From the NCBI RefSeq assembly GCF_003425985.1, contig NZ_CP022985.1:2269501-2333500 (forward strand): a stretch of DNA of 64,000 bases. Reading direction: 5' to 3'. The notes beneath the pieces were generated by a model. That model was not told the origin of the DNA and made no database searches. It was given only the letters and a program-made list of their open reading frames with translations. A program made the position numbers and the translations under genes. Shown here piece after piece: positions 1 through 64,000 of the stretch. How positions within the stretch are numbered: position 1 is the stretch's first letter; each line of letters begins with the position of its first letter. The stretch comes from Mariniflexile sp. TRM1-10. GTDB taxonomy: Bacteria; Bacteroidota; Bacteroidia; Flavobacteriales; Flavobacteriaceae.

Positions 1-3000
1 TAACCCTGAAACCTCTTGGGCGGGCATTACACGCCAATTAACATCAACCGATTTTGAACAACAAAACGTGGAGTATATCGAGTTTTGGTTGCAAGATCCG
101 TTTCAAGAAAATCCATCAAATCCAGGAGGGAAATTAGTGTTCAATCTTGGTAATATTTCAGAAGATATTATTAAAGATGGTAGAAAATTGTATGAGAATG
201 GTTTGCCAAAAGATGGAAATATTGATTTGCTTCCTGTAACGGATTGGGGTACAGTAATTCCTCAAAATCAATCTCTAGTTTATGCATTCGATACCACAGG
301 GCAAGAGCGCACCAATCAAGATGTTGGATATGATGGGTATGATGATGCGGAGGAAGTTGCAACTTTTGGATCTAGTTTTGGAAGCGATCCATCAAAAGAT
401 AATTACGCGTATTTTTTAAACGCCGACGGCAATATTTTCGATCGCTATAAAAATTACAATGGCGTAGAAGGCAATACGCCCGACACTTTTTCAAATACCG
501 ATAGAGGTGCCAACACCCAACCCGATGTAGAAGATATTAATCGTGATAATACCATGAACACGATTGATAGTTATTACGAATATGAATTGCCAATTACGAG
601 ACAAAATTTACCAACATCAAAATCTGATTTTGATAATCTTCCTGACAGCAATCCTTTAAAAGAATTCTTAGTCGATTTTAAAGACCGACCTCGTGCACTT
701 CCTAATGGGCAGAATCCAAATGTTAGATGGTATTTATTTAGAATTCCAGTACAAGGCAGTCTTGCAAAACCCGTTGGAGGGATTACCGATTTAAGGTCGG
801 TAAGATTCACACGTTTATTTCTTAAAGAGTTTACAGAGCCTACGGTTTTTCGTTTTGGAACCTTGGATTTAGTACGTAGCGAATGGAGACGTTATACACA
901 AACCTTACAAGATGATAAAGATGATCCTGCAGATGACAATACCGAGTTTTCAGTAGGTGTTATTGGTACGCTGGAAAACGAAGGTAGTTATCAAAGACCA
1001 CCAGGTATAGACCCTGAAGAGTTATATAACAACAATACGGTCGTTCAACAAAACGAGCAATCATTACTTGTTAATGTATGTAATTTAGAATCGCAAGATT
1101 CCAGAGGGGTTTATAAAAACATTAATTTAGATATGCGCCAGTATAAGCGTATGCGTATGTTTATGCACCTTCAAGAAGAAGGTACGGGCATACCTACTAA
1201 CAGTACAGTTGTCGGTTTTGTACGTATGGGTAACGACCTCACAGAGAATTACTATCAAATAGAAATCCCTCTAAAAGTATCTGAATCTGCATCAAGAGAA
1301 GGGCTTTGGCCAGAAGAAAACGAAATTAATTTACCCATAGATATTTTAGGAAAAATTAAAGCCTTGGAAATCGCCAATCCTACTTTGCCTTCTGAAAAAC
1401 AAAAGTTTTATGATGTTATTGATGGTAAATTGGTAGATACGCCAGTTGATGAATTTTCAACATATGTTATTGGTCAACATCGTGTTACTATAAAAGGTAA
1501 TCCTAATTTTGGAGATATAAGAACCTTAATGGTTGGAGTTAAAAATCGTGTTCAGGATGGTTTAAATGATGGGCCGCCACCTACATCACCGGTTTGTGCC
1601 GAGGTTTGGTTTAATGAACTTCGCTTATCCGATATGGATAACGAAGGAGGTTGGGCAGCCGTGGTAAGTTTAGATACCAATATTGCCGACTTTATGAACA
1701 TCAGTGCCACAGGAAGACAAAGCACCTCTGGTTTTGGAAGTATCGAGCAAGGTCCTAGCCAGCGTAGTTTGGAAGATGTAAAACAATACGATGTGGTGAC
1801 CAATATTAATGTTGGGCAATTGTTACCAAAAAAATGGGGCATTCAGGTACCGTTTAATTATGGGCAAAGCGAAGAATTGATCACACCTAAATACGATGCG
1901 TATTATAAGGATTTAACTTTAGAGTCTCGTTTAGATGCAGCCAATACCAATGCCGATCGTGAAACTATAAAAGAACAATCGGAAGACTATACAAAACGAC
2001 AAAGCATCAATTTTATTGGTGTTAGAAAAACCAGAACTACCGAAGCGAAACCTCGTTTTTATGATGTGGAGAATGTTACCTTAAACTATTCTTACAACAA
2101 AGTAGAACACCGAGATTTTGAAATTGAAAACGCGGTTAACAAAACAGTACGTGTTGGGGCAAATTATGCATTCAATTTTAACCCTCTCAAAGTTGAACCT
2201 TTTAAAAAGAACGACTCTTTATTTACGGGCAAGTACTGGAAGTTTTTAAAGGATTTGAACTTTAATTTATTACCATCAAGCTTTACTGTAAACTCAGATA
2301 TTAACAGACAATTCAACAGACAGAAATTTAGGGAAGTAGAACTTGGTGACGGCAATATTGGTATTGAAGAGTTATTCAGAAGAAACTATACCTTCGATTT
2401 TCAATATACCATTAATTACAATTTAACAGAATCGTTGAGTTTAAACTTTACAGCGGCAAATAATAATATTGTTAGAAATTATTTTAAGGACAATATCATT
2501 AACGGTGAGCAAGATGAAACCTTAGATGTTTGGGATGGCTTTTTCGATTTTGGAGACCCTAACAGACAATCGCAAGACTTAGGTATTAACTACCAACTGC
2601 CAATTAATAAAATCCCAACTTTTAGTTTTGTTAATGCTACGTATCAATATAGTGGCAATTTCCAATGGCAAAAAGGGTCTGATTTATATGGGGAATTAGT
2701 ATTTGAAGATGAAAATGGCATCGAAAGTGGTCCCTACGATTTAGGAAATACCATTCAAAACGCCAATACCCACAATATCAATACAACCTTAGATATGAAC
2801 AGGTTTTATAAATATATTGGATTGGTTAAAAAACCAATTTCTAGAGCAAGAGCGAGAACCACACCAACAACGCCAAATGCGAACCAAAATAATACCAATC
2901 AACCAAAAATAAAAAACCAGTCGGTGACCAAGTTGCTAAACGCAGGGGTTGATATTTTGACAAGTATTAAAAGAATTCAACTTAATTATTCAGAAAACAA

Positions 3001-4312
3001 CGGCACATTTTTACCGGGTTATCTACAAACACCTGGGTTTATAGGTACCTTAAAACCAACAACTGGTTTTACATTTGGTAGCCAAAGTGATATTAGATAC
3101 TTAGCCGCAAGACGTGGTTGGTTAACTTTGTTTCCGGATTTTAATCAGCAGTACACAACAACAAACACGAAACAACTGGACGTGTCGGCTAGTTTAGAGC
3201 CTGTAAGTGATTTGAAAATTGATATTGTTGGAAACAGAACTTACTATGAAAACTACACCGAAAACTTTAGGGTTGACCCTAATACTTACGAATACAATTC
3301 GTTAACCCCAAATACCTTTGGTAATTTCAATATTTCGACACTTTTGATTAAAACCGCTTTTAGTAAAAGTGACGAAACGGCATCGGGTGCGTTTAACGAC
3401 TTTAGAGCTAACAGACTTGTAATTGCACAACGCTTAGCGCAAGAAAAAGGTGTTGATATAAACGATGTGGATGCCGATGGGTTTCCTAAAGGCTTCGGAA
3501 AAAATAGTCAAGCCGTATTATTGCCAGCATTTTTAGCCGCTTATTCGGGGCAAGATGCGAGTAAAGTAAAAACCTCGGCATTTAGAGATGTGCCTATTCC
3601 AAACTGGGATTTAAAATATACAGGCTTCATGAAATATGCTTGGTTTAAAAAGAACTTTAAACGTTTTTCTTTAACGCATGGCTACCGTTCAACCTATACC
3701 ATCAATCAGTTTCAAACGAATTTAGATTATGTACAACCAGATTTCAGTATAGATTATGATGACATCCCTCCAGGTAGTAATGTTTTAAATCAATCGGGTA
3801 ATTATAAAAACAAAACCTTGTTCAGTAATATTAACTTAACCGAAATGTTCAGCCCGTTAATTCGCATAGATTTTGAAATGCAGAATTCGGTTAAAATATT
3901 AACGGAAATTAAAAAAGACCGTTTGTTGTCGCTTAGTTTCGATAACAATTTAATGACCGAAGTACAAGGCATGGAATATGTATTGGGCTTAGGTTATAGA
4001 ATTAAAGATTTGCGTATCAATTCCAATTTGGCGGGACCAAGCAAACGTATTGTAAGCGATTTAAATATGAAAGCTGATATTTCCATAAGGGATAATAAAA
4101 CCATTATTAGGTATTTAGATTTAGAAAACAACCAAGTAACCTCAGGTCAAACCATTTGGGGTATAAAATATACGGCCGATTATGCTTTTAGTAAAAACCT
4201 AACAGGCATCTTTTATTTCGATTATACGTTCTCAGAATATGCTATTTCAACAGCATTTCCACAAACAACCATTAGGTCTGGTTTTACCATTAGATATAAT
4301 TTTGGGAATTAA
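1..4312 (+). CDS. sprA: SprA, type IX secretion outer-membrane translocon (C-terminal part)
   Basis: This is the C-terminal 1436 codons of SprA, the giant outer-membrane beta-barrel that forms the type IX secretion translocon and is needed for gliding in Flavobacterium. The frame is open from base 2, so the true start lies upstream; the GTG at 68 is internal. SprA is usually about 2400 residues, so roughly 60 percent is visible. The product is rich in Asn, Tyr and Phe in alternating beta-strand patterns and ends in an aromatic strand (IRYNFGN), as outer-membrane barrels do. The order sprA-gcvH-VanZ-TonB-remB matches what I recall for Flavobacterium johnsoniae. Identity is from recognition of the family and this gene order. 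Confidence 0.9.
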   Translation, partial: NPETSWAGITRQLTSTDFEQQNVEYIEFWLQDPFQENPSNPGGKLVFNLGNISEDIIKDGRKLYENGLPKDGNIDLLPVTDWGTVIPQNQSLVYAFDTTGQERTNQDVGYDGYDDAEEVATFGSSFGSDPSKDNYAYFLNADGNIFDRYKNYNGVEGNTPDTFSNTDRGANTQPDVEDINRDNTMNTIDSYYEYELPITRQNLPTSKSDFDNLPDSNPLKEFLVDFKDRPRALPNGQNPNVRWYLFRIPVQGSLAKPVGGITDLRSVRFTRLFLKEFTEPTVFRFGTLDLVRSEWRRYTQTLQDDKDDPADDNTEFSVGVIGTLENEGSYQRPPGIDPEELYNNNTVVQQNEQSLLVNVCNLESQDSRGVYKNINLDMRQYKRMRMFMHLQEEGTGIPTNSTVVGFVRMGNDLTENYYQIEIPLKVSESASREGLWPEENEINLPIDILGKIKALEIANPTLPSEKQKFYDVIDGKLVDTPVDEFSTYVIGQHRVTIKGNPNFGDIRTLMVGVKNRVQDGLNDGPPPTSPVCAEVWFNELRLSDMDNEGGWAAVVSLDTNIADFMNISATGRQSTSGFGSIEQGPSQRSLEDVKQYDVVTNINVGQLLPKKWGIQVPFNYGQSEELITPKYDAYYKDLTLESRLDAANTNADRETIKEQSEDYTKRQSINFIGVRKTRTTEAKPRFYDVENVTLNYSYNKVEHRDFEIENAVNKTVRVGANYAFNFNPLKVEPFKKNDSLFTGKYWKFLKDLNFNLLPSSFTVNSDINRQFNRQKFREVELGDGNIGIEELFRRNYTFDFQYTINYNLTESLSLNFTAANNNIVRNYFKDNIINGEQDETLDVWDGFFDFGDPNRQSQDLGINYQLPINKIPTFSFVNATYQYSGNFQWQKGSDLYGELVFEDENGIESGPYDLGNTIQNANTHNINTTLDMNRFYKYIGLVKKPISRARARTTPTTPNANQNNTNQPKIKNQSVTKLLNAGVDILTSIKRIQLNYSENNGTFLPGYLQTPGFIGTLKPTTGFTFGSQSDIRYLAARRGWLTLFPDFNQQYTTTNTKQLDVSASLEPVSDLKIDIVGNRTYYENYTENFRVDPNTYEYNSLTPNTFGNFNISTLLIKTAFSKSDETASGAFNDFRANRLVIAQRLAQEKGVDINDVDADGFPKGFGKNSQAVLLPAFLAAYSGQDASKVKTSAFRDVPIPNWDLKYTGFMKYAWFKKNFKRFSLTHGYRSTYTINQFQTNLDYVQPDFSIDYDDIPPGSNVLNQSGNYKNKTLFSNINLTEMFSPLIRIDFEMQNSVKILTEIKKDRLLSLSFDNNLMTEVQGMEYVLGLGYRIKDLRINSNLAGPSKRIVSDLNMKADISIRDNKTIIRYLDLENNQVTSGQTIWGIKYTADYAFSKNLTGIFYFDYTFSEYAISTAFPQTTIRSGFTIRYNFGN

Positions 4313-4325
4313 TCGCAAAAATAGG

Positions 4326-4346
4326 CCTCTAAACCTAGTTTAGAGG
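4326..4346 (+). terminator. Hairpin after sprA
   Basis: An 8-bp perfect stem (CCTCTAAA / TTTAGAGG) with a 5-base loop begins 14 bases after the sprA stop. There is no long T-run behind it, so termination is inferred from position only. Confidence 0.5.
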
Positions 4347-4476
4347 TTTCAACGAAATTAGGTGCAAAAAGGGGCATAGAAAAACAATTGATATAAATTA
4401 AAACAGGCTCTTAAATAACAAAAGCTTTTGCTTATTTAATATTTCGTTTAATGCCGGTTTTTATTTTATGAATCTA

Positions 4477-4507
4477 TTTGAATTTAAAGTTTGAATAAAT
4501 ACATTTG
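4477..4507 (+). promoter_or_regulatory. Bacteroidota-type promoter for gcvH
   Basis: A TTTG at 4477-4480 and TACATTTG at 4500-4507, 19 bases apart, fit the -33 TTG and -7 TAnnTTTG consensus. The expected transcription start is near 4513, giving a leader of about 20 bases to the gcvH ATG at 4533. Confidence 0.6.
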
Positions 4508-4532
4508 CCCAATACTAACTTAAAATAATAAA

Positions 4533-4913
4533 ATGAACATTCCATCAGAATTAAAATATACAAAAGACCACGAATGGGTGCGTATTGAAGGCGATATAGC
4601 AACCGTTGGTATTACGGATTTTGCACAAAGTGAATTGGGTGATATTGTATATGTTGAAGTAGAAACGGTTGACGAAACATTAGACGCCGAGGAGATTTTT
4701 GGAACCGTTGAAGCGGTAAAAACAGTATCCGATTTGTTTTTGCCATTAACGGGTGAAATTGTTGAGTTTAATAGTTTATTAGAAGATGAACCAGAAAAAG
4801 TAAACACCGATCCTTATGGTGACGGTTGGATGATAAAGTTGAAGTGTTCAGACTTGTCTCAGGTAGAAAATTTAATGTCTGCCGATGCTTATAAAACCCT
4901 TATAGGTGCTTAA
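4533..4913 (+). CDS. gcvH: Glycine cleavage system H protein
   Basis: GcvH carries the lipoyl arm that shuttles the aminomethyl group between the P, T and L proteins of the glycine cleavage complex in the cytoplasm. The 126-residue length is normal. The lipoyl-lysine context EAVKTVSD is present (Lys63), as is the typical N-terminus [16 protein letters not shown]. The P, T and L genes are not in this window. Its stop overlaps the next gene's GTG start by 8 bases. In flavobacteria gcvH commonly sits next to sprA, so the location says nothing special about secretion. Confidence 0.97.
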
Positions 4914-5280
4914 AAAGCTGTTACTTTTAGTAAGCATACTTTATACATTGGTATTGGCTGCAGTGTGCTTGATTAAAATTAAAAAGCTTCCAGAAATAGG
5001 CGTGTCTTTTGGTGACAAAATATTTCATTTTTTAGCATATATGGTGTTGGCCTTTTTATGGTTTAACACTTTTTTCAATACATTTAAGCTTGAAAAAAAG
5101 AAGGCATTAACCTATGCTGCGCTTTTTTCAATAGTATTTGGTATAATTATTGAGGTATTACAAGGAACAATAACAGTATCACGATCATCTGATGTTTATG
5201 ATGTTATGGCAAATACAATGGGCGTGTTTCTTACGGTAATAATCGTATTCATTAGAAATTTGATTACTATTAAAAAATAA
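4906..5280 (+). CDS. VanZ-like family membrane protein
   Basis: This is a small (124 residues) integral membrane protein with about four hydrophobic segments and the VanZ-like signature region [13 protein letters not shown] followed by IIEVLQG and a [12 protein letters not shown] helix. VanZ-like proteins are widespread and mostly of unknown role; only a few affect glycopeptide resistance, so no resistance function should be read from the name. The GTG start at 4906 overlaps the gcvH stop, which indicates translational coupling. It is followed 62 bases later by the first TonB gene. Confidence 0.8.
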
Positions 5281-5342
5281 CAAACACTTGCTTATTTGAT
5301 AAATAAATAGTTATTTTAGCAATCTTGAAAAACAATAAAATT

Positions 5343-6065
5343 ATGGAACCTAAAAAAAATCCTAAAGCAAATGTTGGACGTAACAGTTCACTTTATTTCG
5401 CTATTGGTTTAGCGTTGATGTTATTTCTAACAAATTTCGCTATCAATTTTAAAACTTACGATAAATCGGATATTGATGTAGGCATGGTAAATATGGAAGA
5501 AGAGTTAGAAGAAGAAATTCCATTAACTCAGCAATTACAAGCACCGCCACCACCACCGCCACCGCCAGCAGCTCCAGAAGTTATTGAGATTGTAGAAGAT
5601 GAAGTTGAAGTTGAAGAGACCGTTATAGAATCTACAGAATCTGATCAAGAACAAAAAGTAGTAAAAGTTGAAGCGGTAAAAGTAGCACCTGCAATTGAAG
5701 AAGATGTTGAGGTTCCTTTCGCAGTCATTGAAAACGTACCGGTATTCCCAGGCTGTGAAGGCGGCGATAACAATGCTAAAAGAGACTGTATGTCTAAAAA
5801 AATACAAGAGTTCGTAAGCAAAAAATTCAACACCGATTTGGCTGGAGAATTAGGTTTATCCGGAAGACAGCGTATTAATGTGATCTTCAAAATCGATAAA
5901 ACAGGAACTGTAACAGGTATTCGTGCAAGAGCACCACACCCAGGTTTAGAAAAAGAAGCCACTCGTGTTATTGGTTTGCTTCCAAAAATGAAACCAGGGA
6001 AACAACGTGGTAAAGCGGTAACTGTACCCTATTCATTACCAATCGTTTTTCAAGTACAAGATTAA
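5343..6065 (+). CDS. Energy transducer TonB family protein (copy 1)
   Basis: TonB-type proteins couple the inner-membrane proton motive force to outer-membrane TonB-dependent receptors. The 240-residue product has a cytoplasmic N-terminus, one membrane helix at about 15-33, an acidic stretch, a run of nine prolines with acidic EV/EE repeats, and a C-terminal TonB domain from about residue 130. The domain starts PVFPGCEGG and has a second Cys in RDCMSKKI, a pair that could form a disulphide. I chose ATG 5343; a TTG at 5325 would add six residues. A strong terminator follows. The next gene is a paralogue sharing the C-terminal domain almost motif for motif. No ExbB or ExbD gene is nearby. Confidence 0.9.
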   Translation: MEPKKNPKANVGRNSSLYFAIGLALMLFLTNFAINFKTYDKSDIDVGMVNMEEELEEEIPLTQQLQAPPPPPPPPAAPEVIEIVEDEVEVEETVIESTESDQEQKVVKVEAVKVAPAIEEDVEVPFAVIENVPVFPGCEGGDNNAKRDCMSKKIQEFVSKKFNTDLAGELGLSGRQRINVIFKIDKTGTVTGIRARAPHPGLEKEATRVIGLLPKMKPGKQRGKAVTVPYSLPIVFQVQD

Positions 6066-6100
6066 TTTTATTAATATAAAAGAAGGCATTTTTAAATATA

Positions 6101-6138
6101 AAATCCCGTTACAAATTTTGTAACGGGATTTCTTTTTT
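6101..6138 (+). terminator. Terminator after TonB copy 1
   Basis: A near-continuous inverted repeat (left arm 6101-6115, right arm 6117-6131, core TCCCGTTACA / TGTAACGGGA) is followed by a T-rich tract. This is a classical intrinsic terminator. Confidence 0.9.
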
Positions 6139-6191
6139 GGTACACTTATTGAGACTTTATCATAATATTAACATTTTAAACTATAATTATT

Positions 6192-6977
6192 ATGAGCAAT
6201 TCAAAGAAAACTCACGAACCCATTCGGCAAAATGGAGAAATCGTGAAAAAGTCACAAAAGCATGATGCAAATTTACGAAAAAACTCGAGCCTTTATTTTC
6301 AAATTGGCTTAATTGTTTGTTTACTCGCAGCCTATGGACTGTTAGAGATGAAGTTTGAAAAAGCCATCCCTAAGATTGCAGACATCCAACCACCTAATGT
6401 TACTTATGTAGCAGAAATGCCTCTTTTTAGACCTGAAGTAGCAGTTGTTGAGGAACCTGTAAAACAAAAAGCTAGTAAACCAAAAAATGATGACTACGAG
6501 GTGGTTCCAGACACAGCTCCCGATGTTTTTGATAAACCAGAAAAACCAACGGTATCAGTTGTAAAACCACTTAATACTGGAGATGTGACTTTAGTAGATA
6601 AACCAGTAGAGCCTGAAGATGTAATTTTTGAAAAAATTGAACAGGTCCCTATCTATCCAGGATGTGAAAAGAAAAAAACAAATGACGAAAAACGTAAATG
6701 TATGTCCGATAAAATTACCCAATTAATTCAAAAAAAGTTTAATACCAATTTGGGCGGCGAATTAGGTTTATCTGGCAAACAAGTCATTCGAACACAATTC
6801 AAAATTGATAAAACAGGGCATGTTAAAGATATTCAAGTTAGAGGAACGCATCCCGATTTAGAAAAAGAAGCAGCACGTGTTATCAATATCATCCCAGAAA
6901 TGACTCCAGGTAAACAACGCGATAAAAATGTTGGGGTTATTTATACCTTACCAATCGTATTTCAAGTTCAAGATTAG
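6192..6977 (+). CDS. Energy transducer TonB family protein (copy 2)
   Basis: This 261-residue paralogue of the preceding gene keeps an N-terminal membrane helix (about 35-52), a Pro/Lys/Glu linker that is less proline-pure than in copy 1, and a C-terminal TonB domain. Shared landmarks are YPGCE, the second Cys in RKCMSDKI, the GELGLSGKQ loop, FKIDKTGHVKDI and the ending LPIVFQVQD, which is identical in both copies. It has its own terminator, so it is probably a separate transcription unit. Duplication in situ is the simplest origin. Which receptors it serves cannot be told from the sequence. Confidence 0.88.
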   Translation: MSNSKKTHEPIRQNGEIVKKSQKHDANLRKNSSLYFQIGLIVCLLAAYGLLEMKFEKAIPKIADIQPPNVTYVAEMPLFRPEVAVVEEPVKQKASKPKNDDYEVVPDTAPDVFDKPEKPTVSVVKPLNTGDVTLVDKPVEPEDVIFEKIEQVPIYPGCEKKKTNDEKRKCMSDKITQLIQKKFNTNLGGELGLSGKQVIRTQFKIDKTGHVKDIQVRGTHPDLEKEAARVINIIPEMTPGKQRDKNVGVIYTLPIVFQVQD

Positions 6978-7000
6978 ATTAGTTATAACTTAAAAATACT

Positions 7001-7037
7001 AAAAAGCCGTTATCAAATCCTCGATAATGGCTTTTTT
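7001..7037 (+). terminator. Terminator after TonB copy 2
   Basis: The arms AAAAGCCGTTATC and GATAATGGCTTTTT pair with a single G-T wobble, and the right arm ends in a T-run. Confidence 0.85.
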
Positions 7038-7096
7038 AATAAGCGATTATTAAAAATATAGTATCTTTCGATTCTAAATCCAAGTCAATAAAAACC

Positions 7097-9196
7097 ATGA
7101 AGCAATTCGTTGTTCTATTCCTACTTTTTACAAGTCTTACAATGTATTCCCAAAACAGGGCTTATAATGAAAAACCTCCTGTATTTCCTAATTGCGATAG
7201 CTTAACTATAGATAAACTGCAAACATGTTTTGACACGTATGTTTACAATCATATTTTCGATAATTTTAAAGTGCCTGAACAAGTTACAAAAGAGCATTAT
7301 AAAGGTGAAGTCATTGTGCTTTTTGAGGTCGATACGATGGGACAATTTAAAGTGCTTTATGTCGAGGCGATGTACGATGAATTGAAAACCGAAGTGAAAC
7401 GGGTGTTTTCGTTATTTCCAAAAGTAACACCGGCAACATACAATGGTCGAAAAACCTATAAGCAATATACCATTCCCATCCGCATACCTTTGGTTGATCA
7501 AACAGCAATACCCCAAGATATAGCCAAAGAAAACGAGCTGTCTGAGCTAGAGCAACAGGCCAAATCAGAATTTGATAGTGTGAATACTTCTTTAAAAGCA
7601 TTTGAAAATAAAGCGTATTCCAGTCAGTTAAACATACCGTTTACGCATAGTGATTATGCGAGGTTTGACAGGGACATGAATATAGTTGGTGCCAACAGTC
7701 ACACCGCATCCAAACCATTTATTTACGAAGACGTTTCGAGATATTACGATTTTAAAGCTGAAAAAGGCAAGTTGCTAAAAGAAACTGATACTTGGGTAGG
7801 AAGAAAACTTTGGAACGAACATTTGGTGCAATTACAAGGAAATGATTATTGGTTTACTATCGATCCTATTTTCGATTTGGAAACAGGAACGGATGCTAAT
7901 GCCGATTTTAATTCCACTTATAACAATACGCGTGGGTTTTTAGTGCAAGGTGGTTTGGGTGATAAGTTAAGTTTTTATGCATCGGTTTTTGAAAGCCAAG
8001 GCAGATTTGCCCAATATGTAAACGAGTATGCCGAAAGTTTAAAAGCCTTTGGACCCGATCCTGCTATTATTCCGGGACGTGGTATTGCAAAGCGTTTTAA
8101 AACGGATTCTTATGATTATCCCGTGGCAGAAGCCTATTTGTCGTATAAGCCAGCTAAGTTTATTAACATCCAATTCGGGCATGGTAAAAACTTTATTGGA
8201 GATGGGTATCGTTCGTTATTATTGAGTGATGTGGCGAGTCCGCACCCATTTTTAAAATTAAACACATCTTTTTGGAAAATAAAGTATACCAATACGTGGA
8301 TGTGGTTAAAAGATGTGCGTCCAGAAGTAGAAAATGACAAAGCGTTTTTAAGCAAATACATCGCCAATCACTATTTAAGTTGGAACGTTTCCAAAAAATT
8401 GAATATAGGATTGTTTGAGTCGGTGTTGTGGACCAATAGTAACGATAGAGGTTTTGATGTGAATTATTTAAACCCGATTATATTCTACAGAGCTATTGAA
8501 TTTGAAACGGGCCAAGGTGCCGGAAATGCATTGCTTGGAGCTTCTGCTAAATATAAGTTTAATGATAACGTTAATATATATAGTCAGTTTATTTTAGACG
8601 AGTTTTCATTAAGTGATATAAAAGGAGGCGAAAAAAGTTGGAAAAACAAATATGGTTATCAACTTGGCCTTAAGTATTACAATGCCTTTAAAGTTGATAA
8701 TTTATTGTTGCAGTTTGAGTACAATCGCATGCGTCCATATACCTATTCGCATAATACTATTGTGCTTAATTATGGGCATAACAACCAATCAATGGCGCAT
8801 CTATGGGGAGCCAACTTTAGTGAAGCTATTTTAATTGGACGTTACCATTATAAACGCTGGTTTGCCGATGCTAAACTTATTTTTGGAGTTCGCGGATTGG
8901 ATTTTAATGATGGAACGGATAATTTTAGCTATGGTGGCGATATTTATAGAGATTATAACGACCGACCTTTTGATACCGGTGTAGAAGTTGGGCAAGGCAT
9001 CAAAACAAAAACCTTTAATGGCAATTTACAAGCAGGTTATGTCATAAATCCAGCATCAAATTTGAAGATTTTCACCGATATAACTGTTAGAAATTTTAAT
9101 CCTGAAGCGGAAACAGCCACTACATTTAAAAACAATACGGTTTGGTTTAACTTTGGTATTAGAACCGATTTGTTTAATTGGTATTTTGATTTTTAA
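7097..9196 (+). CDS. remB: Gliding motility protein RemB, with an N-terminal TonB-like domain
   Basis: RemB is a flavobacterial cell-surface protein linked to gliding and located downstream of sprA. The 699-residue product has a signal peptide (residues 1-18, ending YSQ). A domain at about 25-130 then resembles the TonB C-terminal domain of the two preceding genes: VFPNCDSL, a second Cys in LQTCFD, FEVDTMGQFK, and YTIPIRIPL at the end. The rest is a beta-barrel-like region with motifs such as GHGKNFIGDGYRSLLLSD that recall the Wzi/capsule-assembly fold. Identification rests on family memory plus gene order; the TonB-like domain is visible directly. Confidence 0.8.
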   Translation: MKQFVVLFLLFTSLTMYSQNRAYNEKPPVFPNCDSLTIDKLQTCFDTYVYNHIFDNFKVPEQVTKEHYKGEVIVLFEVDTMGQFKVLYVEAMYDELKTEVKRVFSLFPKVTPATYNGRKTYKQYTIPIRIPLVDQTAIPQDIAKENELSELEQQAKSEFDSVNTSLKAFENKAYSSQLNIPFTHSDYARFDRDMNIVGANSHTASKPFIYEDVSRYYDFKAEKGKLLKETDTWVGRKLWNEHLVQLQGNDYWFTIDPIFDLETGTDANADFNSTYNNTRGFLVQGGLGDKLSFYASVFESQGRFAQYVNEYAESLKAFGPDPAIIPGRGIAKRFKTDSYDYPVAEAYLSYKPAKFINIQFGHGKNFIGDGYRSLLLSDVASPHPFLKLNTSFWKIKYTNTWMWLKDVRPEVENDKAFLSKYIANHYLSWNVSKKLNIGLFESVLWTNSNDRGFDVNYLNPIIFYRAIEFETGQGAGNALLGASAKYKFNDNVNIYSQFILDEFSLSDIKGGEKSWKNKYGYQLGLKYYNAFKVDNLLLQFEYNRMRPYTYSHNTIVLNYGHNNQSMAHLWGANFSEAILIGRYHYKRWFADAKLIFGVRGLDFNDGTDNFSYGGDIYRDYNDRPFDTGVEVGQGIKTKTFNGNLQAGYVINPASNLKIFTDITVRNFNPEAETATTFKNNTVWFNFGIRTDLFNWYFDF

Positions 9197-9290
9197 ATTA
9201 TTGTTTGAAGTTTTTCCGCTGAGACTCACAGAGTGTACACAGAGTTTTTAATATAAGCTTTCATTTAAATCTACCTCTGCGTGAGGGATG

Positions 9291-9413
9291 GCAGTGAAAA
9301 GCCCACAGCGACGCAGGAGCGAGGACTTGCAACCTTTCGTAAGCTACGCTTTTATCTTCAAATAAAAATATATTTTCATTTTCGATAATGCTCGAGATAA
9401 ACTCCTAGCCCGA
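9291..9413 (+). repeat. Dispersed repeat family 2, copy a
   Basis: The segment beginning CAGTGAAAAGCCC and ending GATAAACTCCTAGCCCG recurs inverted at 31040-31116. Shared blocks include CGAGGACTTG, ACCTTTC and AGATAAACTCCTAGCCCG. A short inner stretch (ATATATTTT, then CGATAATGCT) also occurs near 40020-40045. Confidence 0.7.
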
Positions 9414-9498
9414 CCTAGTTCCTGAACTTGTTTCAGGATATAGGGCACGCCCAAATAAATCAAATGGTTTTTCCAAAATAAATTACCAATAAAAAGCA

Positions 9499-9529
9499 TT
9501 GCTAAAAATGCTTTAATAAAGTATCTTTG
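9499..9529 (+). promoter_or_regulatory. Promoter of the oxidase assembly cluster
   Basis: TTG at 9499-9501 and TATCTTTG at 9522-9529 are 20 bases apart and fit the Bacteroidota consensus. The start of transcription should lie near 9535, leaving about 30 bases before the heme O synthase start. Confidence 0.65.
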
Positions 9530-9564
9530 CACTCGCTATATTAAGCGGTTAAGTAAATATACTA

Positions 9565-10458
9565 TTGGGCAATTCAAAAACGTCGGTAACAGTACCTTCT
9601 GTAATTTCAGATTTTAAGGAAATCACTAAAATGCGATTGGCATTAAGTGTGGTATTTTCATCACTTGCGGGTTATTTATTAGGTGTTGAAACAGTTGATT
9701 TTAAAACCTTGGTTTTATTGGCACTTGGCGGCTATTTTATGGTAGGTGCATCCAATGCATTCAATCAGATTATTGAAAAAGATTTGGATGCCTTAATGGA
9801 TCGCACCAAGAATAGACCCATTCCTGCAGGTCGGATGTCGGTAACCACCGCATTTATAATTGCATCTGTTTTTACAGTGTTGGGTATTATTATTTTATAC
9901 ACCATCAATAAGCAAACGGCTATGTTTGGTGCTATATCCATTTTTTTATACACCTGCGTTTATACACCTTTAAAAACGAAAACACCTTTGGCGGTTTTTG
10001 TTGGAGCGATACCGGGGGCGATTCCGTTTATGCTAGGTTGGGTAGCAGCAACCGATGATTTTGGTATAGAACCAGGCACTTTGTTTGCCTTACAGTTTTT
10101 TTGGCAGTTTCCCCATTTTTGGGCTATTGGTTGGTTTTTGTTTGAAGATTATAAGAAAGGCGGGTTCTTTATGTTGCCAACAGGTAAACAAGATAAAGGC
10201 ACTGCGGTTCAAACCATTATGTACACTATTTGGACGCTTTTGGTGTCTATTATTCCGGTTTTTGGTTTTACAGGTAGTTTAAAACTTTCTATCGTAGCAG
10301 CCATTTTGGTTTTTATATTAGGTTTGGGCATGTTATATTTTGCCATTCGATTATTTAAAGAAATGACCGAAAAAGCAGCAAAACAGTTGATGCTGGCAAG
10401 TGTTTCATATATAACATTGGTACAAATTGTTTACGTCATCGATAAATTTATAAGATAA
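9565..10458 (+). CDS. ctaB: Protoheme IX farnesyltransferase (heme O synthase)
   Basis: CtaB/CyoE adds a farnesyl group to heme b, making heme O for terminal oxidases, in the inner membrane. The 297-residue protein has about nine membrane helices. It carries the UbiA-family aspartate motif NAFNQIIEKDLDALMDRT followed by RPIP, and the second conserved loop YTPLKTKTPL. The TTG start at 9565 gives the usual flavobacterial N-terminus before ITKMRLALSVVFS; the first ATG would be at 9631 inside that motif. It opens a run of oxidase genes with only 2 bases to the next one. Confidence 0.95.
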   Translation: MGNSKTSVTVPSVISDFKEITKMRLALSVVFSSLAGYLLGVETVDFKTLVLLALGGYFMVGASNAFNQIIEKDLDALMDRTKNRPIPAGRMSVTTAFIIASVFTVLGIIILYTINKQTAMFGAISIFLYTCVYTPLKTKTPLAVFVGAIPGAIPFMLGWVAATDDFGIEPGTLFALQFFWQFPHFWAIGWFLFEDYKKGGFFMLPTGKQDKGTAVQTIMYTIWTLLVSIIPVFGFTGSLKLSIVAAILVFILGLGMLYFAIRLFKEMTEKAAKQLMLASVSYITLVQIVYVIDKFIR

Positions 10459-10460
10459 CC

Positions 10461-11042
10461 ATGGATTTAACACAAGGTACTTTAGAAGAAAAAAATAACA
10501 GAGCAAAAAAAATGATGCTTTGGTTTGGTATCATTTCGCTTATTATGTCGTTCGCGGGATGGACGAGCGCCTTTGTAGTAAGCAGTTCCAGACCCGATTG
10601 GTTGAAAGATTTTCAATTGCCTAATGCTTTTATAATCAGTACGATTATAATTATGTTGAGTAGTGTGGCGTTCATGCTGGCAAAAAGAGCTTTAAAAAGT
10701 AGCCACAGTAAGGCTACAATGCTTTGGTTATTTATCACGCTTATTTTAGGTATTGTCTTTATTTTTTATCAATTTTTTGGCTTTCAACAAATTATTGATT
10801 TGGGTTATAATTTCACGGGTCCAACCAGTAATGTCACCATGTCTTACATCTATTTAATAGCAATTGTGCATATTTTACACGTTGTAGTAGGGCTAGTTTG
10901 TTTATTGGTGGTAATTTATAATCATTTTAAACAAAAGTATAAACCAACAAAAATGCTTGGTTTTGAACTTGCAGCAACCTTTTGGCATTTTATAGACATC
11001 CTATGGGTGTATCTCTTTTTATTTTTATATTTTATAAGATAA
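10461..11042 (+). CDS. Cytochrome c oxidase subunit III (short form)
   Basis: This 193-residue membrane protein of the heme-copper oxidase subunit III family has five hydrophobic helices, with the family endings HILHVVVGL and FWHFIDILWVYLFLFLY. Subunit III stabilises proton pumping in the oxidase. It starts 2 bases after heme O synthase. A second, longer subunit III follows directly, an arrangement familiar from Bacteroidota. The catalytic subunits I and II are not in the window. Confidence 0.9.
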   Translation: MDLTQGTLEEKNNRAKKMMLWFGIISLIMSFAGWTSAFVVSSSRPDWLKDFQLPNAFIISTIIIMLSSVAFMLAKRALKSSHSKATMLWLFITLILGIVFIFYQFFGFQQIIDLGYNFTGPTSNVTMSYIYLIAIVHILHVVVGLVCLLVVIYNHFKQKYKPTKMLGFELAATFWHFIDILWVYLFLFLYFIR

Positions 11043-11088
11043 ATAAATTGATTATTTTTGTCCAACTTTAAAAAAACAACCAACATAT

Positions 11089-12069
11089 ATGAGTACTACA
11101 GTTGCAAACGCTGGAACAGAAGTTAAAACTTGGGGAGGAGGTAACGAGCCTTTAAAAGCAAGTTATGGTAAAATGATGATGTGGTTTTTCATCGTTTCAG
11201 ATGCTTTGACCTTTTCGGGGTTTTTAGCAGCCTACGGATTTTCAAGATTTAAATTTATTGATGCATGGCCAATTGCCGATGAGGTATTTACACACGTACC
11301 ATTTTTACATGGGCAAGAGTTACCAATGATTTATGTGGCGTTTATGACGTTTATACTTATCATGTCGTCTGTAACCATGGTATTGGCTGTAGATGCTGGT
11401 CATCATTTAAATAAAGCCAAAGTAACCTTATATATGTTTTTAACCATTATTGGTGGTATCATATTCGTTGGATCTCAAGCTTGGGAGTGGGCAACATTTA
11501 TAAAAGGCGATTTTGGTGCTGTTCAAACAAAAGGAGGAAACATTCTTCAATTTGTTGATACGGAAGGCCATCGTGTAGCATTAAGGGATTTTGTGGTAGC
11601 AGGGGAACATGAGCGCGTACAACAAGAGCGTAAAGATGGTATTTGGTTTGCTGAAGAAGGAACTTTGCCACCTTATACTGTTGAAGAAGTTGTACACGGT
11701 TTAGAAACACATGAAAATATTTTGGTTAGAACGCAGTTGTTGGACGAACATGGTCAAAAAACAGTTTTGTCTAGAGACGAGTCGTTAAAACAGTTGAAAA
11801 ACAATGGGAGATTAGTGGTTGAAGGTGCTAATTTACATGTTAATGAATATGGTTCGCCCTTATTTGCAGACTTCTTTTTCTTTATAACAGGGTTTCACGG
11901 ATTTCACGTATTTTCTGGAGTGATAATTAATATCATTATTTTCTTCAATGTGGTATTGGGAACTTACGAAAGACGTAGAAGCTACGAAATGGTTGAAAAA
12001 GTTGGTTTATACTGGCACTTTGTAGATTTGGTTTGGGTATTTGTATTTACATTCTTCTACCTAGTTTAA
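11089..12069 (+). CDS. Cytochrome c oxidase subunit III (long form with insert)
   Basis: This second subunit III homologue is 326 residues long. N-terminal helices containing MMWFFIVSDALTFSGFLAAYGF and C-terminal helices ending LYWHFVDLVWVFVFTFFYL match the family. Between them, at roughly residues 145-260, lies a hydrophilic insert of about 110 residues, rich in Glu, His and Val, that the short form lacks. The insert probably projects from one membrane face. A -7-like TATTTTTG at 11053-11060 could allow internal transcription. It is followed 24 bases later by subunit IV. Confidence 0.9.
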   Translation: MSTTVANAGTEVKTWGGGNEPLKASYGKMMMWFFIVSDALTFSGFLAAYGFSRFKFIDAWPIADEVFTHVPFLHGQELPMIYVAFMTFILIMSSVTMVLAVDAGHHLNKAKVTLYMFLTIIGGIIFVGSQAWEWATFIKGDFGAVQTKGGNILQFVDTEGHRVALRDFVVAGEHERVQQERKDGIWFAEEGTLPPYTVEEVVHGLETHENILVRTQLLDEHGQKTVLSRDESLKQLKNNGRLVVEGANLHVNEYGSPLFADFFFFITGFHGFHVFSGVIINIIIFFNVVLGTYERRRSYEMVEKVGLYWHFVDLVWVFVFTFFYLV

Positions 12070-12093
12070 TAAGTAAAAAATATTAGTTTAAAA

Positions 12094-12474
12094 ATGGCAC
12101 ACGCACATAAATTAGAGATATTTAGAGGTTTAGTTAAGTTTAAATCGAATACTCAAAAAATTTGGGGAGTTTTAATCTTTTTAACCATTGTTACTGCTGT
12201 AGAGGTTGTATTGGGTATATACAAACCAGAAGCTTTAATGGGTCAAGTATTAGGAATGAAAGGCCTTAACTGGATATTTATTATATTAACTTTAGTAAAA
12301 GCATACTATATTACTTGGGATTTTATGCACATGCGCGATGAAACTAGAGGTTTAAGACGTGCAGTGGTATGGACAGCCATTTTCTTAATTCTTTATTTAA
12401 TATTTATCTTATTACAAGAAGGTGGTTACGTTTTTCACGTTTATGACAAAGGTTATATAAAAAGAGATTTTTAA
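12094..12474 (+). CDS. Cytochrome c oxidase subunit IV family protein
   Basis: This is a 126-residue protein with three membrane helices of the prokaryotic oxidase subunit IV (CyoD/CtaF-like) type. The helices are at about 24-45, 60-78 and 92-110, with the connecting sequence YYITWDFMHMRDETRGLRR. It is the last gene before a strong terminator, so heme O synthase, both subunits III and this gene form one unit. Confidence 0.88.
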   Translation: MAHAHKLEIFRGLVKFKSNTQKIWGVLIFLTIVTAVEVVLGIYKPEALMGQVLGMKGLNWIFIILTLVKAYYITWDFMHMRDETRGLRRAVVWTAIFLILYLIFILLQEGGYVFHVYDKGYIKRDF

Positions 12475-12526
12475 TTAATCAAAGAGCCTACACACTGAGC
12501 AAAGTCTAAGTGTTAAATAGATATAT

Positions 12527-12555
12527 AAAGGCGGTTTTTAAACCGCCTTTTTTTA
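12527..12555 (+). terminator. Terminator of the oxidase subunit operon
   Basis: A perfect 11-bp stem (AAAGGCGGTTT / AAACCGCCTTT) with a 2-base formal loop is followed by a run of T. Confidence 0.93.
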
Positions 12556-12674
12556 TTTTTGCGTTTTGAATTGAAACATTCATAACGATATTTCGAAACA
12601 CAAGGGAACAATTATATGAATGTTCTATGTGCCATTAAGAAAATAAAAAGGCACACATAAAAAACAGGTTTTTA

Positions 12675-13391
12675 ATGAACTATAAAAAAGCAGGTCGGTA
12701 TTTAATTTTAGGAATTTTATTCTTTCTCCCTGTTACTTTTTTGCTGCTTTTGTACCCAGCAACCCATAACTATACGCCGCTTGATATCATAAACCAATCG
12801 GTTTTGGAAACCAATCAATTTCATTCAAATTCCGAAGAAAGCATTGTTTTGCAGGATCACATTACCATACTTGGGTTTTTAGGGTTAAACCCTATAGATA
12901 ATAGTATTGTGGCATCTAATTTAAAAGAATTGGTTTACGATAAATTTAAAGGTTTTAAAAAGTTTCAAATAGTCATTTTGATGCCGAAAGGTACTGAAGC
13001 TGCTGTTGAAAAACTAAAAGCTGAAATTAGTGGTTATGAAGATTTAAGATTTTGGCATTTTGCTTTTGGTGAACCTGATGCTATTAAAAATGTATTTGCT
13101 AGTTTAAAAAGTAAAACAGGTTTAACAGGTGATTTAGCTACGAATGATGTGTTTATAATTGATAAAGATTTAAACCAAAGGGGGCGATTGGACGACAGAA
13201 CTGATAACGAAATATCAAAGAAAGTGCCTCCTTATATTTTGAGTGCTTACAATTGCATTGAAGTAGCCGAAATAAAAAATAAGATGAGTGACGATTTACG
13301 TATATTGTTTACCGAATACAGACAAATAAGAAAAGGCGAATTCGATTCTTCAACAAGAAGAGCAAACGATTTAAACCCCGAAAATAATTAG
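12675..13391 (+). CDS. Membrane-anchored Sco-like protein without cysteines
   Basis: The 238-residue product has one N-terminal membrane helix (about 8-27). Its soluble domain has a thioredoxin-like pattern: HITILGFLGLNP, then FQIVILMPKG, and late on VFIIDKDLNQRGR. The late motif parallels FALIDKNGFIRS in the Sco protein encoded next. The domain has no CxxxC; only one Cys is present, near the C-terminus. A copper-binding role of the Sco kind is therefore unlikely. Its place between the oxidase subunits and Sco suggests a part in oxidase assembly. The fold assignment is inference. Confidence 0.6.
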   Translation: MNYKKAGRYLILGILFFLPVTFLLLLYPATHNYTPLDIINQSVLETNQFHSNSEESIVLQDHITILGFLGLNPIDNSIVASNLKELVYDKFKGFKKFQIVILMPKGTEAAVEKLKAEISGYEDLRFWHFAFGEPDAIKNVFASLKSKTGLTGDLATNDVFIIDKDLNQRGRLDDRTDNEISKKVPPYILSAYNCIEVAEIKNKMSDDLRILFTEYRQIRKGEFDSSTRRANDLNPENN

Positions 13392-13438
13392 CATGTGTCA
13401 GGTTGAAGTATCATTTTATTATAAAAAAGCAATATAAA

Positions 13439-13496
13439 ATGACGTTTAATTTGTCAGACTAAGCTTGTCGAAGTCCTAATTTTAAAAAAACGTCAT
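13439..13496. repeat. Inverted repeat with a GTCAGACTAAGCTTGTCGAAG core
   Basis: A 9-bp stem (ATGACGTTT / AAACGTCAT) encloses a core that resembles short repeats scattered in flavobacterial genomes. It lies between two assembly genes and could act as a weak terminator or a repeat insertion. Confidence 0.4.
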
Positions 13497-13545
13497 CGGT
13501 AGTACAGCCGAAAACCCACGGATTAATGAATTGAATATAAAAGCA

Positions 13546-14292
13546 ATGAGCAAAAAAACTAATTATTCATATATAGGTATCGCATTTATTATTCTCGTTT
13601 TTGGTATTATTTTCATTCCAAAAATTATAGATAGAATTTCTAATAATGATGTCATCAGAAACGAAAGCAGAAGTGATTTTTCCAAGGAAAATAAAGTAAA
13701 CCTTTCCGATTTGGCTTTTATAGAAATTAACGGAGAAGCAAAAAAAGTTCCATCATTTTCTTTTACAAATCAAGATGGAAAAACCATAACCAATAAAGAT
13801 TATGAGGGCAAGGTGTATGTCATTGAATTCTTTTTTACAACCTGCCCAACCATTTGCCCAAGAATGAATGCCAACCTTATTCAAATCCAAAATGCATTTA
13901 AAGGGTTTGAAAATTTTGGAGTGGCATCTTTCACTATAAATCCAGATTACGATACGCCTGAAATTCTTAAAGCCTATGCAGAGCATTATGGCGTAACCAA
14001 CCCTAATTGGCATTTAATGACAGGCGATAAAGAGGCTATTTACAAACTGTCAAACGAAGGGTTTAATCTTTATACAGCACAAGATGAAGATGCTGTAGGG
14101 GGTTTTGAACATTCTGGAAATTTTGCTCTAATCGATAAAAATGGATTTATTCGTTCTAGAAAAGATGAGTTTGGTAACCCGATTATTTATTACAAAGGGA
14201 TTGTTTCAGAATCTGAAAAGGTAGACGATGATGGTACACCGGAAGAGATTAGTGCATTAAAAGAAGATATTAAAAAATTGCTAAATGAGTAA
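13546..14292 (+). CDS. SCO family protein (oxidase copper-site assembly)
   Basis: Sco proteins deliver copper to, or reduce, the CuA site of cytochrome oxidase on the periplasmic side. The 248-residue product has a single N-terminal helix. Its thioredoxin-fold domain carries the copper motif CPTIC (within FFTTCPTICPRMN) and the distal ligand His in GGFEHSGNFALID. I chose the ATG at 13546; a TTG at 13531 would add five residues. It overlaps the DUF420 gene by 8 bases, so the two are coupled. Confidence 0.93.
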   Translation: MSKKTNYSYIGIAFIILVFGIIFIPKIIDRISNNDVIRNESRSDFSKENKVNLSDLAFIEINGEAKKVPSFSFTNQDGKTITNKDYEGKVYVIEFFFTTCPTICPRMNANLIQIQNAFKGFENFGVASFTINPDYDTPEILKAYAEHYGVTNPNWHLMTGDKEAIYKLSNEGFNLYTAQDEDAVGGFEHSGNFALIDKNGFIRSRKDEFGNPIIYYKGIVSESEKVDDDGTPEEISALKEDIKKLLNE

Positions 14293-14821
14293 TAAACAAG
14301 AAATTTTAGATGATAAAAAATACAATAAATTAATTGTAGTATTATCAATAGTGATACCCATAGTCGTCGCCATCTTATTCGGTGTAAGAATACCTAATGT
14401 AGAACCTTTGTCTTTTTTACCACCTATTTATGCTACCATAAATGGATTGACAGCTATTATTTTAGTAATTGCTTTTTTTGCCATTAAAAACAAACAAGTA
14501 GTGCTTCATGAAAATTTAATGACAACCGCCATTTGGTGTTCGGCTTTATTTTTGATTATGTACGTAGCTTACCACATGACCAGCGATTCCACAAAGTTTG
14601 GAGGCGAAGGAACTATTAAGTATGTGTATTATTTCATCTTATTAACTCATATTTTACTGTCTATTGTTGTTATTCCATTTGTGTTAATCACGTATGTTAG
14701 AGCGATAACCAATAACATAGAAAAGCATAAAAAAATAGCAAGAATTACTTTTCCGTTATGGTTATATGTTGCTGTGACAGGGGTTATTGTTTATGTTATG
14801 ATTTCACCATATTACGCTTAA
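14285..14821 (+). CDS. DUF420 domain membrane protein (oxidase assembly, CtaM-like)
   Basis: This 178-residue protein has five hydrophobic helices and the DUF420 pattern of a first helix pair, the loop GVRIPNVEPLSFLPPIYATINGL, and conserved His residues in AYHMTSDS and LTHILLS. DUF420 proteins (CtaM in Gram-positive bacteria) are needed to make active aa3-type oxidases, which fits the overlap with sco and the oxidase genes upstream. Confidence 0.85.
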   Translation: MSNKQEILDDKKYNKLIVVLSIVIPIVVAILFGVRIPNVEPLSFLPPIYATINGLTAIILVIAFFAIKNKQVVLHENLMTTAIWCSALFLIMYVAYHMTSDSTKFGGEGTIKYVYYFILLTHILLSIVVIPFVLITYVRAITNNIEKHKKIARITFPLWLYVAVTGVIVYVMISPYYA

Positions 14822-14862
14822 AAGAAAAAAGAAAGAAGATAAAAGAGAAGAAATAAAAGAAA

Positions 14863-14886
14863 CCGTCTAACCGTCTAACCGTCTAA
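14863..14886 (+). repeat. Three tandem copies of octamer CCGTCTAA
   Basis: Three exact copies of an 8-base unit sit directly before the ATG at 14890, preceded by a purine-rich tract (14821-14861). The same octamer is repeated seven times at 50094-50149. Confidence 0.9.
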
Positions 14887-14889
14887 CTT

Positions 14890-15108
14890 ATGAAACATAA
14901 AGTTGTCTTAATTCTTTTATCTCTTTTCTTTTTTCTAGAAACCAACGCCCAATGCGCTATGTGTCGCGCTGTTTTAGAAAGTGAAGAAGGGCAAACAGCA
15001 GCAGAAGGTATTAACGATGGGATTGTTTATTTAATGGCCATTCCATACATCTTGGTTGGAGGTATTGGCTTCTTTATCTATAAGAAATACAAGACGTTAA
15101 AAAAGTAA
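14890..15108 (+). CDS. Small CxxC membrane protein
   Basis: I know this 72-residue protein only as a conserved Bacteroidota hypothetical. It has a signal peptide (residues 1-20, ending TNAQ), then immediately CAMCRAVLE with a CxxC pair, an acidic stretch, and one membrane helix (about 43-63) followed by a Lys-rich tail. The CxxC on the outer face and the place after sco and DUF420 suggest a redox or metal role in oxidase assembly, which is inference. The tandem octamers upstream lie in its leader. Confidence 0.7.
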   Translation: MKHKVVLILLSLFFFLETNAQCAMCRAVLESEEGQTAAEGINDGIVYLMAIPYILVGGIGFFIYKKYKTLKK

Positions 15109-15192
15109 TAAAAAGTTTTTAGTCTGTAATATGTAACATTACTTTGTATTGATAGTCTAATTAGAAAGCTTCACGCTTAATCAATCAAAAAA

Positions 15193-15894
15193 ATGTTAGA
15201 AATACGTCAATTACACAAATCCTACCCTATAGGAGATTCCAGTTTACATGTATTAAAAGGTATTGATCTTACTGTTGAACAAGGCGAAATGGTTGCCATT
15301 ATGGGGTCTTCGGGCTCTGGAAAATCCACTTTGTTAAATATCATAGGGATGTTGGACGAAGCAGATTCTGGAGACTATATTCTAGACGGATTGCCCATTA
15401 AGAATCTTACCGAAAAGAAAGCAGCTGTTTACAGAAACAAATTTTTAGGATTTATTTTTCAATCGTTCAATCTTATTAATTATAAAAATGCCCTTGAAAA
15501 TGTAGCGTTACCTTTGTATTATCAAGGTATGAAACGTAAAGAACGTCAAGAGTTGGCCATGTTTCATTTAGAAAAAGTAGGGTTGGCTAATTGGGCAAAC
15601 CATTTGCCGAAAGAATTATCGGGAGGTCAAAACCAGCGTGTTGCCATAGCCAGAGCCTTAGCTGCAAATCCTAAGTTATTATTAGCCGATGAGCCAACAG
15701 GTGCTTTAGATTCGTCAACTTCACACGAAATTATGGCATTTATTCAGCAATTAAATGATGAAGGTAAAACCATTTTAATGGTAACCCACGAAGAAGATAT
15801 TGCCAATATGTGTAAACGAATTGTGCGCCTACGCGATGGCGTCATTATGGAAGACAAAAAAGTAACACAGGTAAGAGCCCAACAGTATGTTTGA
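15193..15894 (+). CDS. ABC transporter ATP-binding protein (MacB/LolD type)
   Basis: This 233-residue ATPase powers the two FtsX-like permeases encoded next. It has Walker A GSSGSGKST (about 37-45), the Q-loop FQSFNLI, the signature LSGGQNQRVAIARA, Walker B LLLADEPTGALD and the switch His in MVTHE. The length and N-terminus are those of the lipoprotein-export or macrolide-type family. Its stop overlaps the first permease start by 8 bases. The operon (ATPase, two permeases, adaptor, TolC) points to a tripartite efflux pump. Confidence 0.95.
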   Translation: MLEIRQLHKSYPIGDSSLHVLKGIDLTVEQGEMVAIMGSSGSGKSTLLNIIGMLDEADSGDYILDGLPIKNLTEKKAAVYRNKFLGFIFQSFNLINYKNALENVALPLYYQGMKRKERQELAMFHLEKVGLANWANHLPKELSGGQNQRVAIARALAANPKLLLADEPTGALDSSTSHEIMAFIQQLNDEGKTILMVTHEEDIANMCKRIVRLRDGVIMEDKKVTQVRAQQYV

Positions 15895-17116
15895 TTTAGA
15901 CCTTTGGCGAGAAATATTTCAAAGTATCAATAAAAATAGAACCAGAAGTTTATTGTCTGGCTTTACCGTCGCATTTGCTATTTTGCTATTCACCATTCTT
16001 TTCGGTATCGCCAACGGGTTACAAAACACTTTTTCCGAAGCCTTTGTCGATGACGCTAGCAATTCTATATTTATACAATCTGGACGTACAACTAAGGCAA
16101 ATAAAGGGTTTCAGGCAGGTAGGCAAATTCAATTCAAAAATGAAGATTTCAATTATATAAAAGAAGAATTTGGAAACAAGGTAGAATATATTACCGCCAG
16201 AATCTATAACAACATACAGGCCTCTTTTAGAAACGAACAAGGGAGTTACAGTTTAAGGGGCGTTCATCCAGACCATCAGTTTTTAGAAAAAACCCAAGTA
16301 CAGGAAGGCCGTTATATAAATCAAACCGATTTAGTTAATAGAACCAAAGTTGTGGTTATTGGCAAAAAAATCGAAGAAGATTTGTTTTTAAAAACAACAG
16401 CTTTAGGAAAGTATATAAACCTTAGTGGCATCCCATATAAAGTCGTTGGGATTTTTACCGATGATGGAGGCGATCATGAAGAAAGCATTATATACATGCC
16501 CGTAACAACTTCGCAACAGGTGTATGGTAATAATGATTATATAGATCAAATAAACTTAACCTACAATCCAGAATTGGATTATGATGAAGCTTTAGCGTTT
16601 AGCAACACACTTAGCAAAAAACTTAAAGAACGGTTTTCGGTAGCAAGTAGTGATCAACGCGCGGTAAGAGTTCATAACATGGCAGAAGGCACTAAAGCAG
16701 TTAGCCAAATGACATTCGGCTTAACGGTTATTATACTTGTAATAGGTTTTGGAACCTTAATAGCAGGTATTGTGGGAATAAGCAATATCATGATTTTTAT
16801 AGTTAAAGAACGCACCAAAGAAATAGGTATTCGTAAAGCATTAGGGGCGTCGCCAAAATCAATTATATCCATTATTTTAATAGAATCCATAATCATAACC
16901 GCCATTGCAGGCTATGTTGGCTTGCTGATAGGTGTTGGGGTTGTCGAGTTAGCAGAACCTGTTTTAAAAGATTATTTCATTAAAGACCCAGGTGTAAGTA
17001 ACAGTTTGGTAATTGGAGCTACCATTACACTGATATCCGCAGGTGCTATAGCGGGCTATTTGCCAGCAAAAAAAGCATCGCAAATTAAACCAATTGTAGC
17101 ATTAAGAAACGACTAA
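15887..17116 (+). CDS. ABC transporter permease, MacB-like (first)
   Basis: This 409-residue permease has one N-terminal helix (about 20-40), a periplasmic MacB-type core domain (about 50-270), and three C-terminal helices of the FtsX domain with the conserved loop VKERTKEIGIRKALGASP. It has a paralogue 2 bases downstream, so the transporter is likely a heterodimer of the two permeases with the shared ATPase. Confidence 0.93.
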   Translation: MFDLDLWREIFQSINKNRTRSLLSGFTVAFAILLFTILFGIANGLQNTFSEAFVDDASNSIFIQSGRTTKANKGFQAGRQIQFKNEDFNYIKEEFGNKVEYITARIYNNIQASFRNEQGSYSLRGVHPDHQFLEKTQVQEGRYINQTDLVNRTKVVVIGKKIEEDLFLKTTALGKYINLSGIPYKVVGIFTDDGGDHEESIIYMPVTTSQQVYGNNDYIDQINLTYNPELDYDEALAFSNTLSKKLKERFSVASSDQRAVRVHNMAEGTKAVSQMTFGLTVIILVIGFGTLIAGIVGISNIMIFIVKERTKEIGIRKALGASPKSIISIILIESIIITAIAGYVGLLIGVGVVELAEPVLKDYFIKDPGVSNSLVIGATITLISAGAIAGYLPAKKASQIKPIVALRND

Positions 17117-17118
17117 GC

Positions 17119-18363
17119 ATGTTTAAATTTTTATTAGAAAGAGATACGTGGCAAGAAGTTTTCGATAGCTTTAGTAAAAACAAACTAAGGTCAATCCTTA
17201 CTATGGTAGGTGTTTGGTGGGGCATTTTATTGTTAATAGGTTTGTTAGGTTCTGCAAGAGGATTGGAAAATTCATTTAACCGATTGTTTGGTAGTTTTGC
17301 AACCAATAGTGTGTTTGTTTGGGGTCAAAATACCAGCAAACCTTTTAAAGGGTTTCAAGAAGGAAAGCAAGTAAGGTTAACGTTGTCCGATGCCAAAAAA
17401 GTTGAAGAAAACGTAGAAGGTATTGAGTTTGTACTTCCAAGAAGCCAGCAATCGGCAAATGTTACAAGAAACTTTCTTTCAGGAAGTTTTCAAATGGCTG
17501 GTGATTATCCGTTGTTAGACCAATTACAAAAGAAGAAACTCATTCACGGAAGATTTATCAATCAAAATGACATTGATGATAATAAAAAAACAGCCGTCAT
17601 ATCTGAAGATGCCTATAAGCAATTGTTTGATAAAGGGGAGGGTGCCATTGGTAACTATATAGATATTAATGGTATAAACTTTATGGTTATTGGCATTTTT
17701 GAAGTGAGTAATATGAATATGGGACCATCAACAGATATCCATATACCATTCACAACGTTTCAACAAATATACAATCAAGGCGATAGAATTGGTTGGATGA
17801 TGATTACCGGAAAACCAGAATACGACATCAAACAAATTGAAGAAGACACAAAATTATTGCTTAAAAACTTAAATAATATCCACCCAGAAGACACACGTGC
17901 TTTTGGAAGTTTTAATCTAGGAAAAGAATTTGCGAAAGTTACAGGTTTTTTAACAGGCATGCAGTTTTTAACATGGTTTGTGGGTATCGCTACCCTAATA
18001 GCAGGAGTTTTTGCCATTGGTAATATATTGCTAATAACCGTGAGAGAACGCACCAAAGAAATTGGGGTACGTCGTGCCTTAGGTGCCACACCGTTTGAAA
18101 TTAAAAGACAAATAGTAGTTGAAGCCGTTTTTTTAACATTAGTAGCAGGTATTTTCGGAATTATTTCCGGAGGTTGGATTCTAATTGGATTGGATGCTGC
18201 TTTTGGTCAAGGGTCCGATGCTGCCATAGTTAACGCATCGGTATCTATAGCGGTGGTGTTTATTGCACTTATCATATTAGTCGTGTTAGGTACTTTAATA
18301 GGGTTAATTCCAGCATTTAAAGCAACCAGTATAAAACCAATAGAAGCATTAAGAGAAGAATAA
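17119..18363 (+). CDS. ABC transporter permease, MacB-like (second)
   Basis: The second permease is 414 residues with the same layout. It has the N-terminal motif WQEVFDSFSKNKLRSILTMVGVWWGI, a periplasmic core domain, and an FtsX domain with VRERTKEIGVRRALGATP. The sequence has diverged well beyond a recent duplication. It is followed 17 bases later by the membrane-fusion protein. Confidence 0.93.
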   Translation: MFKFLLERDTWQEVFDSFSKNKLRSILTMVGVWWGILLLIGLLGSARGLENSFNRLFGSFATNSVFVWGQNTSKPFKGFQEGKQVRLTLSDAKKVEENVEGIEFVLPRSQQSANVTRNFLSGSFQMAGDYPLLDQLQKKKLIHGRFINQNDIDDNKKTAVISEDAYKQLFDKGEGAIGNYIDINGINFMVIGIFEVSNMNMGPSTDIHIPFTTFQQIYNQGDRIGWMMITGKPEYDIKQIEEDTKLLLKNLNNIHPEDTRAFGSFNLGKEFAKVTGFLTGMQFLTWFVGIATLIAGVFAIGNILLITVRERTKEIGVRRALGATPFEIKRQIVVEAVFLTLVAGIFGIISGGWILIGLDAAFGQGSDAAIVNASVSIAVVFIALIILVVLGTLIGLIPAFKATSIKPIEALREE

Positions 18364-18380
18364 ATAATAACATTAACCAA

Positions 18381-19502
18381 ATGAACAAAACAGTAAAAAT
18401 CAGTTTAGTATTAGTTGTCATCATACTATTAGCATTTGTATTAAAATATTTTAAAGACGCCAACTCTAAAGCCATTGAAGATTTTAAAGTTGAAGAGCCT
18501 TTTTATACATCCATAAGCACCAAGGCGGTAGCAACAGGTAAATTAAATCCTGAAGAAGAAATTGAGCTAAAACCTCAAATTTCTGGTATAGTTGATGAAA
18601 TTCTTGTTGAAGAAGGCGATGTGGTTAAAAAAGGTGACTTAATTGCAAAGATTCGAGTTGTGCCAAACGAACAAAGTTTGGTAAGTGCCAGCAGTCGTAT
18701 TTCTTCAACTAAGTTATCGTATGATAATGCGAAAGTGTTATACGAAAGAAACAAATCGCTTTTTGAAAAAGGCGTTATTTCCAAACAAGATTTTGAAAAC
18801 AGCGAACTGGCATTTAATCAAGCTAAGGAAACACTCAGTCAAGCCCAAAACGATTATCAAATTATAAAACGCGGGTCTATTTCTGGCGGAAGTTCGGCAA
18901 ATACCAATATTATAGCACAAATTTCAGGAACTGTTTTAGAAATTCCTGTGCGTGAAGGCGATCAAGTCATTCAAAGTAATAATTTCAATGCAGGAACTAC
19001 CATTGCCATAATTGCCGATATGAGTCACATGATTTTTGAAGGTAAAGTAGATGAAGCTGAAGTTGGGAAATTAAAAGAAGGCAAAGAAATAAAAGTTATT
19101 TTAGGAGCCATCAATGAAAAAGAATTCCCTGCAAAACTAACCTTTGTTGCTCCCAGAGGTGTTGAAGAAAATGGTGCTGTTCAGTTTACCGTTAAAGCCA
19201 ATGTCACTTTAGATAAAACCACTAATATTAGAGCAGGATACAGCGCCAATGCCGAAATTGATATAGAAAATAAAGACAGTGTTTTAGCTATAAGGGAAGC
19301 GTTGCTACAATACAACCGAATTACCGAAAAGCCTTTTGTTGAAATATTGGAAAGTGAAGGTAAGTACAAAAAGCAAAATGTCACTTTGGGATTGTCCGAT
19401 GGTATCAATGTAGAAATTACCGAAGGCGTTAAAAAAGGCGATAAAATTAAAGTGTGGAACAAAGCTTCAAAAGACAATGAAGATGAAGAACAAGGAAGAT
19501 AA
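18381..19502 (+). CDS. Periplasmic adaptor (HlyD/MacA family) of the efflux pump
   Basis: The 373-residue adaptor has an N-terminal membrane anchor (about 7-24). A split lipoyl/barrel-sandwich follows (KPQISGIVDEILVEEGDVVKKGD, later IIAQISGTVLEIPVREGDQV) around an alpha-hairpin (about 95-165). A beta-barrel and a membrane-proximal domain end the protein. It bridges the permeases to a TolC channel, encoded next. The Glu/Asp-rich tail (DNEDEEQGR) overlaps possible upstream starts of the TolC gene. Confidence 0.93.
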   Translation: MNKTVKISLVLVVIILLAFVLKYFKDANSKAIEDFKVEEPFYTSISTKAVATGKLNPEEEIELKPQISGIVDEILVEEGDVVKKGDLIAKIRVVPNEQSLVSASSRISSTKLSYDNAKVLYERNKSLFEKGVISKQDFENSELAFNQAKETLSQAQNDYQIIKRGSISGGSSANTNIIAQISGTVLEIPVREGDQVIQSNNFNAGTTIAIIADMSHMIFEGKVDEAEVGKLKEGKEIKVILGAINEKEFPAKLTFVAPRGVEENGAVQFTVKANVTLDKTTNIRAGYSANAEIDIENKDSVLAIREALLQYNRITEKPFVEILESEGKYKKQNVTLGLSDGINVEITEGVKKGDKIKVWNKASKDNEDEEQGR

Positions 19503-19527
19503 AATGATGCCTATTTATATATTTAAA

Positions 19528-20862
19528 ATGAAAAACAGCTTTTTTATACTCGTATTAACACTTTTGGTTTTTACAACCTCTTTTTCACAAAGTAAAAAAT
19601 GGACATTGGAAGATTGTGTAAACCATGCGCTAGAAAATAATATTACAATACAACAAGGTGAAAATGCTTTACTTACCGACGAACAAAATATTATCGCAGC
19701 CAAAGGTAACTTTTTACCAGGAGTTAGTGCCAGTGCGGGGCATAATGTCGGTGTTGGTACGCAGCGTATAGATATTGGTAACACCCAAGTGATTGTAGAT
19801 AGAACATCACATAGTTCTAGTTTTGGAGTTGGAGCAAGTCAAACGGTATTTAACGGGTTTAGGTTAACAAATCTCTACAAACAATCAAAATTAAATCTAG
19901 AAACGAGTCAATTAGAGTTGAATAGAATTAAAGATGACATATCTTTAAACGTAGTAAATGCCTATTTGAACGTGTTGTTTAACAAAGAAAATTTAGCCAC
20001 TGCCAAAGCACAGTATGAGTTTAGTGATAAGCAATTAGTGCAAGTTAAAAGTTTGGTTGATGCTGGCGTACAACCTAGAGCAAATATTTATGATATCGAA
20101 GCTACATTAAGTGCCGATGCACAAAGTGTAACCATAGCCGAGAATAACGTAACCTTGGCGTTATTAACCTTATCACAATTACTACAAGTGCCTTTCGAAG
20201 GGTTTGATGTTGAAGTTATTAATATAGAAAGTCCATCGGAAGCATTATTATATACTAACGTTGCACCAGTTTTAAATTTTGCTTTAGAAAATAGAAATGA
20301 GATTAAAATTGCCGAAAAAAACATCGAAAATGCACAGTTAAATACCGAAATTTCTAAAAGTGGCTACTTACCAAGTGTGTCAATAGGATATGGTTTTAAT
20401 ACCAATGCGTTTTATACAAATTTAACTCAAAATGAAGATGCTTTTTTAGAACAGTTAAACAATCAAAAGTCGCATAGTTTTAATTTGAATGTAAATATTC
20501 CCATTTTTTCAAGATTTCAAAATAAAACAGCCGTAGCAAAATCCAGAATACAGGAAGAAAACAGTAAGCTTAATTTAGAGCAAGCAAAATTAGATTTAGA
20601 GTCTAATATACAACGCGCATTTACCGATGCGCAAGCGGCATTTAAAGCTTTTGAAGCTGCAAAAAAATCGTTGGCAGCTCAAAAATTATCATTTGAAAAT
20701 TCACAGGAGCGTTTTAATATTGGAAGTATGACGTCTTTTGAACTAGACCAAGCCCGCATACGTTTAATAAATGCCCAAGCATCTTTAATAAATGCTAAGT
20801 ATGATTTTGTTTTTAAGACAAAAGTTTTAGACTTTTACATGGGAAAATCTTTAACTAATTAA
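19528..20862 (+). CDS. TolC family outer-membrane channel
   Basis: This outer-membrane efflux protein is 444 residues from the chosen ATG. That start gives a clean signal peptide (MKNSFFILVLTLLVFTTSFS, then Q). In-frame ATGs at 19477 and 19504 would put charged residues in front of it and overlap the adaptor gene. The mature protein shows the two OEP repeats of TolC: long helices with NxxA/LxxA periodicity, NAYLNVLFNKENLATAK in repeat one and FTDAQAAFKAFEAAKKSLAAQK in repeat two. It completes the tripartite pump. Confidence 0.93.
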   Translation: MKNSFFILVLTLLVFTTSFSQSKKWTLEDCVNHALENNITIQQGENALLTDEQNIIAAKGNFLPGVSASAGHNVGVGTQRIDIGNTQVIVDRTSHSSSFGVGASQTVFNGFRLTNLYKQSKLNLETSQLELNRIKDDISLNVVNAYLNVLFNKENLATAKAQYEFSDKQLVQVKSLVDAGVQPRANIYDIEATLSADAQSVTIAENNVTLALLTLSQLLQVPFEGFDVEVINIESPSEALLYTNVAPVLNFALENRNEIKIAEKNIENAQLNTEISKSGYLPSVSIGYGFNTNAFYTNLTQNEDAFLEQLNNQKSHSFNLNVNIPIFSRFQNKTAVAKSRIQEENSKLNLEQAKLDLESNIQRAFTDAQAAFKAFEAAKKSLAAQKLSFENSQERFNIGSMTSFELDQARIRLINAQASLINAKYDFVFKTKVLDFYMGKSLTN

Positions 20863-20863
20863 T

Positions 20864-21538
20864 GTGGCTTTAATACTTAATATTGAAACAGCAACAACCA
20901 ATTGTTCGGTATCACTTTCAAAAGAAGGAAAAACACTGTTTTTAAAAGAAGATAACAGTAAAAACTATTCGCATGCCGAAAGCTTACATGTGTTTATTGA
21001 TGCTGTTTTAAAAGAAGGAGGCATCACTTCAAAAGCGTTGGATGCGATAGCTATTAGTAAAGGTCCTGGTTCTTATACAGGGTTACGCATCGGTGTATCG
21101 GCAGCTAAAGGACTTTGTTTTGCCTTAGATAAACCCTTAATTTCTGTGCCAACTTTAGAAGCCTTAGCGCATCAGGTAGATTGTAATGATGGTATTATAG
21201 TCCCCATGTTAGATGCCAGACGTTTGGAAGTATATGCAGCAATTTTTAATTCAAATTATAAAGAAATTAGAGAAACCGAAGCGCAAATTTTAGATGAAAA
21301 CGCTTTTGTAGAATATTTATATAAAGGCAACGTGTATTTTGTCGGTAATGGTGTTGAAAAAACAAAAGCCATAATCAATCACCCCAACGCTGTTTTTATT
21401 GAAGATAAATTACCATCGGCAAGCGAGATGAGTATGTTGGCTTATACTAAATACAAAATAAGCGACTTTGAAGATGTCGCTTATTTTGAGCCCTATTATT
21501 TAAAAGATTTTGTGGCTTTAAAATCCAATAAGAACTAA
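20864..21538 (+). CDS. tsaB: tRNA threonylcarbamoyladenosine biosynthesis protein TsaB
   Basis: TsaB is the non-catalytic partner of TsaD in making t6A37 on ANN-decoding tRNAs. The 224-residue product has the ASKHA N-terminus MALILNIETATTNCSVSL and the diagnostic SKGPGSYTGLRIG. The start is a GTG one base after the TolC stop, so it is co-transcribed with the efflux genes although unrelated in function. It converges on the MscS gene with only 36 bases between and no clear terminator. Confidence 0.95.
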   Translation: MALILNIETATTNCSVSLSKEGKTLFLKEDNSKNYSHAESLHVFIDAVLKEGGITSKALDAIAISKGPGSYTGLRIGVSAAKGLCFALDKPLISVPTLEALAHQVDCNDGIIVPMLDARRLEVYAAIFNSNYKEIRETEAQILDENAFVEYLYKGNVYFVGNGVEKTKAIINHPNAVFIEDKLPSASEMSMLAYTKYKISDFEDVAYFEPYYLKDFVALKSNKN

Positions 21539-21574
21539 AGTCCTTTTCCTTTGGGAGCGGATTTAGGAGATGGA

Positions 21575-22390
21575 TTAAGCATTCTTTTTAATTTCAACTT
21601 GATGTGGGTACGGAATTTCAATACCAGCAGCATCAAGCGCTTCTTTTACGTTTTCGGTCACTTCAAAGTAAACGGTCCAATAGTCTTCCGCATTGCACCA
21701 AGGTCTTACGGCAAAATTTACCGAGCTATCTGCCAGAGCTAATACATTTACGGTAGGTTCCGGGGTTTGTAATACTTTAGGATGCGTTGTTAAAACAGTC
21801 ATTAAAACCTCTTTGGTTATCTTAATATTGGAATCGTAACCAACACCAAAAACGAGATCGACACGTCGTGTTCCTTCTGTAGTGTAATTAACAATGTTTC
21901 CGTTAGATAAAGCTCCATTGGGAATGATTATTTCCTTGTTGGAGAGCCCAATTAATTTTGTGGTAAATATTTCAATTTGTTTTACGGCACCAATTTCGCC
22001 TTGGGCTTCAATAACATCACCTATTTTAAAGGGTTTGAAGATCATAATTAGAACACCACCGGCAAAATTTCCTAAAGAACCTTGAAGCGCCAAACCAATA
22101 GCCAAACCTGCTGCGGCAATAATGGCAGCAAACGAGGTAGTGGGTACACCTAAAGTGCCTAAAAGGGTAATGATCAGCAATATTTTTAATCCCCAACTAA
22201 GAAGGTTTATTAGAAACTTTTGAAGACTTTCCTCATAACTACTTTTTGTCATTACTTTTCGGGTTGCCTTCAGGATTTTTTTAATTATCCACGAGCCAAT
22301 AATCCAAATGGCAATGGCGCCAATTATTTTTAGTCCATATTCAATTGCTAATTCAATCCACTTTTCAGTGTCAATGTTTTCAAATTTCAT
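21575..22390 (-). CDS. Small-conductance mechanosensitive channel, MscS family
   Basis: The 271-residue protein matches the minimal MscS. It has three membrane helices: about 18-37, 58-80, and a Gly/Ala-rich pore helix with TTSFAAIIAAAGLAIGLALQGSLGNFAGGVLIM. A beta domain (FKIGDVIEAQGEIGAVKQIEIFTTKLIGLSNKEIIIPNG) and a C-terminal alpha/beta cage follow. It opens under membrane tension during hypo-osmotic shock. Confidence 0.94.
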   Translation of the reverse strand: MKFENIDTEKWIELAIEYGLKIIGAIAIWIIGSWIIKKILKATRKVMTKSSYEESLQKFLINLLSWGLKILLIITLLGTLGVPTTSFAAIIAAAGLAIGLALQGSLGNFAGGVLIMIFKPFKIGDVIEAQGEIGAVKQIEIFTTKLIGLSNKEIIIPNGALSNGNIVNYTTEGTRRVDLVFGVGYDSNIKITKEVLMTVLTTHPKVLQTPEPTVNVLALADSSVNFAVRPWCNAEDYWTVYFEVTENVKEALDAAGIEIPYPHQVEIKKNA

Positions 22391-22473
22391 AATTGTATTT
22401 ATAATTTATTTAGGGTTTAAAGTTATAAACTTTACAAGCAAACAGTCTTAAAATAAAAGTCAAGATGGGTTCC

Positions 22474-22827
22474 TTATATAAAGCAGCTAATCAAAGCGAC
22501 GATGGCAGGAACTGCTTGTGCGTAAAATAGTTTTATCTGTTTTGTGGAATAAGACCCATAAATACCTGCGATAATTACGCAAATTAGAAAAAAAACAGCT
22601 ATTTGGATGTCTTTTTGAATGATTGAAAATATCAGGCCAGCGGCCAAAAAACCATTATATAAACCTTGGTTGGCTGCTAATACTTTGGTGTCATCGGCAA
22701 AATTTTTAGATTTTAATCCGAAGGTTTTAATGCCTTTTGGGGTGGTCCATAAAAACATTTCCAATATTAAAAAATAGAAGTGCTCTAGCGCAACAAAAAC
22801 AATTAAAATGGTTGTTAAAAGGGTCAT
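22474..22827 (-). CDS. DUF1304 family membrane protein
   Basis: This 117-residue protein has four predicted helices and the family pattern ALEHFYFLILEMFLWTTPKGIKTFGL near the N-terminus, with NQGLYNGFLAAGLIF in the middle. The function is unknown. It is preceded by a leader that includes a perfect 20-base palindrome at 22887-22906. Confidence 0.85.
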   Translation of the reverse strand: MTLLTTILIVFVALEHFYFLILEMFLWTTPKGIKTFGLKSKNFADDTKVLAANQGLYNGFLAAGLIFSIIQKDIQIAVFFLICVIIAGIYGSYSTKQIKLFYAQAVPAIVALISCFI

Positions 22828-22886
22828 TTTTTTATTAAAAATTTTGCATAAAAAAAGAAACGAAATATGGACGAATTTTAGCCATT

Positions 22887-22906
22887 CCTGCCTGCCGGCA
22901 GGCAGG
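22887..22906. repeat. Perfect 20-base G+C-rich palindrome
   Basis: The sequence is self-complementary over all 20 bases (half-site CCTGCCTGCC) and far richer in G+C than its surroundings. It lies between the DUF1304 and dodecin genes, both on the reverse strand. Confidence 0.9.
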
Positions 22907-22946
22907 TTTTAGGAAATAGAAAAAGTCAAGATAAGTTCAATATAAA

Positions 22947-23147
22947 TTAATTTACTTCAAAAGTAATCTTTAGGTTTACTCTAAACGCTGTTATTTCACC
23001 ATCTTTTACAGTGGCGCTTTGGTCTTGTACGTAAACTGATCGAATGTTTTTAACGCTTTTTGAGGCGTGCTTTATAGCTTTTCTAGTCGCATCTTCCCAG
23101 CTTTCGGTAGAGTCAGATAAAATTTCAATAACTTTCAATACAGACAT
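22947..23147 (-). CDS. Dodecin family protein
   Basis: This 66-residue protein has the dodecin fold pattern: beta-strand VLKVIEILSDS, helix SWEDATRKAIKHASKSVKN, then IRSVYVQDQSATVKDGEITAFRVNLKITFEV. Dodecins form hollow dodecamers that store flavins or CoA. The aromatic residue that stacks on flavin in typical bacterial dodecins (Trp in a DWFEV-like strand) is Ser here (RSVYV), so flavin binding is doubtful. It appears to be a single-gene unit. Confidence 0.88.
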   Translation of the reverse strand: MSVLKVIEILSDSTESWEDATRKAIKHASKSVKNIRSVYVQDQSATVKDGEITAFRVNLKITFEVN

Positions 23148-23196
23148 GATTTTAAAAATTTAAGTGAAAAACCTAAAGTTAATAAAATTTATGCAA

Positions 23197-23359
23197 TGAA
23201 CTTGTTTAAATTTTTTTAATTGAAGCGAAAATTAGTCGTTTTGCGCTCGATTGAAGGCTTTTTTAAGTTGCATAGCAGGGCTATGGAACGAGGAAAAGAC
23301 AAAAAGCGAGTGCAAAATGACAATTTTTTAGCCAATTGTGAAAAGTTTAAACGAGTTCA
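23197..23359. repeat. TIR repeat family 1, copy A
   Basis: This 163-base element has imperfect terminal inverted repeats, TGAACTTGTTTAAATTTT at the left (from 23197) and GAAAAGTTTAAACGAGTTCA at the right (23340-23359). Inside is a hairpin CATAGC/GCTATG (23271-23285) followed by GAACGAG. The right half matches the left half of the copy at 46869-47143 in inverted orientation. It lies between the dodecin and NifU genes. Confidence 0.75.
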
Positions 23360-23360
23360 A

Positions 23361-24263
23361 CTAACCGTTTATGGCTTCAACTGTTTCAACCTTGCCTTTT
23401 AGCATTTCCTTTAGCATATTTTCAATACCGCTTTTTAGGGTATAAGTTGAAGATGGACAGCCACTGCAAGCGCCTTGCAACATCACACTTACGTTTTTGC
23501 TTTCGGAATCATACGATATGAATTGAATGTTGCCACCATCACTCGCAACAGCAGGTTTAACATATTCTTCTAAAATATTAATGATTTCTTTAGAAGTATC
23601 ATCCAATGATTCATATTGCGTATCTAATTGTGTAGTCGATTTTTTTAAAGTTTCTGCAGCATTTGGTAATACGACATCTTTACCGTTTTCAATGTAGCTT
23701 CTAATAAACTCACGTAGCTCGATAGTAATATCTTGCCATTCTGCCATGTCATATTTTGTAATAGACACATAGTTTTCGTCAATAAAAACACTTTTTACAA
23801 ACGGAAAATGAAATAGCTCTGTAGCTAATGGCGACAATTTTGCTTCGTCTATAGATGTGAATTCAAAAAGAGCCGTTACTATCTTTTTGTTAGCCACAAA
23901 CTTCATTACCGAAGGGTTTGGCGTACTTTCGGCATAAACAGTAACAGGGACTTTCTTGGCTTGGGCAGTTTCTTCAATCACAATGCCACCATCGTTTAAG
24001 TAGGCTTCAATTTGTTCGGCCACTTCGTCTTGAACATCGCTCCACTCTACAATGCCGTAACGTTCTACAGCAATAAAATTACCAGAGATATATACCTTTT
24101 TTACAAAAGGCAGGTAGAATAATTGTTGCGCTAAAGGCGATGCTTTAGCTTCATCTATATTGTCAAATTCAAAACTTTGATGCTTGGTTATAAAAGCATT
24201 TAGTTCGAATTTAATGATGGCGTTATTTGATGTTTCCCGTACAGAAACCTTGAAAGTATTCAT
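23361..24263 (-). CDS. NifU family protein with two Nfu N-terminal domains
   Basis: This Fe-S cluster scaffold or carrier is 300 residues. Two tandem Nfu_N-type domains (about 1-90 and 105-195) share the pattern IDEAKxSPLAxxLFxxPFVKxVxI and are followed by a linker. A C-terminal NifU domain (about 220-298) carries the cluster-binding CSGC within LQGACSGCPSSTYTLK. Most bacterial Nfu proteins carry one N-terminal domain; the doubling is clear here. The stop lies next to repeat copy A. Confidence 0.93.
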   Translation of the reverse strand: MNTFKVSVRETSNNAIIKFELNAFITKHQSFEFDNIDEAKASPLAQQLFYLPFVKKVYISGNFIAVERYGIVEWSDVQDEVAEQIEAYLNDGGIVIEETAQAKKVPVTVYAESTPNPSVMKFVANKKIVTALFEFTSIDEAKLSPLATELFHFPFVKSVFIDENYVSITKYDMAEWQDITIELREFIRSYIENGKDVVLPNAAETLKKSTTQLDTQYESLDDTSKEIINILEEYVKPAVASDGGNIQFISYDSESKNVSVMLQGACSGCPSSTYTLKSGIENMLKEMLKGKVETVEAING

Positions 24264-24643
24264 TTCAGCTAATTTTTTACAAAAATACTAAAAGAAAACT
24301 TTAGATATCCATATATTTGAGTTTTGTTGTCTCTTTTTAAGAGATTGAAGTGCAAAGTTTACGCTTTGTTTTTTTATGATTTTTTAGAGATTGTTTAAAT
24401 TTTGTTTTTGGAATGTTTTATAGGGTATTTTTTTGTCAGACAGGGCCGAGCGTATAAAAAAGGTCTGGGAGACCTTTTTAGCGAAGGAGCCGGGCTGCCG
24501 CGAGGGAGAGGTACGTAGCTATGGATCGAAAAATAGCTGAAGTATGGCGGAAAAAGGCACATAAAAGAGCCAAAGGATAAAACTTAAACAGTCTCTTTAT
24601 AACCAAAGCGTTTGTGCAATAGCAAACCAACTCGAGTGAACTT
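24264..24643. other. Intergenic region between divergent nifU-type and porP-type genes
   Basis: These 380 bases hold no convincing gene. The right two thirds are repeat copy C. The promoters of both divergent genes should lie here, but I could not place a clear TTG/TAnnTTTG pair. Confidence 0.6.
24386..24596. repeat. TIR repeat family 1, copy C
   Basis: This 211-base element has terminal inverted repeats AGAGATTGTTTAAATTTT (24386-24403) and AAAACTTAAACAGTCTCT (24579-24596), which pair at 16 of 18 positions. It contains the hairpin AAAAAGGTCT-ggg-AGACCTTTTT (24457-24479) flanked by CCGAGCGT on one side and AGCGAAGGAGCC on the other. These flanks are shared with two hairpins in the copy at 46869-47143. 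Confidence 0.78.
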
Positions 24644-25648
24644 ATGAAGTTAAAAAATATTTTCATGGTAGCAGTAAGCGTTTTGTTCGCTTATAGTGTA
24701 AATTCGCAAGAAGGCTTACCGATATATACCGATTACCTCACCGATAATTATTATTTAATTCATCCGTCGATGGCGGGTATTGCTAACTGTTCCAAGATTA
24801 GGTTAACGGCACGCCAGCAATGGTTTGGGCATGAAGATGCGCCCAAGCTTTTAACATTAAGCATGAATGGACGCATTGGAGATTCGCCCTCTGCCATTGG
24901 AGGTATTTTGTACACCGATAACAACGGGTACCATTCGCAATCTGGCGCTTATGCAACCTATGCACATCACATTATGTTTTCTAGAACGGAAACCGATTTA
25001 AATATGCTCTCTTTTGGTTTGAGTGCCGGGTTTATTCAGTATAAATTAGATGAAACTTCTTTTTTGTTTGATGGACCAGACCCTATAATAGATGGCGTTG
25101 TGCAGAACGAGACTAACTTCAATATAGACTTAGGAGTGTCATACCATTTTTTAGATTTTTATGCACATGGCACCGTGAAAAATGTGTTGAAGAATGCTGG
25201 AGTTAATAACGATATTGAAATAACAAGCAATTTAAGACGCTATTTAATTTCTGTAGGTAGTGTATTTAGTAAATACGGAAGCGAATGGAGTTACGAACCT
25301 TCTTTAATGTTTCAGTATAAAGATGGCACTCAAGAAGCATCTTTAGATATTAATGCCAAGGCATACAAAGAAATGGAATTTGGTAAAATTTGGGGTGGTT
25401 TATCCTATAGAACAAGTTTGGATGGTGCCGAATACCAAACCAGTTCTGGAGCAGTAGATAGTCAAAAACTACAACAGATAACCCCCATTTTAGGAGTGAA
25501 TTATAATGAATTTATGTTTGCTTATACTTATACCTATCAATCTAATTCTGTGGTGTATGCCAATGGCGGTTTTCATCAATTAACCTTAGGCTATAATTTT
25601 AATTGCAGACGCGAACGTTACGATTGTAGATGTCCTGCGGTGAATTGA
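24644..25648 (+). CDS. PorP/SprF family type IX secretion membrane protein
   Basis: The 334-residue protein has a signal peptide (residues 1-21, ending VNSQ) and the family opening EGLPIYTDYLTDNYYLIHPSMAGIANCSKIRLTARQQW. A beta-barrel-like body follows, ending LTLGYNFNCRRERYDCRCP. PorP/SprF proteins are outer-membrane partners of type IX-secreted adhesins such as SprB and are often found next to them. No large adhesin gene is adjacent here, so this is an orphan copy. The four clustered Cys at the C-terminus are unusual. Confidence 0.88.
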   Translation: MKLKNIFMVAVSVLFAYSVNSQEGLPIYTDYLTDNYYLIHPSMAGIANCSKIRLTARQQWFGHEDAPKLLTLSMNGRIGDSPSAIGGILYTDNNGYHSQSGAYATYAHHIMFSRTETDLNMLSFGLSAGFIQYKLDETSFLFDGPDPIIDGVVQNETNFNIDLGVSYHFLDFYAHGTVKNVLKNAGVNNDIEITSNLRRYLISVGSVFSKYGSEWSYEPSLMFQYKDGTQEASLDINAKAYKEMEFGKIWGGLSYRTSLDGAEYQTSSGAVDSQKLQQITPILGVNYNEFMFAYTYTYQSNSVVYANGGFHQLTLGYNFNCRRERYDCRCPAVN

Positions 25649-25665
25649 ATTGAAAGAAAAGAAAG

Positions 25666-25733
25666 TATTGTCGGGAGCGCTGCCGAAACTTAACAGATTT
25701 AGTTTTCAGCATCGCTCGAACAGACAGACAATA
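25666..25733. repeat. Long imperfect inverted repeat between convergent genes
   Basis: TATTGTC pairs with GACAATA at the ends. Inside, GAGCGCTGCCGAAACT pairs with AGTTTTCAGCATCGCTC with small mismatches. It probably serves as a bidirectional terminator. Confidence 0.6.
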
Positions 25734-26891
25734 TTAATTCCAGGTATATTTCTTCTTTTTAGCTTGTTCTTTAATAGCATTGGTCATGGCATTTTCCAAT
25801 CCATTTTTGGTATCTGTTTTTTGTTCTGAAATATAGACTTTACGTTTCGCGTTTAATTCTTGAATTTTATTTTGAATTTGTTCGCGCTCTTTCTTTTTTT
25901 CTGAAACATATTTTTTGATTTCAGCAGCCGATTTTCCTTTTAATTCTTCAGGTAAAGCATCATCTTTTAAGGTTTCAACCGAAACTTCTTTTAATTCAAC
26001 AGCATCAACCAAATCCCAAGTTTCATTTTTATATAGATGCGAACTTTTGCTTACGGTTCTGCTTACGGCATTGGCTTTACTGTAACCTTGTGCATTGCTG
26101 TCCTGCTCAGCTTGTAATGCCATTTTTTGTTTTCCTATTTTGCCATAAATCACATAGGTTTTATTCAATTTCTGATTGAGTATAAGAATCTCATCATCAT
26201 AAGGCGAAACTATATGAACCGTAGTTTTATTTTGATTAATTGCCATATAATCGCCATTGGTTAATGCGGCACCATCTTTCCACGATGTTGAAATGCCTTG
26301 GTTGTAATCGCCACAAAAAATGGTATTTATCGTGATGCCTTTTTCTTTAGCATTCACCGAAACATCTTTATAGTTTATTTTTCCTTGTGTGAAGGGTTCA
26401 TTGCCTGCAATAAAAATGAGTTTTAAATCATCTGGATTTTTACCCCAGTTTAGTTGGTTTAAAGAGGTTTGAATTACCTGTCCGCAATATTCCTCACCAC
26501 CATTTGTGGTTAACGAGAAAAGCTCTTTCGAGATTTCATCTAAATCATTACTAAATGCCAAAACCTGCCGTATATAGCCTTCTGCGCTAGGTAACCTATC
26601 ATTGCCATATTCATACAGTGCAATTTCTAAATGGGGTTTGTTGGTGCCACATTTTGCGTATGATAGTTCATTTACAATATCCCAAAGTTGTGCTTTAGCT
26701 TGGTCTATTAATCCGTCCATGCTATTGCTTGTATCTAATAAAAGGGCGACTTTAATAAATTGTTTATTGATTTCATGTTTTGCTATTTCAGTTTGAGCAT
26801 AGTTAGTAGGTTGTTTTTTGTTATTGGCGTTACAAGCTGTAAACCCAATTAGTGCGATGCTGAATACGAGTGTTTTAAGATGTGTTTTCAT
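25734..26891 (-). CDS. VWA domain lipoprotein
   Basis: The 385-residue product starts with a lipoprotein signal (Cys20 in GFTACNANN). A von Willebrand A domain (about 45-235) has a complete MIDAS first motif, DTSNSMDG. A Lys/Glu-rich coiled-coil C-terminus (about 310-380) follows. VWA domains bind ligands through a metal ion; the partner is unknown. Conserved stretches such as LTTNGGEEYCGQVIQTSL and IFIAGNEPFTQG are typical of a Bacteroidota VWA subfamily. It is transcribed divergently from the sensor kinase gene. Confidence 0.85.
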   Translation of the reverse strand: MKTHLKTLVFSIALIGFTACNANNKKQPTNYAQTEIAKHEINKQFIKVALLLDTSNSMDGLIDQAKAQLWDIVNELSYAKCGTNKPHLEIALYEYGNDRLPSAEGYIRQVLAFSNDLDEISKELFSLTTNGGEEYCGQVIQTSLNQLNWGKNPDDLKLIFIAGNEPFTQGKINYKDVSVNAKEKGITINTIFCGDYNQGISTSWKDGAALTNGDYMAINQNKTTVHIVSPYDDEILILNQKLNKTYVIYGKIGKQKMALQAEQDSNAQGYSKANAVSRTVSKSSHLYKNETWDLVDAVELKEVSVETLKDDALPEELKGKSAAEIKKYVSEKKKEREQIQNKIQELNAKRKVYISEQKTDTKNGLENAMTNAIKEQAKKKKYTWN

Positions 26892-27090
26892 AATTTTTTA
26901 TTTTTTTGATTAACACCATAAATCTATAATCAACTTATTTCTTAAAAAACTAAGAATGAGTAAGGGCAAGCGTTGAATGAGCCAGTTTAGTATATAAATG
27001 CGTAAACACAGCCATTCTGAATAATAATTACATCCTTTTGTAAAATCTTCATTTTATTTTATCGAGTAAAGTGCGTAAGTTTATCTCATA

Positions 27091-29265
27091 ATGAAGTCGT
27101 CACTAAAATATATATGGTTTGTATGCATGATGTTGTGCACAACGGTTTTGTTGGCTCAAGAAAATGACAAAATCTTAAATAATCAACCGACATTTACGGT
27201 TCGAGGCTCTGTGATTGAAAGTGATACCAAAAACCCGATTCCGAATGTCAATATTGAAGTGAATGGGGGTTCTTATACAACGACCGATTTAGGAGGTAAT
27301 TTTAGAATTGAAGCAAGAAAAGGCGATGAACTTACCATAAAGCATAAAGATTTTGAAACGGTTTATTATATTATTCAAAGCAATGAACGTATTAAAGTGG
27401 AGGTACAACCTAGTATTGAAGATGTTCAATATTCTAAGAAAAAGTATTCAAGAACCAATCCCGAATTGTTTAAATCACTTATAGATTCTGCCGAAACGCA
27501 TTTAAAAAAAGATGCTAAAAAGAGTATCCAATTTATTGAGAAAGCGTTGGGAGCTAGTAATTCTTCAAAAGAAAATAGTGAAGCCTATGAGGTTTTAGGC
27601 GATATTTATTTGTATTGGAAACAGTATGATTTAGCGGTTTCAAACTACCGAATTAGCATTCAGAGCATCAATACGAATGTCGTGAAGTTAAAATTGGCTT
27701 CTGCCTATAAACAAAACAATAACTACCAAGAAAGTCTTCAAGTTTATAATGGCATTAACAAAAAGGAATTGTCTAATTGGCAATTGGTAGAATTATACGA
27801 AGGACTTGGTGATGTCTATCTGTTGACAAAATCGTATCAATCGGCCATTAATGCGTATAACGAAGGTTTAAAAGTAGCACAAAAGCATTTAATATCTCCA
27901 AAGGTAACCGATTTAAACTCCAAAATAGCACAGGTTTATAATGCTAAAGGTGAAGTCCAAAAAGCAGAAGGGTTTTTTAATGAGTCTTTAAAGCTTGCAA
28001 ATACTCAAAATAAAAAACGTGCTGTTGAAGAAAAAATTAAAGTCGCCGATTTTAAAAATAAGACAAACAATTATTCAAGTGAAATTCAACTTAGAAAAGA
28101 AGCCTTAAAACAAATAAAAGACATACAAAAAGATTCTATTTTAAATAACGAAAGTGCGTTAACCCCACAAAAACAAAATTATAAAATAGGGAATGCCTAT
28201 GCCTCTCAAAGAGATTATGCTAATGCGATACCTTATTTGAAGAAAAGTATAGAAGAGGCTGATGATAAAGAGGATTTAATCGTTCAAAAAGATGCGACCA
28301 GAAAACTTTCGGAAGTGTATAGGGAAGCCGGGGAATTTGATAAAGCACTTGTAGCTTACCAAAGTTATGTAGATTTAGTAGATCAATTATATTCAATAAA
28401 AGAACAGGAAATATCGCAGGCCGCTAGGTTTAGTAAAGAAATTGTTGCAAAACAAAATAGAATTTTAAGTTTAGAAAGCGATAGGGCATTATCCGAAAGT
28501 AAATACGAGCTTAATTTAGAACAAGCCAAACGCCAAAAGGTTATTATTTACTCATTAATAGGAGGTGTCATGTTGTTGTTGGTAGTGGGTTTTTTAATGT
28601 TTAAGTACATCAAACAACAGCGGTTGGCAAACAATTTGTTGGCGTTAAAAAGTTTACGCAGTCAAATGAATCCGCACTTTATTTTTAATGCTCTAAATTC
28701 GGTAAATAGTTTTATAGCATCAAATGATGAAAGAACAGCCAACAAATACCTGACAGATTTTTCATTGTTAATGCGCGCCGTTTTAGAAAATAGTGAAGAA
28801 GATTTTATACCTCTGGAAAAAGAAATTGAGCTTTTGGAACTATACACCAAATTGGAACATTTTAGGTTTCAAGATAAATTTGATTATAACATAACAATCG
28901 ATGAAAATATCAATATCAGTGAGTTTGTCATTCCCCCCATGTTATTGCAACCCTACATTGAAAATGCAGTTTGGCACGGATTGCGATACAAAAAAGCAAA
29001 AGGACGATTAGACATTAGCATTTCACAAAGCAATCCTGAAGAAATTAAAATAACCATTACAGATGATGGTATTGGAAGAGAAAAATCGAAAGCCCTAAAA
29101 ACTGAAAATCAGAAAAAACAAAACTCAAAAGGTATGGGTAATATTAAAAAGCGTGTGTCTATTTTAAATGCCATGTATAAAGATAAAGTAGATGTGTTTG
29201 TAGATGATTTTCAAGATGAAGAGGATAGAGGAACCAAGGTAGTTGTAACGCTTAAAAAGGATTGA
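27091..29265 (+). CDS. TPR-containing sensor histidine kinase (LytS type)
   Basis: This 724-residue sensor starts with a signal peptide. A carboxypeptidase-regulatory-like beta domain follows (about 33-110; FTVRGSVIESDTKNPIPNVNIEVNGG). Tetratricopeptide repeats come next (about 135-450), then a membrane helix (about 485-504). The catalytic part is of the His_kinase/LytS type: phospho-acceptor His529 in NPHFIFNALNS, N-box PYIENAVWHGL and G1-box DDGIGRE. The cognate LytTR regulator is two genes downstream. The sensed signal is unknown. Confidence 0.92.
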   Translation: MKSSLKYIWFVCMMLCTTVLLAQENDKILNNQPTFTVRGSVIESDTKNPIPNVNIEVNGGSYTTTDLGGNFRIEARKGDELTIKHKDFETVYYIIQSNERIKVEVQPSIEDVQYSKKKYSRTNPELFKSLIDSAETHLKKDAKKSIQFIEKALGASNSSKENSEAYEVLGDIYLYWKQYDLAVSNYRISIQSINTNVVKLKLASAYKQNNNYQESLQVYNGINKKELSNWQLVELYEGLGDVYLLTKSYQSAINAYNEGLKVAQKHLISPKVTDLNSKIAQVYNAKGEVQKAEGFFNESLKLANTQNKKRAVEEKIKVADFKNKTNNYSSEIQLRKEALKQIKDIQKDSILNNESALTPQKQNYKIGNAYASQRDYANAIPYLKKSIEEADDKEDLIVQKDATRKLSEVYREAGEFDKALVAYQSYVDLVDQLYSIKEQEISQAARFSKEIVAKQNRILSLESDRALSESKYELNLEQAKRQKVIIYSLIGGVMLLLVVGFLMFKYIKQQRLANNLLALKSLRSQMNPHFIFNALNSVNSFIASNDERTANKYLTDFSLLMRAVLENSEEDFIPLEKEIELLELYTKLEHFRFQDKFDYNITIDENINISEFVIPPMLLQPYIENAVWHGLRYKKAKGRLDISISQSNPEEIKITITDDGIGREKSKALKTENQKKQNSKGMGNIKKRVSILNAMYKDKVDVFVDDFQDEEDRGTKVVVTLKKD

Positions 29266-29618
29266 TTATGAGGTTAAAGTTTATCTTGTTTTTTGTATTT
29301 ATCTCAATCTTATCTTGCAAAACGATAAAAGAAAGAAAGGCTTGTTATAAATTGACTTCTGAAAATCAAAGCTTAGGGATTAAAAGTTTTGATGAACTAA
29401 AAGAATATACTGGAACATATTGGGTTAAGTTATTAGATGCTGTTTGGATTCTTGATGGAGAAGTTGGTACTGAAGATGAAATTAAACACAGGATAAGTGA
29501 AAAAAGGTTTGATATATTGAAAGTTGAGCTTATAGAAGGCGATTCGATACAATTTGTTTGTAAGCGCGTGCCTTTATATGTTTTGATTTCGACAAATAAT
29601 TGTTTAAATAGAAATTAA
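29262..29618 (+). CDS. Small putative lipoprotein between kinase and regulator
   Basis: This 118-residue protein has no family I recognise. It starts MIMRLKFILFFVFISILSC, a lipoprotein-type signal with Cys19, followed by a charged domain and a second Cys pair late (FVCKRVP and NNCLNRN). Its start overlaps the kinase stop by 4 bases and it precedes the response regulator by 7 bases, so all three are co-expressed. An accessory role in signal perception is plausible but unproven. Confidence 0.65.
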   Translation: MIMRLKFILFFVFISILSCKTIKERKACYKLTSENQSLGIKSFDELKEYTGTYWVKLLDAVWILDGEVGTEDEIKHRISEKRFDILKVELIEGDSIQFVCKRVPLYVLISTNNCLNRN

Positions 29619-29643
29619 TGAATTAGTGGCAAAAATCGAAAAT

Positions 29644-30378
29644 ATGAAACTAACCTCCATAATCGTCGAAGACGAAGAAACAAGCAGGGAAATTCTTAAG
29701 AATTATCTCAAAAAATACTGTCCAAACGTAAGTGTTTTAGGCGAAGCTGCAAATGTAGAAGAGGCTTTGGTATTAATCCGAAATAATGATTTAGACTTGG
29801 TGTTTTTAGATGTAGAAATGCCCTATGGAAACGCCTTCGATTTACTCGACAGGGTTGGCGACATAAATTTTGAAACCATCTTTGTAACCGCCTATAACCA
29901 CTATGCTATTGATGCTTTAAACGCCCATGCATCGTATTATTTAATGAAACCCATCTCCATAGACGAACTTATTAAAGCAGTCGATTATATTTCCGAAATT
30001 AAAACCAAAGAAACCGCTCTACAAAACCAAGTGCTTGTTCCTAAAACCAATAACGTTCATGGTAAAATAACCATTCCGCAATTAGATGGTTTCGAGGTTC
30101 TGAATACTTCGGATATTTTATATTGTAAAGCCGATGACAATTACACCGAAATTCATTTAAACACGAACAAGAAAAAAATAGTAAGTAAAACATTAAAATA
30201 TTTTGAAGATATTTTGATTGATGGTAGCTTTGCTAGAGTACACAAATCATATTTAGTAAACGTTAATGAAGTCGTAAAATATGTAAAAGGCAAGGGAGGA
30301 AGCGTTGTGTTAAGCAACGGAAAAGAAATTATGGTTTCAGCCTCCAAAAAATCCGAACTTTTATCATATTTTCAGTAA
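29644..30378 (+). CDS. LytTR family response regulator
   Basis: The 244-residue regulator has a receiver domain with an acidic pocket (VEDEE), phospho-acceptor Asp56 in LDVEMP, Thr in FVTAYN and Lys in MKPIS. A LytTR DNA-binding domain follows (about 145-244; ILYCKADDNYTEIHL, FARVHKSYLVNVNEV). The ATG at 29644 gives the usual N-terminus MKLTSIIVEDE; a GTG at 29626 would add six residues. It pairs with the sensor kinase at 27091-29265. Confidence 0.93.
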   Translation: MKLTSIIVEDEETSREILKNYLKKYCPNVSVLGEAANVEEALVLIRNNDLDLVFLDVEMPYGNAFDLLDRVGDINFETIFVTAYNHYAIDALNAHASYYLMKPISIDELIKAVDYISEIKTKETALQNQVLVPKTNNVHGKITIPQLDGFEVLNTSDILYCKADDNYTEIHLNTNKKKIVSKTLKYFEDILIDGSFARVHKSYLVNVNEVVKYVKGKGGSVVLSNGKEIMVSASKKSELLSYFQ

Positions 30379-30456
30379 TATTATTGTCATTTCGAACGTA
30401 GTGAGAAATAACAAAACTTTTATACTTTTCAACCTTCAACTTTTAAACTCATAAAA

Positions 30457-30972
30457 ATGCCAATAATAAAATCAGTAAACGGAAAGTCACCACAATTACC
30501 AGACGATTGTTACATAGCCGAAAACGCCACGATTGTAGGCGATGTCGTAGCAGGTTCTCAATGCAGTATCTGGTTTAATGCCGTGGTTCGTGGCGATGTA
30601 AACTACATAAAAATGGGCAATAAAGTAAATGTGCAAGACGGTGCTGTTATACACGCGACTTATCTAACCGCTCCAACCAATATAGGCAACAACGTATCTA
30701 TTGGTCATAATGCCATAGTCCATGGTTGCACCATACATGACAATGTTTTGGTAGGTATGGGAAGCATTATTATGGACAATTGCGTTATAGAAAGCAATAG
30801 TATTATAGCTGCAGGTGCCGTAGTAACCCAGAACACCAGAGTTGAGTCCGGAAGTATTTACGCAGGTGTACCAGCCGTAAAAATAAAAGATATAAGCCAA
30901 GAGTTAATTTCTGGGCAAATAGACCGCATTGCCAATAATTACATAAAATATTCCAGTTGGTTTAAAGAGTAA
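30457..30972 (+). CDS. Gamma-class carbonic anhydrase family protein
   Basis: This is a 171-residue left-handed beta-helix protein with hexapeptide repeats throughout. The three metal-binding His of gamma carbonic anhydrases are visible in GAVIHATY, SIGHNAIVHGC. It likely forms trimers with zinc or iron at the interfaces. Members of this YrdA/PaaY group vary in activity, so catalysis is not assured. The leader contains a TGTCATTTCGAACG-type short repeat (30385-30410). Confidence 0.9.
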   Translation: MPIIKSVNGKSPQLPDDCYIAENATIVGDVVAGSQCSIWFNAVVRGDVNYIKMGNKVNVQDGAVIHATYLTAPTNIGNNVSIGHNAIVHGCTIHDNVLVGMGSIIMDNCVIESNSIIAAGAVVTQNTRVESGSIYAGVPAVKIKDISQELISGQIDRIANNYIKYSSWFKE

Positions 30973-30992
30973 ATTCCTTTGTAAAAAGGAAT
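30973..30992 (+). terminator. Weak hairpin after the carbonic anhydrase gene
   Basis: ATTCCTTT pairs with AAAGGAAT around a GTAA loop, followed by a pyrimidine-rich stretch. Confidence 0.45.
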
Positions 30993-31039
30993 CTTCTTTA
31001 TTTGGGGGTTACCACACCCTTCGACTCCGCTCAGGACGG

Positions 31040-31116
31040 GCGGGCTAGGAGTTTATCTTGAGAGCAGTTGAAAGGTCACAAGTCCTCGATCGTACCTTGC
31101 TTTGGGCTTTTCACTG
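31040..31116 (-). repeat. Dispersed repeat family 2, copy b
   Basis: Read on the reverse strand it begins CAGTGAAAAGCCC, includes CGAGGACTTGT and ends AGATAAACTCCTAGCCCG, matching 9291-9413 but with a shorter middle. A CTTCGACTCCGCTCAGGAC stretch adjoins it at 31020-31038, and a hairpin ATTCCTGC/GCAGGAAT follows at 31213-31232. Confidence 0.7.
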
Positions 31117-31236
31117 TAAATGTGAAAGATTCACGATTTCGAATTGATAAAATAGAATACCCTGTAATAGAACCATTTTCAAAAGAATTAAAATTCTATT
31201 TATTAACTAAGAGATTCCTGCATTCGCAGGAATGGG

Positions 31237-32016
31237 TTAAAAATCAAGATATTCAACCTTAAGCGTATCATCTATTAGCGATGCTAAAACTTCGGTTTTT
31301 CCGTTAGTAAAAAATTGGCAGTTCCCTTTTGCTACACTGGTGTTTAACAAATCATGCTTTTCTAAAACCGCTTTGATTTGTCGTGCTACAGCTTCACCTG
31401 AATCTATAATTTTAACATGATTAGGCAATATATCAATAAGTAAAGGCATTAAATAAGGATAGTGTGTACAACCCAAAACCAAATAATCAATATTGGCATC
31501 AATCATGGGTTGTAAATACAGTTTCAATAAATTTCTCATAGCTTCAGAATGCAATTGTCCACTTTCAATAAGTTCTACAATGCCTTCGCCAATGCGTTCA
31601 ATAACCGTAATATCGCTAGCAAACAAATCGGTTGTTTTATGAAATAGCTCACTGGAAAGCGTGCCTTTGGTAGCCAAAATGCCTATGGCTTTGGTTTGGG
31701 TGTTAAGTGCCGCTGGTTTTATGGCAGGTTCTATGCCTATAATGGGGATGTTATATGTTTCTCTGAGTAGGTAAATGGCATTGGTCGTGGCGGTATTACA
31801 GGCCACCACTATAATTTTACAACCTTGGTTAATAAGGTGCTCAACATTTTTAATGCTTAAACTAACAATGGTTTCTTTTGTTTTTAAACCATAAGGAGCA
31901 TTAGCGCTATCGGCTAAATAGATGGTATTCTCATTTGGTAAAAGCATGTTGATTTCTTTCCAAATAGAAGTGCCACCAACACCAGAATCGAAAATGCCAA
32001 TAGGTTGTTTGCTCAT
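31237..32016 (-). CDS. murI: Glutamate racemase
   Basis: MurI makes D-glutamate for peptidoglycan. The 259-residue enzyme has the substrate loop FDSGVGGTSIW at the N-terminus and both catalytic Cys motifs, VVACNTATTNA and VLGCTHYPYL. Length and motifs are complete. It is on the reverse strand, alone or at the end of a unit, with repeat sequences downstream. Confidence 0.96.
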   Translation of the reverse strand: MSKQPIGIFDSGVGGTSIWKEINMLLPNENTIYLADSANAPYGLKTKETIVSLSIKNVEHLINQGCKIIVVACNTATTNAIYLLRETYNIPIIGIEPAIKPAALNTQTKAIGILATKGTLSSELFHKTTDLFASDITVIERIGEGIVELIESGQLHSEAMRNLLKLYLQPMIDANIDYLVLGCTHYPYLMPLLIDILPNHVKIIDSGEAVARQIKAVLEKHDLLNTSVAKGNCQFFTNGKTEVLASLIDDTLKVEYLDF

Positions 32017-32135
32017 AAATAAAATCCTAAACTTTGAATAGTAAAACTATTGAGTATTTTGTTTTGGTATAAATTTTATTAATTTTAATATAAATTAAAA
32101 CAATTAATATTAAAATATGTTTACTAATTTAAACA

Positions 32136-32180
32136 AAAATACACTAATCTGCCTGGTTAAAAAGCAACTTAGTGTATTTT
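32136..32180 (-). terminator. Hairpin downstream of the crystallin-like lipoprotein gene
   Basis: AAAATACACTAA and TTAGTGTATTTT form a 12-bp stem with a 21-base loop, 22 bases after the stop of the gene at 32202. Confidence 0.6.
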
Positions 32181-32201
32181 CAATATATGATTAAAATTTA
32201 T

Positions 32202-32993
32202 TTAGAAATTGAAGTTTTTAATACCATCTCCTCTTGCTTTTACAGAAGATATTCGATCATTCCAATTTTTACTGCAAAGCCACCCACAATAATAAGAGCT
32301 ACTACTGGAGCCATTATAAATCGTAAATGAAGTCAACTTGGCATCTTTTAAATTTGATACTACAGTATTATAATTATAGCTATCAATTATTAATAAATAA
32401 CCGCTATAGTCAAATCCATGCCAAAAACCTACGTATGCATTTGTCACCTCTATAGATGACACAGTGTTATCACCCACGGGTGTATTGCTGAAATTAGGAT
32501 TCTTATAAATAGATAGGCTGTTTAGGAAAGAGAAGGATGTACCCCCTTTATTACTCTGTGTATAAACCGTAACATTTGGAGTTGCCCCATACACTGGACC
32601 TTCGGTAGTCTTAGATTGATATGTATTTTGAAATGGAGTAATATTAGATTTATATTTCTCTTTTAAAGATCTTACTCTAGCTTTGTTATTTATGAATATT
32701 GAATAGCTGTTATAATCCTCAAATAGGACTAAGTCTTCTATTTCCGGATTGTAATAGAAAACTGAATTTTCATTTTCAAGAATTGATTGAATTATTTTTG
32801 ATTCGTCAGTTTCAATAACAATTGGGTCATCTTCATTAGTAATGTCTATTGTTATACTGTATTTTTCATCGTTAACTATATAAGATAATTTTTCATAAAT
32901 TTTTTCTTCGGAATTTTCATTTGGGGTTGTGTTTTCACTGGTAGTACAGGATAAAATTAGAGCAAATACGCTCAGTGTAAGTAAATTTTTCAT
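32202..32993 (-). CDS. Lipoprotein with beta/gamma-crystallin-like domain
   Basis: The 263-residue protein has a lipoprotein signal (Cys16 in LILSC) and a Glu/Asn-rich linker. Residues about 140-255 show two Greek-key-like halves. The first runs VTVYTQSNKGGTSFSF to DNTVSSIEV (175-180), the second YVGFWHGFDYSGYLLII to NDRISSVKA (245-250). The two [DN][DN]xxSS motifs are the calcium-binding signature of microbial beta/gamma-crystallins. Fold assignment is my inference from the motifs. A Cys pair (YYCGWLC) interrupts the second half. Its role is unknown; calcium binding at the cell surface is the guess. Confidence 0.6.
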   Translation of the reverse strand: MKNLLTLSVFALILSCTTSENTTPNENSEEKIYEKLSYIVNDEKYSITIDITNEDDPIVIETDESKIIQSILENENSVFYYNPEIEDLVLFEDYNSYSIFINNKARVRSLKEKYKSNITPFQNTYQSKTTEGPVYGATPNVTVYTQSNKGGTSFSFLNSLSIYKNPNFSNTPVGDNTVSSIEVTNAYVGFWHGFDYSGYLLIIDSYNYNTVVSNLKDAKLTSFTIYNGSSSSSYYCGWLCSKNWNDRISSVKARGDGIKNFNF

Positions 32994-33022
32994 TTAAATA
33001 TATATTTATAGGTTCATGACTA

Positions 33023-33051
33023 CAAATATAAGATTTAAATTTAATCAACAA
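33023..33051 (-). promoter_or_regulatory. Promoter of the crystallin-like lipoprotein gene
   Basis: On the reverse strand TATATTTG (33030-33023) lies 18 bases downstream of a TTTG at 33052-33049, close to the Bacteroidota consensus. Confidence 0.5.
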
Positions 33052-33111
33052 AGATTTTTCTTATATATAATGCGAAATATAAAACAGTTGATGTAATAAA
33101 AATTTCAAAAA

Positions 33112-33141
33112 AAATAAGCTGTTTTTTTAAAACAGCTTATT
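33112..33141 (-). terminator. Terminator of the envelope operon
   Basis: AATAAGCTGTTT pairs with AAACAGCTTATT, and on the reverse strand it is followed by a run of T. It lies just past the last ompH gene. Confidence 0.88.
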
Positions 33142-33164
33142 AAAAATTTTAGAAAGAATAATAG

Positions 33165-33671
33165 TTATATACCTAGTTCTTTTTTAACATCGTCTAATAA
33201 GTTTTTACCATCAGCTAAAATAGTAACACCTTGAGCCGAATCTAAAACATAATCAAAACCTTGTGCGCGACCAACTCTTAAAATAGCAGCTTTTGCTTTT
33301 TCGGTAATTGGTTGTAACAAATCCATTTCTTTTTTCTGTAAATCTTTTTGAGCATCGGCTTGAAATTGTTGAATACGTTGTTGTTTTTCTTGAATTTCTT
33401 GCCCTCTTTTAGCGTTTTCTTCTTCTGTTTTAGTAGCTGCTTCTGCTTCGTATTGCTTTAACAACGTTTGGAATTCGGTAACAGAACTTTGAATGTCTGT
33501 TTGATACGTTTTGCTTAATGTTTCCAGTTGCTTTTGGGCTTCTTTCATTTCTGGCATAGCCGTAATTAATTCTTGGGTGTTTATATGAGCAATTTTGCTT
33601 TGGGCGTTAGAGAAACTAACGGTTCCAATACATAATACAGTTGCTAATAATAGGGTTTTTAATTGTTTCAT
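33165..33671 (-). CDS. OmpH/Skp family periplasmic chaperone
   Basis: This 168-residue Skp-like protein has a signal peptide (1-23, ending SNAQ), the start AHINTQELITAMPEMKEAQKQLE, a long coiled coil (about 40-125) and a closing beta segment FDYVLDSAQGVTILADG. Skp chaperones hold unfolded outer-membrane proteins. It is the last gene of the DUF6089-uppS-bamA-ompH-ompH group and ends at a strong terminator. Confidence 0.93.
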   Translation of the reverse strand: MKQLKTLLLATVLCIGTVSFSNAQSKIAHINTQELITAMPEMKEAQKQLETLSKTYQTDIQSSVTEFQTLLKQYEAEAATKTEEENAKRGQEIQEKQQRIQQFQADAQKDLQKKEMDLLQPITEKAKAAILRVGRAQGFDYVLDSAQGVTILADGKNLLDDVKKELGI

Positions 33672-33701
33672 TTTTAAATAGTGTTAATGTGTTATAAATT
33701 G

Positions 33702-34709
33702 TTATTTGTTGTTTATACTGTCTTTAGCCTTTTGACGTTCTTCAAGAATTTTCTTTTTTCTTTCTTCCAATTCTTTTTTTCTGGCTTCTCTTTCTGCTAA
33801 TTTTTTTTGTCTGTTTTCCTCAATAAGTTGCGCCTGTGTTTTAGTTTCTTCAACTTTTGGTTCTTCTTCGGTTTTTGTTTCAACCGATTTAGATGTTTCT
33901 TCTGCTTTCACCTCTGGCTCATCGGTCGTTTTTCTAGCATCTAACTTTTCTTGTCTCGCTTTTTCGCGCTCCTCCAATATTTTTTGACGTCTTTCTTCTG
34001 CTTCTTTTACTTTAGCAGCACGTGCGTCTAATTTTTCTTGTCTCGCTTTTTCTATAGCACTTTCGCGTTCGGCTTTTTTCTCTTCCAATGCTTTTTCGCG
34101 TGCTTCCAACTCATAATTAACTTCTGGTACTAATTCTTCAGCTTCAGCAGCCCTTCGTTCTGCTTTTGATTCTGCTTGTGTGCGTTTAGCAGTTCTTGTA
34201 ATGCTTCTTATTACTATATCACTTAAATCGTATTGTTTTGCTGAATATAGCATCACAGTTTCAGATTTATCTAAAATAATATCGTACTGTTTTGTTGCTG
34301 CCATATCTTGAACTGCTGCAAAAATTTGATCTTGTATGGGCTGCATCAATTGTTTCTTTTGAATAAACAAATCGCCATTGGGTCCAAAACGTTTTTGCTG
34401 ATAGTCTAAAATTTCCTTTTCTTCAAAAGCAATATCCTCTTCGCGTTCATCAATAAGTTCTTTTGTTAAAAGTGCTTTTTCGTTGCTTAAATCTTTTCGT
34501 TTTTGTTCTATGGCACTTAACTTGGCGTCAATTTCGTTTTTCCATTTGTTGGCCTTTTCGTTTAATTGTGCGGTAGCTTCTTGGTATTCAGGTATATTTT
34601 CTAAAATAAATTCCGTATCAATATATCCAATTCGTACACCACGTTGCGCATTAACTGAAAAGGATATCATACAAACTAATGTCAGTAAAAAAAGAACGCT
34701 ATTTTTCAT
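33702..34709 (-). CDS. OmpH family protein with long charged coiled-coil tail
   Basis: The first 190 or so residues are a normal Skp-like unit (signal peptide ending VNAQ; IGYIDTEFILENIPEYQEA; YDIILDKSETVMLYS). A 140-residue tail dominated by Glu, Lys, Arg and Ala is added, with the unit EKARQEKLDAR present twice and two separate ERRQKILEE/ERKKKILEE runs. The total of 335 residues is twice the usual Skp. The tail is probably a long helix or coiled coil. It follows bamA and precedes the shorter ompH by 30 bases. Confidence 0.88.
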   Translation of the reverse strand: MKNSVLFLLTLVCMISFSVNAQRGVRIGYIDTEFILENIPEYQEATAQLNEKANKWKNEIDAKLSAIEQKRKDLSNEKALLTKELIDEREEDIAFEEKEILDYQQKRFGPNGDLFIQKKQLMQPIQDQIFAAVQDMAATKQYDIILDKSETVMLYSAKQYDLSDIVIRSITRTAKRTQAESKAERRAAEAEELVPEVNYELEAREKALEEKKAERESAIEKARQEKLDARAAKVKEAEERRQKILEEREKARQEKLDARKTTDEPEVKAEETSKSVETKTEEEPKVEETKTQAQLIEENRQKKLAEREARKKELEERKKKILEERQKAKDSINNK

Positions 34710-34971
34710 CTGTTTGTTTTTTTATATTTTAATTGCTTATAAATTCTAAAAACCGACAGATGATTTATTGCTGTTTCTGCCTTTTTTCGAATTATCTATT
34801 CATCTGATTGTTTTATTTGTTTTTTTATTGTCAGATGCAATTCGCAAAATAAACATTTTCATTGATTATAAAAATTTTAGATTGCTCATTTCAAAATTAA
34901 CGAAATATAATCTTAAAAATTTTAATTCTCATTTAAATCATCAAAGTGTTAATAGAAAAAATCATGCCAAA

Positions 34972-37527
34972 TTAAAATTGTTGTCCAATGATGAAGTGTG
35001 TTTCCCATCCGTGCTTTTTAGTTTCACCTAAAGATTCTAAAGGATCAAACCCATGACCAAAGTCAATTCCTAACAAACCAAACGCTGGCATAAAGATGCG
35101 AATACCCAAACCTGCAGAGCGTTTAATGTCAAATGGGTTGTAATCTCTAAATTTAGTGAATGATGCACCACCTTCTAAAAAACCTAAGGCATAAATTTTT
35201 GCAGATGCTTTTAATGTAATAGGGTAACGAAGCTCTAATGAGAATTTATTATAAATAGTACCACCATCATTATCGGATAATGATTGGTTTGGATAGCCAC
35301 GTAGCGCAATAGCTTCTCTACCATCTAAACTATAGGTGCCTAAACCATCGCCTCCCAAATAATAACGTTCGAAAGGGATGACACCTCTATCGTTATTGTA
35401 GGCGCCTAAAAAACCAAATTCTACGCTTGGTCTTAACACTAAATCTTTTGCTATTTGTGTGTACCAATCGCCTTTAAAACTTACTTTATAGAATTCTAAC
35501 CAGTTATAGCGTTGTTGGTCTATTTCTCCAGCTCGGGTGTAATCTGGAGTACCACTAACAGATCGGTCTAATTCATTATATTCCTCACTTAGTGCTTTAT
35601 AATCAACACCATCAAATAACGAATAAGGAATTGTGAATTTGGCATTAACGCCAAAACTCGAACCTGCGGTTGGGTAAATAGGATCTACACTGGTGTTGTT
35701 CCTGCTTAATCCTACAGAATAATATAAGTTATTAGAATAACCATCACCAAAAGTAAATAATCCTGTATTGTAATTATTTAAGTCGTAACGTTGATAGCCA
35801 ATGGCTTGTGATAATACAAAGAAATCGTCTGGTACTTGCAAGCGTTTTGCTAAACCAAAGGTAATACCTGTAATATTAAAACTTTTAGATTTATCTGCGT
35901 TTCCAGTTATACGATTATACTGAAATTGTTTTGTATGTGATATCGATGTTGAAAATTGCACGGGACGTTTACCACCTAACCAAGGCTCGGAAAATGAAAA
36001 GCTATACGTTTGGTAAAAACGGCTGGCCTGTAAACGTAATGCCAGTTTTTGACCATCGCCCATAGGGATTGGTTTGTAAGCATCTTTTTTGAAAATATCT
36101 TTAATGGAAAAGTTGTTAAACGATAATCCTAAAGTACCTATAAAGCCACCACCACCGTAACCACCTTGTAATTCTATTTGACTGGATCCTGTTTCTTTAA
36201 CCGAGTATTCCATATCTATGGTGCCTTCGTTAGGGTTTGGATTATTAAAGTTAGGCGATATTTCCTGGGCATCGAAAAAACCCAATTGACCAAGTTCCCT
36301 AACGGTACGTACCACATTGGCTTTACTGTATAATTGTCCTGGACGTGTTCTAATTTCGCGGTAAATAACATGGTCGTTTGTTTTGTCGTTTCCAACCACC
36401 GTAACATTATTGAAATAAGCAGGCTTCCCTTCCGATATTCTAATTTCCAAATCAATAACATTGTTGGCAGCACTTACTTCAACAGGGTTTATGCTTGAAA
36501 ATAAATAACCGTTGTTTTGGTACAAGTTTGTTATATCATCACCATCTGGTTTGGAATTGTCTGCTATACGCTTTTGTAATAGTACACCGTTATAAGTGTC
36601 ACCTTTTCTAATACGTAACATTCTGGTTAATTGCTCGTTTGAGTAAACGGTGTTACCTATAAAAGTAATGTCCCCAAAGGTGTATTGGGTGCCTTCGTTA
36701 ACTCCTATTTGTAAAGAAATTGTTTTGTCGTCGTTGTAAATAATACTATCCGATATAATGCGGGCATCTCTATAGCCATTTTCTTTGTATTTTTCTACAA
36801 CATTTGTTAAGTCTGCTTGATATGCAGAATCAATAAACTTCGAGCGTTTTAATATGCGAAGGCGATTTATTTTTTTTGTGCCTTTCATACTTTTACGAAG
36901 ATATTTGTCGCTTAATACTTCGTTGCCTGTAAATACTATGTCTTTTATTTTTACTTTTTCACCTTTATCAATATTAACAACCATGTTAACTCTGGCAGTT
37001 GTTGTAGAATCTTTAACTTCAATAGTATTGATATGTACTTTTGTGTTTAAATAACCTTCCTTTTTGTATTTTTTAGTTAGGAAATTTTTTGTCGTAGTAA
37101 TAAGGTTTTCGGTGACTTTTACACCTTTATTTAATTTGGTGTCTTTAACTATTCCTTCAACTTTACCCTTTTTTACACCATTAATTTTTAATTCGTTAAG
37201 TTGTGGTAGATCAGACAATCTAATTTGTAAGTAAGCAACATTACCTTCTACATGGGTTATATAAACTTCTATATCGCTAAATAATTTGGAGTTCCAAAGT
37301 TTTTTTATAGCATCGCCAATATCTTCACCAGGGATAGATATTTCTTTTCCTTTGCTTAATCCGGAATATGTAATTATGGTTTGTTCGCTAAATGAGGTAT
37401 TTCCAGATACAGAAACATCTCCTAAAATGTATTTTTCACCGTTACTATATGGTAAATCTTGAGCTTGAATGCTAATGCCGCTTATAAAAAGTAATAAAGC
37501 AAAACAGTTTTTTAAAAATGTTGTCAA
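34972..37527 (-). CDS. bamA: Outer membrane protein assembly factor BamA
   Basis: BamA inserts beta-barrels into the outer membrane. From the chosen TTG at 37527 the product is 851 residues. It has a signal sequence (MTTFLKNCFALLLFISGISIQA), POTRA domains over about 30-430 (for example ILGDVSVSGNTSFSE, IKDIVFTGNEVLSDKYLRKSM, FNNVTVVGNDKTNDHVIYREI) and a 16-strand barrel with the lid-lock type motif LRGYPN. It closes with WETHFIIGQQF. The frame is open further upstream, but those codons overlap uppS and lack signal-peptide character. It lies 10 bases after uppS. Confidence 0.94.
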   Translation of the reverse strand: MTTFLKNCFALLLFISGISIQAQDLPYSNGEKYILGDVSVSGNTSFSEQTIITYSGLSKGKEISIPGEDIGDAIKKLWNSKLFSDIEVYITHVEGNVAYLQIRLSDLPQLNELKINGVKKGKVEGIVKDTKLNKGVKVTENLITTTKNFLTKKYKKEGYLNTKVHINTIEVKDSTTTARVNMVVNIDKGEKVKIKDIVFTGNEVLSDKYLRKSMKGTKKINRLRILKRSKFIDSAYQADLTNVVEKYKENGYRDARIISDSIIYNDDKTISLQIGVNEGTQYTFGDITFIGNTVYSNEQLTRMLRIRKGDTYNGVLLQKRIADNSKPDGDDITNLYQNNGYLFSSINPVEVSAANNVIDLEIRISEGKPAYFNNVTVVGNDKTNDHVIYREIRTRPGQLYSKANVVRTVRELGQLGFFDAQEISPNFNNPNPNEGTIDMEYSVKETGSSQIELQGGYGGGGFIGTLGLSFNNFSIKDIFKKDAYKPIPMGDGQKLALRLQASRFYQTYSFSFSEPWLGGKRPVQFSTSISHTKQFQYNRITGNADKSKSFNITGITFGLAKRLQVPDDFFVLSQAIGYQRYDLNNYNTGLFTFGDGYSNNLYYSVGLSRNNTSVDPIYPTAGSSFGVNAKFTIPYSLFDGVDYKALSEEYNELDRSVSGTPDYTRAGEIDQQRYNWLEFYKVSFKGDWYTQIAKDLVLRPSVEFGFLGAYNNDRGVIPFERYYLGGDGLGTYSLDGREAIALRGYPNQSLSDNDGGTIYNKFSLELRYPITLKASAKIYALGFLEGGASFTKFRDYNPFDIKRSAGLGIRIFMPAFGLLGIDFGHGFDPLESLGETKKHGWETHFIIGQQF

Positions 37528-37537
37528 AGGTAAATTA

Positions 37538-38278
37538 TTAGCTAAGTTGTTCACTTGTTTTCCCAAATCGTCGTTCTCTTTTTTGATATTCAATAATAGC
37601 TTCATACAAATGCTGCTTTGTAAAATCCGGCCATAATACGCTAGTGAAATACAATTCGGCATAAGCAATTTGCCAAAGTAAAAAGTTGCTTATACGTTGT
37701 TCCCCACTGGTTCTAATAAGCAAATCTACGTCTGGTAAATTTCGCGTGTAAAGATGCTCATTTATAATTGATTCATCAATTTTTTCGAGCGAAATTATAT
37801 TATTTTTAACTTTAATACTAATCTCTTTAACAGTATTTAGTAATTCTTCTCGAGAGCCATAGCTTAAAGCTAAGGTTAAAGTCATTCGGGTATTGGCATT
37901 TGTTTGTTCTATAACTTCGTGAAGTTCTTTGAAAACTTTTTTAGGTAAACTGTTTAAATTGCCTATGGCAGAGAGTTTTATGTTGTTATCTTGAAGCGTT
38001 TTAATTTCTTTTTTTAATGAAGAAACTAAAAGTTTCATAAGCGTTTGAACCTCAAGTTTTGGACGGTTCCAGTTTTCGGTAGAAAAAGCATACAGCGTTA
38101 AATTTTCAACACCGAGTTCGGCGCAAGCTTCAACGGTTTGTTTAACAGCTTTTGTGCCATTTTCATGACCAAAAGCCCGCATCATGCCTTGTTGTTTAGC
38201 CCAACGCCCATTGCCATCCATAATAACAGCAATGTGTTTTGGTAAGTTTTTGCTTTGTACTGTTTCCTTTAAATTCAT
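37538..38278 (-). CDS. uppS: Isoprenyl transferase (undecaprenyl diphosphate synthase)
   Basis: UppS makes the C55 lipid carrier for peptidoglycan and surface polysaccharides. The 246-residue enzyme has the first conserved motif HIAVIMDGNGRWAKQQG with its catalytic Asp, the YAFSTENWNRP motif, and the late DLLIRTSGEQRISNFLLWQIAYAELYF motif. Its start is one base from the DUF6089 stop. Co-transcription with bamA ties wall-lipid and outer-membrane assembly together, a common order in Bacteroidota. Confidence 0.97.
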   Translation of the reverse strand: MNLKETVQSKNLPKHIAVIMDGNGRWAKQQGMMRAFGHENGTKAVKQTVEACAELGVENLTLYAFSTENWNRPKLEVQTLMKLLVSSLKKEIKTLQDNNIKLSAIGNLNSLPKKVFKELHEVIEQTNANTRMTLTLALSYGSREELLNTVKEISIKVKNNIISLEKIDESIINEHLYTRNLPDVDLLIRTSGEQRISNFLLWQIAYAELYFTSVLWPDFTKQHLYEAIIEYQKRERRFGKTSEQLS

Positions 38279-38279
38279 T

Positions 38280-38966
38280 TTAATTTATACAATAACATGG
38301 GTTTTCGCCAAATGTATAGGTTAAGGTAATGCCCGAAAACACATACCAGTCGTTATTATTAATATTGCCAAATCGGTTTTGGAAATGGTTTGCATCGTCA
38401 GGAAAACTTCCATCCAACTCATCTGAAAATGTATAACGTGCACCAACTTCAATACCTAAAATAAGATTGCCCAGGAAATTTGTTTTAAATCCTAATGCCA
38501 TAGGAATCCCGTATGCCCAACTGGAATTGTTTTCGTCGGTTTGCACGCCGTTTAAAAAATAAGAATTATCGTGGTGCGCTACACTTATTCCAGTATATAA
38601 ATAAGGTGTTGCTATTTTTCGGCCAGAATGAAGGTTAAAATCTATAAAGGTAAATTCCATTCCTGCCGAAATTTCGGTTATTTTAGTTGAAAACTCATAG
38701 CCTCTTTGAATACGTCTTGGGTCGTCTGAATTCACATCGATGCCTTCTAAATCACTAAAAATTAAAGAAGCACGGTATGAGTGTCTTTTACTTCTATTCC
38801 ATTTATAAATACCCCCAATGGCAAATTGATTGGGCGAAATATAGTCGGTAGCTCCTACGTCGCCAATAAAATTACTGCCTCCTACAAAAACACCTAATTC
38901 GTTGATTTGGGAATGGCTTAATTGAGCGATTAAAATGCTTAATATCAATATGGTTAAATGCCTCAT
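38280..38966 (-). CDS. DUF6089 family outer-membrane beta-barrel protein
   Basis: The 228-residue protein has a signal peptide (residues 1-19, ending LSHSQ) and an eight-strand-like barrel pattern. It opens NELGVFVGGSNFIGDVGATDYISPNQFAIGG and ends WYVFSGITLTYTFGENPCYC. DUF6089 proteins precede uppS and bamA in many Bacteroidota; their exact function is not known to me. It is the first gene of the operon and has a well-formed promoter. Confidence 0.85.
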   Translation of the reverse strand: MRHLTILILSILIAQLSHSQINELGVFVGGSNFIGDVGATDYISPNQFAIGGIYKWNRSKRHSYRASLIFSDLEGIDVNSDDPRRIQRGYEFSTKITEISAGMEFTFIDFNLHSGRKIATPYLYTGISVAHHDNSYFLNGVQTDENNSSWAYGIPMALGFKTNFLGNLILGIEVGARYTFSDELDGSFPDDANHFQNRFGNINNNDWYVFSGITLTYTFGENPCYCIN

Positions 38967-38983
38967 AAATATTCAAAAGTTTG

Positions 38984-39015
38984 CAAATATAATAAATAAG
39001 AAATGTCTAGTACAA
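38984..39015 (-). promoter_or_regulatory. Promoter of the DUF6089-uppS-bamA-ompH operon
   Basis: On the reverse strand a TTG (39015-39013) and TATATTTG (38991-38984) are 21 bases apart. The predicted start near 38977 leaves a leader of only about 10 bases. Confidence 0.65.
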
Positions 39016-39065
39016 TTTGAGCTAAATTGTATTAGTGTAAAACAGCATTTCTTTAAAAATATTGC

Positions 39066-39950
39066 CTAATTCCGTTTGTCTTCTCCCCAAAGTAGTTTTT
39101 TTCGAAGCGTGTCTAAAAAGCTTTCATCCAAAAGATCAATCATTTTAATTTTAAAATCGGCTTTTTTAATTTTAATGAGGGTGCCATTTTCTAAAGTAGC
39201 AATTCTGGAATCCAAAGAGATTAAATGGCTTTCTTCCCTGCCTGAAACTTTTAGTTGAATTTCAGTAGAGTCTGGAATGATAAGTGGACGTGCGCTTAAA
39301 TTATGAGGTGCAATGGGTGCTAAAACAAAACTATTGGTATCTGGTGTTATTACGGGACCGCCACAACTTAATGAGTAACCTGTTGAACCTGTTGGTGTTG
39401 AAACTATGAGGCCATCACTCCAATACGAGGTTAAGAATTCACCGTTTAAATAGGTTTCAACGGTAATCATGGAGGTGGTGTTTTTTCGGCTTACCGCTAT
39501 TTCGTTTAATGCGAAATTTAGCGATTTAATATCATCGTTTTCAGGTGATGTTTCAATCGATAATAAACTGCGTTCTGAAATTCTATACTTGCCATCTATA
39601 ATGTTTTGAATGGCTTTTTCTATTTGGTCGACTTGAATTGTAGCTAAAAAACCTAAACGTCCCGTGTTGATTCCTATAATTGGAATGTCCATATCTTTTA
39701 CAAAAATAATGGCGCGTAAAATAGTACCGTCGCCACCAACACTTACCAAAAAATCAAACGATTTGTCTAAAGTGTCAAATGTTTTAAAAGATTTGTAATC
39801 GTCAAAATTTGGATATTCACTTTTTATAAGATTGAAAAACTCGGTTTCAATGTAGGCATCGGCGTTTTTCTTTAGTAAATAATCAAATAAGCGTTCTACG
39901 GAAGTTGTAGTGGTTTCGTTATAAAATCGTCCAAAAACGGCAACTTTCAT
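39066..39950 (-). CDS. nadK: NAD kinase
   Basis: NadK phosphorylates NAD to NADP. The 294-residue enzyme has the catalytic GGDGTIL motif, the N-terminal KVAVFGR strand, and the second motif SDGLIVSTPTGSTGYSLSCGGP with the conserved Asp and Gly residues. It appears intact. It lies between the DUF6089 gene and the CBS-domain gene, on the reverse strand. Confidence 0.96.
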   Translation of the reverse strand: MKVAVFGRFYNETTTTSVERLFDYLLKKNADAYIETEFFNLIKSEYPNFDDYKSFKTFDTLDKSFDFLVSVGGDGTILRAIIFVKDMDIPIIGINTGRLGFLATIQVDQIEKAIQNIIDGKYRISERSLLSIETSPENDDIKSLNFALNEIAVSRKNTTSMITVETYLNGEFLTSYWSDGLIVSTPTGSTGYSLSCGGPVITPDTNSFVLAPIAPHNLSARPLIIPDSTEIQLKVSGREESHLISLDSRIATLENGTLIKIKKADFKIKMIDLLDESFLDTLRKKLLWGEDKRN

Positions 39951-40009
39951 GTGTTAATTTTTTTATTGTTTTTTATGGGTTATGCTTCGACAAGCTTCAC
40001 TTGCTACCT

Positions 40010-40045
40010 TCGCTGCAAAATATATTTTTGCATCTCGATAATGCT
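40010..40045. repeat. Hairpin with repeat-like flanks
   Basis: TGCAAAA pairs with TTTTGCA (40014-40032), preceded by CTTCGC and followed by CTCGATAATGCT. The flanks echo both the family 1 hairpins (TTCGCT ... CTCG) and the inner part of family 2 copy a. Confidence 0.4.
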
Positions 40046-40113
40046 TAGCACAGGCTTGGTCATCCCTATAATCATTATTTTTTGAAACCAATTTATAGTA
40101 ATGGGATTCTATG

Positions 40114-40773
40114 TTATATATTTAAATATTTATTCAAATAGTCCGATCGTTCTTTTAAGCTTTCCAGATAACTGTCTTCTTCATGCCCAGATACAATATT
40201 ATAACTGTAGCGACGGAAGGTTTGAATAGTTTCATTAAGCCCTGTATTACCTATTTTTAGAGTAACTTGAACCAAATCGGGTTTCATTTTAGATATAAAA
40301 GCACCCAGTAATTTACCGTTGTTAGATTCTACTATTTGGCTAATTTCACTAAAGGAATAATCGTTTATGCCTTTTTCAATCACTAAAATGCCGCCAGGTT
40401 CAGAGAAAAATGGAGACTCTTTAAATAAACTAATAACCTCTTTTAATTCATAATAGCCCAAATACATATTTTGGTGATTCAAAACAGGCATAATATTAGT
40501 GGAATTTACAGCAAAAGCTTCTAATACATCGAGCCAAAGTGTCGAGTCGCGCACAAAAAAATTTTCAATAGCATATTTGTAGTCGTTAACCGTTTTGTCG
40601 CTTTCAAAACAGTGTGCGTCATTTTCAGAAAAACTTCCTAAATAGATTTTATTATCATCTTGAATGGGAATGTGTGAATAAGTTAACTGATTAAATAGGT
40701 GCTGCAAATCGCTTATTTTGCTGTTGCTATTTAACGGTTTTATATCGTTTACAATAAATTCTGATAGTTTCAT
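40114..40773 (-). CDS. CBS domain-containing protein
   Basis: This 219-residue protein has two CBS-like halves in the first 130 residues (LQHLFNQLTYSHIPIQDDNKIYLGSF; LEAFAVNSTNIMPVLNHQNMYLGYYEL). An ACT-like C-terminal region follows (VIEKGINDYSFSEISQIVESNNGKLLGAFIS). CBS pairs bind adenosine nucleotides. In flavobacteria this gene type is usually near nadK and pdxJ, as here. The function is unknown. Confidence 0.82.
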   Translation of the reverse strand: MKLSEFIVNDIKPLNSNSKISDLQHLFNQLTYSHIPIQDDNKIYLGSFSENDAHCFESDKTVNDYKYAIENFFVRDSTLWLDVLEAFAVNSTNIMPVLNHQNMYLGYYELKEVISLFKESPFFSEPGGILVIEKGINDYSFSEISQIVESNNGKLLGAFISKMKPDLVQVTLKIGNTGLNETIQTFRRYSYNIVSGHEEDSYLESLKERSDYLNKYLNI

Positions 40774-40953
40774 CTGTTCGTTTTTTATTTTTAAATGTTG
40801 TCAGATGCCATGCACTAATTGTTTGTTCGGGTTATTCTCAAATTTATATTTAACGCTCATTTCATTACCCTAATTATAGGAATGCAAATTAATCAAAAAA
40901 AAAGTATATATGCCTGTTCTACTTTGTATTTTTGTCTTTTAAAATAGTGATAC

Positions 40954-41667
40954 ATGACAAAGTTAAGTGTAAATATTAACAAGATAGCAACTTTAAGGAA
41001 TTCTAGAGGTGGCGATGTGCCTAATGTGGTCCAGTTTGCAAAAGATGTGCAACGTTTTGGTGCTGAAGGTGTAACCATACATCCCAGACCCGACGAACGC
41101 CACATCCGCTATCAAGATGCACGTGATTTAAAACCGATAGTGTATACCGAATATAATATTGAAGGCAACCCCGTAGAGTCGTTTTTAAAATTAGTTTTAG
41201 AAGTAAAGCCAACTCAAGTTACGTTAGTGCCAGATGCCGAAGACGCCATTACCAGTAATGCTGGTTGGGATACCATTAAGCATAACGGTTTTTTAGTTGA
41301 TGTCATTAAGGAATTTCAGCAAAATGGCATTAGAACCTCTATTTTTGTCGACCCTGTTTTAAAGCAGATTGAAGGTGCTAAAGCTACGGGAACCGATAGA
41401 ATAGAGTTGTACACTGAAGCCTTTGCACATCAATACGGTTTAGGAAATAAAGAGGCTATAAAACCGTATATCGAAAGTGCTGAATTGGCTCATAGTTTAG
41501 GTTTAGGTGTTAATGCAGGTCATGATTTATCGTTAGATAACATCAAATTTTTTAAAGAAAATATGCCTAATTTATTAGAGGTATCCATAGGGCATGCCCT
41601 AATTGCCGAAAGTTTATATTTGGGTATTGAAAACGTTATTCAAATGTATCTTCAAAGACTTAAGTGA
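40954..41667 (+). CDS. pdxJ: Pyridoxine 5'-phosphate synthase
   Basis: PdxJ condenses 1-deoxyxylulose 5-phosphate with 3-amino-2-oxopropyl phosphate in vitamin B6 synthesis. The 237-residue TIM barrel has the N-terminal SVNINKIATLRNSRG, GAEGVTIHPRPDERHI, and late VNAGHDLSLDN and VSIGHALIAESL phosphate-binding motifs. A TATTTTTG at 40927-40934 is a plausible -7 element. It is transcribed away from the CBS gene. Confidence 0.96.
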   Translation: MTKLSVNINKIATLRNSRGGDVPNVVQFAKDVQRFGAEGVTIHPRPDERHIRYQDARDLKPIVYTEYNIEGNPVESFLKLVLEVKPTQVTLVPDAEDAITSNAGWDTIKHNGFLVDVIKEFQQNGIRTSIFVDPVLKQIEGAKATGTDRIELYTEAFAHQYGLGNKEAIKPYIESAELAHSLGLGVNAGHDLSLDNIKFFKENMPNLLEVSIGHALIAESLYLGIENVIQMYLQRLK

Positions 41668-41774
41668 ATCGTAAATCGTGAAACGTGAATTGTTCAAATC
41701 GTAAATCAAAAATTGTAAATCGTTAATCGTGAAATGTGAAACGGGAGTCGTAAATCAAAAATCATAAATCAAAA
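41666..41774. repeat. Degenerate array of AAATCGTAA-like units
   Basis: About a dozen imperfect short units built on TCGTAAATC, TCGTGAAAC and ATCAAAAAT fill the entire gap between pdxJ and the hydrolase gene. Periodicity is irregular. Confidence 0.7.
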
Positions 41775-41775
41775 A

Positions 41776-42540
41776 ATGCTTTTACATTCAAATATAGTAG
41801 GCGAAGGCCAGCCATTTGTTATCCTTCATGGGTTTTTAGGAATGAGTGATAATTGGAAAACACTAGGAATTCAATTTAGTGAACAAAATTTTCAGGTGCA
41901 TTTGGTGGATCAGCGCAATCATGGCCATAGCTTTCAAGACAATCAATTTAACTATGAAGTTCTAGTTGAAGATTTAAAGCATTACTGTGATGAACATCAA
42001 CTTGAAAATATTATATTATTAGGACATTCCATGGGGGGGAAAACAGCCATGTTGTTCGCTGCAAAATATCCTGAATTGGTTTCAAAATTAATAGTAGCCG
42101 ATATTTCACCACGTTTTTACCCTGTGCATCACGATGGTATTTTAAATGGCTTAAGTGCTTTAAATTTTGATGTTTTAAAAAGTAGGGGTGAAGCCGATAA
42201 GGTTTTAAGTGGTTATGTATCCGATTTAGGAACGCGCCAATTTTTACTAAAAAACCTTTACTGGGTTGAAAAAGGAAAATTGGGGTTGCGAATGAATTTA
42301 GAAGTTTTAAAAGAAGAAGTAGCCGAAGTGGGTGAGCCGTTGCCATCTCAAGCAACCTTTAAAAAAGATACTCTGTTTTTACGTGGCGATCGTTCAGAAT
42401 ATATAGGAGTTGAGGATGAAGCTATTATTCTAAATCACTTTCCAAACGCAAAAATCAGTACCATTTCCAATGCAGGACATTGGTTGCATGCCGAAAACCC
42501 AAAAGACTTTTTTGATGCGGTGATGGCGTTTGTTAAGTAA
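41776..42540 (+). CDS. Alpha/beta hydrolase (YbfF-like)
   Basis: This 254-residue hydrolase has the oxyanion motif LHGFLGMSDNW, the nucleophile elbow GHSMGGKTAM, the acid region DISPRFYPVHHDG and the catalytic His in NAGHWLHAENP. It resembles the YbfF esterase group; the substrate cannot be predicted. The leader is made of the repeat array at 41666-41774. Confidence 0.92.
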   Translation: MLLHSNIVGEGQPFVILHGFLGMSDNWKTLGIQFSEQNFQVHLVDQRNHGHSFQDNQFNYEVLVEDLKHYCDEHQLENIILLGHSMGGKTAMLFAAKYPELVSKLIVADISPRFYPVHHDGILNGLSALNFDVLKSRGEADKVLSGYVSDLGTRQFLLKNLYWVEKGKLGLRMNLEVLKEEVAEVGEPLPSQATFKKDTLFLRGDRSEYIGVEDEAIILNHFPNAKISTISNAGHWLHAENPKDFFDAVMAFVK

Positions 42541-42656
42541 TTTATTTTTGTATTTTTATTGAAAATATTATGAAATCGCCATCAACAACAAGTTTGTTGT
42601 AAACACCAATAAAAATAAGGCGATACGATATGACCTAAAAACAATACCATATACTT

Positions 42657-43016
42657 ATGAATTTAATTCTCAAACTTTTATTATCAGCACTATCTGTATT
42701 TATTTTAGCTTATTTTTTACCAGGGGTCACTTTGTCGGGCGATGCCTTTGTTAATGCCATTATTGTGGCCATAGTTTTGTCTATTCTTAACCTGTTGGTA
42801 AAGCCTATTTTGATTATTTTAACCTTGCCAATTACCATTGTTACTTTAGGGCTGTTTTTATTAATAATAAACGCCTTAATAATCTTGTTGGTCGATAAAT
42901 TAATAGACGGGTTTTCGGTAAGCAGTATCTGGACCGCTATCCTATTTAGCATCCTGCTTTCCTTGCTTCAATCCTTTCTACATTCGCTTTTAAATGAAGA
43001 TAAAAAACCGCTTTAA
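42657..43016 (+). CDS. Small four-helix membrane protein (phage_holin_4_2/YvlD family)
   Basis: The 119-residue protein has four hydrophobic helices and the family pattern AYFLPGVTLSGDAFVNAIIVAIVLSILNLLVKPILIILTLPITIVTLGLF. The family is called a phage holin family in databases, but members are ordinary chromosomal membrane proteins and nothing phage-like is nearby. The function is unknown. Confidence 0.88.
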   Translation: MNLILKLLLSALSVFILAYFLPGVTLSGDAFVNAIIVAIVLSILNLLVKPILIILTLPITIVTLGLFLLIINALIILLVDKLIDGFSVSSIWTAILFSILLSLLQSFLHSLLNEDKKPL

Positions 43017-43038
43017 ATCAAGCGGTTAAAAACTTTGT

Positions 43039-43071
43039 CGGGTTGCAAAAATGTTATATTTTTGCAACCCG
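43039..43071 (+). terminator. Strong hairpin upstream of tig
   Basis: CGGGTTGCAAAAAT pairs perfectly with ATTTTTGCAACCCG around a GTTAT loop. A smaller inverted repeat AACCGCTT/AAGCGGTT overlaps the stop of the preceding gene. The right arm also contains the likely -33 element of the tig promoter. Confidence 0.8.
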
Positions 43072-43091
43072 ATTTTGATTAAATAAATTTG
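43061..43091 (+). promoter_or_regulatory. Promoter of tig
   Basis: TTG at 43062-43064 and TAAATTTG at 43084-43091 are 19 bases apart. The -33 part overlaps the terminator hairpin, so the two signals share sequence. Confidence 0.6.
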
Positions 43092-43149
43092 GTTTAAAAA
43101 ATTAATAGTATTTGTTAAATGCCTATTAAAAGGCTTTATATCATTTAAA

Positions 43150-44478
43150 ATGAATATTACAAGAGAAAACGTTGATGCATTAAATGCTGTAGTAAAAGTA
43201 GATATCGCTAAAGAAGATTATAGCGCTAAAGTGGAAAAAATCTTAACAGATTACCGTAAAACAGCAAACATTCCTGGTTTTAGAAAAGGCCAAGTGCCCA
43301 TGGGAATGGTTAAAAAACAATACGGAAAAGCAGTGTTGGTTGATGAAGTAAACAAGTTATTGCAAGATGCATTAAACAAATATCTTACTGAAGAAAAGTT
43401 AGATGTTTTAGGACAACCATTACCTAAACCACAAGACGCTATAAATTGGGATGCTGAAACACTTTCGTTTGAATTTGAATTAGGTTTAGCGCCGGAATTT
43501 GAAGTTGATTTAAAAGCTAAGGATGCTATTACGCAATACCATATTATTGCCGATGATAAAATGATCAACGAGCAAATAGAGCGTATTCAAAAGCAATACG
43601 GGAAATTAATTTCTCAAACGGCTGTAGAAAAAGATAGCGAAATTACGGGTACATTTAAAAATGAAGAACGCGACATTGAAAATAAAGTGACTTTAACTTT
43701 AGATAAATTTAAAGGAAAAGCAACCGAAAAACAATTCATTGGTGCTAAAGTTGGTGGTGTTATTACATTACAAACCAAAGGGCTTTATGATGATGACCAT
43801 GAATTAATGCATGCTTTAAAATTAGGGCATGACGATGTACATGGTTTGGATATTGAAGTGAGTTTTACAATTGCTGAAATCAATACTCGTGAGCTTGCCG
43901 ATTTAGACCAAGAGTTGTTTGATAAACTATTTGGCAAAGATGCTGTAAAATCGGTTACGGAATTAAAAGATAAAATTAAAGAAGATGCCGAAAAGCAATT
44001 TGCACAGCAAGCCGACCAAAAACTTTTAAACGATGTTACCGAATATTTGGTTGAAAATACAAAGTTCGATTTGCCCGCAGATTTTTTGCAAAAATGGATG
44101 CAAACCGCAGGTGAACAACCATTGGATAGAGATCAAGCCAAAGAAGAATATGAAAAATCTGAAAAAAGCTTACGCTACCAATTAATTGAAGGCAAGTTGA
44201 TTACAGATAATAACATTCAGATAACTATGGATGATATTAAAAATCATTCAAGAGAAATGATAAAAGCACAAATGGCACAATTTGGTCAAATGAACCCTTC
44301 CGATAAAGAATTGGATGATATTGCTGCACGTATTTTATCAAACCAAGAGGAAGCACGTCGTATTTCAGAGCAGTTAGTCAGTCAAAAACTATTGGCTCTT
44401 TATAAAGAAAAAGCAAACCTTAAAGTAAAAGAATTAAGCTACGAAAACTTTGTTAAAGAAGTTTATGGGCATAAATAA
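43150..44478 (+). CDS. tig: Trigger factor
   Basis: This ribosome-associated chaperone is 442 residues. The N-terminal ribosome-binding loop GFRKGQVPMGMVKKQYG is present, followed by the head domain and a degenerate FKBP-like middle (about 150-245). The long helical C-terminal arms are LADLDQELFDKLFGKDAVKSVTELKDKI onward. The middle domain lacks many prolyl-isomerase landmarks, as is usual in Bacteroidota. A hairpin follows, then clpP and clpX, the familiar tig-clpP-clpX order. Confidence 0.94.
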   Translation: MNITRENVDALNAVVKVDIAKEDYSAKVEKILTDYRKTANIPGFRKGQVPMGMVKKQYGKAVLVDEVNKLLQDALNKYLTEEKLDVLGQPLPKPQDAINWDAETLSFEFELGLAPEFEVDLKAKDAITQYHIIADDKMINEQIERIQKQYGKLISQTAVEKDSEITGTFKNEERDIENKVTLTLDKFKGKATEKQFIGAKVGGVITLQTKGLYDDDHELMHALKLGHDDVHGLDIEVSFTIAEINTRELADLDQELFDKLFGKDAVKSVTELKDKIKEDAEKQFAQQADQKLLNDVTEYLVENTKFDLPADFLQKWMQTAGEQPLDRDQAKEEYEKSEKSLRYQLIEGKLITDNNIQITMDDIKNHSREMIKAQMAQFGQMNPSDKELDDIAARILSNQEEARRISEQLVSQKLLALYKEKANLKVKELSYENFVKEVYGHK

Positions 44479-44509
44479 TAAGGTGCCTTTAAAGAATAAT
44501 TCATTATAT

Positions 44510-44543
44510 TTAGGCGCTATAATTAACGAGTTATAGCGCCTAA
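44510..44543 (+). terminator. Hairpin between tig and clpP
   Basis: A perfect 13-bp stem (TTAGGCGCTATAA / TTATAGCGCCTAA) encloses an 8-base loop. The T-run is weak, so partial read-through to clpP is possible. Confidence 0.75.
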
Positions 44544-44656
44544 TTTGTTGAGTACGTTTAGCATTAAAAGATGAAAAATTAGTTTTAATTCTTTAATTTA
44601 TAAATCACTCAATTGATAATTAAGGATTTAACCTAAAACAACAACAAAAAACAATT

Positions 44657-45331
44657 ATGGATTACGCAAAAGAATTTGAAAAATTCGCGATAAAAGATCA
44701 AGGTATAAGCAGTACATATTACAATAAAATCATCAGTAGTATGTATCCAACAAGCTTAACGCCCAATATTATTGAAGAGCGTCAAATGAACATCGCCATT
44801 TTCGATGTGTTTTCTCGTTTAATGATGGATCGTATCATTTTTATGGGAACAGCCATTAATGACCAAGTAGCAAATATTATTCAGGCGCAACTATTATTTT
44901 TAGAAAGTACCGATTCATCAAAAGACATTCAAATCTATATTAATTCACCAGGTGGAGGTGTGTATGCAGGTTTAGGTATTTACGATACCATGCAATTTAT
45001 AAAACCAGATGTGGCTACGATCTGTACGGGCATGGCAGCTTCTATGGGAGCTGTGTTGTTATGTGCTGGTGCTAAAGGAAAACGCAGTGGTTTAACGCAT
45101 TCCCGTGTTATGATTCATCAACCGTTAGGTGGCGCTCAAGGTCAAGCAAGCGATATTGAAATTACGGCAAGAGAAATACTTATTTTAAAAGAAGAACTTT
45201 ATAAAATTATTAGTAAGCATTCTGGACAAGATTACGACAAAGTGTATGCCGATAGTGATAGGGATTACTGGATGAAATCCGATAAAGCTAAGGAATATGG
45301 TATGATTGATGAAATTTTAGCTCGTAATTAA
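44657..45331 (+). CDS. clpP: ATP-dependent Clp protease proteolytic subunit
   Basis: ClpP is the tetradecameric serine protease partner of ClpX. The 224-residue protein has the catalytic Ser in GMAASMGAVLL, His in HSRVMIHQPLGG and the downstream Asp in the DRDYWM region. The family start region DIFSRLMMDRIIFMG-like sequence (DVFSRLMMDRIIFMGTAI) is also present. It carries a somewhat long N-terminus (about 30 residues) that may be a propeptide. clpX follows 72 bases later. Confidence 0.96.
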   Translation: MDYAKEFEKFAIKDQGISSTYYNKIISSMYPTSLTPNIIEERQMNIAIFDVFSRLMMDRIIFMGTAINDQVANIIQAQLLFLESTDSSKDIQIYINSPGGGVYAGLGIYDTMQFIKPDVATICTGMAASMGAVLLCAGAKGKRSGLTHSRVMIHQPLGGAQGQASDIEITAREILILKEELYKIISKHSGQDYDKVYADSDRDYWMKSDKAKEYGMIDEILARN

Positions 45332-45403
45332 ATAAAAATTTGTAATTTTAAGGAATTGTTATAGAGGGATTTATAATGATTTTTCTCCAAAAATATAGGA
45401 TTA

Positions 45404-46636
45404 ATGGCAAAAGAAGAATTGGAATGTTCGTTTTGTGGTCGTAAAAAACCCGAAACGAATTTATTAATAGCAGGCTTAGATGCTCATATATGCGACAGAT
45501 GTATTGAGCAAGCGCATGGTATTGTACTAGAAGAATCTAAACAAAGTGACAGTGGCGATTTGTCGGCAGAATTAAAACTACGCAAACCACAACAAATTAA
45601 AGCATTTTTAGACGAATATATTATAGGGCAAAGTATGACCAAGAAAGTCATGTCGGTAGCCGTATACAACCATTATAAACGCTTATTACAACCAATAACA
45701 AAAGACGATATTGATATTCAGAAAAGTAATATCATTATGGTTGGACAAACAGGTACAGGTAAAACCTTAGTAGCAAAAACAATAGCAAGAATGCTTAACG
45801 TACCTTTAGCAATTGTTGATGCAACCGTTTTAACCGAAGCGGGTTATGTAGGTGAAGATGTAGAAAGTATTTTAACACGTTTATTACAGGCAGCCGATTA
45901 TAACTTAGAAAAGGCAGAAAAAGGCATTGTTTTTATTGATGAAATTGATAAGATTGCCCGTAAAAGCGATAACCCTTCTATTACCAGGGATGTGTCCGGT
46001 GAAGGTGTGCAACAAGCCCTTTTAAAACTTTTAGAAGGTACCGTTGTAAATGTGCCGCCAAAAGGAGGACGTAAGCACCCAGACCAAAAATTCATTGAAG
46101 TGAATACCGAAAATATTTTATTCATTGCTGGTGGTGCTTTTGATGGTATCGAGCGTCATATTTCAAAACGATTAAATATGCAAGCCGTAGGTTACAGTGC
46201 GTCTGTTTCAGATAATGTAGTCGATCAAAATAATTTACTTCAGTACATCATTCCAAAAGATTTAAAAGACTTTGGTTTAATACCTGAAATTATTGGCCGA
46301 TTGCCAGTACTAACTTATATGGATCCGTTAGATGCTGAAACACTTAGAGCGATACTTACCGAACCAAAAAATGCCATTATAAAACAGTATCAAAAATTGT
46401 TTTCAATGGATGATGTTGATTTTACCATTACGGACGGTGCTTTAGATTATATAGTAGATAAAGCTATTGAATATAAATTAGGAGCTAGAGGATTGCGCTC
46501 ACTTTGTGAAGAAATCCTAACCGATGCCATGTTTGAATTACCAAGTAGCAACGATAAAAAGCTGAATGTTACCAAAACGTATGTTGAAGATAAATTGGTT
46601 AAAACCACTTTAAAGAAACTAAAGGCAGTTTCATAA
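45404..46636 (+). CDS. clpX: ATP-dependent Clp protease ATP-binding subunit ClpX
   Basis: ClpX is the AAA+ unfoldase for ClpP. The 410-residue protein has the N-terminal C4 zinc domain ([23 protein letters not shown]), Walker A GQTGTGKT, Walker [10 protein letters not shown], the pore loop region [12 protein letters not shown] and sensor 2 GARGLRSL. The ClpP-docking loop, IGF in Escherichia coli, reads VGY here ([10 protein letters not shown]), a conservative variant. It ends at a strong terminator. Confidence 0.97.
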
Positions 46637-46656
46637 AAAGGCAACACATAATTATA

Positions 46657-46689
46657 AAAAAACCACGCTAATTAGCGTGGTTTTTTATT
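46657..46689 (+). terminator. Terminator of clpX
   Basis: A perfect palindrome with core CCACGCTAATTAGCGTGG is flanked by A-run and T-run, giving a bidirectional intrinsic terminator. Confidence 0.95.
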
Positions 46690-46868
46690 TTTTTATGGAT
46701 GTTAATTAATAAAGGACATTATGGGGATTTTTCATACTGTTTTTAAAAACTTTGTTAAAAGTATATTTATTTTAATTCCTCACAATGCCTTCTTTGTAGC
46801 TTTTAGATGATAAGGCAAAATACTCGTTTAAAGTACTTTTTTGATGTGTATTTAATCGATATTGTTAA

Positions 46869-47143
46869 TGAAGTGGTTTAAACTTTTTCTAATTGGCTAA
46901 AAAATCGCCCTTTTTTGCCCACTCTATGTCTTTTTTTCTTTCCGTAGCTTTTCCAACGCGACAAGCTGGCTCCTTCGCTAAAAAGATTTACTAAATCTTT
47001 TCTTTACGCTCGACCCTAACTCAAAAAAGGCTTCGATTGGCCAAAATTGCCATTGCGCTGGCTGGCTCGTTCGCTAAAATAACCCACTGGGTTATTTTTT
47101 CACGCTCCGTCCTGCTTCAATCGAAAAAGTTTAAACCACTTCA
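46869..47143. repeat. TIR repeat family 1, copy B (275 bases, perfect ends)
   Basis: The ends 46869-46889 and 47123-47143 are perfect 21-base inverted repeats starting TGAAGTGGTTTAAAC. Two internal hairpins lie at 46981-47001 (AAAAGATTTA/TAAATCTTTT) and 47076-47098 (AAAATAACCCA/TGGGTTATTTT). Each is flanked by GGCTC[CG]TTCGCT on the left and ACGCTC[CG]nCC on the right. No open frame of note lies inside. It looks like a non-autonomous mobile element or a composite of REP-like units. Confidence 0.85.
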
Positions 47144-47266
47144 ATCTGAGACAGCAAATTCAGCATGTCTTTTAACTTGCAGGTCGTCATTGGTACAATT
47201 GCTTTTACAATCAACTAATAGCATTTAAGCTTTGAAATGGCCGCAGTAAAACATGTAAGTAAAATA

Positions 47267-48781
47267 TTAAAAGTTTAATTTCATTAAGTCGTCTAAATAT
47301 AAGCGTGTATTAGAAAGTCTAGGAACTTTATGTTGCCCACCTAATTTATTGTTTTGTTTTAACCAATCGTAAAATAAATTTTTACGTGCGATATTGATTT
47401 TAGGTTTGTTAAGCGTGATGTTGTTGTAACGTTTAGCTTCGTAATCGGAGTTTAGGGCTTTTAGGGCATTGTCCAACAATTCATTAAAATAATCAATGTC
47501 TTTAGGGGGCGTTTTAAATTCAATCAGCCATTCGTGAGCGCCTTTTTCTTTGCCTTCCATAAAAATAGGAGCAGCTGTGTAATCTACAATTTCTGACTTT
47601 GTTTTTTTACATACTTTTTTTAGGGCTTCTTCGGCATTTTCGATAATAAGTTCTTCGCCAAAAACATTTATAAAATGCTTAGTTCTGCCAGAAACCTTAA
47701 TTCTGTAGGGGTTTAACGAAGTGAATTTAACGGTGTCTCCAATTTTGTAACGCCACAAACCAGCATTAGTGGTAATAATTACGGCATAATTTTGATGCAG
47801 TTTTACTTCACTTAATGGAATGGCTTTTTCTGCGTCGGTGGCATAAATATCCATAGGGATGAATTCGTAGAAAATACCATAATCTAACATCAATAATAAT
47901 TCGTTAGAATTGTTTTGGTCTTGAATTGCAAAAAAGCCTTCAGAAGCATTATAAATCTCATAATATTTAAAATCTTTTTTAGGCAATATTTTTTTGTACT
48001 GGTCTTTGTATGGTGTAAAGCTTACCCCGCCATGAAAGTAGACTTCCAGATTTGGCCAAACATCATGCAGGTTTTGTTTTCCTGTGGTTTCTAAAACATT
48101 ATTAAGTAACACAAGCATCCATGATGGTACGCCCGCAAGACTCGTTACATTTTCGTTTATGGTTTCGTTTACAATGGCTTGCATTTTGTGTTCCCAATCG
48201 CTCATTAACGATACTTTATTGCTTGGAGTACTGCTAAACTCTGCCCAAAAGGGCATATTGTCAATTAAAATAGCCGACAAATCGCCAAATACGGTGCCGT
48301 TTTCTTTATATAATTGCTTACTTCCGCCTAAGCGTAAACTTTTACCTGTAAATAATTGTGATTCCTCGTTGTTGTTAAGGTACATACACAATAAATCTTT
48401 ACTGGCTGCATAATGGCAATCTTCAAGAGAATCTTCACTTACGGGAATAAATTTACTTTTTGCACGTGTGGTACCACTGGATTTTGCAAACCACTTTATG
48501 GGTGTTGGCCAAAATAGATTGGTTTCGCCTTTCATAGCACGCTCTATAATATCTTGCCAACCATCATAATTTTTTATGGGGATGCGCTCGGCAAACATTC
48601 TATAGTTTTTTATGGAAGCAAAATCGTATTTTTTACCAATTTCAGTGTCTTTAGCAGTGTCTAAAAGCTGTAATAGTAATTCGTTTTGTACTTCGTTGGG
48701 ATATTTTAAGAATAATTCAATTTGGTGAAACCGCTTTTTTAAGAACCAAGAAGCAATGGAATTTACTATAGGGATTGGCAT
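47267..48781 (-). CDS. GH3 family protein (acyl-amido synthetase-like)
   Basis: The 504-residue protein belongs to the GH3 superfamily of the adenylate-forming enzymes, named after plant auxin-responsive genes. ATP-binding motif 1 is KSSGTTRAKSKFIPVS, motif 2 IYNASEGFFAIQDQ, and the later GLWRYKIGDTVKFTS and VSGRTKHFINVFGEEL are present. Bacterial members probably join amino acids to acyl substrates, but the substrate is unknown. It is a single reverse-strand gene without obvious partners. Confidence 0.9.
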   Translation of the reverse strand: MPIPIVNSIASWFLKKRFHQIELFLKYPNEVQNELLLQLLDTAKDTEIGKKYDFASIKNYRMFAERIPIKNYDGWQDIIERAMKGETNLFWPTPIKWFAKSSGTTRAKSKFIPVSEDSLEDCHYAASKDLLCMYLNNNEESQLFTGKSLRLGGSKQLYKENGTVFGDLSAILIDNMPFWAEFSSTPSNKVSLMSDWEHKMQAIVNETINENVTSLAGVPSWMLVLLNNVLETTGKQNLHDVWPNLEVYFHGGVSFTPYKDQYKKILPKKDFKYYEIYNASEGFFAIQDQNNSNELLLMLDYGIFYEFIPMDIYATDAEKAIPLSEVKLHQNYAVIITTNAGLWRYKIGDTVKFTSLNPYRIKVSGRTKHFINVFGEELIIENAEEALKKVCKKTKSEIVDYTAAPIFMEGKEKGAHEWLIEFKTPPKDIDYFNELLDNALKALNSDYEAKRYNNITLNKPKINIARKNLFYDWLKQNNKLGGQHKVPRLSNTRLYLDDLMKLNF

Positions 48782-49219
48782 ATTTGTTTTATATTTAAGT
48801 TCTTAAAAATAATACTTTTTTTATGAAATGAGTTTCAAAATTTAACATTTACATTTAGTTTTTAAATGCTTATAATTTTGGAACGAATTACTGAAATCAG
48901 AGAGTATCGAATTCAAAAATAAAATATGAAAGTATGAATAATATGATAGATTTTTTATTACATTTCATGGTTGTCCGATGAAACTTTTGCAATTCACTGG
49001 ACACACAGTGATAGTGGCTTTTTAAAGACATTGCTGATTTATGGCCTCGCTTTTTGTAATAGTTTGTTACTTAGCGCTTATTAAAATAGACGTGCAAATA
49101 GACATTTGAATATCAATTTGTTGTTATTTAGTCTTTGTTCTCTTATCTTTTAGCGAAGCGGTCTTGAATCTTTAATCGGACACTAATAATTACTTTTTAA
49201 CAATTAAAATTTTAAACAG
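48782..49219. other. 438-base intergenic region with an IS-like remnant
   Basis: No gene is seen between the divergent GH3 and DUF2797 genes. The central half is bounded by inverted repeats (see 48972-49182); the rest is A+T-rich and without recognisable features. No tRNA cloverleaf was found. Confidence 0.6.
48972..49182. mobile_element. Possible insertion-sequence relic or MITE
   Basis: TGTCCGATGAAA at 48972-48983 and TTTAATCGGACA at 49171-49182 are inverted repeats matching at 11 of 12 positions, 211 bases end to end. No transposase frame remains inside. A second GGACACACAGTGATAGTGGC stretch near the left end is also unlike the surrounding A+T-rich DNA. Confidence 0.45.
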
Positions 49220-50011
49220 ATGACCTATCAAGGTGTTTTAACAAAAATGGAAACAGAGTTTTCAAGTCCTATTTCATACTATTTGGTATTTGAAAACGAT
49301 TTTTTAAATATGAATCAATTATTGGGAAAAACCATTACCATCCAATTTGTTAAATACCAATGTTTAAACTGCGGATTGGATAAACCTATTTATCGCCAAG
49401 GGTTTTGTAAAAGTTGTTTTTTTGAAATACCTCAGGCAGCCGATTGGATTATGCGTCCAGAACTTAGTACGGCACATTTAGATAAAGAAGATCGTGATTT
49501 AGAATACGAAAAGAAAGTACAGCTACAACCGCATGTTGTGTATTTGGCAAATTCCAGTAATGTCAAAGTGGGTGTAACCAGAAAAAGTCAAGTACCAACA
49601 CGTTGGATAGACCAAGGAGCGCATGAAGCTATAGAAATTGTAGAAGTGCCAAATCGCTATTTAGCAGGCATTACCGAGGTCGCTTTAAAAGACCATGTGA
49701 GTGATAAAACCAATTGGCGTACCATGTTAAAAAATGATATAGTAGATGAAGATTTGGTAGTATGGCGCGAACGTTTGAAACCATACATTCCAAATGAAGC
49801 AAAAGATTATTTTATTGAAACCAATACCGAAACCAATATGGAGTTTCCTGTTGAGAAATACCCAAAAAAACCAAATAGTTTGAACCTAATTAAAGACCAA
49901 ACATATACAGGAAAACTTACTGGGATAAAAGGACAGTATCTTATTTTTGAAGATGATACCGTTTTTAATATACGTGCAAATGAAGGTTTGGTGGTTGCTA
50001 TTAGTTTGTAA
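49220..50011 (+). CDS. DUF2797 domain protein
   Basis: This 263-residue protein of unknown function has a compact zinc-like site CLNCGLDKPIYRQGFCKSCFFE (about 54-75). The conserved stretch HVVYLANSSNVKVGVTRKSQVPTRWIDQGAHEAI resembles a GIY-YIG-like fold core (VYLANSS ... VKVGVT), which is my inference. It converges on rpsU at a bidirectional terminator. Confidence 0.85.
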   Translation: MTYQGVLTKMETEFSSPISYYLVFENDFLNMNQLLGKTITIQFVKYQCLNCGLDKPIYRQGFCKSCFFEIPQAADWIMRPELSTAHLDKEDRDLEYEKKVQLQPHVVYLANSSNVKVGVTRKSQVPTRWIDQGAHEAIEIVEVPNRYLAGITEVALKDHVSDKTNWRTMLKNDIVDEDLVVWRERLKPYIPNEAKDYFIETNTETNMEFPVEKYPKKPNSLNLIKDQTYTGKLTGIKGQYLIFEDDTVFNIRANEGLVVAISL

Positions 50012-50045
50012 ATGTTGCGTTAGCGATTACTCAAGAATAACACCA

Positions 50046-50090
50046 AAAAAATCCCATCAACACTTTTTGTAGTCAATGGGATTTTTTTTC
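50046..50090. terminator. Bidirectional terminator between DUF2797 and rpsU
   Basis: AAAAAATCCCAT pairs with ATGGGATTTTTT across an 18-base loop, with A-run and T-run on the two sides. Confidence 0.88.
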
Positions 50091-50093
50091 TTT

Positions 50094-50153
50094 CTAACCG
50101 TCTAACCGTCTAACCGTCTAACCGTCTAACCGTCTAACCGTCTAACCGTCTAA
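50094..50153. repeat. Seven tandem copies of octamer CTAACCGT abutting rpsU
   Basis: Seven exact 8-base units (50094-50149) and a half unit run into the rpsU stop codon; the reverse-strand TAG is part of the last partial unit. The same octamer occurs three times at 14863-14886. Confidence 0.95.
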
Positions 50154-50344
50154 ATATCCTCTTGATCTCTTAAGTTTTGAATGTATGACGCTTTTTGTAC
50201 TTGGCGTCTTCTTTTAACAGATGGTTTTGTAAAAAACTGCGCCTCTCTTAAATTTTGCATGACTTTAATATTACGGTGTTTTCTTTTATAACGTTTTAAG
50301 GCACGTTCTATATTTTCGCCATCTTTGATAATAATTTTTAACAT
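50150..50344 (-). CDS. rpsU: 30S ribosomal protein bS21
   Basis: The 64-residue basic protein shows the S21 pattern ERALKRYKRKHRNIKVMQNLREAQFFTKPSVKRRRQV. In Bacteroidota bS21 helps hide the anti-Shine-Dalgarno end of 16S rRNA. The 30-base leader after the rpoD stop (reverse strand, ending ACTATAC before ATG) has no purine-rich Shine-Dalgarno match. It is co-directional with rpoD and ends in a tandem octamer array. Confidence 0.96.
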   Translation of the reverse strand: MLKIIIKDGENIERALKRYKRKHRNIKVMQNLREAQFFTKPSVKRRRQVQKASYIQNLRDQEDI

Positions 50345-50374
50345 GTATAGTTTTTAATTGTTTGTGTTTTAGGA

Positions 50375-51238
50375 TTATCCTAAATACGTTTTTAATACTT
50401 TGCTTTTCGATGTATGTCTTAATCGACGAATGCCTTTTTCCTTTATTTGCCTAACGCGTTCGCGTGTTAAGCCAAAAGCTTCACCTATTTCTTCAAGGCT
50501 CATGGGTTGTTTGTCGCTAATGCCATAGAAATTCCGAATCACTTCAGCTTCTTTGTCAGAAAGCATGTTTAGGGCACGATTAATTTCGGTGGTTAAAGAA
50601 TCCTTCATCAAATTAGAATCAGGTCTGGGCAATTCTTGAAAATTTACAACATCATAAAGTGTTGAGGTTTCACCTTCTTTTAAAGGCGCATCCATAGACA
50701 CATGCCTGCCCGAAATTTTCATAGATTGCTTTACATCGCTAATTGTTAGCTCAAGGTTAGATGCAATTTCTTCGGCACTTGGCGGTCGTTCGTGCGTTTG
50801 TTCTAAAAAGGAATAGGCTTTGTTTATTTTATTGATAGACCCAATTTTGTTTAAGGGTAACCTCACTATTCGCGATTGTTCTGCCAATGCTTGAAGAATG
50901 GCTTGTCGAATCCACCAAACAGCATACGATATGAATTTAAAACCTCGGGTTTCATCAAAACGTTTTGCGGCCTTAACCAAACCGGCATTACCTTCGTTTA
51001 TTAAATCGGGCAAGGTTAAACCTTGGTTTTGATACTGTTTTGATACTGAAACAACAAAACGTAAGTTAGCAGTGGTGAGTCTATCTAAAGCCTTTTGATC
51101 GCCTTGTCGTATGCGTTGTGCTAATTCTACCTCTTCTTCAGCAGTTATTAATTGTATTTTGCTAATGTCCTGAAGGTATTTGTCAAGCGACTTCGATTCT
51201 CGATTGGTAACTTGTTTCGTAATTTTTAATTGTCTCAT
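50375..51238 (-). CDS. rpoD: Primary sigma factor, RpoD/SigA type
   Basis: This 287-residue sigma-70 is short because, as usual in Bacteroidota, it lacks most of region 1.1 and the non-conserved insert. Region 1.2 ([27 protein letters not shown]) and regions 2.1-2.4 ([37 protein letters not shown]) are present. So are region 3 and region 4.2 with the helix-turn-helix [27 protein letters not shown]. It should recognise the TTG/TAnnTTTG promoters noted here. Confidence 0.96.
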
Positions 51239-51349
51239 TATTATTTTTAAGTTATAGACTATTTATAACCCACAACTTAACTTTTTTAATGAGATAACCT
51301 AATAATTACGGTACTTTATTTAAAAACACACAAAAAGAAATGATAATAG

Positions 51350-54031
51350 CTATTGAACCGTGTCTTTTTGTTTTTTCTTGCTTAATAAGCCACCTAAAAC
51401 ATTTTTAACGGCGTCTTTGGTTGTGTTGGTTTTGGTAGTATCGGTGGTGGTTTTGTTGCCTCCAACAATGCCGCCGAGCACCTCTTTAACGGCGTTATTT
51501 TGGCTTGTAGTAGCCGAGTCCTTTTTGGTTTTATTACCCGATATTATATCACCAAGCATGTCGCTTACTTTGTCTTTGCCTTGGTTAAGCAGTTTTTGTT
51601 TTTGAATTTCAACCAATTGTTTGGTTAAGTTGGAAACGCCACTTGTTAAATCGGTTTTTACGGTAGGGTTTGTATAAGAGCCTCCAATGGTTGCCGTAAT
51701 TGGAACGGTAATATTTTTTGCTGAAGCATCGTCAATTTTAGCAATAAGACTCGTAACCTCACTACCTAAATATTTTGCAGGCACATTAAATATCGCATTA
51801 TAAGCCATGGTTTTATCAAAGCCATGTGCACCAGCAATTTCAATTTCAATATCTTCGTATTTAACTTTAAATGGTTTAACGCTTACTTTCCCATTATTAA
51901 AGTCAAACCTTGTCTTTAGGTCGTTTAAATTTAGTTTTTTAAAGTCAACGAAGTTTAATGAATTCTCCAATTTATTCAAAATTTCGGCTTTGGAAGGATT
52001 GATGGTTGACGATAGTATTTCGGCTAAAGCATTACCCGATAAGCTGTTTAAATTAGGCGTAAAATCATCAGTTAAATTACCTTTTAAGTTTAAGGTTGAG
52101 TTTAATTTACCTTGTATGACTTTCATTAATGGTGCTAAATTTTGGAACAGCTCCATGCCTTGAAACGATTTAGCTATGTCAAAGCTATTAATGCCCAAAT
52201 CCATACTAAAGGTTGGCGTTTCGGTTTTTGTTGAAACAAATCCCGATAATGCTAGTTGACCATCAAATAAATTGGTGGTGAAATTTTGTAATTGTACTTG
52301 TTCGTCTTTAATAATTAAAGCACCTTTTGCATTTTTAAGCTGTAAATTATCGTAAATAACGGTGTTGGCTTGGGCGTTTATGGTACAGTCCAAGAATGCT
52401 GGGATTTTTATAGACTCTGTTTTACTTGCTGGTTTTTTATCGCTTTCGGTTTCTGTTGGGGTTGCTACGTCATCACTCATAAAATCGTTTACCGCAAAGG
52501 TGTTGGAATTCAAATTAAAATTACCTTGTAAGGTTTTGTTGCTAAGCATAAACCCTAACAAATTTTTTATGGTTCCTGTGGCGTTTAAATCGGTTTTACC
52601 AGTTAGAGCTTTAAAAGTGTTTAATGTAACCGTTTCTGGGTTGAATGTCATGGCGGCATCCGAAACTTGTAGCGGATTTTTAAAATCTTCCGAAGCATAT
52701 TTAAAATTGCTTAAGCTCATGCTTCCGCTGTTTTTTATACGTTCGTAAGCATTTTTGTCAATGGCATCCATATCAAAAGCCGTGTTTAACTTAGCTTTTA
52801 AAATACCACTTAAATCCATTTTAAAATCTACCGGATATACTTTTGCAATGTTTCCTAAGTTTATAACACCATCTATATCGGCATCTACAAGCATATTGCC
52901 CGTAATGTTTTTTATGGTTGCAGACGATTTAAAAACATCCTGGTCTATTTTAAAGTTCAAGGTTTTTATAGCAACATAAGTGTCTTCGGTTTTACCTGTG
53001 GTATTTTTAATTTCGGTGTCGATAATAATATTTTCAACACGTTTTGGTAAGTCAGGATATTTAAACGAGGCATTGTTCGATTTAATACTAATATCTAATG
53101 TAGGAATGGTTTCGTCGGTAACCAAGCCTTTTATGATACCTTTAATTTTGAAATCACCTGTAGTTTCAACGGTTTCTATGTTTTTGGAATACGCTTCTGG
53201 GATGACCGCCAAAAAGTTTTTAAAGGACGATTCGGGGTTTTCAAAGGTAATATCAACATCTTGTCCTGCTTCAAGTAATTGCACAAACCCATGAAATTCA
53301 ATAGGTAATTTGTTGATAAACCCTTTGTTTTCTTTAAAGGTGTATTTGCTGTTTTCTAAATCCAAACCAATTAAAGCATCCAGTTTTATAGGGTTGTTGT
53401 TTAGATAATTCGTGCTATCCATAGTAAAGCTTATTTTTGCTTCACTTTTGGTGTCTAACTCCGATTTTTCAGAAGAAAACGTTCCTTTGCCTTCATGGTT
53501 AAGCTCAGAAATGCTTAACGCTATTTTAGATTCGTCACTTATACTTAAATAATTGATCGTGCTGTTTTTAATTTGATAGTCTTGAATATCGAAAGCAAAA
53601 CTGCTGCTTTCGGTAGATGCATTTTCTTTTTCTTTGGTAATATCATAATTGGCAGCACCCGATGCGTTGGTTTTTAAATTCAACAAAACAGTGTCTGCAT
53701 GTATGGATTTTACAATGATGGGGTCGTTGGCTTTTTTAAACAGCTCTTTGATAGACATGGTAAACGCCATTTTTTTGGCACTCACCAACGTATCGCCTTT
53801 AAAAGGTTCAAAATTGGTAATAGCCAAATCGTCTACACTGACGTGCGCTTGCGGAAAACTTTTTATAAAACTTAAGCTGACGTCGCTAAATTCTACCTTT
53901 GCATTTAGGTTTTCGTTAATAAAGCGTTTAACCATTTCTTTTATTTGCGATTGAAATATAAAAGGGCTTGCAATTAAAAGTGCTATAATGATAAGTAGGG
54001 AAATTCCGGTGATTTTTAGAGCTTTTTTCAT
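51350..54031 (-). CDS. AsmA-like envelope protein
   Basis: The 893-residue protein has an N-terminal membrane helix (about 8-27), a conserved AsmA N-terminal region (LNAKVEFSDVSLSFIKSFPQAHVSVDDLAITN), and a long repetitive beta-rich body. An AsmA C-terminal domain is at about 640-790. A low-complexity tail rich in Lys, Thr, Gly and Val has the block VLGGxxxxxKTTxD repeated. AsmA-type proteins are long beta-groove proteins thought to bridge the periplasm for lipid transfer. It is a single gene. Confidence 0.88.
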   Translation of the reverse strand: MKKALKITGISLLIIIALLIASPFIFQSQIKEMVKRFINENLNAKVEFSDVSLSFIKSFPQAHVSVDDLAITNFEPFKGDTLVSAKKMAFTMSIKELFKKANDPIIVKSIHADTVLLNLKTNASGAANYDITKEKENASTESSSFAFDIQDYQIKNSTINYLSISDESKIALSISELNHEGKGTFSSEKSELDTKSEAKISFTMDSTNYLNNNPIKLDALIGLDLENSKYTFKENKGFINKLPIEFHGFVQLLEAGQDVDITFENPESSFKNFLAVIPEAYSKNIETVETTGDFKIKGIIKGLVTDETIPTLDISIKSNNASFKYPDLPKRVENIIIDTEIKNTTGKTEDTYVAIKTLNFKIDQDVFKSSATIKNITGNMLVDADIDGVINLGNIAKVYPVDFKMDLSGILKAKLNTAFDMDAIDKNAYERIKNSGSMSLSNFKYASEDFKNPLQVSDAAMTFNPETVTLNTFKALTGKTDLNATGTIKNLLGFMLSNKTLQGNFNLNSNTFAVNDFMSDDVATPTETESDKKPASKTESIKIPAFLDCTINAQANTVIYDNLQLKNAKGALIIKDEQVQLQNFTTNLFDGQLALSGFVSTKTETPTFSMDLGINSFDIAKSFQGMELFQNLAPLMKVIQGKLNSTLNLKGNLTDDFTPNLNSLSGNALAEILSSTINPSKAEILNKLENSLNFVDFKKLNLNDLKTRFDFNNGKVSVKPFKVKYEDIEIEIAGAHGFDKTMAYNAIFNVPAKYLGSEVTSLIAKIDDASAKNITVPITATIGGSYTNPTVKTDLTSGVSNLTKQLVEIQKQKLLNQGKDKVSDMLGDIISGNKTKKDSATTSQNNAVKEVLGGIVGGNKTTTDTTKTNTTKDAVKNVLGGLLSKKKQKDTVQ

Positions 54032-54111
54032 TGGGAAATTTTATGAAATATACGAACAAAAGTAACTAAAAGCTTAGCGTAAACCGAAAATTTAACAACC
54101 TTTATATTTTT

Positions 54112-54816
54112 TTAAAGAAGTTGGATCTCTTCATGTGCTTTAAGTTTGAAACGTTTTTTGAATAAAAACACAGCTAAATACAAAAGAGGTGTGTCGCAAA
54201 TAGCAATTAATACTTTAAATAAAAACCCGCTAATAAGCAGGCCTTTAAACATGCTCCAAGGAAGCACCTCAAAAAAGCACAATAAGAAAACAACCGAAAA
54301 AGTATCCACAAATTGCGATAAAAAGGTTGAAAAATTATTACGCAGCCATAAATGTTTCCCTTTGGTTACCCGTTTCCAGAAATGATAGATTTGAATATCT
54401 ACAAACTGTGCAAAGAGGTAGGCAGTCATACTTGCTCCAACAGCTAAAATGGTACGTCCAAAAACATTATTAAATACCGAATTGTTAATAGGAGAATCAG
54501 AAACCGCAGGGACTATATCGGCAACATACACAATTAAAACAGAAAACAGTGACGCAAAAATACCGGTCACCACCACTTGGTTGGCACGTTTTTTTCCGTA
54601 AATTTCACTAATTAAATCGGTTATTAAAAACGTAATGGGGTAGGGCAAAATACCCACCGAAACAATAAATAGTTTGCTTCCAAAAACCTCCATATCGAAA
54701 GGATGCCAATAGAAGAATTTTTGAAAGATAAGGTTTGAAACTACCAACGATGTTATAAAAAGCGCTCCCAAAAGCATGTAAATTTGTTGGGCAGCAAGTT
54801 TGTCTTTTGAAGTCAT
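54112..54816 (-). CDS. Queuosine precursor transporter (YhhQ family)
   Basis: This 234-residue membrane protein has six helices and the family motifs PYPITFLITDLISEIYGKKRAN, SMTAYLFAQFVDIQIYHFWKRVTKGKHLWLRNNFSTFLSQFVDTFSV. YhhQ proteins import queuosine precursors such as preQ0 for tRNA modification. It is transcribed divergently from the folK fusion gene. Confidence 0.9.
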   Translation of the reverse strand: MTSKDKLAAQQIYMLLGALFITSLVVSNLIFQKFFYWHPFDMEVFGSKLFIVSVGILPYPITFLITDLISEIYGKKRANQVVVTGIFASLFSVLIVYVADIVPAVSDSPINNSVFNNVFGRTILAVGASMTAYLFAQFVDIQIYHFWKRVTKGKHLWLRNNFSTFLSQFVDTFSVVFLLCFFEVLPWSMFKGLLISGFLFKVLIAICDTPLLYLAVFLFKKRFKLKAHEEIQLL

Positions 54817-54888
54817 TTACAATTGTGAATAAATACGTCTTGTAAATATAAAGGAATAAATTTTGTTTTACTTATTTTGCCACTACTT

Positions 54889-56019
54889 ATGATACAACCA
54901 ACAACGTTTTACATAGCATTGGGCAGTAATAAAGGAGATAAATTTAAAAACCTTCAAGATGCCATCGATTTAATTCATGTTAAAATCGGGAATATTATCC
55001 GCATTTCAAAGGTTTATAAATCGCCTGCATTTGGTTTTGAAAGCGACGATTTTTTTAACGCCTGTTTGGTTTTAGAAAGTCATTTAGAACCCGAAACCCT
55101 ACTTCAGCAATTATTGGCTATCGAAACCATTTTAGGACGTGTGCGTACCCAGAAAAGTACTTACGAAGCCCGAAGCATCGATTTAGATATTATTTTGGTA
55201 GAAGACCATGTTTTGAATACAGCCACCTTGCAAGTGCCACACCCCGAAATGCAAAATCGTAAGTTTGTATTGTTGCCGTTACACGATATTGCAGCCCAGG
55301 TAAAACACCCCCTATTACATAAAAATGTTGCTGATTTATTAGCCGAATGCGACGATGATAGCGTTTTGGAACCCATTAATATTTGGTTGAAAAACCCTAT
55401 TAAAGACTACCATTTTTCAAAGTATGATTTCATAGCCATTGAAGGCAATATAGGTGCAGGAAAAACCAGTTTAGCGACCAAAATTGCACACGATTTTAAT
55501 GCCAAACTTATTTTAGAACGCTTTGCCGACAACCCGTTTTTGCCCAAATTTTATAGCGATACACAGCGGTATGCCTTTCCTTTGGAAATGAGTTTTTTGG
55601 CAGACCGTTACCAACAAATTAGCGACGATTTATCGCAACTCGATTTATTTAAGGATTTTATTGTAAGTGATTATGATGTGTTTAAATCGCTGATATTTTC
55701 TAAAATTACCTTGCAAGAAGATGAGTTTAAGCTCTACCGCAAACTTTTTTACTTAATGTATAAAGACTTGCGTAAACCCGATTTGTATGTGTATTTATAT
55801 CAAAACACTGCACAATTGCAAGAGAACATTAAAAAACGCGGACGTGATTACGAACAGCACATTACCAACGATTATCTTGAAAAAATAAATGCGGGTTATT
55901 TAGAATTTTTAAAAAGCCAAACCGACTTTAATGTCAAAATTATTGATATTTCCGATAGGGATTTTATTGAAAATAGAAGTGATTATTTATGGGTTTTGGG
56001 AGAGGTTTGTGGGGAGTGA
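54889..56019 (+). CDS. folK: FolK-deoxynucleoside kinase fusion
   Basis: Residues about 1-165 are HPPK (FolK), which pyrophosphorylates 6-hydroxymethyl-dihydropterin in folate synthesis: FYIALGSNKGDKFKNLQDA, VYKSPAFGFESDDFFNACL, ILGRVR, RSIDLDIILVED, HPEMQNRKFVLLPL. Residues about 178-376 are a deoxynucleoside kinase with Walker A EGNIGAGKTS, the ERFADNPFLPKFY loop and the lid region KKRGRDYEQ. The fusion is known in Bacteroidota. I chose the ATG at 54889; a TTG at 54877 adds four residues. It converges on the methyltransferase gene of the defence-like operon. Confidence 0.93.
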   Translation: MIQPTTFYIALGSNKGDKFKNLQDAIDLIHVKIGNIIRISKVYKSPAFGFESDDFFNACLVLESHLEPETLLQQLLAIETILGRVRTQKSTYEARSIDLDIILVEDHVLNTATLQVPHPEMQNRKFVLLPLHDIAAQVKHPLLHKNVADLLAECDDDSVLEPINIWLKNPIKDYHFSKYDFIAIEGNIGAGKTSLATKIAHDFNAKLILERFADNPFLPKFYSDTQRYAFPLEMSFLADRYQQISDDLSQLDLFKDFIVSDYDVFKSLIFSKITLQEDEFKLYRKLFYLMYKDLRKPDLYVYLYQNTAQLQENIKKRGRDYEQHITNDYLEKINAGYLEFLKSQTDFNVKIIDISDRDFIENRSDYLWVLGEVCGE

Positions 56020-56126
56020 TTGGCTTATGCTTAACGATATTTTACACTGGCTTTTTTTCGTTCTGTTTGGTTTTCAGCGTTGGAAAAAGATATATGTTCT
56101 TTTGTGATTTTTGGTTTAGCGTTGGG

Positions 56127-57965
56127 TTATCTTACTTTTACTTCATATTTATACTCGAAAAATTCATTTAAAATATCTTGGTCGGTCTCTTCTATTAAGA
56201 ATTTATTTTCGTCTTGTGTCAATTCGCAAACACCAAAATTTCTGATGTAATTTCCATTTAATGAATAGTAGTTTGAAGAGTAAGGTTTGCTTGTGGTCTT
56301 GATGTAGTACCAAAAGATATTCGACTCCATAATCTTTTTAATGATTTTCATTTCTATTTCAGAACTTCCAACAACTGCTAATCCATTATAAAAAAGTAAG
56401 TCATCATCCGAATTGATAATGAAATTGGGTGTCCTGTCAGAATATTTAGGAAAGAACATTTTGTTCTTTATCTTCTCCAAAGATTGAGTTCTACCAAATG
56501 CAAACCAGTTTTCATAGTTCCCCTTACCTTTATCCCTTTCTGACAGCATTTTTCTTTTATTTTGAAAATATTTGTAGGCTTCGGGGAAGTTTTCTTTGAT
56601 TAATTCTTCTTCTAGAATTTTAGGTTTTTCTTGTTGGTCGTATGGGAAAATGACTTTCTCTTTTAGGTTGTTCAAACTAATCTCTCGACTTAACTTATTT
56701 GAATTGACAATGTCTTTGCAAATACCTTTTTCTATCTTATACAAACTACCATTTTGCAAGTAGAAATAGTTTTCGTCCTCGTCAACTGGTTTAAAAATAT
56801 AAATGTCATTCTTTAGTGTTGCTATGCCGTGTCTAGTTTGGTGAAGTTCGCCAAATGGAATACCCGTGGATTCAATTTTTGAAATGGTTTTATTGTCTTT
56901 TAAATTCCATCCTTTTCTAGAATCAAGATTTTTATAATTCACCTTTTTAAAGGATTGTTTTCTCTTTAACTTATCACTTTCAGAGGTATTATATGTAATG
57001 AAATGCTGGTTTCTATTTTCAATGAAACAAATACAAGTGTATGTATTTTTTGATTTGAAAATTTGTTCTGACCCAAAGTCAATAATGCTGATAGCAAGTT
57101 GTTTTCTTTGGAAATAGCCTCTTAAAGCTCTTCCATTAAGGCTTTTGAAAAAGGAATTCATTGTGATAAAACCAAGGATTCCATTCTCAGACAAATTCTC
57201 AATGGCAATCTGAAAGAATGGAATATAAAGATCAGAATTACCAGATTTACAAACTTCCCAACCTTTTAATTTTTCTTTGGTTTCTTTATCAAGATTCCTA
57301 GCACAAACATAGGGTGGGTTTCCGAGAATGATATTAAAACCTTTAAATTCAGCAATTTTAATTGTCCAGTCAAAATCAAGAGAATCGCCTTGGAATAAAT
57401 TAAATTCAAATTTTATTTCGTCCTCGTTTGATTGTAAAGCCAAAAGCGAAAGAAGAAGCTTAGTTCTGTTGATTGAGTATTCTTGAATATCAATACCAAA
57501 AATGTTGTTTTTGAATATTTCTGCATAGGTTTTGCTGGTTCTCTTCTTCAATTCCTTTGAAGCATTGAATAAAAAGCCACCACAGCCACAAGCTATATCT
57601 GATATTAGAATATGATTTTTGAAACTTGTTGCTTTGGTAAAAGATTCTTTAACAATATAATCCCTGATTTTTTCAGGAGTATATATAGCTCCGTTAATTA
57701 TTCTATCAGCAGGAGAAATTACAAATTCAAAAAGTTCAATAAGTTCTTCAAAACCAAATTTTGTTGAATCAGAATTGATTACTAATATAAATTCAATTAA
57801 TGAGATGTATTCCTCTTTATCTGTTTGGCCAATTGAATACGACTTAAGAAGTTTATTTTTCTTAAGTTCCAATTTATTAATTTCAAGAAAAGCAGAAATA
57901 ATAAGTCTGTCCACATCCTTCGGGGTTGTAGAATATTTACTTAAATATTTGAATGCGTTTCTCAT
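56127..57965 (-). CDS. TaqI-like N6-adenine DNA methyltransferase
   Basis: The 612-residue protein is a class I, N6-adenine type DNA methyltransferase. It has a helical N-terminal domain (1-90), then motif X/I (GAIYTPEKIRDYIV; DIACGCGGFL at 123-132) and catalytic motif IV NPPY at 216-219. The C-terminal half (about 370-610) resembles the TaqI_C or Eco57I specificity domain (HGIATLKNDIYIF, VIFPYD, YYSLNGNYIRNFGVC). No nuclease motif is seen in it. It is the last gene of the four-gene operon and overlaps the HNH gene by 4 bases. It is probably the modification or targeting arm. Confidence 0.88.
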   Translation of the reverse strand: MRNAFKYLSKYSTTPKDVDRLIISAFLEINKLELKKNKLLKSYSIGQTDKEEYISLIEFILVINSDSTKFGFEELIELFEFVISPADRIINGAIYTPEKIRDYIVKESFTKATSFKNHILISDIACGCGGFLFNASKELKKRTSKTYAEIFKNNIFGIDIQEYSINRTKLLLSLLALQSNEDEIKFEFNLFQGDSLDFDWTIKIAEFKGFNIILGNPPYVCARNLDKETKEKLKGWEVCKSGNSDLYIPFFQIAIENLSENGILGFITMNSFFKSLNGRALRGYFQRKQLAISIIDFGSEQIFKSKNTYTCICFIENRNQHFITYNTSESDKLKRKQSFKKVNYKNLDSRKGWNLKDNKTISKIESTGIPFGELHQTRHGIATLKNDIYIFKPVDEDENYFYLQNGSLYKIEKGICKDIVNSNKLSREISLNNLKEKVIFPYDQQEKPKILEEELIKENFPEAYKYFQNKRKMLSERDKGKGNYENWFAFGRTQSLEKIKNKMFFPKYSDRTPNFIINSDDDLLFYNGLAVVGSSEIEMKIIKKIMESNIFWYYIKTTSKPYSSNYYSLNGNYIRNFGVCELTQDENKFLIEETDQDILNEFFEYKYEVKVR

Positions 57966-58522
57966 TGAATTGCTCTAAGATGTTTTTTGTAGTCATTATA
58001 TTTCATTGTGACAGCAACTAATAATTCATTTGCAATTGGATTGTTTGATTCTTCAATAAGTTCTTGAAGCGTAAACATCTTTTGTTCCAGTTGGTCTAGC
58101 ATCCAAATAATACTATGTCTCTTTAAGTACAATTTTAACTTGATATACATATACTTAGCTGAATCAGAATTATCTCTAGGATATATATTTCCTAAAATAT
58201 CTCTATAAAAATGTAAATTGTAATCTTCGTCAACTGGATCGATATAAGATCCAAAATCATCACTTTTAGCTCTATTAACATAGGAACAAGAGTATACTAA
58301 ATTCTTGTAATTCCTTTCTAGCTCTGGATATTTTGATTTTGGTTTAAAATGGTCAATTTGAAAATTAGTTTTCCCTCCAAACCAAAAATCTAGACAGTAA
58401 GTGTATCCGCATCTATTTTTGAAATCTTTTGCGAGCGAATCCTTATATCGTCTATAATCTGCCAGTTCTTTACCAGAATATGTTCTTTCCGGTGGTTCGT
58501 TTCGAAACAATATTTCACTCAT
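57962..58522 (-). CDS. HNH endonuclease
   Basis: The 186-residue protein has an HNH core with Cys38 and Cys43 (RCGYTYC), catalytic Asp57-His58 in QIDHFKPKSKYPE, and NYKNLVYSCSYVNRAKSD. The pattern resembles the HNH nucleases of retron and Septu (PtuB-like) systems. The second zinc pair is incomplete: Cys79 is present, but the expected second Cys is Val82. The C-terminal half is helical. The start overlaps the receiver gene stop by 4 bases and its stop overlaps the methyltransferase start, so it is translationally coupled to both. Confidence 0.8.
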   Translation of the reverse strand: MSEILFRNEPPERTYSGKELADYRRYKDSLAKDFKNRCGYTYCLDFWFGGKTNFQIDHFKPKSKYPELERNYKNLVYSCSYVNRAKSDDFGSYIDPVDEDYNLHFYRDILGNIYPRDNSDSAKYMYIKLKLYLKRHSIIWMLDQLEQKMFTLQELIEESNNPIANELLVAVTMKYNDYKKHLRAIQ

Positions 58523-59142
58523 CTTTTTTTACCTAATGATTTTGCTAGTTCATCAACTTTTTTAAGTAATTCAGAGAGTTCAGAGGCTTCTTTCTCATCT
58601 CGCAAAATATTTGAAATTCGACTTTCTTTATCTAAAGCTTTCTCTATTTTGGAATCAAGCTCTGCCAACTCTTCTTTTTCAGGAGCATCAAGTTTCCTTT
58701 TTTTGCTTTCAGAAATTAACTCTAAAAGCCTTTTTTCATCTGATTCTAATTTATGTTTATACTTTTCAATTTGAGCTTTAACTCTTTCTAAAAATTGTTC
58801 TCCCTCGTCCATCTCCTTCTTTTCATAAATAATATTTACATCTTCTCCTTTGGAGATAGCATCATCTTCGTAAGAAGTCAGAATGAATATAGGAAACCCT
58901 TCTCTTTTTTTTAAGAACAGGCTAACCAAATCAGTACCATCGTAGTGAACTGTAGAAAGTTGTTCGGCAAAATCAAAATCAGACACTATGGCATCAACGT
59001 GGCTCTCCAATATTTCATTACAAGTATCTTCAATGGAATCTTTTGGAGTAATGGGGATTACTTCAAAAAAATTATATGAAAAACGTTGAAACCTCCTCGT
59101 GTCGGATTGGTCTTCGTCTATATAAGCGATTTTGTATTTCAT
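58519..59142 (-). CDS. Receiver-domain protein with coiled-coil tail
   Basis: The 207-residue product starts with a response-regulator receiver domain (1-125): acidic pocket IDED (9-11), likely phospho-acceptor Asp55 in AIVSDFD, Thr in FILTSYED and Lys in IYEKKEM. The rest is a highly charged coiled coil (about 125-207, rich in Glu, Lys, Leu, Ser) and no DNA-binding domain. It likely relays phosphorylation from the kinase encoded 4 bases upstream to a protein partner, perhaps the HNH nuclease. That last step is inference. Confidence 0.8.
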   Translation of the reverse strand: MKYKIAYIDEDQSDTRRFQRFSYNFFEVIPITPKDSIEDTCNEILESHVDAIVSDFDFAEQLSTVHYDGTDLVSLFLKKREGFPIFILTSYEDDAISKGEDVNIIYEKKEMDEGEQFLERVKAQIEKYKHKLESDEKRLLELISESKKRKLDAPEKEELAELDSKIEKALDKESRISNILRDEKEASELSELLKKVDELAKSLGKKR

Positions 59143-59146
59143 TTCA

Positions 59147-61606
59147 TTAAAGATTATGCGGTAATGTTATTTTTAGCTTGAAATTGGGTCGAGATTGCAT
59201 TATCTCCACATCCCCATTATATTCATCTATAGTAGATTTCACAATCCACATGCCTAAGCCTGTACCAATTTTTTCCCCAGTCTTATCATCTCTTTTTGTG
59301 GTGAAAAATGGTTGAAATATTCTATTTGGTTCAGATATTTCTTCCAAAAGACCAGGGCCAAAGTCTTGATATACAATACTAATTCCATTTGTTTCGAGTG
59401 AATTAAATGCAAAACTTAGTTTTAACTCTCTGATGTCTCCAGAGTCTTTTCTTTTGTATGCATCAACTGAATTCGTGATGAGATTATTGAAAATTCCGTC
59501 TAAATCAATTTCGTGTCCTCTGAAATTGACTTCTGTAAATTTCCATTTGTCAATTGTCAATTTGATGTTTCGCCTTGAAAGTAAGGAACTCCATATTTTC
59601 TCTAGTCCTTCTATATATGTGACCATATTAATTATTCTTCTAGTTCTTTTATCTTTTCTTACTGATGAAATTGAAAAATCAAGCCAAGATTTCAACCTTT
59701 CATCTTGCTTTCGCATATCTGAAAGCATAACATAAGGATCAAAAAAATCTGGAAGTTCTTTTAGTTTTTCAATATCAATGACTTGTAATAGGACACTTTT
59801 TAATTCGTCAGTCCTTGGAAGAATACTATCTGTATGATTTCTAAATTCGTGAGCAAAAGATGTAACTATTAGCCCAGCACTTGCTAAAACTCTTAAAATC
59901 TTTTGTTCATCTTGCAACTCTTCAATATCTTCCTTGTATGCTTCAATTGCGCTTATCAATGTTTCCTGTTCAACCTTAGGATCGTTAGTGCTTGAATTAC
60001 CTTTAGTTTCTTTCTTATTTTTTATGATTTGTTCAGCATCTTCCTTTGCCTTTCTCTTTTTATTGTTTTCGTCATAAATTTTCTTGAGGGTCATCATTAT
60101 TTGATTCCTGTCTTGCTCAAAAATTTCAATAATGGATTTCAAAATTTCTTTAAATAACGAAAAAGTATCATTTTCTTGTAATCCTTCTCTGCTTGATTTG
60201 TCTTCAAAATTGATATTATCAATTCTCGAAATATTTACAATACCATAAACTTGTTGAGGTCGGACTCTATAGCCTGGTCTTGTTACCGTGGGGTTACTTA
60301 ATGCTCTTTTTCCTAAGTCCAACCAGTCAAATGAGCTACTTTTAGTTTCGCCATATGGTCTCACTCTAAAATTATCTCTGAAAATTTTAATTCCACCAAA
60401 CTTATCTAGCCAACTTGATCGATTACTATAATTAACGGCCTTATAAGGATACTTACTAATATCCTCATCTTTTTCCTGACCACCACCTCTTTTCATAAAG
60501 AAAAAGGAAAAAGAAAAAGCACCTATTTTGTTTAAGTTGTTGTTTTTGTCAATGTCTTTATAACCTGCAATTAAAGATTCTAATTTGGTCTTAATTTCAA
60601 ACATACCTTTTTCAAAAGCACTGAATTGATATTGAGGTTGATTGAGCTTTGAGTTCTCAAAAAAACCTAATCTTTTTAAATCCCCAAAGTTTAGTTCATT
60701 TCTGAAAACTTTAATACTTACAGATTGGTCTTCATTAACAATCGTTGAAATTTTATAATCAAAATCATCACATAAAGTTGGTAGAACCTTTCCGTATTTT
60801 TGAGGCTCTAATGTGCTAAAAAGAAATAATTGAAATATATTAGTTTCCAATGGAGGAACTAATATTTCCAGATTTGAGAATAGAGATTGTGTTGCTCTTT
60901 CATCCCAAGTGTCTTTAAGTTTGTCAATCGAAATTAAGGTTCCCTTTTCCTCTTTCCAATAATCAATAATTGGATCTTTTAATCCAGTGAAATTTTGCAT
61001 TTCAATAATTTCTCCCCAAAAATCACTATTGCCAATTTGAAGAGTTGCTTTGATATCCGATATGACTGCACCAGAGTTGTCAAACTGGTTCCAGTCTACA
61101 TCCCAAACTAAACTTTCAGAATCTAGAGTTTTTGTTAGCATTACACTAGACTTGCCAAGTCGGTCTAATGCAAATCTTCCAATTCCTTTAGCTCCAGTTT
61201 TAATTCTTGATTTAGTTTTAAAATTGATCTTCTTATCATCAGTTCCAATAGTCATCCATTGGTTCCGAATGATTTTTTCGGTCATGCCATCTCCATTATC
61301 TAAAATTCGAATACTATCGTTTACTGGATCAATTATAATAATACATACAGATGCATCAGCATCATAACTATTTTTAACCAATTCAATTATAGCTCCTTCG
61401 GCATTGGCAAAGTTTTCTTGTCCGATTAGACGAGCTGTTCTAGCCGAAACGGTAAATGGAATTTGGGTTATTTCTAATTTTTCGATTTCGTCATTGATGG
61501 ATGCGATCAAACCTGTATTAGGCTTATCCTTCTGTGTTTCTTGGGAAAGCCTTTTTTTAAGTTCTAATATCTGTGCTGCGTTATCCATTAAGCTATTTCT
61601 GTTCAT
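59147..61606 (-). CDS. Double-GHKL ATPase / histidine kinase
   Basis: The 819-residue protein carries two GHKL ATP-binding modules. The N-terminal one is Hsp90/MutL/MORC-like: N-box AIIELVKNSYDAD (about 72-84), DNGDGM (103-108) and GAKGIGRFA (138-146). A middle region and a Lys/Glu coiled coil (about 510-570) follow. The C-terminal one is a histidine kinase: H-box SFAHEFRN with His586, N-box NLITNSVDAYK, DFGPG (748-752), FFTTK and GTGLGM (781-786). No membrane helix is seen, so it is cytoplasmic. It opens the four-gene operon, with the receiver gene 4 bases downstream. Confidence 0.85.
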   Translation of the reverse strand: MNRNSLMDNAAQILELKKRLSQETQKDKPNTGLIASINDEIEKLEITQIPFTVSARTARLIGQENFANAEGAIIELVKNSYDADASVCIIIIDPVNDSIRILDNGDGMTEKIIRNQWMTIGTDDKKINFKTKSRIKTGAKGIGRFALDRLGKSSVMLTKTLDSESLVWDVDWNQFDNSGAVISDIKATLQIGNSDFWGEIIEMQNFTGLKDPIIDYWKEEKGTLISIDKLKDTWDERATQSLFSNLEILVPPLETNIFQLFLFSTLEPQKYGKVLPTLCDDFDYKISTIVNEDQSVSIKVFRNELNFGDLKRLGFFENSKLNQPQYQFSAFEKGMFEIKTKLESLIAGYKDIDKNNNLNKIGAFSFSFFFMKRGGGQEKDEDISKYPYKAVNYSNRSSWLDKFGGIKIFRDNFRVRPYGETKSSSFDWLDLGKRALSNPTVTRPGYRVRPQQVYGIVNISRIDNINFEDKSSREGLQENDTFSLFKEILKSIIEIFEQDRNQIMMTLKKIYDENNKKRKAKEDAEQIIKNKKETKGNSSTNDPKVEQETLISAIEAYKEDIEELQDEQKILRVLASAGLIVTSFAHEFRNHTDSILPRTDELKSVLLQVIDIEKLKELPDFFDPYVMLSDMRKQDERLKSWLDFSISSVRKDKRTRRIINMVTYIEGLEKIWSSLLSRRNIKLTIDKWKFTEVNFRGHEIDLDGIFNNLITNSVDAYKRKDSGDIRELKLSFAFNSLETNGISIVYQDFGPGLLEEISEPNRIFQPFFTTKRDDKTGEKIGTGLGMWIVKSTIDEYNGDVEIMQSRPNFKLKITLPHNL

Positions 61607-61612
61607 TATTAA

Positions 61613-61814
61613 TCAATTAGTAATCTGAACATTAAGTAGTTATGTAATTGAGGCTAATGTATTCAATGTGGGTTGTACATCCATTTGTACACCATCTTGA
61701 AATTGTTGCTTCATTCTTGCCAAGCTGTTTAGCAAGCCATTTACTGCTTAAGTTTTTTTCAACAAATACTACCTTGATTCTATTTATTGCTTGTTGCTCC
61801 TGTATAAATTGCAT
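61613..61814 (-). pseudogene. Broken XRE-family regulator gene
   Basis: The first 45 codons encode a good helix-turn-helix (INRIKVVFVEKNLSSKWLAKQLGKNEATISRWCTN). The frame then changes. In the intended frame the family sequence resumes as DVQPTLNTLASIT, meets a TAA, and continues LLNVQITN to a TGA at 61613-61615, 7 bases before the kinase ATG. A one-base frameshift plus one nonsense change would therefore explain a normal XRE gene ending just before the kinase gene. As it stands a 60-residue truncated peptide ending at 61632 could still be made. Confidence 0.75.
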
Positions 61815-61881
61815 TTGGCGTAAAGATATTGATTTTATATAAAATTAATCGGATAATTCTGTTGGGGCGTTGCGGTAAAAG

Positions 61882-61889
61882 CAAATATA
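61882..61889 (-). promoter_or_regulatory. -7 promoter element of the defence-like operon
   Basis: On the reverse strand TATATTTG fits the -7 consensus about 70 bases before the XRE remnant. I see no good -33 TTG at the right distance, so the promoter may need an activator or be weak. Confidence 0.4.
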
Positions 61890-62135
61890 CTTGATTAGGT
61901 CGGTTTTGAGTGTTGTGATGAGGCTCTTTTGATTTTGATAAAGCGTTGGTATTTTGTCATTCATTTTTCTGTTTGTTTACTGTCGGTTGTGTCGTCTTTT
62001 AGGACGAGGCACAACATTTAGCATACAAATCCATTTCAATAATTCATCCCCATCAACAAACGAATTTAAATACTAAAAGCTTAAAAGCTAGCAAAACTAT
62101 AAGCTAAATTTGTCCGTTCGAGTAAAATTCTTTTT

Positions 62136-62591
62136 TCAAGAATTATTACCGAGTTCTTCCGCTAGCCCGATAAGGATGCCTTCGATTCCGCGGATATAGC
62201 ATAACCGATACACGTTTTCATACTGAACCACTTCGCCAACAAGTTGAGCGCCATGCTTACTAAGCCTTGAGAGTACCTCATCAAGATCGTCTACGGTAAA
62301 CATAACGCGTAGGTAGCCGAGAGCGTTCACAGGTGCCATGCGGTGATCTGAGATGGTAGGCGGCGTGAGAAACCGTGAAATCTCGAGTCGGCTATGGCCA
62401 TCCGGTGTAACCATCATAGCGATCTCTACGTTCTGAGAGCCGAGTCCCGTAACGCGACCAGCCCATTCGTCTTCAACCATGGCTCGCCCTTCGAGCTTCA
62501 AGCCTAGCTCAGTAAAAAAAGAGATGGCGTCATCGAGGGATTCTACAACAATGCCTACATTGTGCATTGTGGGTAAATTATTTTTTGTCAT
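62136..62591 (-). CDS. VOC family protein (glyoxalase/bleomycin-resistance fold)
   Basis: The 151-residue protein has the two beta-alpha-beta-beta-beta modules of vicinal-oxygen-chelate proteins (MHNVGIVVESLDDAISFFTELGLKLEGRAMV; LGYLRVMFTVDDLDEVLSRLSKHGAQLVGEV). The enzyme activity cannot be predicted. Its base composition is about 48 percent G+C over 62161-62280, well above its neighbours, and G/C-ending codons are common. This suggests recent acquisition from another lineage. It is alone on the reverse strand. Confidence 0.9.
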   Translation of the reverse strand: MTKNNLPTMHNVGIVVESLDDAISFFTELGLKLEGRAMVEDEWAGRVTGLGSQNVEIAMMVTPDGHSRLEISRFLTPPTISDHRMAPVNALGYLRVMFTVDDLDEVLSRLSKHGAQLVGEVVQYENVYRLCYIRGIEGILIGLAEELGNNS

Positions 62592-62987
62592 AGTTTTATC
62601 TTTTTATGAATAAAAAATTATGATTACGATATAAAGCTTTACCAGTTAAGTTGCGTATAAAGATTTGGATATGAGTTCGTTTCAATGTTCCGATACAGGA
62701 ACAAGTTAAGCACATACAAGCGAAGTTATCATTTTTTACATTTAGAATCAAGTTAAATGTTTATGCCTAATTCCAAAAATAATGAACCGTTCATCGATTT
62801 TTTGACTAAGACTTCAAGGGGTTTTGTTCGAGTCTTGTTCGACATTCCTTCGAGGATTCTTCGTGAAACCCCTTATTTTACGAAGAAACCCCGAACAATC
62901 CTCGAAGGAATGTCGAAGGAAGCCCTTATTAGGGCTGTTGATTCAAATTTTAACAGCTATTTTTGTGAAGATTATTTTTCGTGCTAT
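62592..62987. other. 396-base intergenic region with nested hairpins
   Basis: No convincing gene is seen between the GH28 stop and the VOC start. The part nearest VOC is A+T-rich leader. The rest holds the inverted repeats listed at 62838-62917 and a short hairpin AGCCCT/AGGGCT at 62920-62935. Confidence 0.65.
62838..62917. repeat. Compound inverted repeat downstream of the GH28 gene
   Basis: A perfect 21-base stem (62838-62858 with 62897-62917, core GACATTCCTTCGAGGATT) encloses a second stem CTTCGT/ACGAAG. A repeated GAAACCCC also lies in the enclosed segment. Related pieces (GGGGTTTTGTTCGAGTC) lie just to the left. Confidence 0.85.
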
Positions 62988-64000
62988 TTACAAATCGCTA
63001 TCGCTAAAATGAATGCCTTTGGTTTCAATAGTTTCATTAGGTGTGGTTAATGCGCTCTGTTTTATGTCTAAAACAAGGTTGTCAAAGCTGATAGTGTCGC
63101 CACCAAGTATATCGACCACCGAATCTGGCGTTTTGATATTCGTGTTTTTAATACTTACGTTTTTAGCATCATTTATTATGATGAGATTGCTGCAGTTGGC
63201 ATCCACATTATCAATAGTTAAGTTGGTTAATGGCGATTCGGGTATGCCGTAAATTTTTAAAAAGTGTGTGCCATTTTCAATAATAATATTGGAAATGTGT
63301 ATGTTTCGGTAAAAAGGCGTTAGGGCATTTACGTCTCTTATAGGAAGTCTGTCTGCCAATTCACCCACATAAGCTCGTGTGCCTAGCATGTCCCATTTTA
63401 TACAAGTGGCTTCAAGGTTCATGCGTATTCTGTTGTAATACAGGTTTTCGCCACCACCACCTCTGGGTCGGCGTGTTTTAAACCGAATACCAACACCTGT
63501 GCCATCAAACACACAATCGTGGACGTATAAATTTCTAATAACACCTGCAGTTTCACTTCCGCAGGTAATGCCACCATGGCCTTTAAGCGCTAAACAATGT
63601 CTAACCACGACATTTTCGGTGGCTCTGTTAACGTTTAATCCGTCTTCACCACGACCAGATTTCATGGTAAAGGCATCATCGCCTGTACTTAGTGTGCAGT
63701 ACTCAATAAGCACGTTTTTTGAAGATTCAATATCGATACCATCACCTCGGGGAATGCCCACCGAGTTTACCGAAACACCTCTTATGATGACATTGTCGCA
63801 ATACACGGGAACAATATTCCAAAAAGCGGTATTTTCTAATGAAATGCCTTCAATATAAACCTTTTTGCAGTTAACGGGCGAAATGAATTTTGGAGGAAAG
63901 ATCCAGTCTTCCTTCGAGCCATCATGAATACGCGCTTCGGCAGGTTTGGTTAAATCTACAAGCGTTTCAATAGGCGTGTGGTACGAGCGTTCTTTTATTT
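62988..64000 (-). CDS. Glycoside hydrolase family 28 (polygalacturonase-like), 5' end missing
   Basis: This is a right-handed beta-helix glycosidase of GH28, which cleaves galacturonan or rhamnogalacturonan. The frame is open to the window end; the GTG at 63806 is internal, since upstream codons continue the fold (IHDGSKEDWIFPPKF, VEGISLENTAFWNIVPVYCDN-like). Catalytic landmarks are DGIDIESS, STGDDAFTMKSGRGEDG with the Asp pair, GHGGITCGSE with its His, and IRFKTRRPRGGGG. The visible C-terminal 337 codons probably cover about two thirds of the enzyme. The substrate is likely plant or algal pectin-like polysaccharide. Confidence 0.9.
   Translation of the reverse strand, partial: IKERSYHTPIETLVDLTKPAEARIHDGSKEDWIFPPKFISPVNCKKVYIEGISLENTAFWNIVPVYCDNVIIRGVSVNSVGIPRGDGIDIESSKNVLIEYCTLSTGDDAFTMKSGRGEDGLNVNRATENVVVRHCLALKGHGGITCGSETAGVIRNLYVHDCVFDGTGVGIRFKTRRPRGGGGENLYYNRIRMNLEATCIKWDMLGTRAYVGELADRLPIRDVNALTPFYRNIHISNIIIENGTHFLKIYGIPESPLTNLTIDNVDANCSNLIIINDAKNVSIKNTNIKTPDSVVDILGGDTISFDNLVLDIKQSALTTPNETIETKGIHFSDSDL

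Follow-up and report, generated by a model that had tools for sequence, protein, structure and literature searches.

The closest prior art for the locus analysed here is the HEF_HK/Response_reg_2 family found beside restriction-modification genes in 2021, when two-component-like, paraMORC-related, soluble kinases were linked to such genes (Bellieny-Rabelo 2021, PMC8011034). Like HEF_HK (PF19191)/Response_reg_2 (PF19192) as described in that account, the present kinase combines HATPase_c_3, DHp and HATPase_c and adjoins a receiver-like gene in a restriction-modification neighbourhood. paraMORC ATPases had already been placed in restriction-modification operons (Iyer 2008, PMC2292703); in that description they share with our kinase an N-terminal GHKL ATPase, a middle domain and linkage to nucleases and methylases, and paraMORC1 carries an extension at its C-terminus and is possibly associated with HNH genes. 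The present kinase family may overlap paraMORC1. In the passages considered here, that paper names neither a receiver partner nor a kinase half. A GHKL ATPase has also been proposed to gate the nuclease of VcSduA (type I Shedu/paraMORC3), which protects against phages; VcSduA, however, joins its ATPase to a PD-(D/E)xK nuclease in one polypeptide, and the passages considered here mention neither a phosphorelay nor a methyltransferase (PMC12137116). HATPase and REC domains are named among predicted defence systems in the legend to Fig. 6F of PMC13092281.

The four genes considered here lie in a 64-kb stretch of DNA, which as a whole we call the window. Unlike the PF19192 loci, the set has a receiver of only 207 aa and an N6-type methyltransferase, and its PtuB-like HNH nuclease is a separate protein. 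Seven loci in 296 genomes exceeded the PF19192 cut-off; all seven carry a C5 cytosine methylase, their kinases span 966–1001 aa and their receiver proteins 525–575 aa, and our receiver and HNH profiles found no match among the ORFs scanned there. Conversely, PF19191 matched none of 57 kinases at E ≤ 0.01, nor the window kinase at E ≤ 1, while PF19192 matched none of 78 receivers at E ≤ 0.01 and nothing in the window's genome.

Detocs employs a histidine kinase and a receiver in phage defence with a nucleotide-degrading enzyme as its effector; by Pfam, this effector domain is absent from the 78 receivers. The BREX core consists of PglX with BrxC, PglZ and other genes; our methyltransferase has partial similarity to PglX, whereas other BREX models are absent among the matches listed for the block. 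The best-scoring relatives of our HNH nuclease are Septu PtuB and retron HNH effectors, but neither a PtuA ATPase nor a reverse transcriptase appears in the four genes among the matches listed; specifically, the PtuA model is absent from the PADLOC matches listed for the three non-HNH proteins (the best 25 of 33 for the methyltransferase). The initial annotation did not recognise the block as BREX, DISARM, Septu, Detocs or a plain type II system; the view that the block has no known counterpart is not supported as stated (PMC8011034, PMC2292703).

Architecture of the four-gene block

Four ORFs on the minus strand between 56127 and 61606 encode, in order, the kinase, receiver, HNH nuclease and N6-adenine methyltransferase (Table 1). 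Their coordinates bear out the gaps of 4, −4 and −4 bases noted in the initial annotation, and the genes form one transcription-unit-like block, in keeping with its proposal that the four products are made together.

Table 1. Features of the block and its flanks, in window coordinates.
Feature	Position	Strand	Description and basis
Kinase	59147..61606	-	819 aa; ORF, Pfam, predicted model with fold comparison, conservation
First GHKL module, HATPase_c_3	61058..61402	-	Residues 69-183; Pfam and conservation
Codon of predicted phospho-acceptor His586	59849..59851	-	His in 78/78 complete sets
Second GHKL module, histidine-kinase catalytic domain	59159..59515	-	Residues 698-816; Pfam and conservation
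Stand-alone receiver	58519..59142	-	207 aa; C-terminal helices, without recognised DNA-binding domain; Pfam, predicted fold
Codon of predicted phospho-acceptor Asp55	58978..58980	-	Asp in 78/78 complete sets
HNH nuclease, PtuB-like	57962..58522	-	186 aa; Pfam, PADLOC, PDB comparison
HNH Asp57-His58 codons	58349..58354	-	Asp57 in 77/78, His58 in 78/78 complete sets
N6-adenine DNA methyltransferase, Eco57I-like	56127..57965	-	612 aa; Pfam, PADLOC
NPPY catalytic motif codons	57309..57320	-	Motif positions present in 77, 78, 78 and 78 of 78 sets
DNA common with Algoriphagus ratkowskyi, probable transferred block	56117..61958		80% identity; sequence comparison
Degraded remnant of small Cro/C1-type regulator gene	61640..61830	-	Frame broken and start codon lost relative to locus L017

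The families first proposed (GHKL ATPase, receiver, HNH nuclease, methyltransferase) stand, except that the kinase contains two GHKL modules, one N-terminal and one C-terminal, where a single one had been described. Pfam detects HATPase_c_3 (5.2e-18) and HATPase_c (1e-16) in the window kinase, where their N- and C-terminal positions were read, and both in 57/57 kinases scanned. Fold comparison of the predicted model aligns residues 52–508 with Hsp90, MORC3 and MutL, and residues 571–819 with histidine kinases. The protein is predicted to run from a MORC/Hsp90-like region of about residues 52–508, made up of a GHKL ATPase and a middle domain, through a helical linker to a DHp with His586 and a C-terminal HATPase_c. 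It shares with MORC and paraMORC proteins both the GHKL motifs at the N-terminus and the S5-like middle domain that comes after them. In the first module Glu75 and Asn79 are found in 76 of 78 complete sets (two gaps), Asp103, Gly105 and Gly107 in 77 (one gap) and Lys140 in all, and Asn708, Asn712, Gly750, Gly781 and Gly783 of the second module occur in 78/78.

The window's receiver protein has no Pfam receiver match at E ≤ 1, but 29/78 receivers of the family match Response_reg; its predicted fold is nonetheless that of a receiver, and Asp55 and Thr89 are retained in all 78 sets. The generic features of two-component signalling (DHp His, N and G boxes, and the receiver Asp, Thr, Lys and acidic pair) are found across the 78 sets, and the presence of catalytic residues in both proteins supports the kinase–receiver pairing suggested at the outset.

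The window nuclease matches Pfam HNH (1.8e-4), and His58, Asn74 and Asn83 are present in 78/78 sets. The methyltransferase had been called TaqI-like; its Pfam matches are instead Eco57I (1.2e-30) and N6_Mtase (1.7e-18), the TaqI-type model not being listed. Exchange of the recognition domain alone was considered within methyltransferase classes and rejected: the catalytic and C-terminal parts are about equally divergent (median identity 0.49 versus 0.46, and 0.41 versus 0.39) and so give no sign of it. The catalytic residues of all four proteins are almost invariant, and the residues singled out in the initial annotation (His586, Asp55, HNH Asp57-His58 and NPPY) all lie where it had placed them. 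It had also proposed running defence-system finders. PADLOC 2.0.0 has no model spanning the length of the kinase, the sole match (5.7e-7) covering residues 51–152, and the partners match Septu PtuB models (nuclease, up to 2.8e-15) and type II methyltransferase models (up to 1.8e-105).

Recurrence and co-variation of the set

The association of the four genes is not chance. Among 92 related loci, a count that takes in three distant plasmid loci and locus L131 and leaves 363 of the 443 relatives from one search outside, four are interrupted by a contig end; all four genes stand side by side in 86 of the other 88, which answers the co-occurrence check first suggested for the block. As the loci were found through the kinase, these figures show the kinase's companions and not the frequency of the other genes without it. 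Exceptions occur among the more distant loci, L010 being without an HNH match and L011 without a methyltransferase match. A survey of 395 genomes in the phylum addresses that frequency: the strong matches to kinase, receiver and HNH nuclease all come from one group of five genomes, the window's included, and are adjacent every time. The set recurs, its layout almost unchanged, in many distant microbes. It is present in several named, cultured species; Algoriphagus ratkowskyi DSM 22686 and Belliella pelovolcani DSM 46698, for example, have complete sets.

Kinase, receiver and nuclease co-vary strongly and the methyltransferase weakly, although part of the correlation among the first three could come from gene order, because recombination parts neighbours less often. 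Nor is the methyltransferase wholly independent: its weak correlations were reached by only 0, 0 and 1 of 1000 permutations.

A phosphorelay model and its rivals

Our preferred reading, to which we give a probability of roughly 0.55, is a restriction-type defence in which the HNH nuclease is gated by a His–Asp phosphorelay and the methyltransferase provides the self mark. That nuclease and methyltransferase travel with the kinase–receiver pair as a mobile unit makes a restriction or defence role, as originally suggested, the best explanation of the set; we infer the gating, its direction and the action against phages. The methyltransferase would mark host DNA, and the kinase would use its MORC/Hsp90-like N-terminal half to close on DNA that is foreign or lacks the mark, or on a complex attached to such DNA. 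The resulting conformational change would drive autophosphorylation of His586 followed by transfer to Asp55. The phosphorylated receiver may then license the HNH nuclease through a protein contact, allowing it to cut the invading DNA. The nuclease stays with its kinase and receiver even when the methyltransferase is replaced; it is therefore probably not very sequence-specific by itself, its target being set by the other components.

The same anatomy fits the opposite polarity, in which the kinase of a normal cell phosphorylates the receiver, the phosphorylated receiver holds the nuclease off, and phosphorylation ceases upon invasion or when methylation is lost, so that the nuclease is released. 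A potentially toxic nuclease would need such a safeguard, but a kinase active by default would impose a continuous ATP cost, and we consider this arrangement unlikely. Rather improbable, too, is a suicidal defence in which the trigger turns on an HNH nuclease of little specificity that degrades the DNA of host and phage alike, and the methyltransferase is a sensor or only an addiction module. The closeness of the nuclease by profile to the PtuB effectors of Septu and retrons (PtuB-type relatives in the PDB are weak, best E 0.0066) is consistent with this, as is its small size (180–222 aa across loci, the window's copy matching Pfam in one domain only); the presence of a methyltransferase in nearly every uncut locus, however, points to protection of the host's own DNA.

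The set could also be an ordinary type II restriction-modification system whose two-component pair only tunes gene expression. In 29/82 loci the kinase is immediately preceded by an intact small HTH gene (Cro/C1-type or HTH_17-type), as counted with profiles derived partly from the same loci, and such a regulator resembles the controller genes of restriction-modification systems. A separate nuclease and methyltransferase are both present as in type II systems, but their co-variation is weak (0.10; −0.02 given the receiver): the nuclease tracks the kinase and receiver far more closely than the methyltransferase, whereas a specific type II nuclease would be expected to change together with its own methyltransferase. 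Moreover, the 78 receivers match no Pfam model of a DNA-binding domain, and we regard this explanation as very improbable. A role outside defence, in which the set would signal to change how host DNA is methylated or repaired and for which the action of eukaryotic MORC proteins on chromatin offers a parallel (PMC2292703), is hardly credible for a set that is patchy and mobile, found on plasmids and at differing sites in congeners.

If phosphorelay-gated restriction is correct, a restriction system would be under post-translational control by bacterial two-component signalling, its cutter would be separated from its specificity module, and bacterial MORC/paraMORC ATPases would gain a testable biochemical role; the model would also help explain how such a system could survive replacement of its methyltransferase. 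More tentatively, and at somewhat less than even odds, the set may represent a distinct, widespread and unnamed restriction class, in which a MORC-type clamp ATPase senses unmarked DNA, drives a His–Asp phosphorelay and switches on a PtuB-like nuclease, with self/non-self specificity coming from methyltransferases, of three or more kinds, that can be exchanged. The compactness of the set and its occurrence in cultured species make each step testable with point mutants.

Mobility and surroundings

The four-gene block looks horizontally acquired, judging from its sequence relationships (Table 1), and is absent from the same site in congeners. The small upstream regulator has been lost from the window's copy of the set, so the activity of this particular copy is uncertain. 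The 64-kb window contains no tRNA. Between 55600 and 62300, the repeats listed (the best 20 of 29 families for direct repeats, the best 25 of 39 pairs for inverted ones) are short or imperfect, and no attachment site was identified among them.

The scan of neighbouring genes took in 128 proteins of the 286 passing the filter, 166 of the 286 lying within 1200 bases. Defence matches are scattered and no enrichment is claimed; among the matches listed (the best 25 of 145 and 25 of 124 families, without a control set) are mads_2 (4), SoFic (3), Fic (3), methyltransferases (2) and Relaxase (2). A phage origin was considered and rejected, tblastn returning two weak matches in 50,697 phage records. 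A scan of putative viral contigs returned two loci, L097 and L098, each with all four genes.

Composition and conservation of the four-gene set

The four-gene set is real, conserved and mobile. The initial annotation had described kinase, receiver, HNH nuclease and methyltransferase genes on one strand with gaps of 4, -4 and -4 bases, and the ORF listing and sequence bear this out, the four ORFs lying head to tail. The kinase has two Pfam matches, HATPase_c_3 at residues 69-183 and HATPase_c at residues 698-816; the window's receiver, searched alone, gave no Pfam receiver match at E <= 1.

Genes of the set and the adjoining regulator remnant in the window
Feature	Position	Strand	Basis and remarks
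Kinase gene	59147-61606	-	ORF; Pfam HATPase_c_3 and HATPase_c
Receiver gene	58519-59142	-	ORF
HNH gene	57962-58522	-	ORF; Pfam HNH support
Methyltransferase gene	56127-57965	-	ORF; Pfam Eco57I, N6_Mtase
Cro/C1-type regulator remnant	61640-61830	-	Frame-broken, start lost; intact in Algoriphagus

A six-kinase profile (tblastn, E <= 1e-3) identified 443 relatives in 84,980 species genomes. The best 80 of the 443 were kept and, with two viral-contig, four further genome and two plasmid loci, make up a sample of 88. The order kinase-receiver-HNH-methyltransferase is found in 79 of these and, with the methyltransferase split in two frames, in L048; three have the methyltransferase first, and four (L032, L037, L057 and L076) are cut by a contig end after the receiver. 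Neither methyltransferase profile matched in L054, but there N6_N4_Mtase begins 3 bases past HNH. All four gene kinds are present in each of the 84 uncut loci.

Four extra plasmid loci were examined among the 20 listed of 225 matching plasmid records. The Ensifer plasmid (L131) has all four genes in standard order, and that of Klebsiella variicola (L012) an N6 methyltransferase followed by a kinase in three frames, receiver and HNH. On the Rhizobium plasmid (L011) the kinase is divided between two frames; a receiver and an HNH are present, and the methyltransferase profiles are unmatched. The Campylobacter plasmid locus (L010, 6992-11442) encodes a distant double-GHKL kinase, a receiver protein of 340 aa whose matches to Response_reg and cREC_REC are below cut-off, and a C5 cytosine methylase, with no HNH match. 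Overall, the proposed co-occurrence of the four genes holds in 86/88 uncut loci (92 surveyed), a count that includes the duplicate or near-duplicate pairs L043/L014, L093/L092 and L086/L084, removed from later analyses. Median gaps across loci are 1, -4 and -4.

Short or broken single genes occur among the loci: a Salipiger kinase without its N terminus and adjoining an IS66 element (L009, 6845-9166), a short receiver (L040) and a split HNH (L044). Kinases in pieces (Rhizobium, Klebsiella) and one split methyltransferase (L048) were also seen. Some broken copies may be sequencing errors.

Linkage of kinase, receiver and HNH was also tested by an independent search of 395 phylum genomes. The kinase is found at E <= 1e-30 in five, the window's genome among them. 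Receiver matches at E <= 1.1e-36 (next best 1.5e-8; profile built with the window's own receiver only) fall in the same five, as do HNH matches at E <= 2.4e-54 (next best 7.8e-15). The HNH scores are partly circular, since all five proteins were part of the HNH profile; the drop to the next-best match is not. The three places are adjacent in each genome. At E <= 1e-5, receiver matches occur in 53 genomes and HNH matches in 186; beyond the five, the matching proteins resemble generic receivers and HNH proteins of a generic type.

Mobility and taxonomic spread

Five congeners lack the four genes next to the same housekeeping gene, with about 10 kb visible in four and only about 0.9 kb in G396. 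In another congener, G397, flanks matching window positions 56011 and 62718 sit 440 bases apart with a different small gene between them, a gap that additionally covers the window's neighbouring gene at 62136-62591. Elsewhere, G397 has a kinase 43% identical and G396 broken, divergent matches; the other three congeners have no kinase match. Block 56117-61958 shares 80% DNA identity with Algoriphagus ratkowskyi, and the nearest named sets are from Cyclobacteriaceae, while the window's genome belongs to another family, Flavobacteriaceae. Counted per kilobase, G+C within the block is 30-34%, against 33-37% in one flank and 40-41% in the opposite flank. Copies of the set are also found on plasmid records.

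A small Cro/C1-type or HTH_17-type regulator lies immediately 5' of the kinase in 29 of the 82 relatives with enough upstream sequence, and is an optional fifth gene. Directly 3' of the set, L022 (10776-13496) and L079 (13185-15902) each encode a protein of roughly 906 aa that carries TPR repeats and weakly matches STAND/NACHT-like ATPases.

The tree sample comprises 78 complete sets, the window's and those of 77 loci; from the 88 loci, three duplicates and another eight that were cut, split, short or without a profile match were set aside. A phylum is named for 66 sets and none for 12: Bacteroidota 53, Pseudomonadota 4, Campylobacterota 3, and one each from Myxococcota, Bacillota, Thermodesulfobacteriota, Methanobacteriota, Auribacterota and Kiritimatiellota. 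Since many sets come from metagenome bins, the lone odd-phylum sets could be binning errors. All four HNH-knuckle cysteines are present in 40/78 sets; the second cysteine of each knuckle pair is lost jointly in the other 38, window included, and in none is just one of the two lost.

Co-evolution of the parts

Pairwise identities correlate at 0.72 for kinase-receiver, 0.72 for receiver-HNH and 0.60 for kinase-HNH, values reached by 0/1000 permutations (highest permuted value 0.19). Those involving the methyltransferase are 0.20, 0.15 and 0.10, the last with HNH; because these weak correlations also exceed chance (reached by 0, 0 and 1 of 1000 permutations), the methyltransferase is loosely linked rather than completely unlinked. 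Gene order confounds these correlations, yet the methyltransferase adjoins HNH and hardly follows it. The partial correlation of receiver and HNH given kinase is 0.51; given receiver, kinase-HNH drops to 0.16 and HNH-methyltransferase to -0.02. A chain in which the kinase signals to the receiver and the receiver to the nuclease would give this pattern. Methyltransferase type, scored in three states with methyltransferase-first as the third, changes at least 13 times on a quick kinase/receiver/HNH tree that carried long-branch warnings. We infer that the nuclease would not be paired to a single methyltransferase through its own sequence recognition. The best-fitting candidate model is a phosphorelay-gated nuclease.

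Relation to two-component restriction-modification systems

The initial annotation had not recognised the set as BREX, DISARM, Septu, Detocs or a plain type II system. The set, while departing from the known paraMORC two-component restriction-modification kind, belongs with it. A description of the set was not found in the full-text literature covered, which excludes bioRxiv and most subscription journals; a figure of PMC13092281 may show a related set. The HEF_HK/Response_reg_2 systems (PF19191/PF19192; Bellieny-Rabelo et al., PMC8011034) have the same kinase architecture. At E <= 0.01, PF19191 matches 0/57 present kinases and PF19192 0/78 present receivers. PF19192 exceeds its cut-off in 7/296 genomes, and has no match in the window's genome or in genomes G025 and G057. 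A C5 cytosine methylase lies beside the kinase in 7/7 PF19192 loci, and gene sizes are unlike those of the present set. Kinases of PF19192 loci are matched by the present kinase profile with scores from 1.1e-30 to 5.4e-41, which makes the two kinds distantly related. The PF19192 proteins of these loci (L107-L113) are 525-575 aa long. Two of them were scanned: their Pfam receiver match extends to residue 193 at most, with no Pfam match beyond it.
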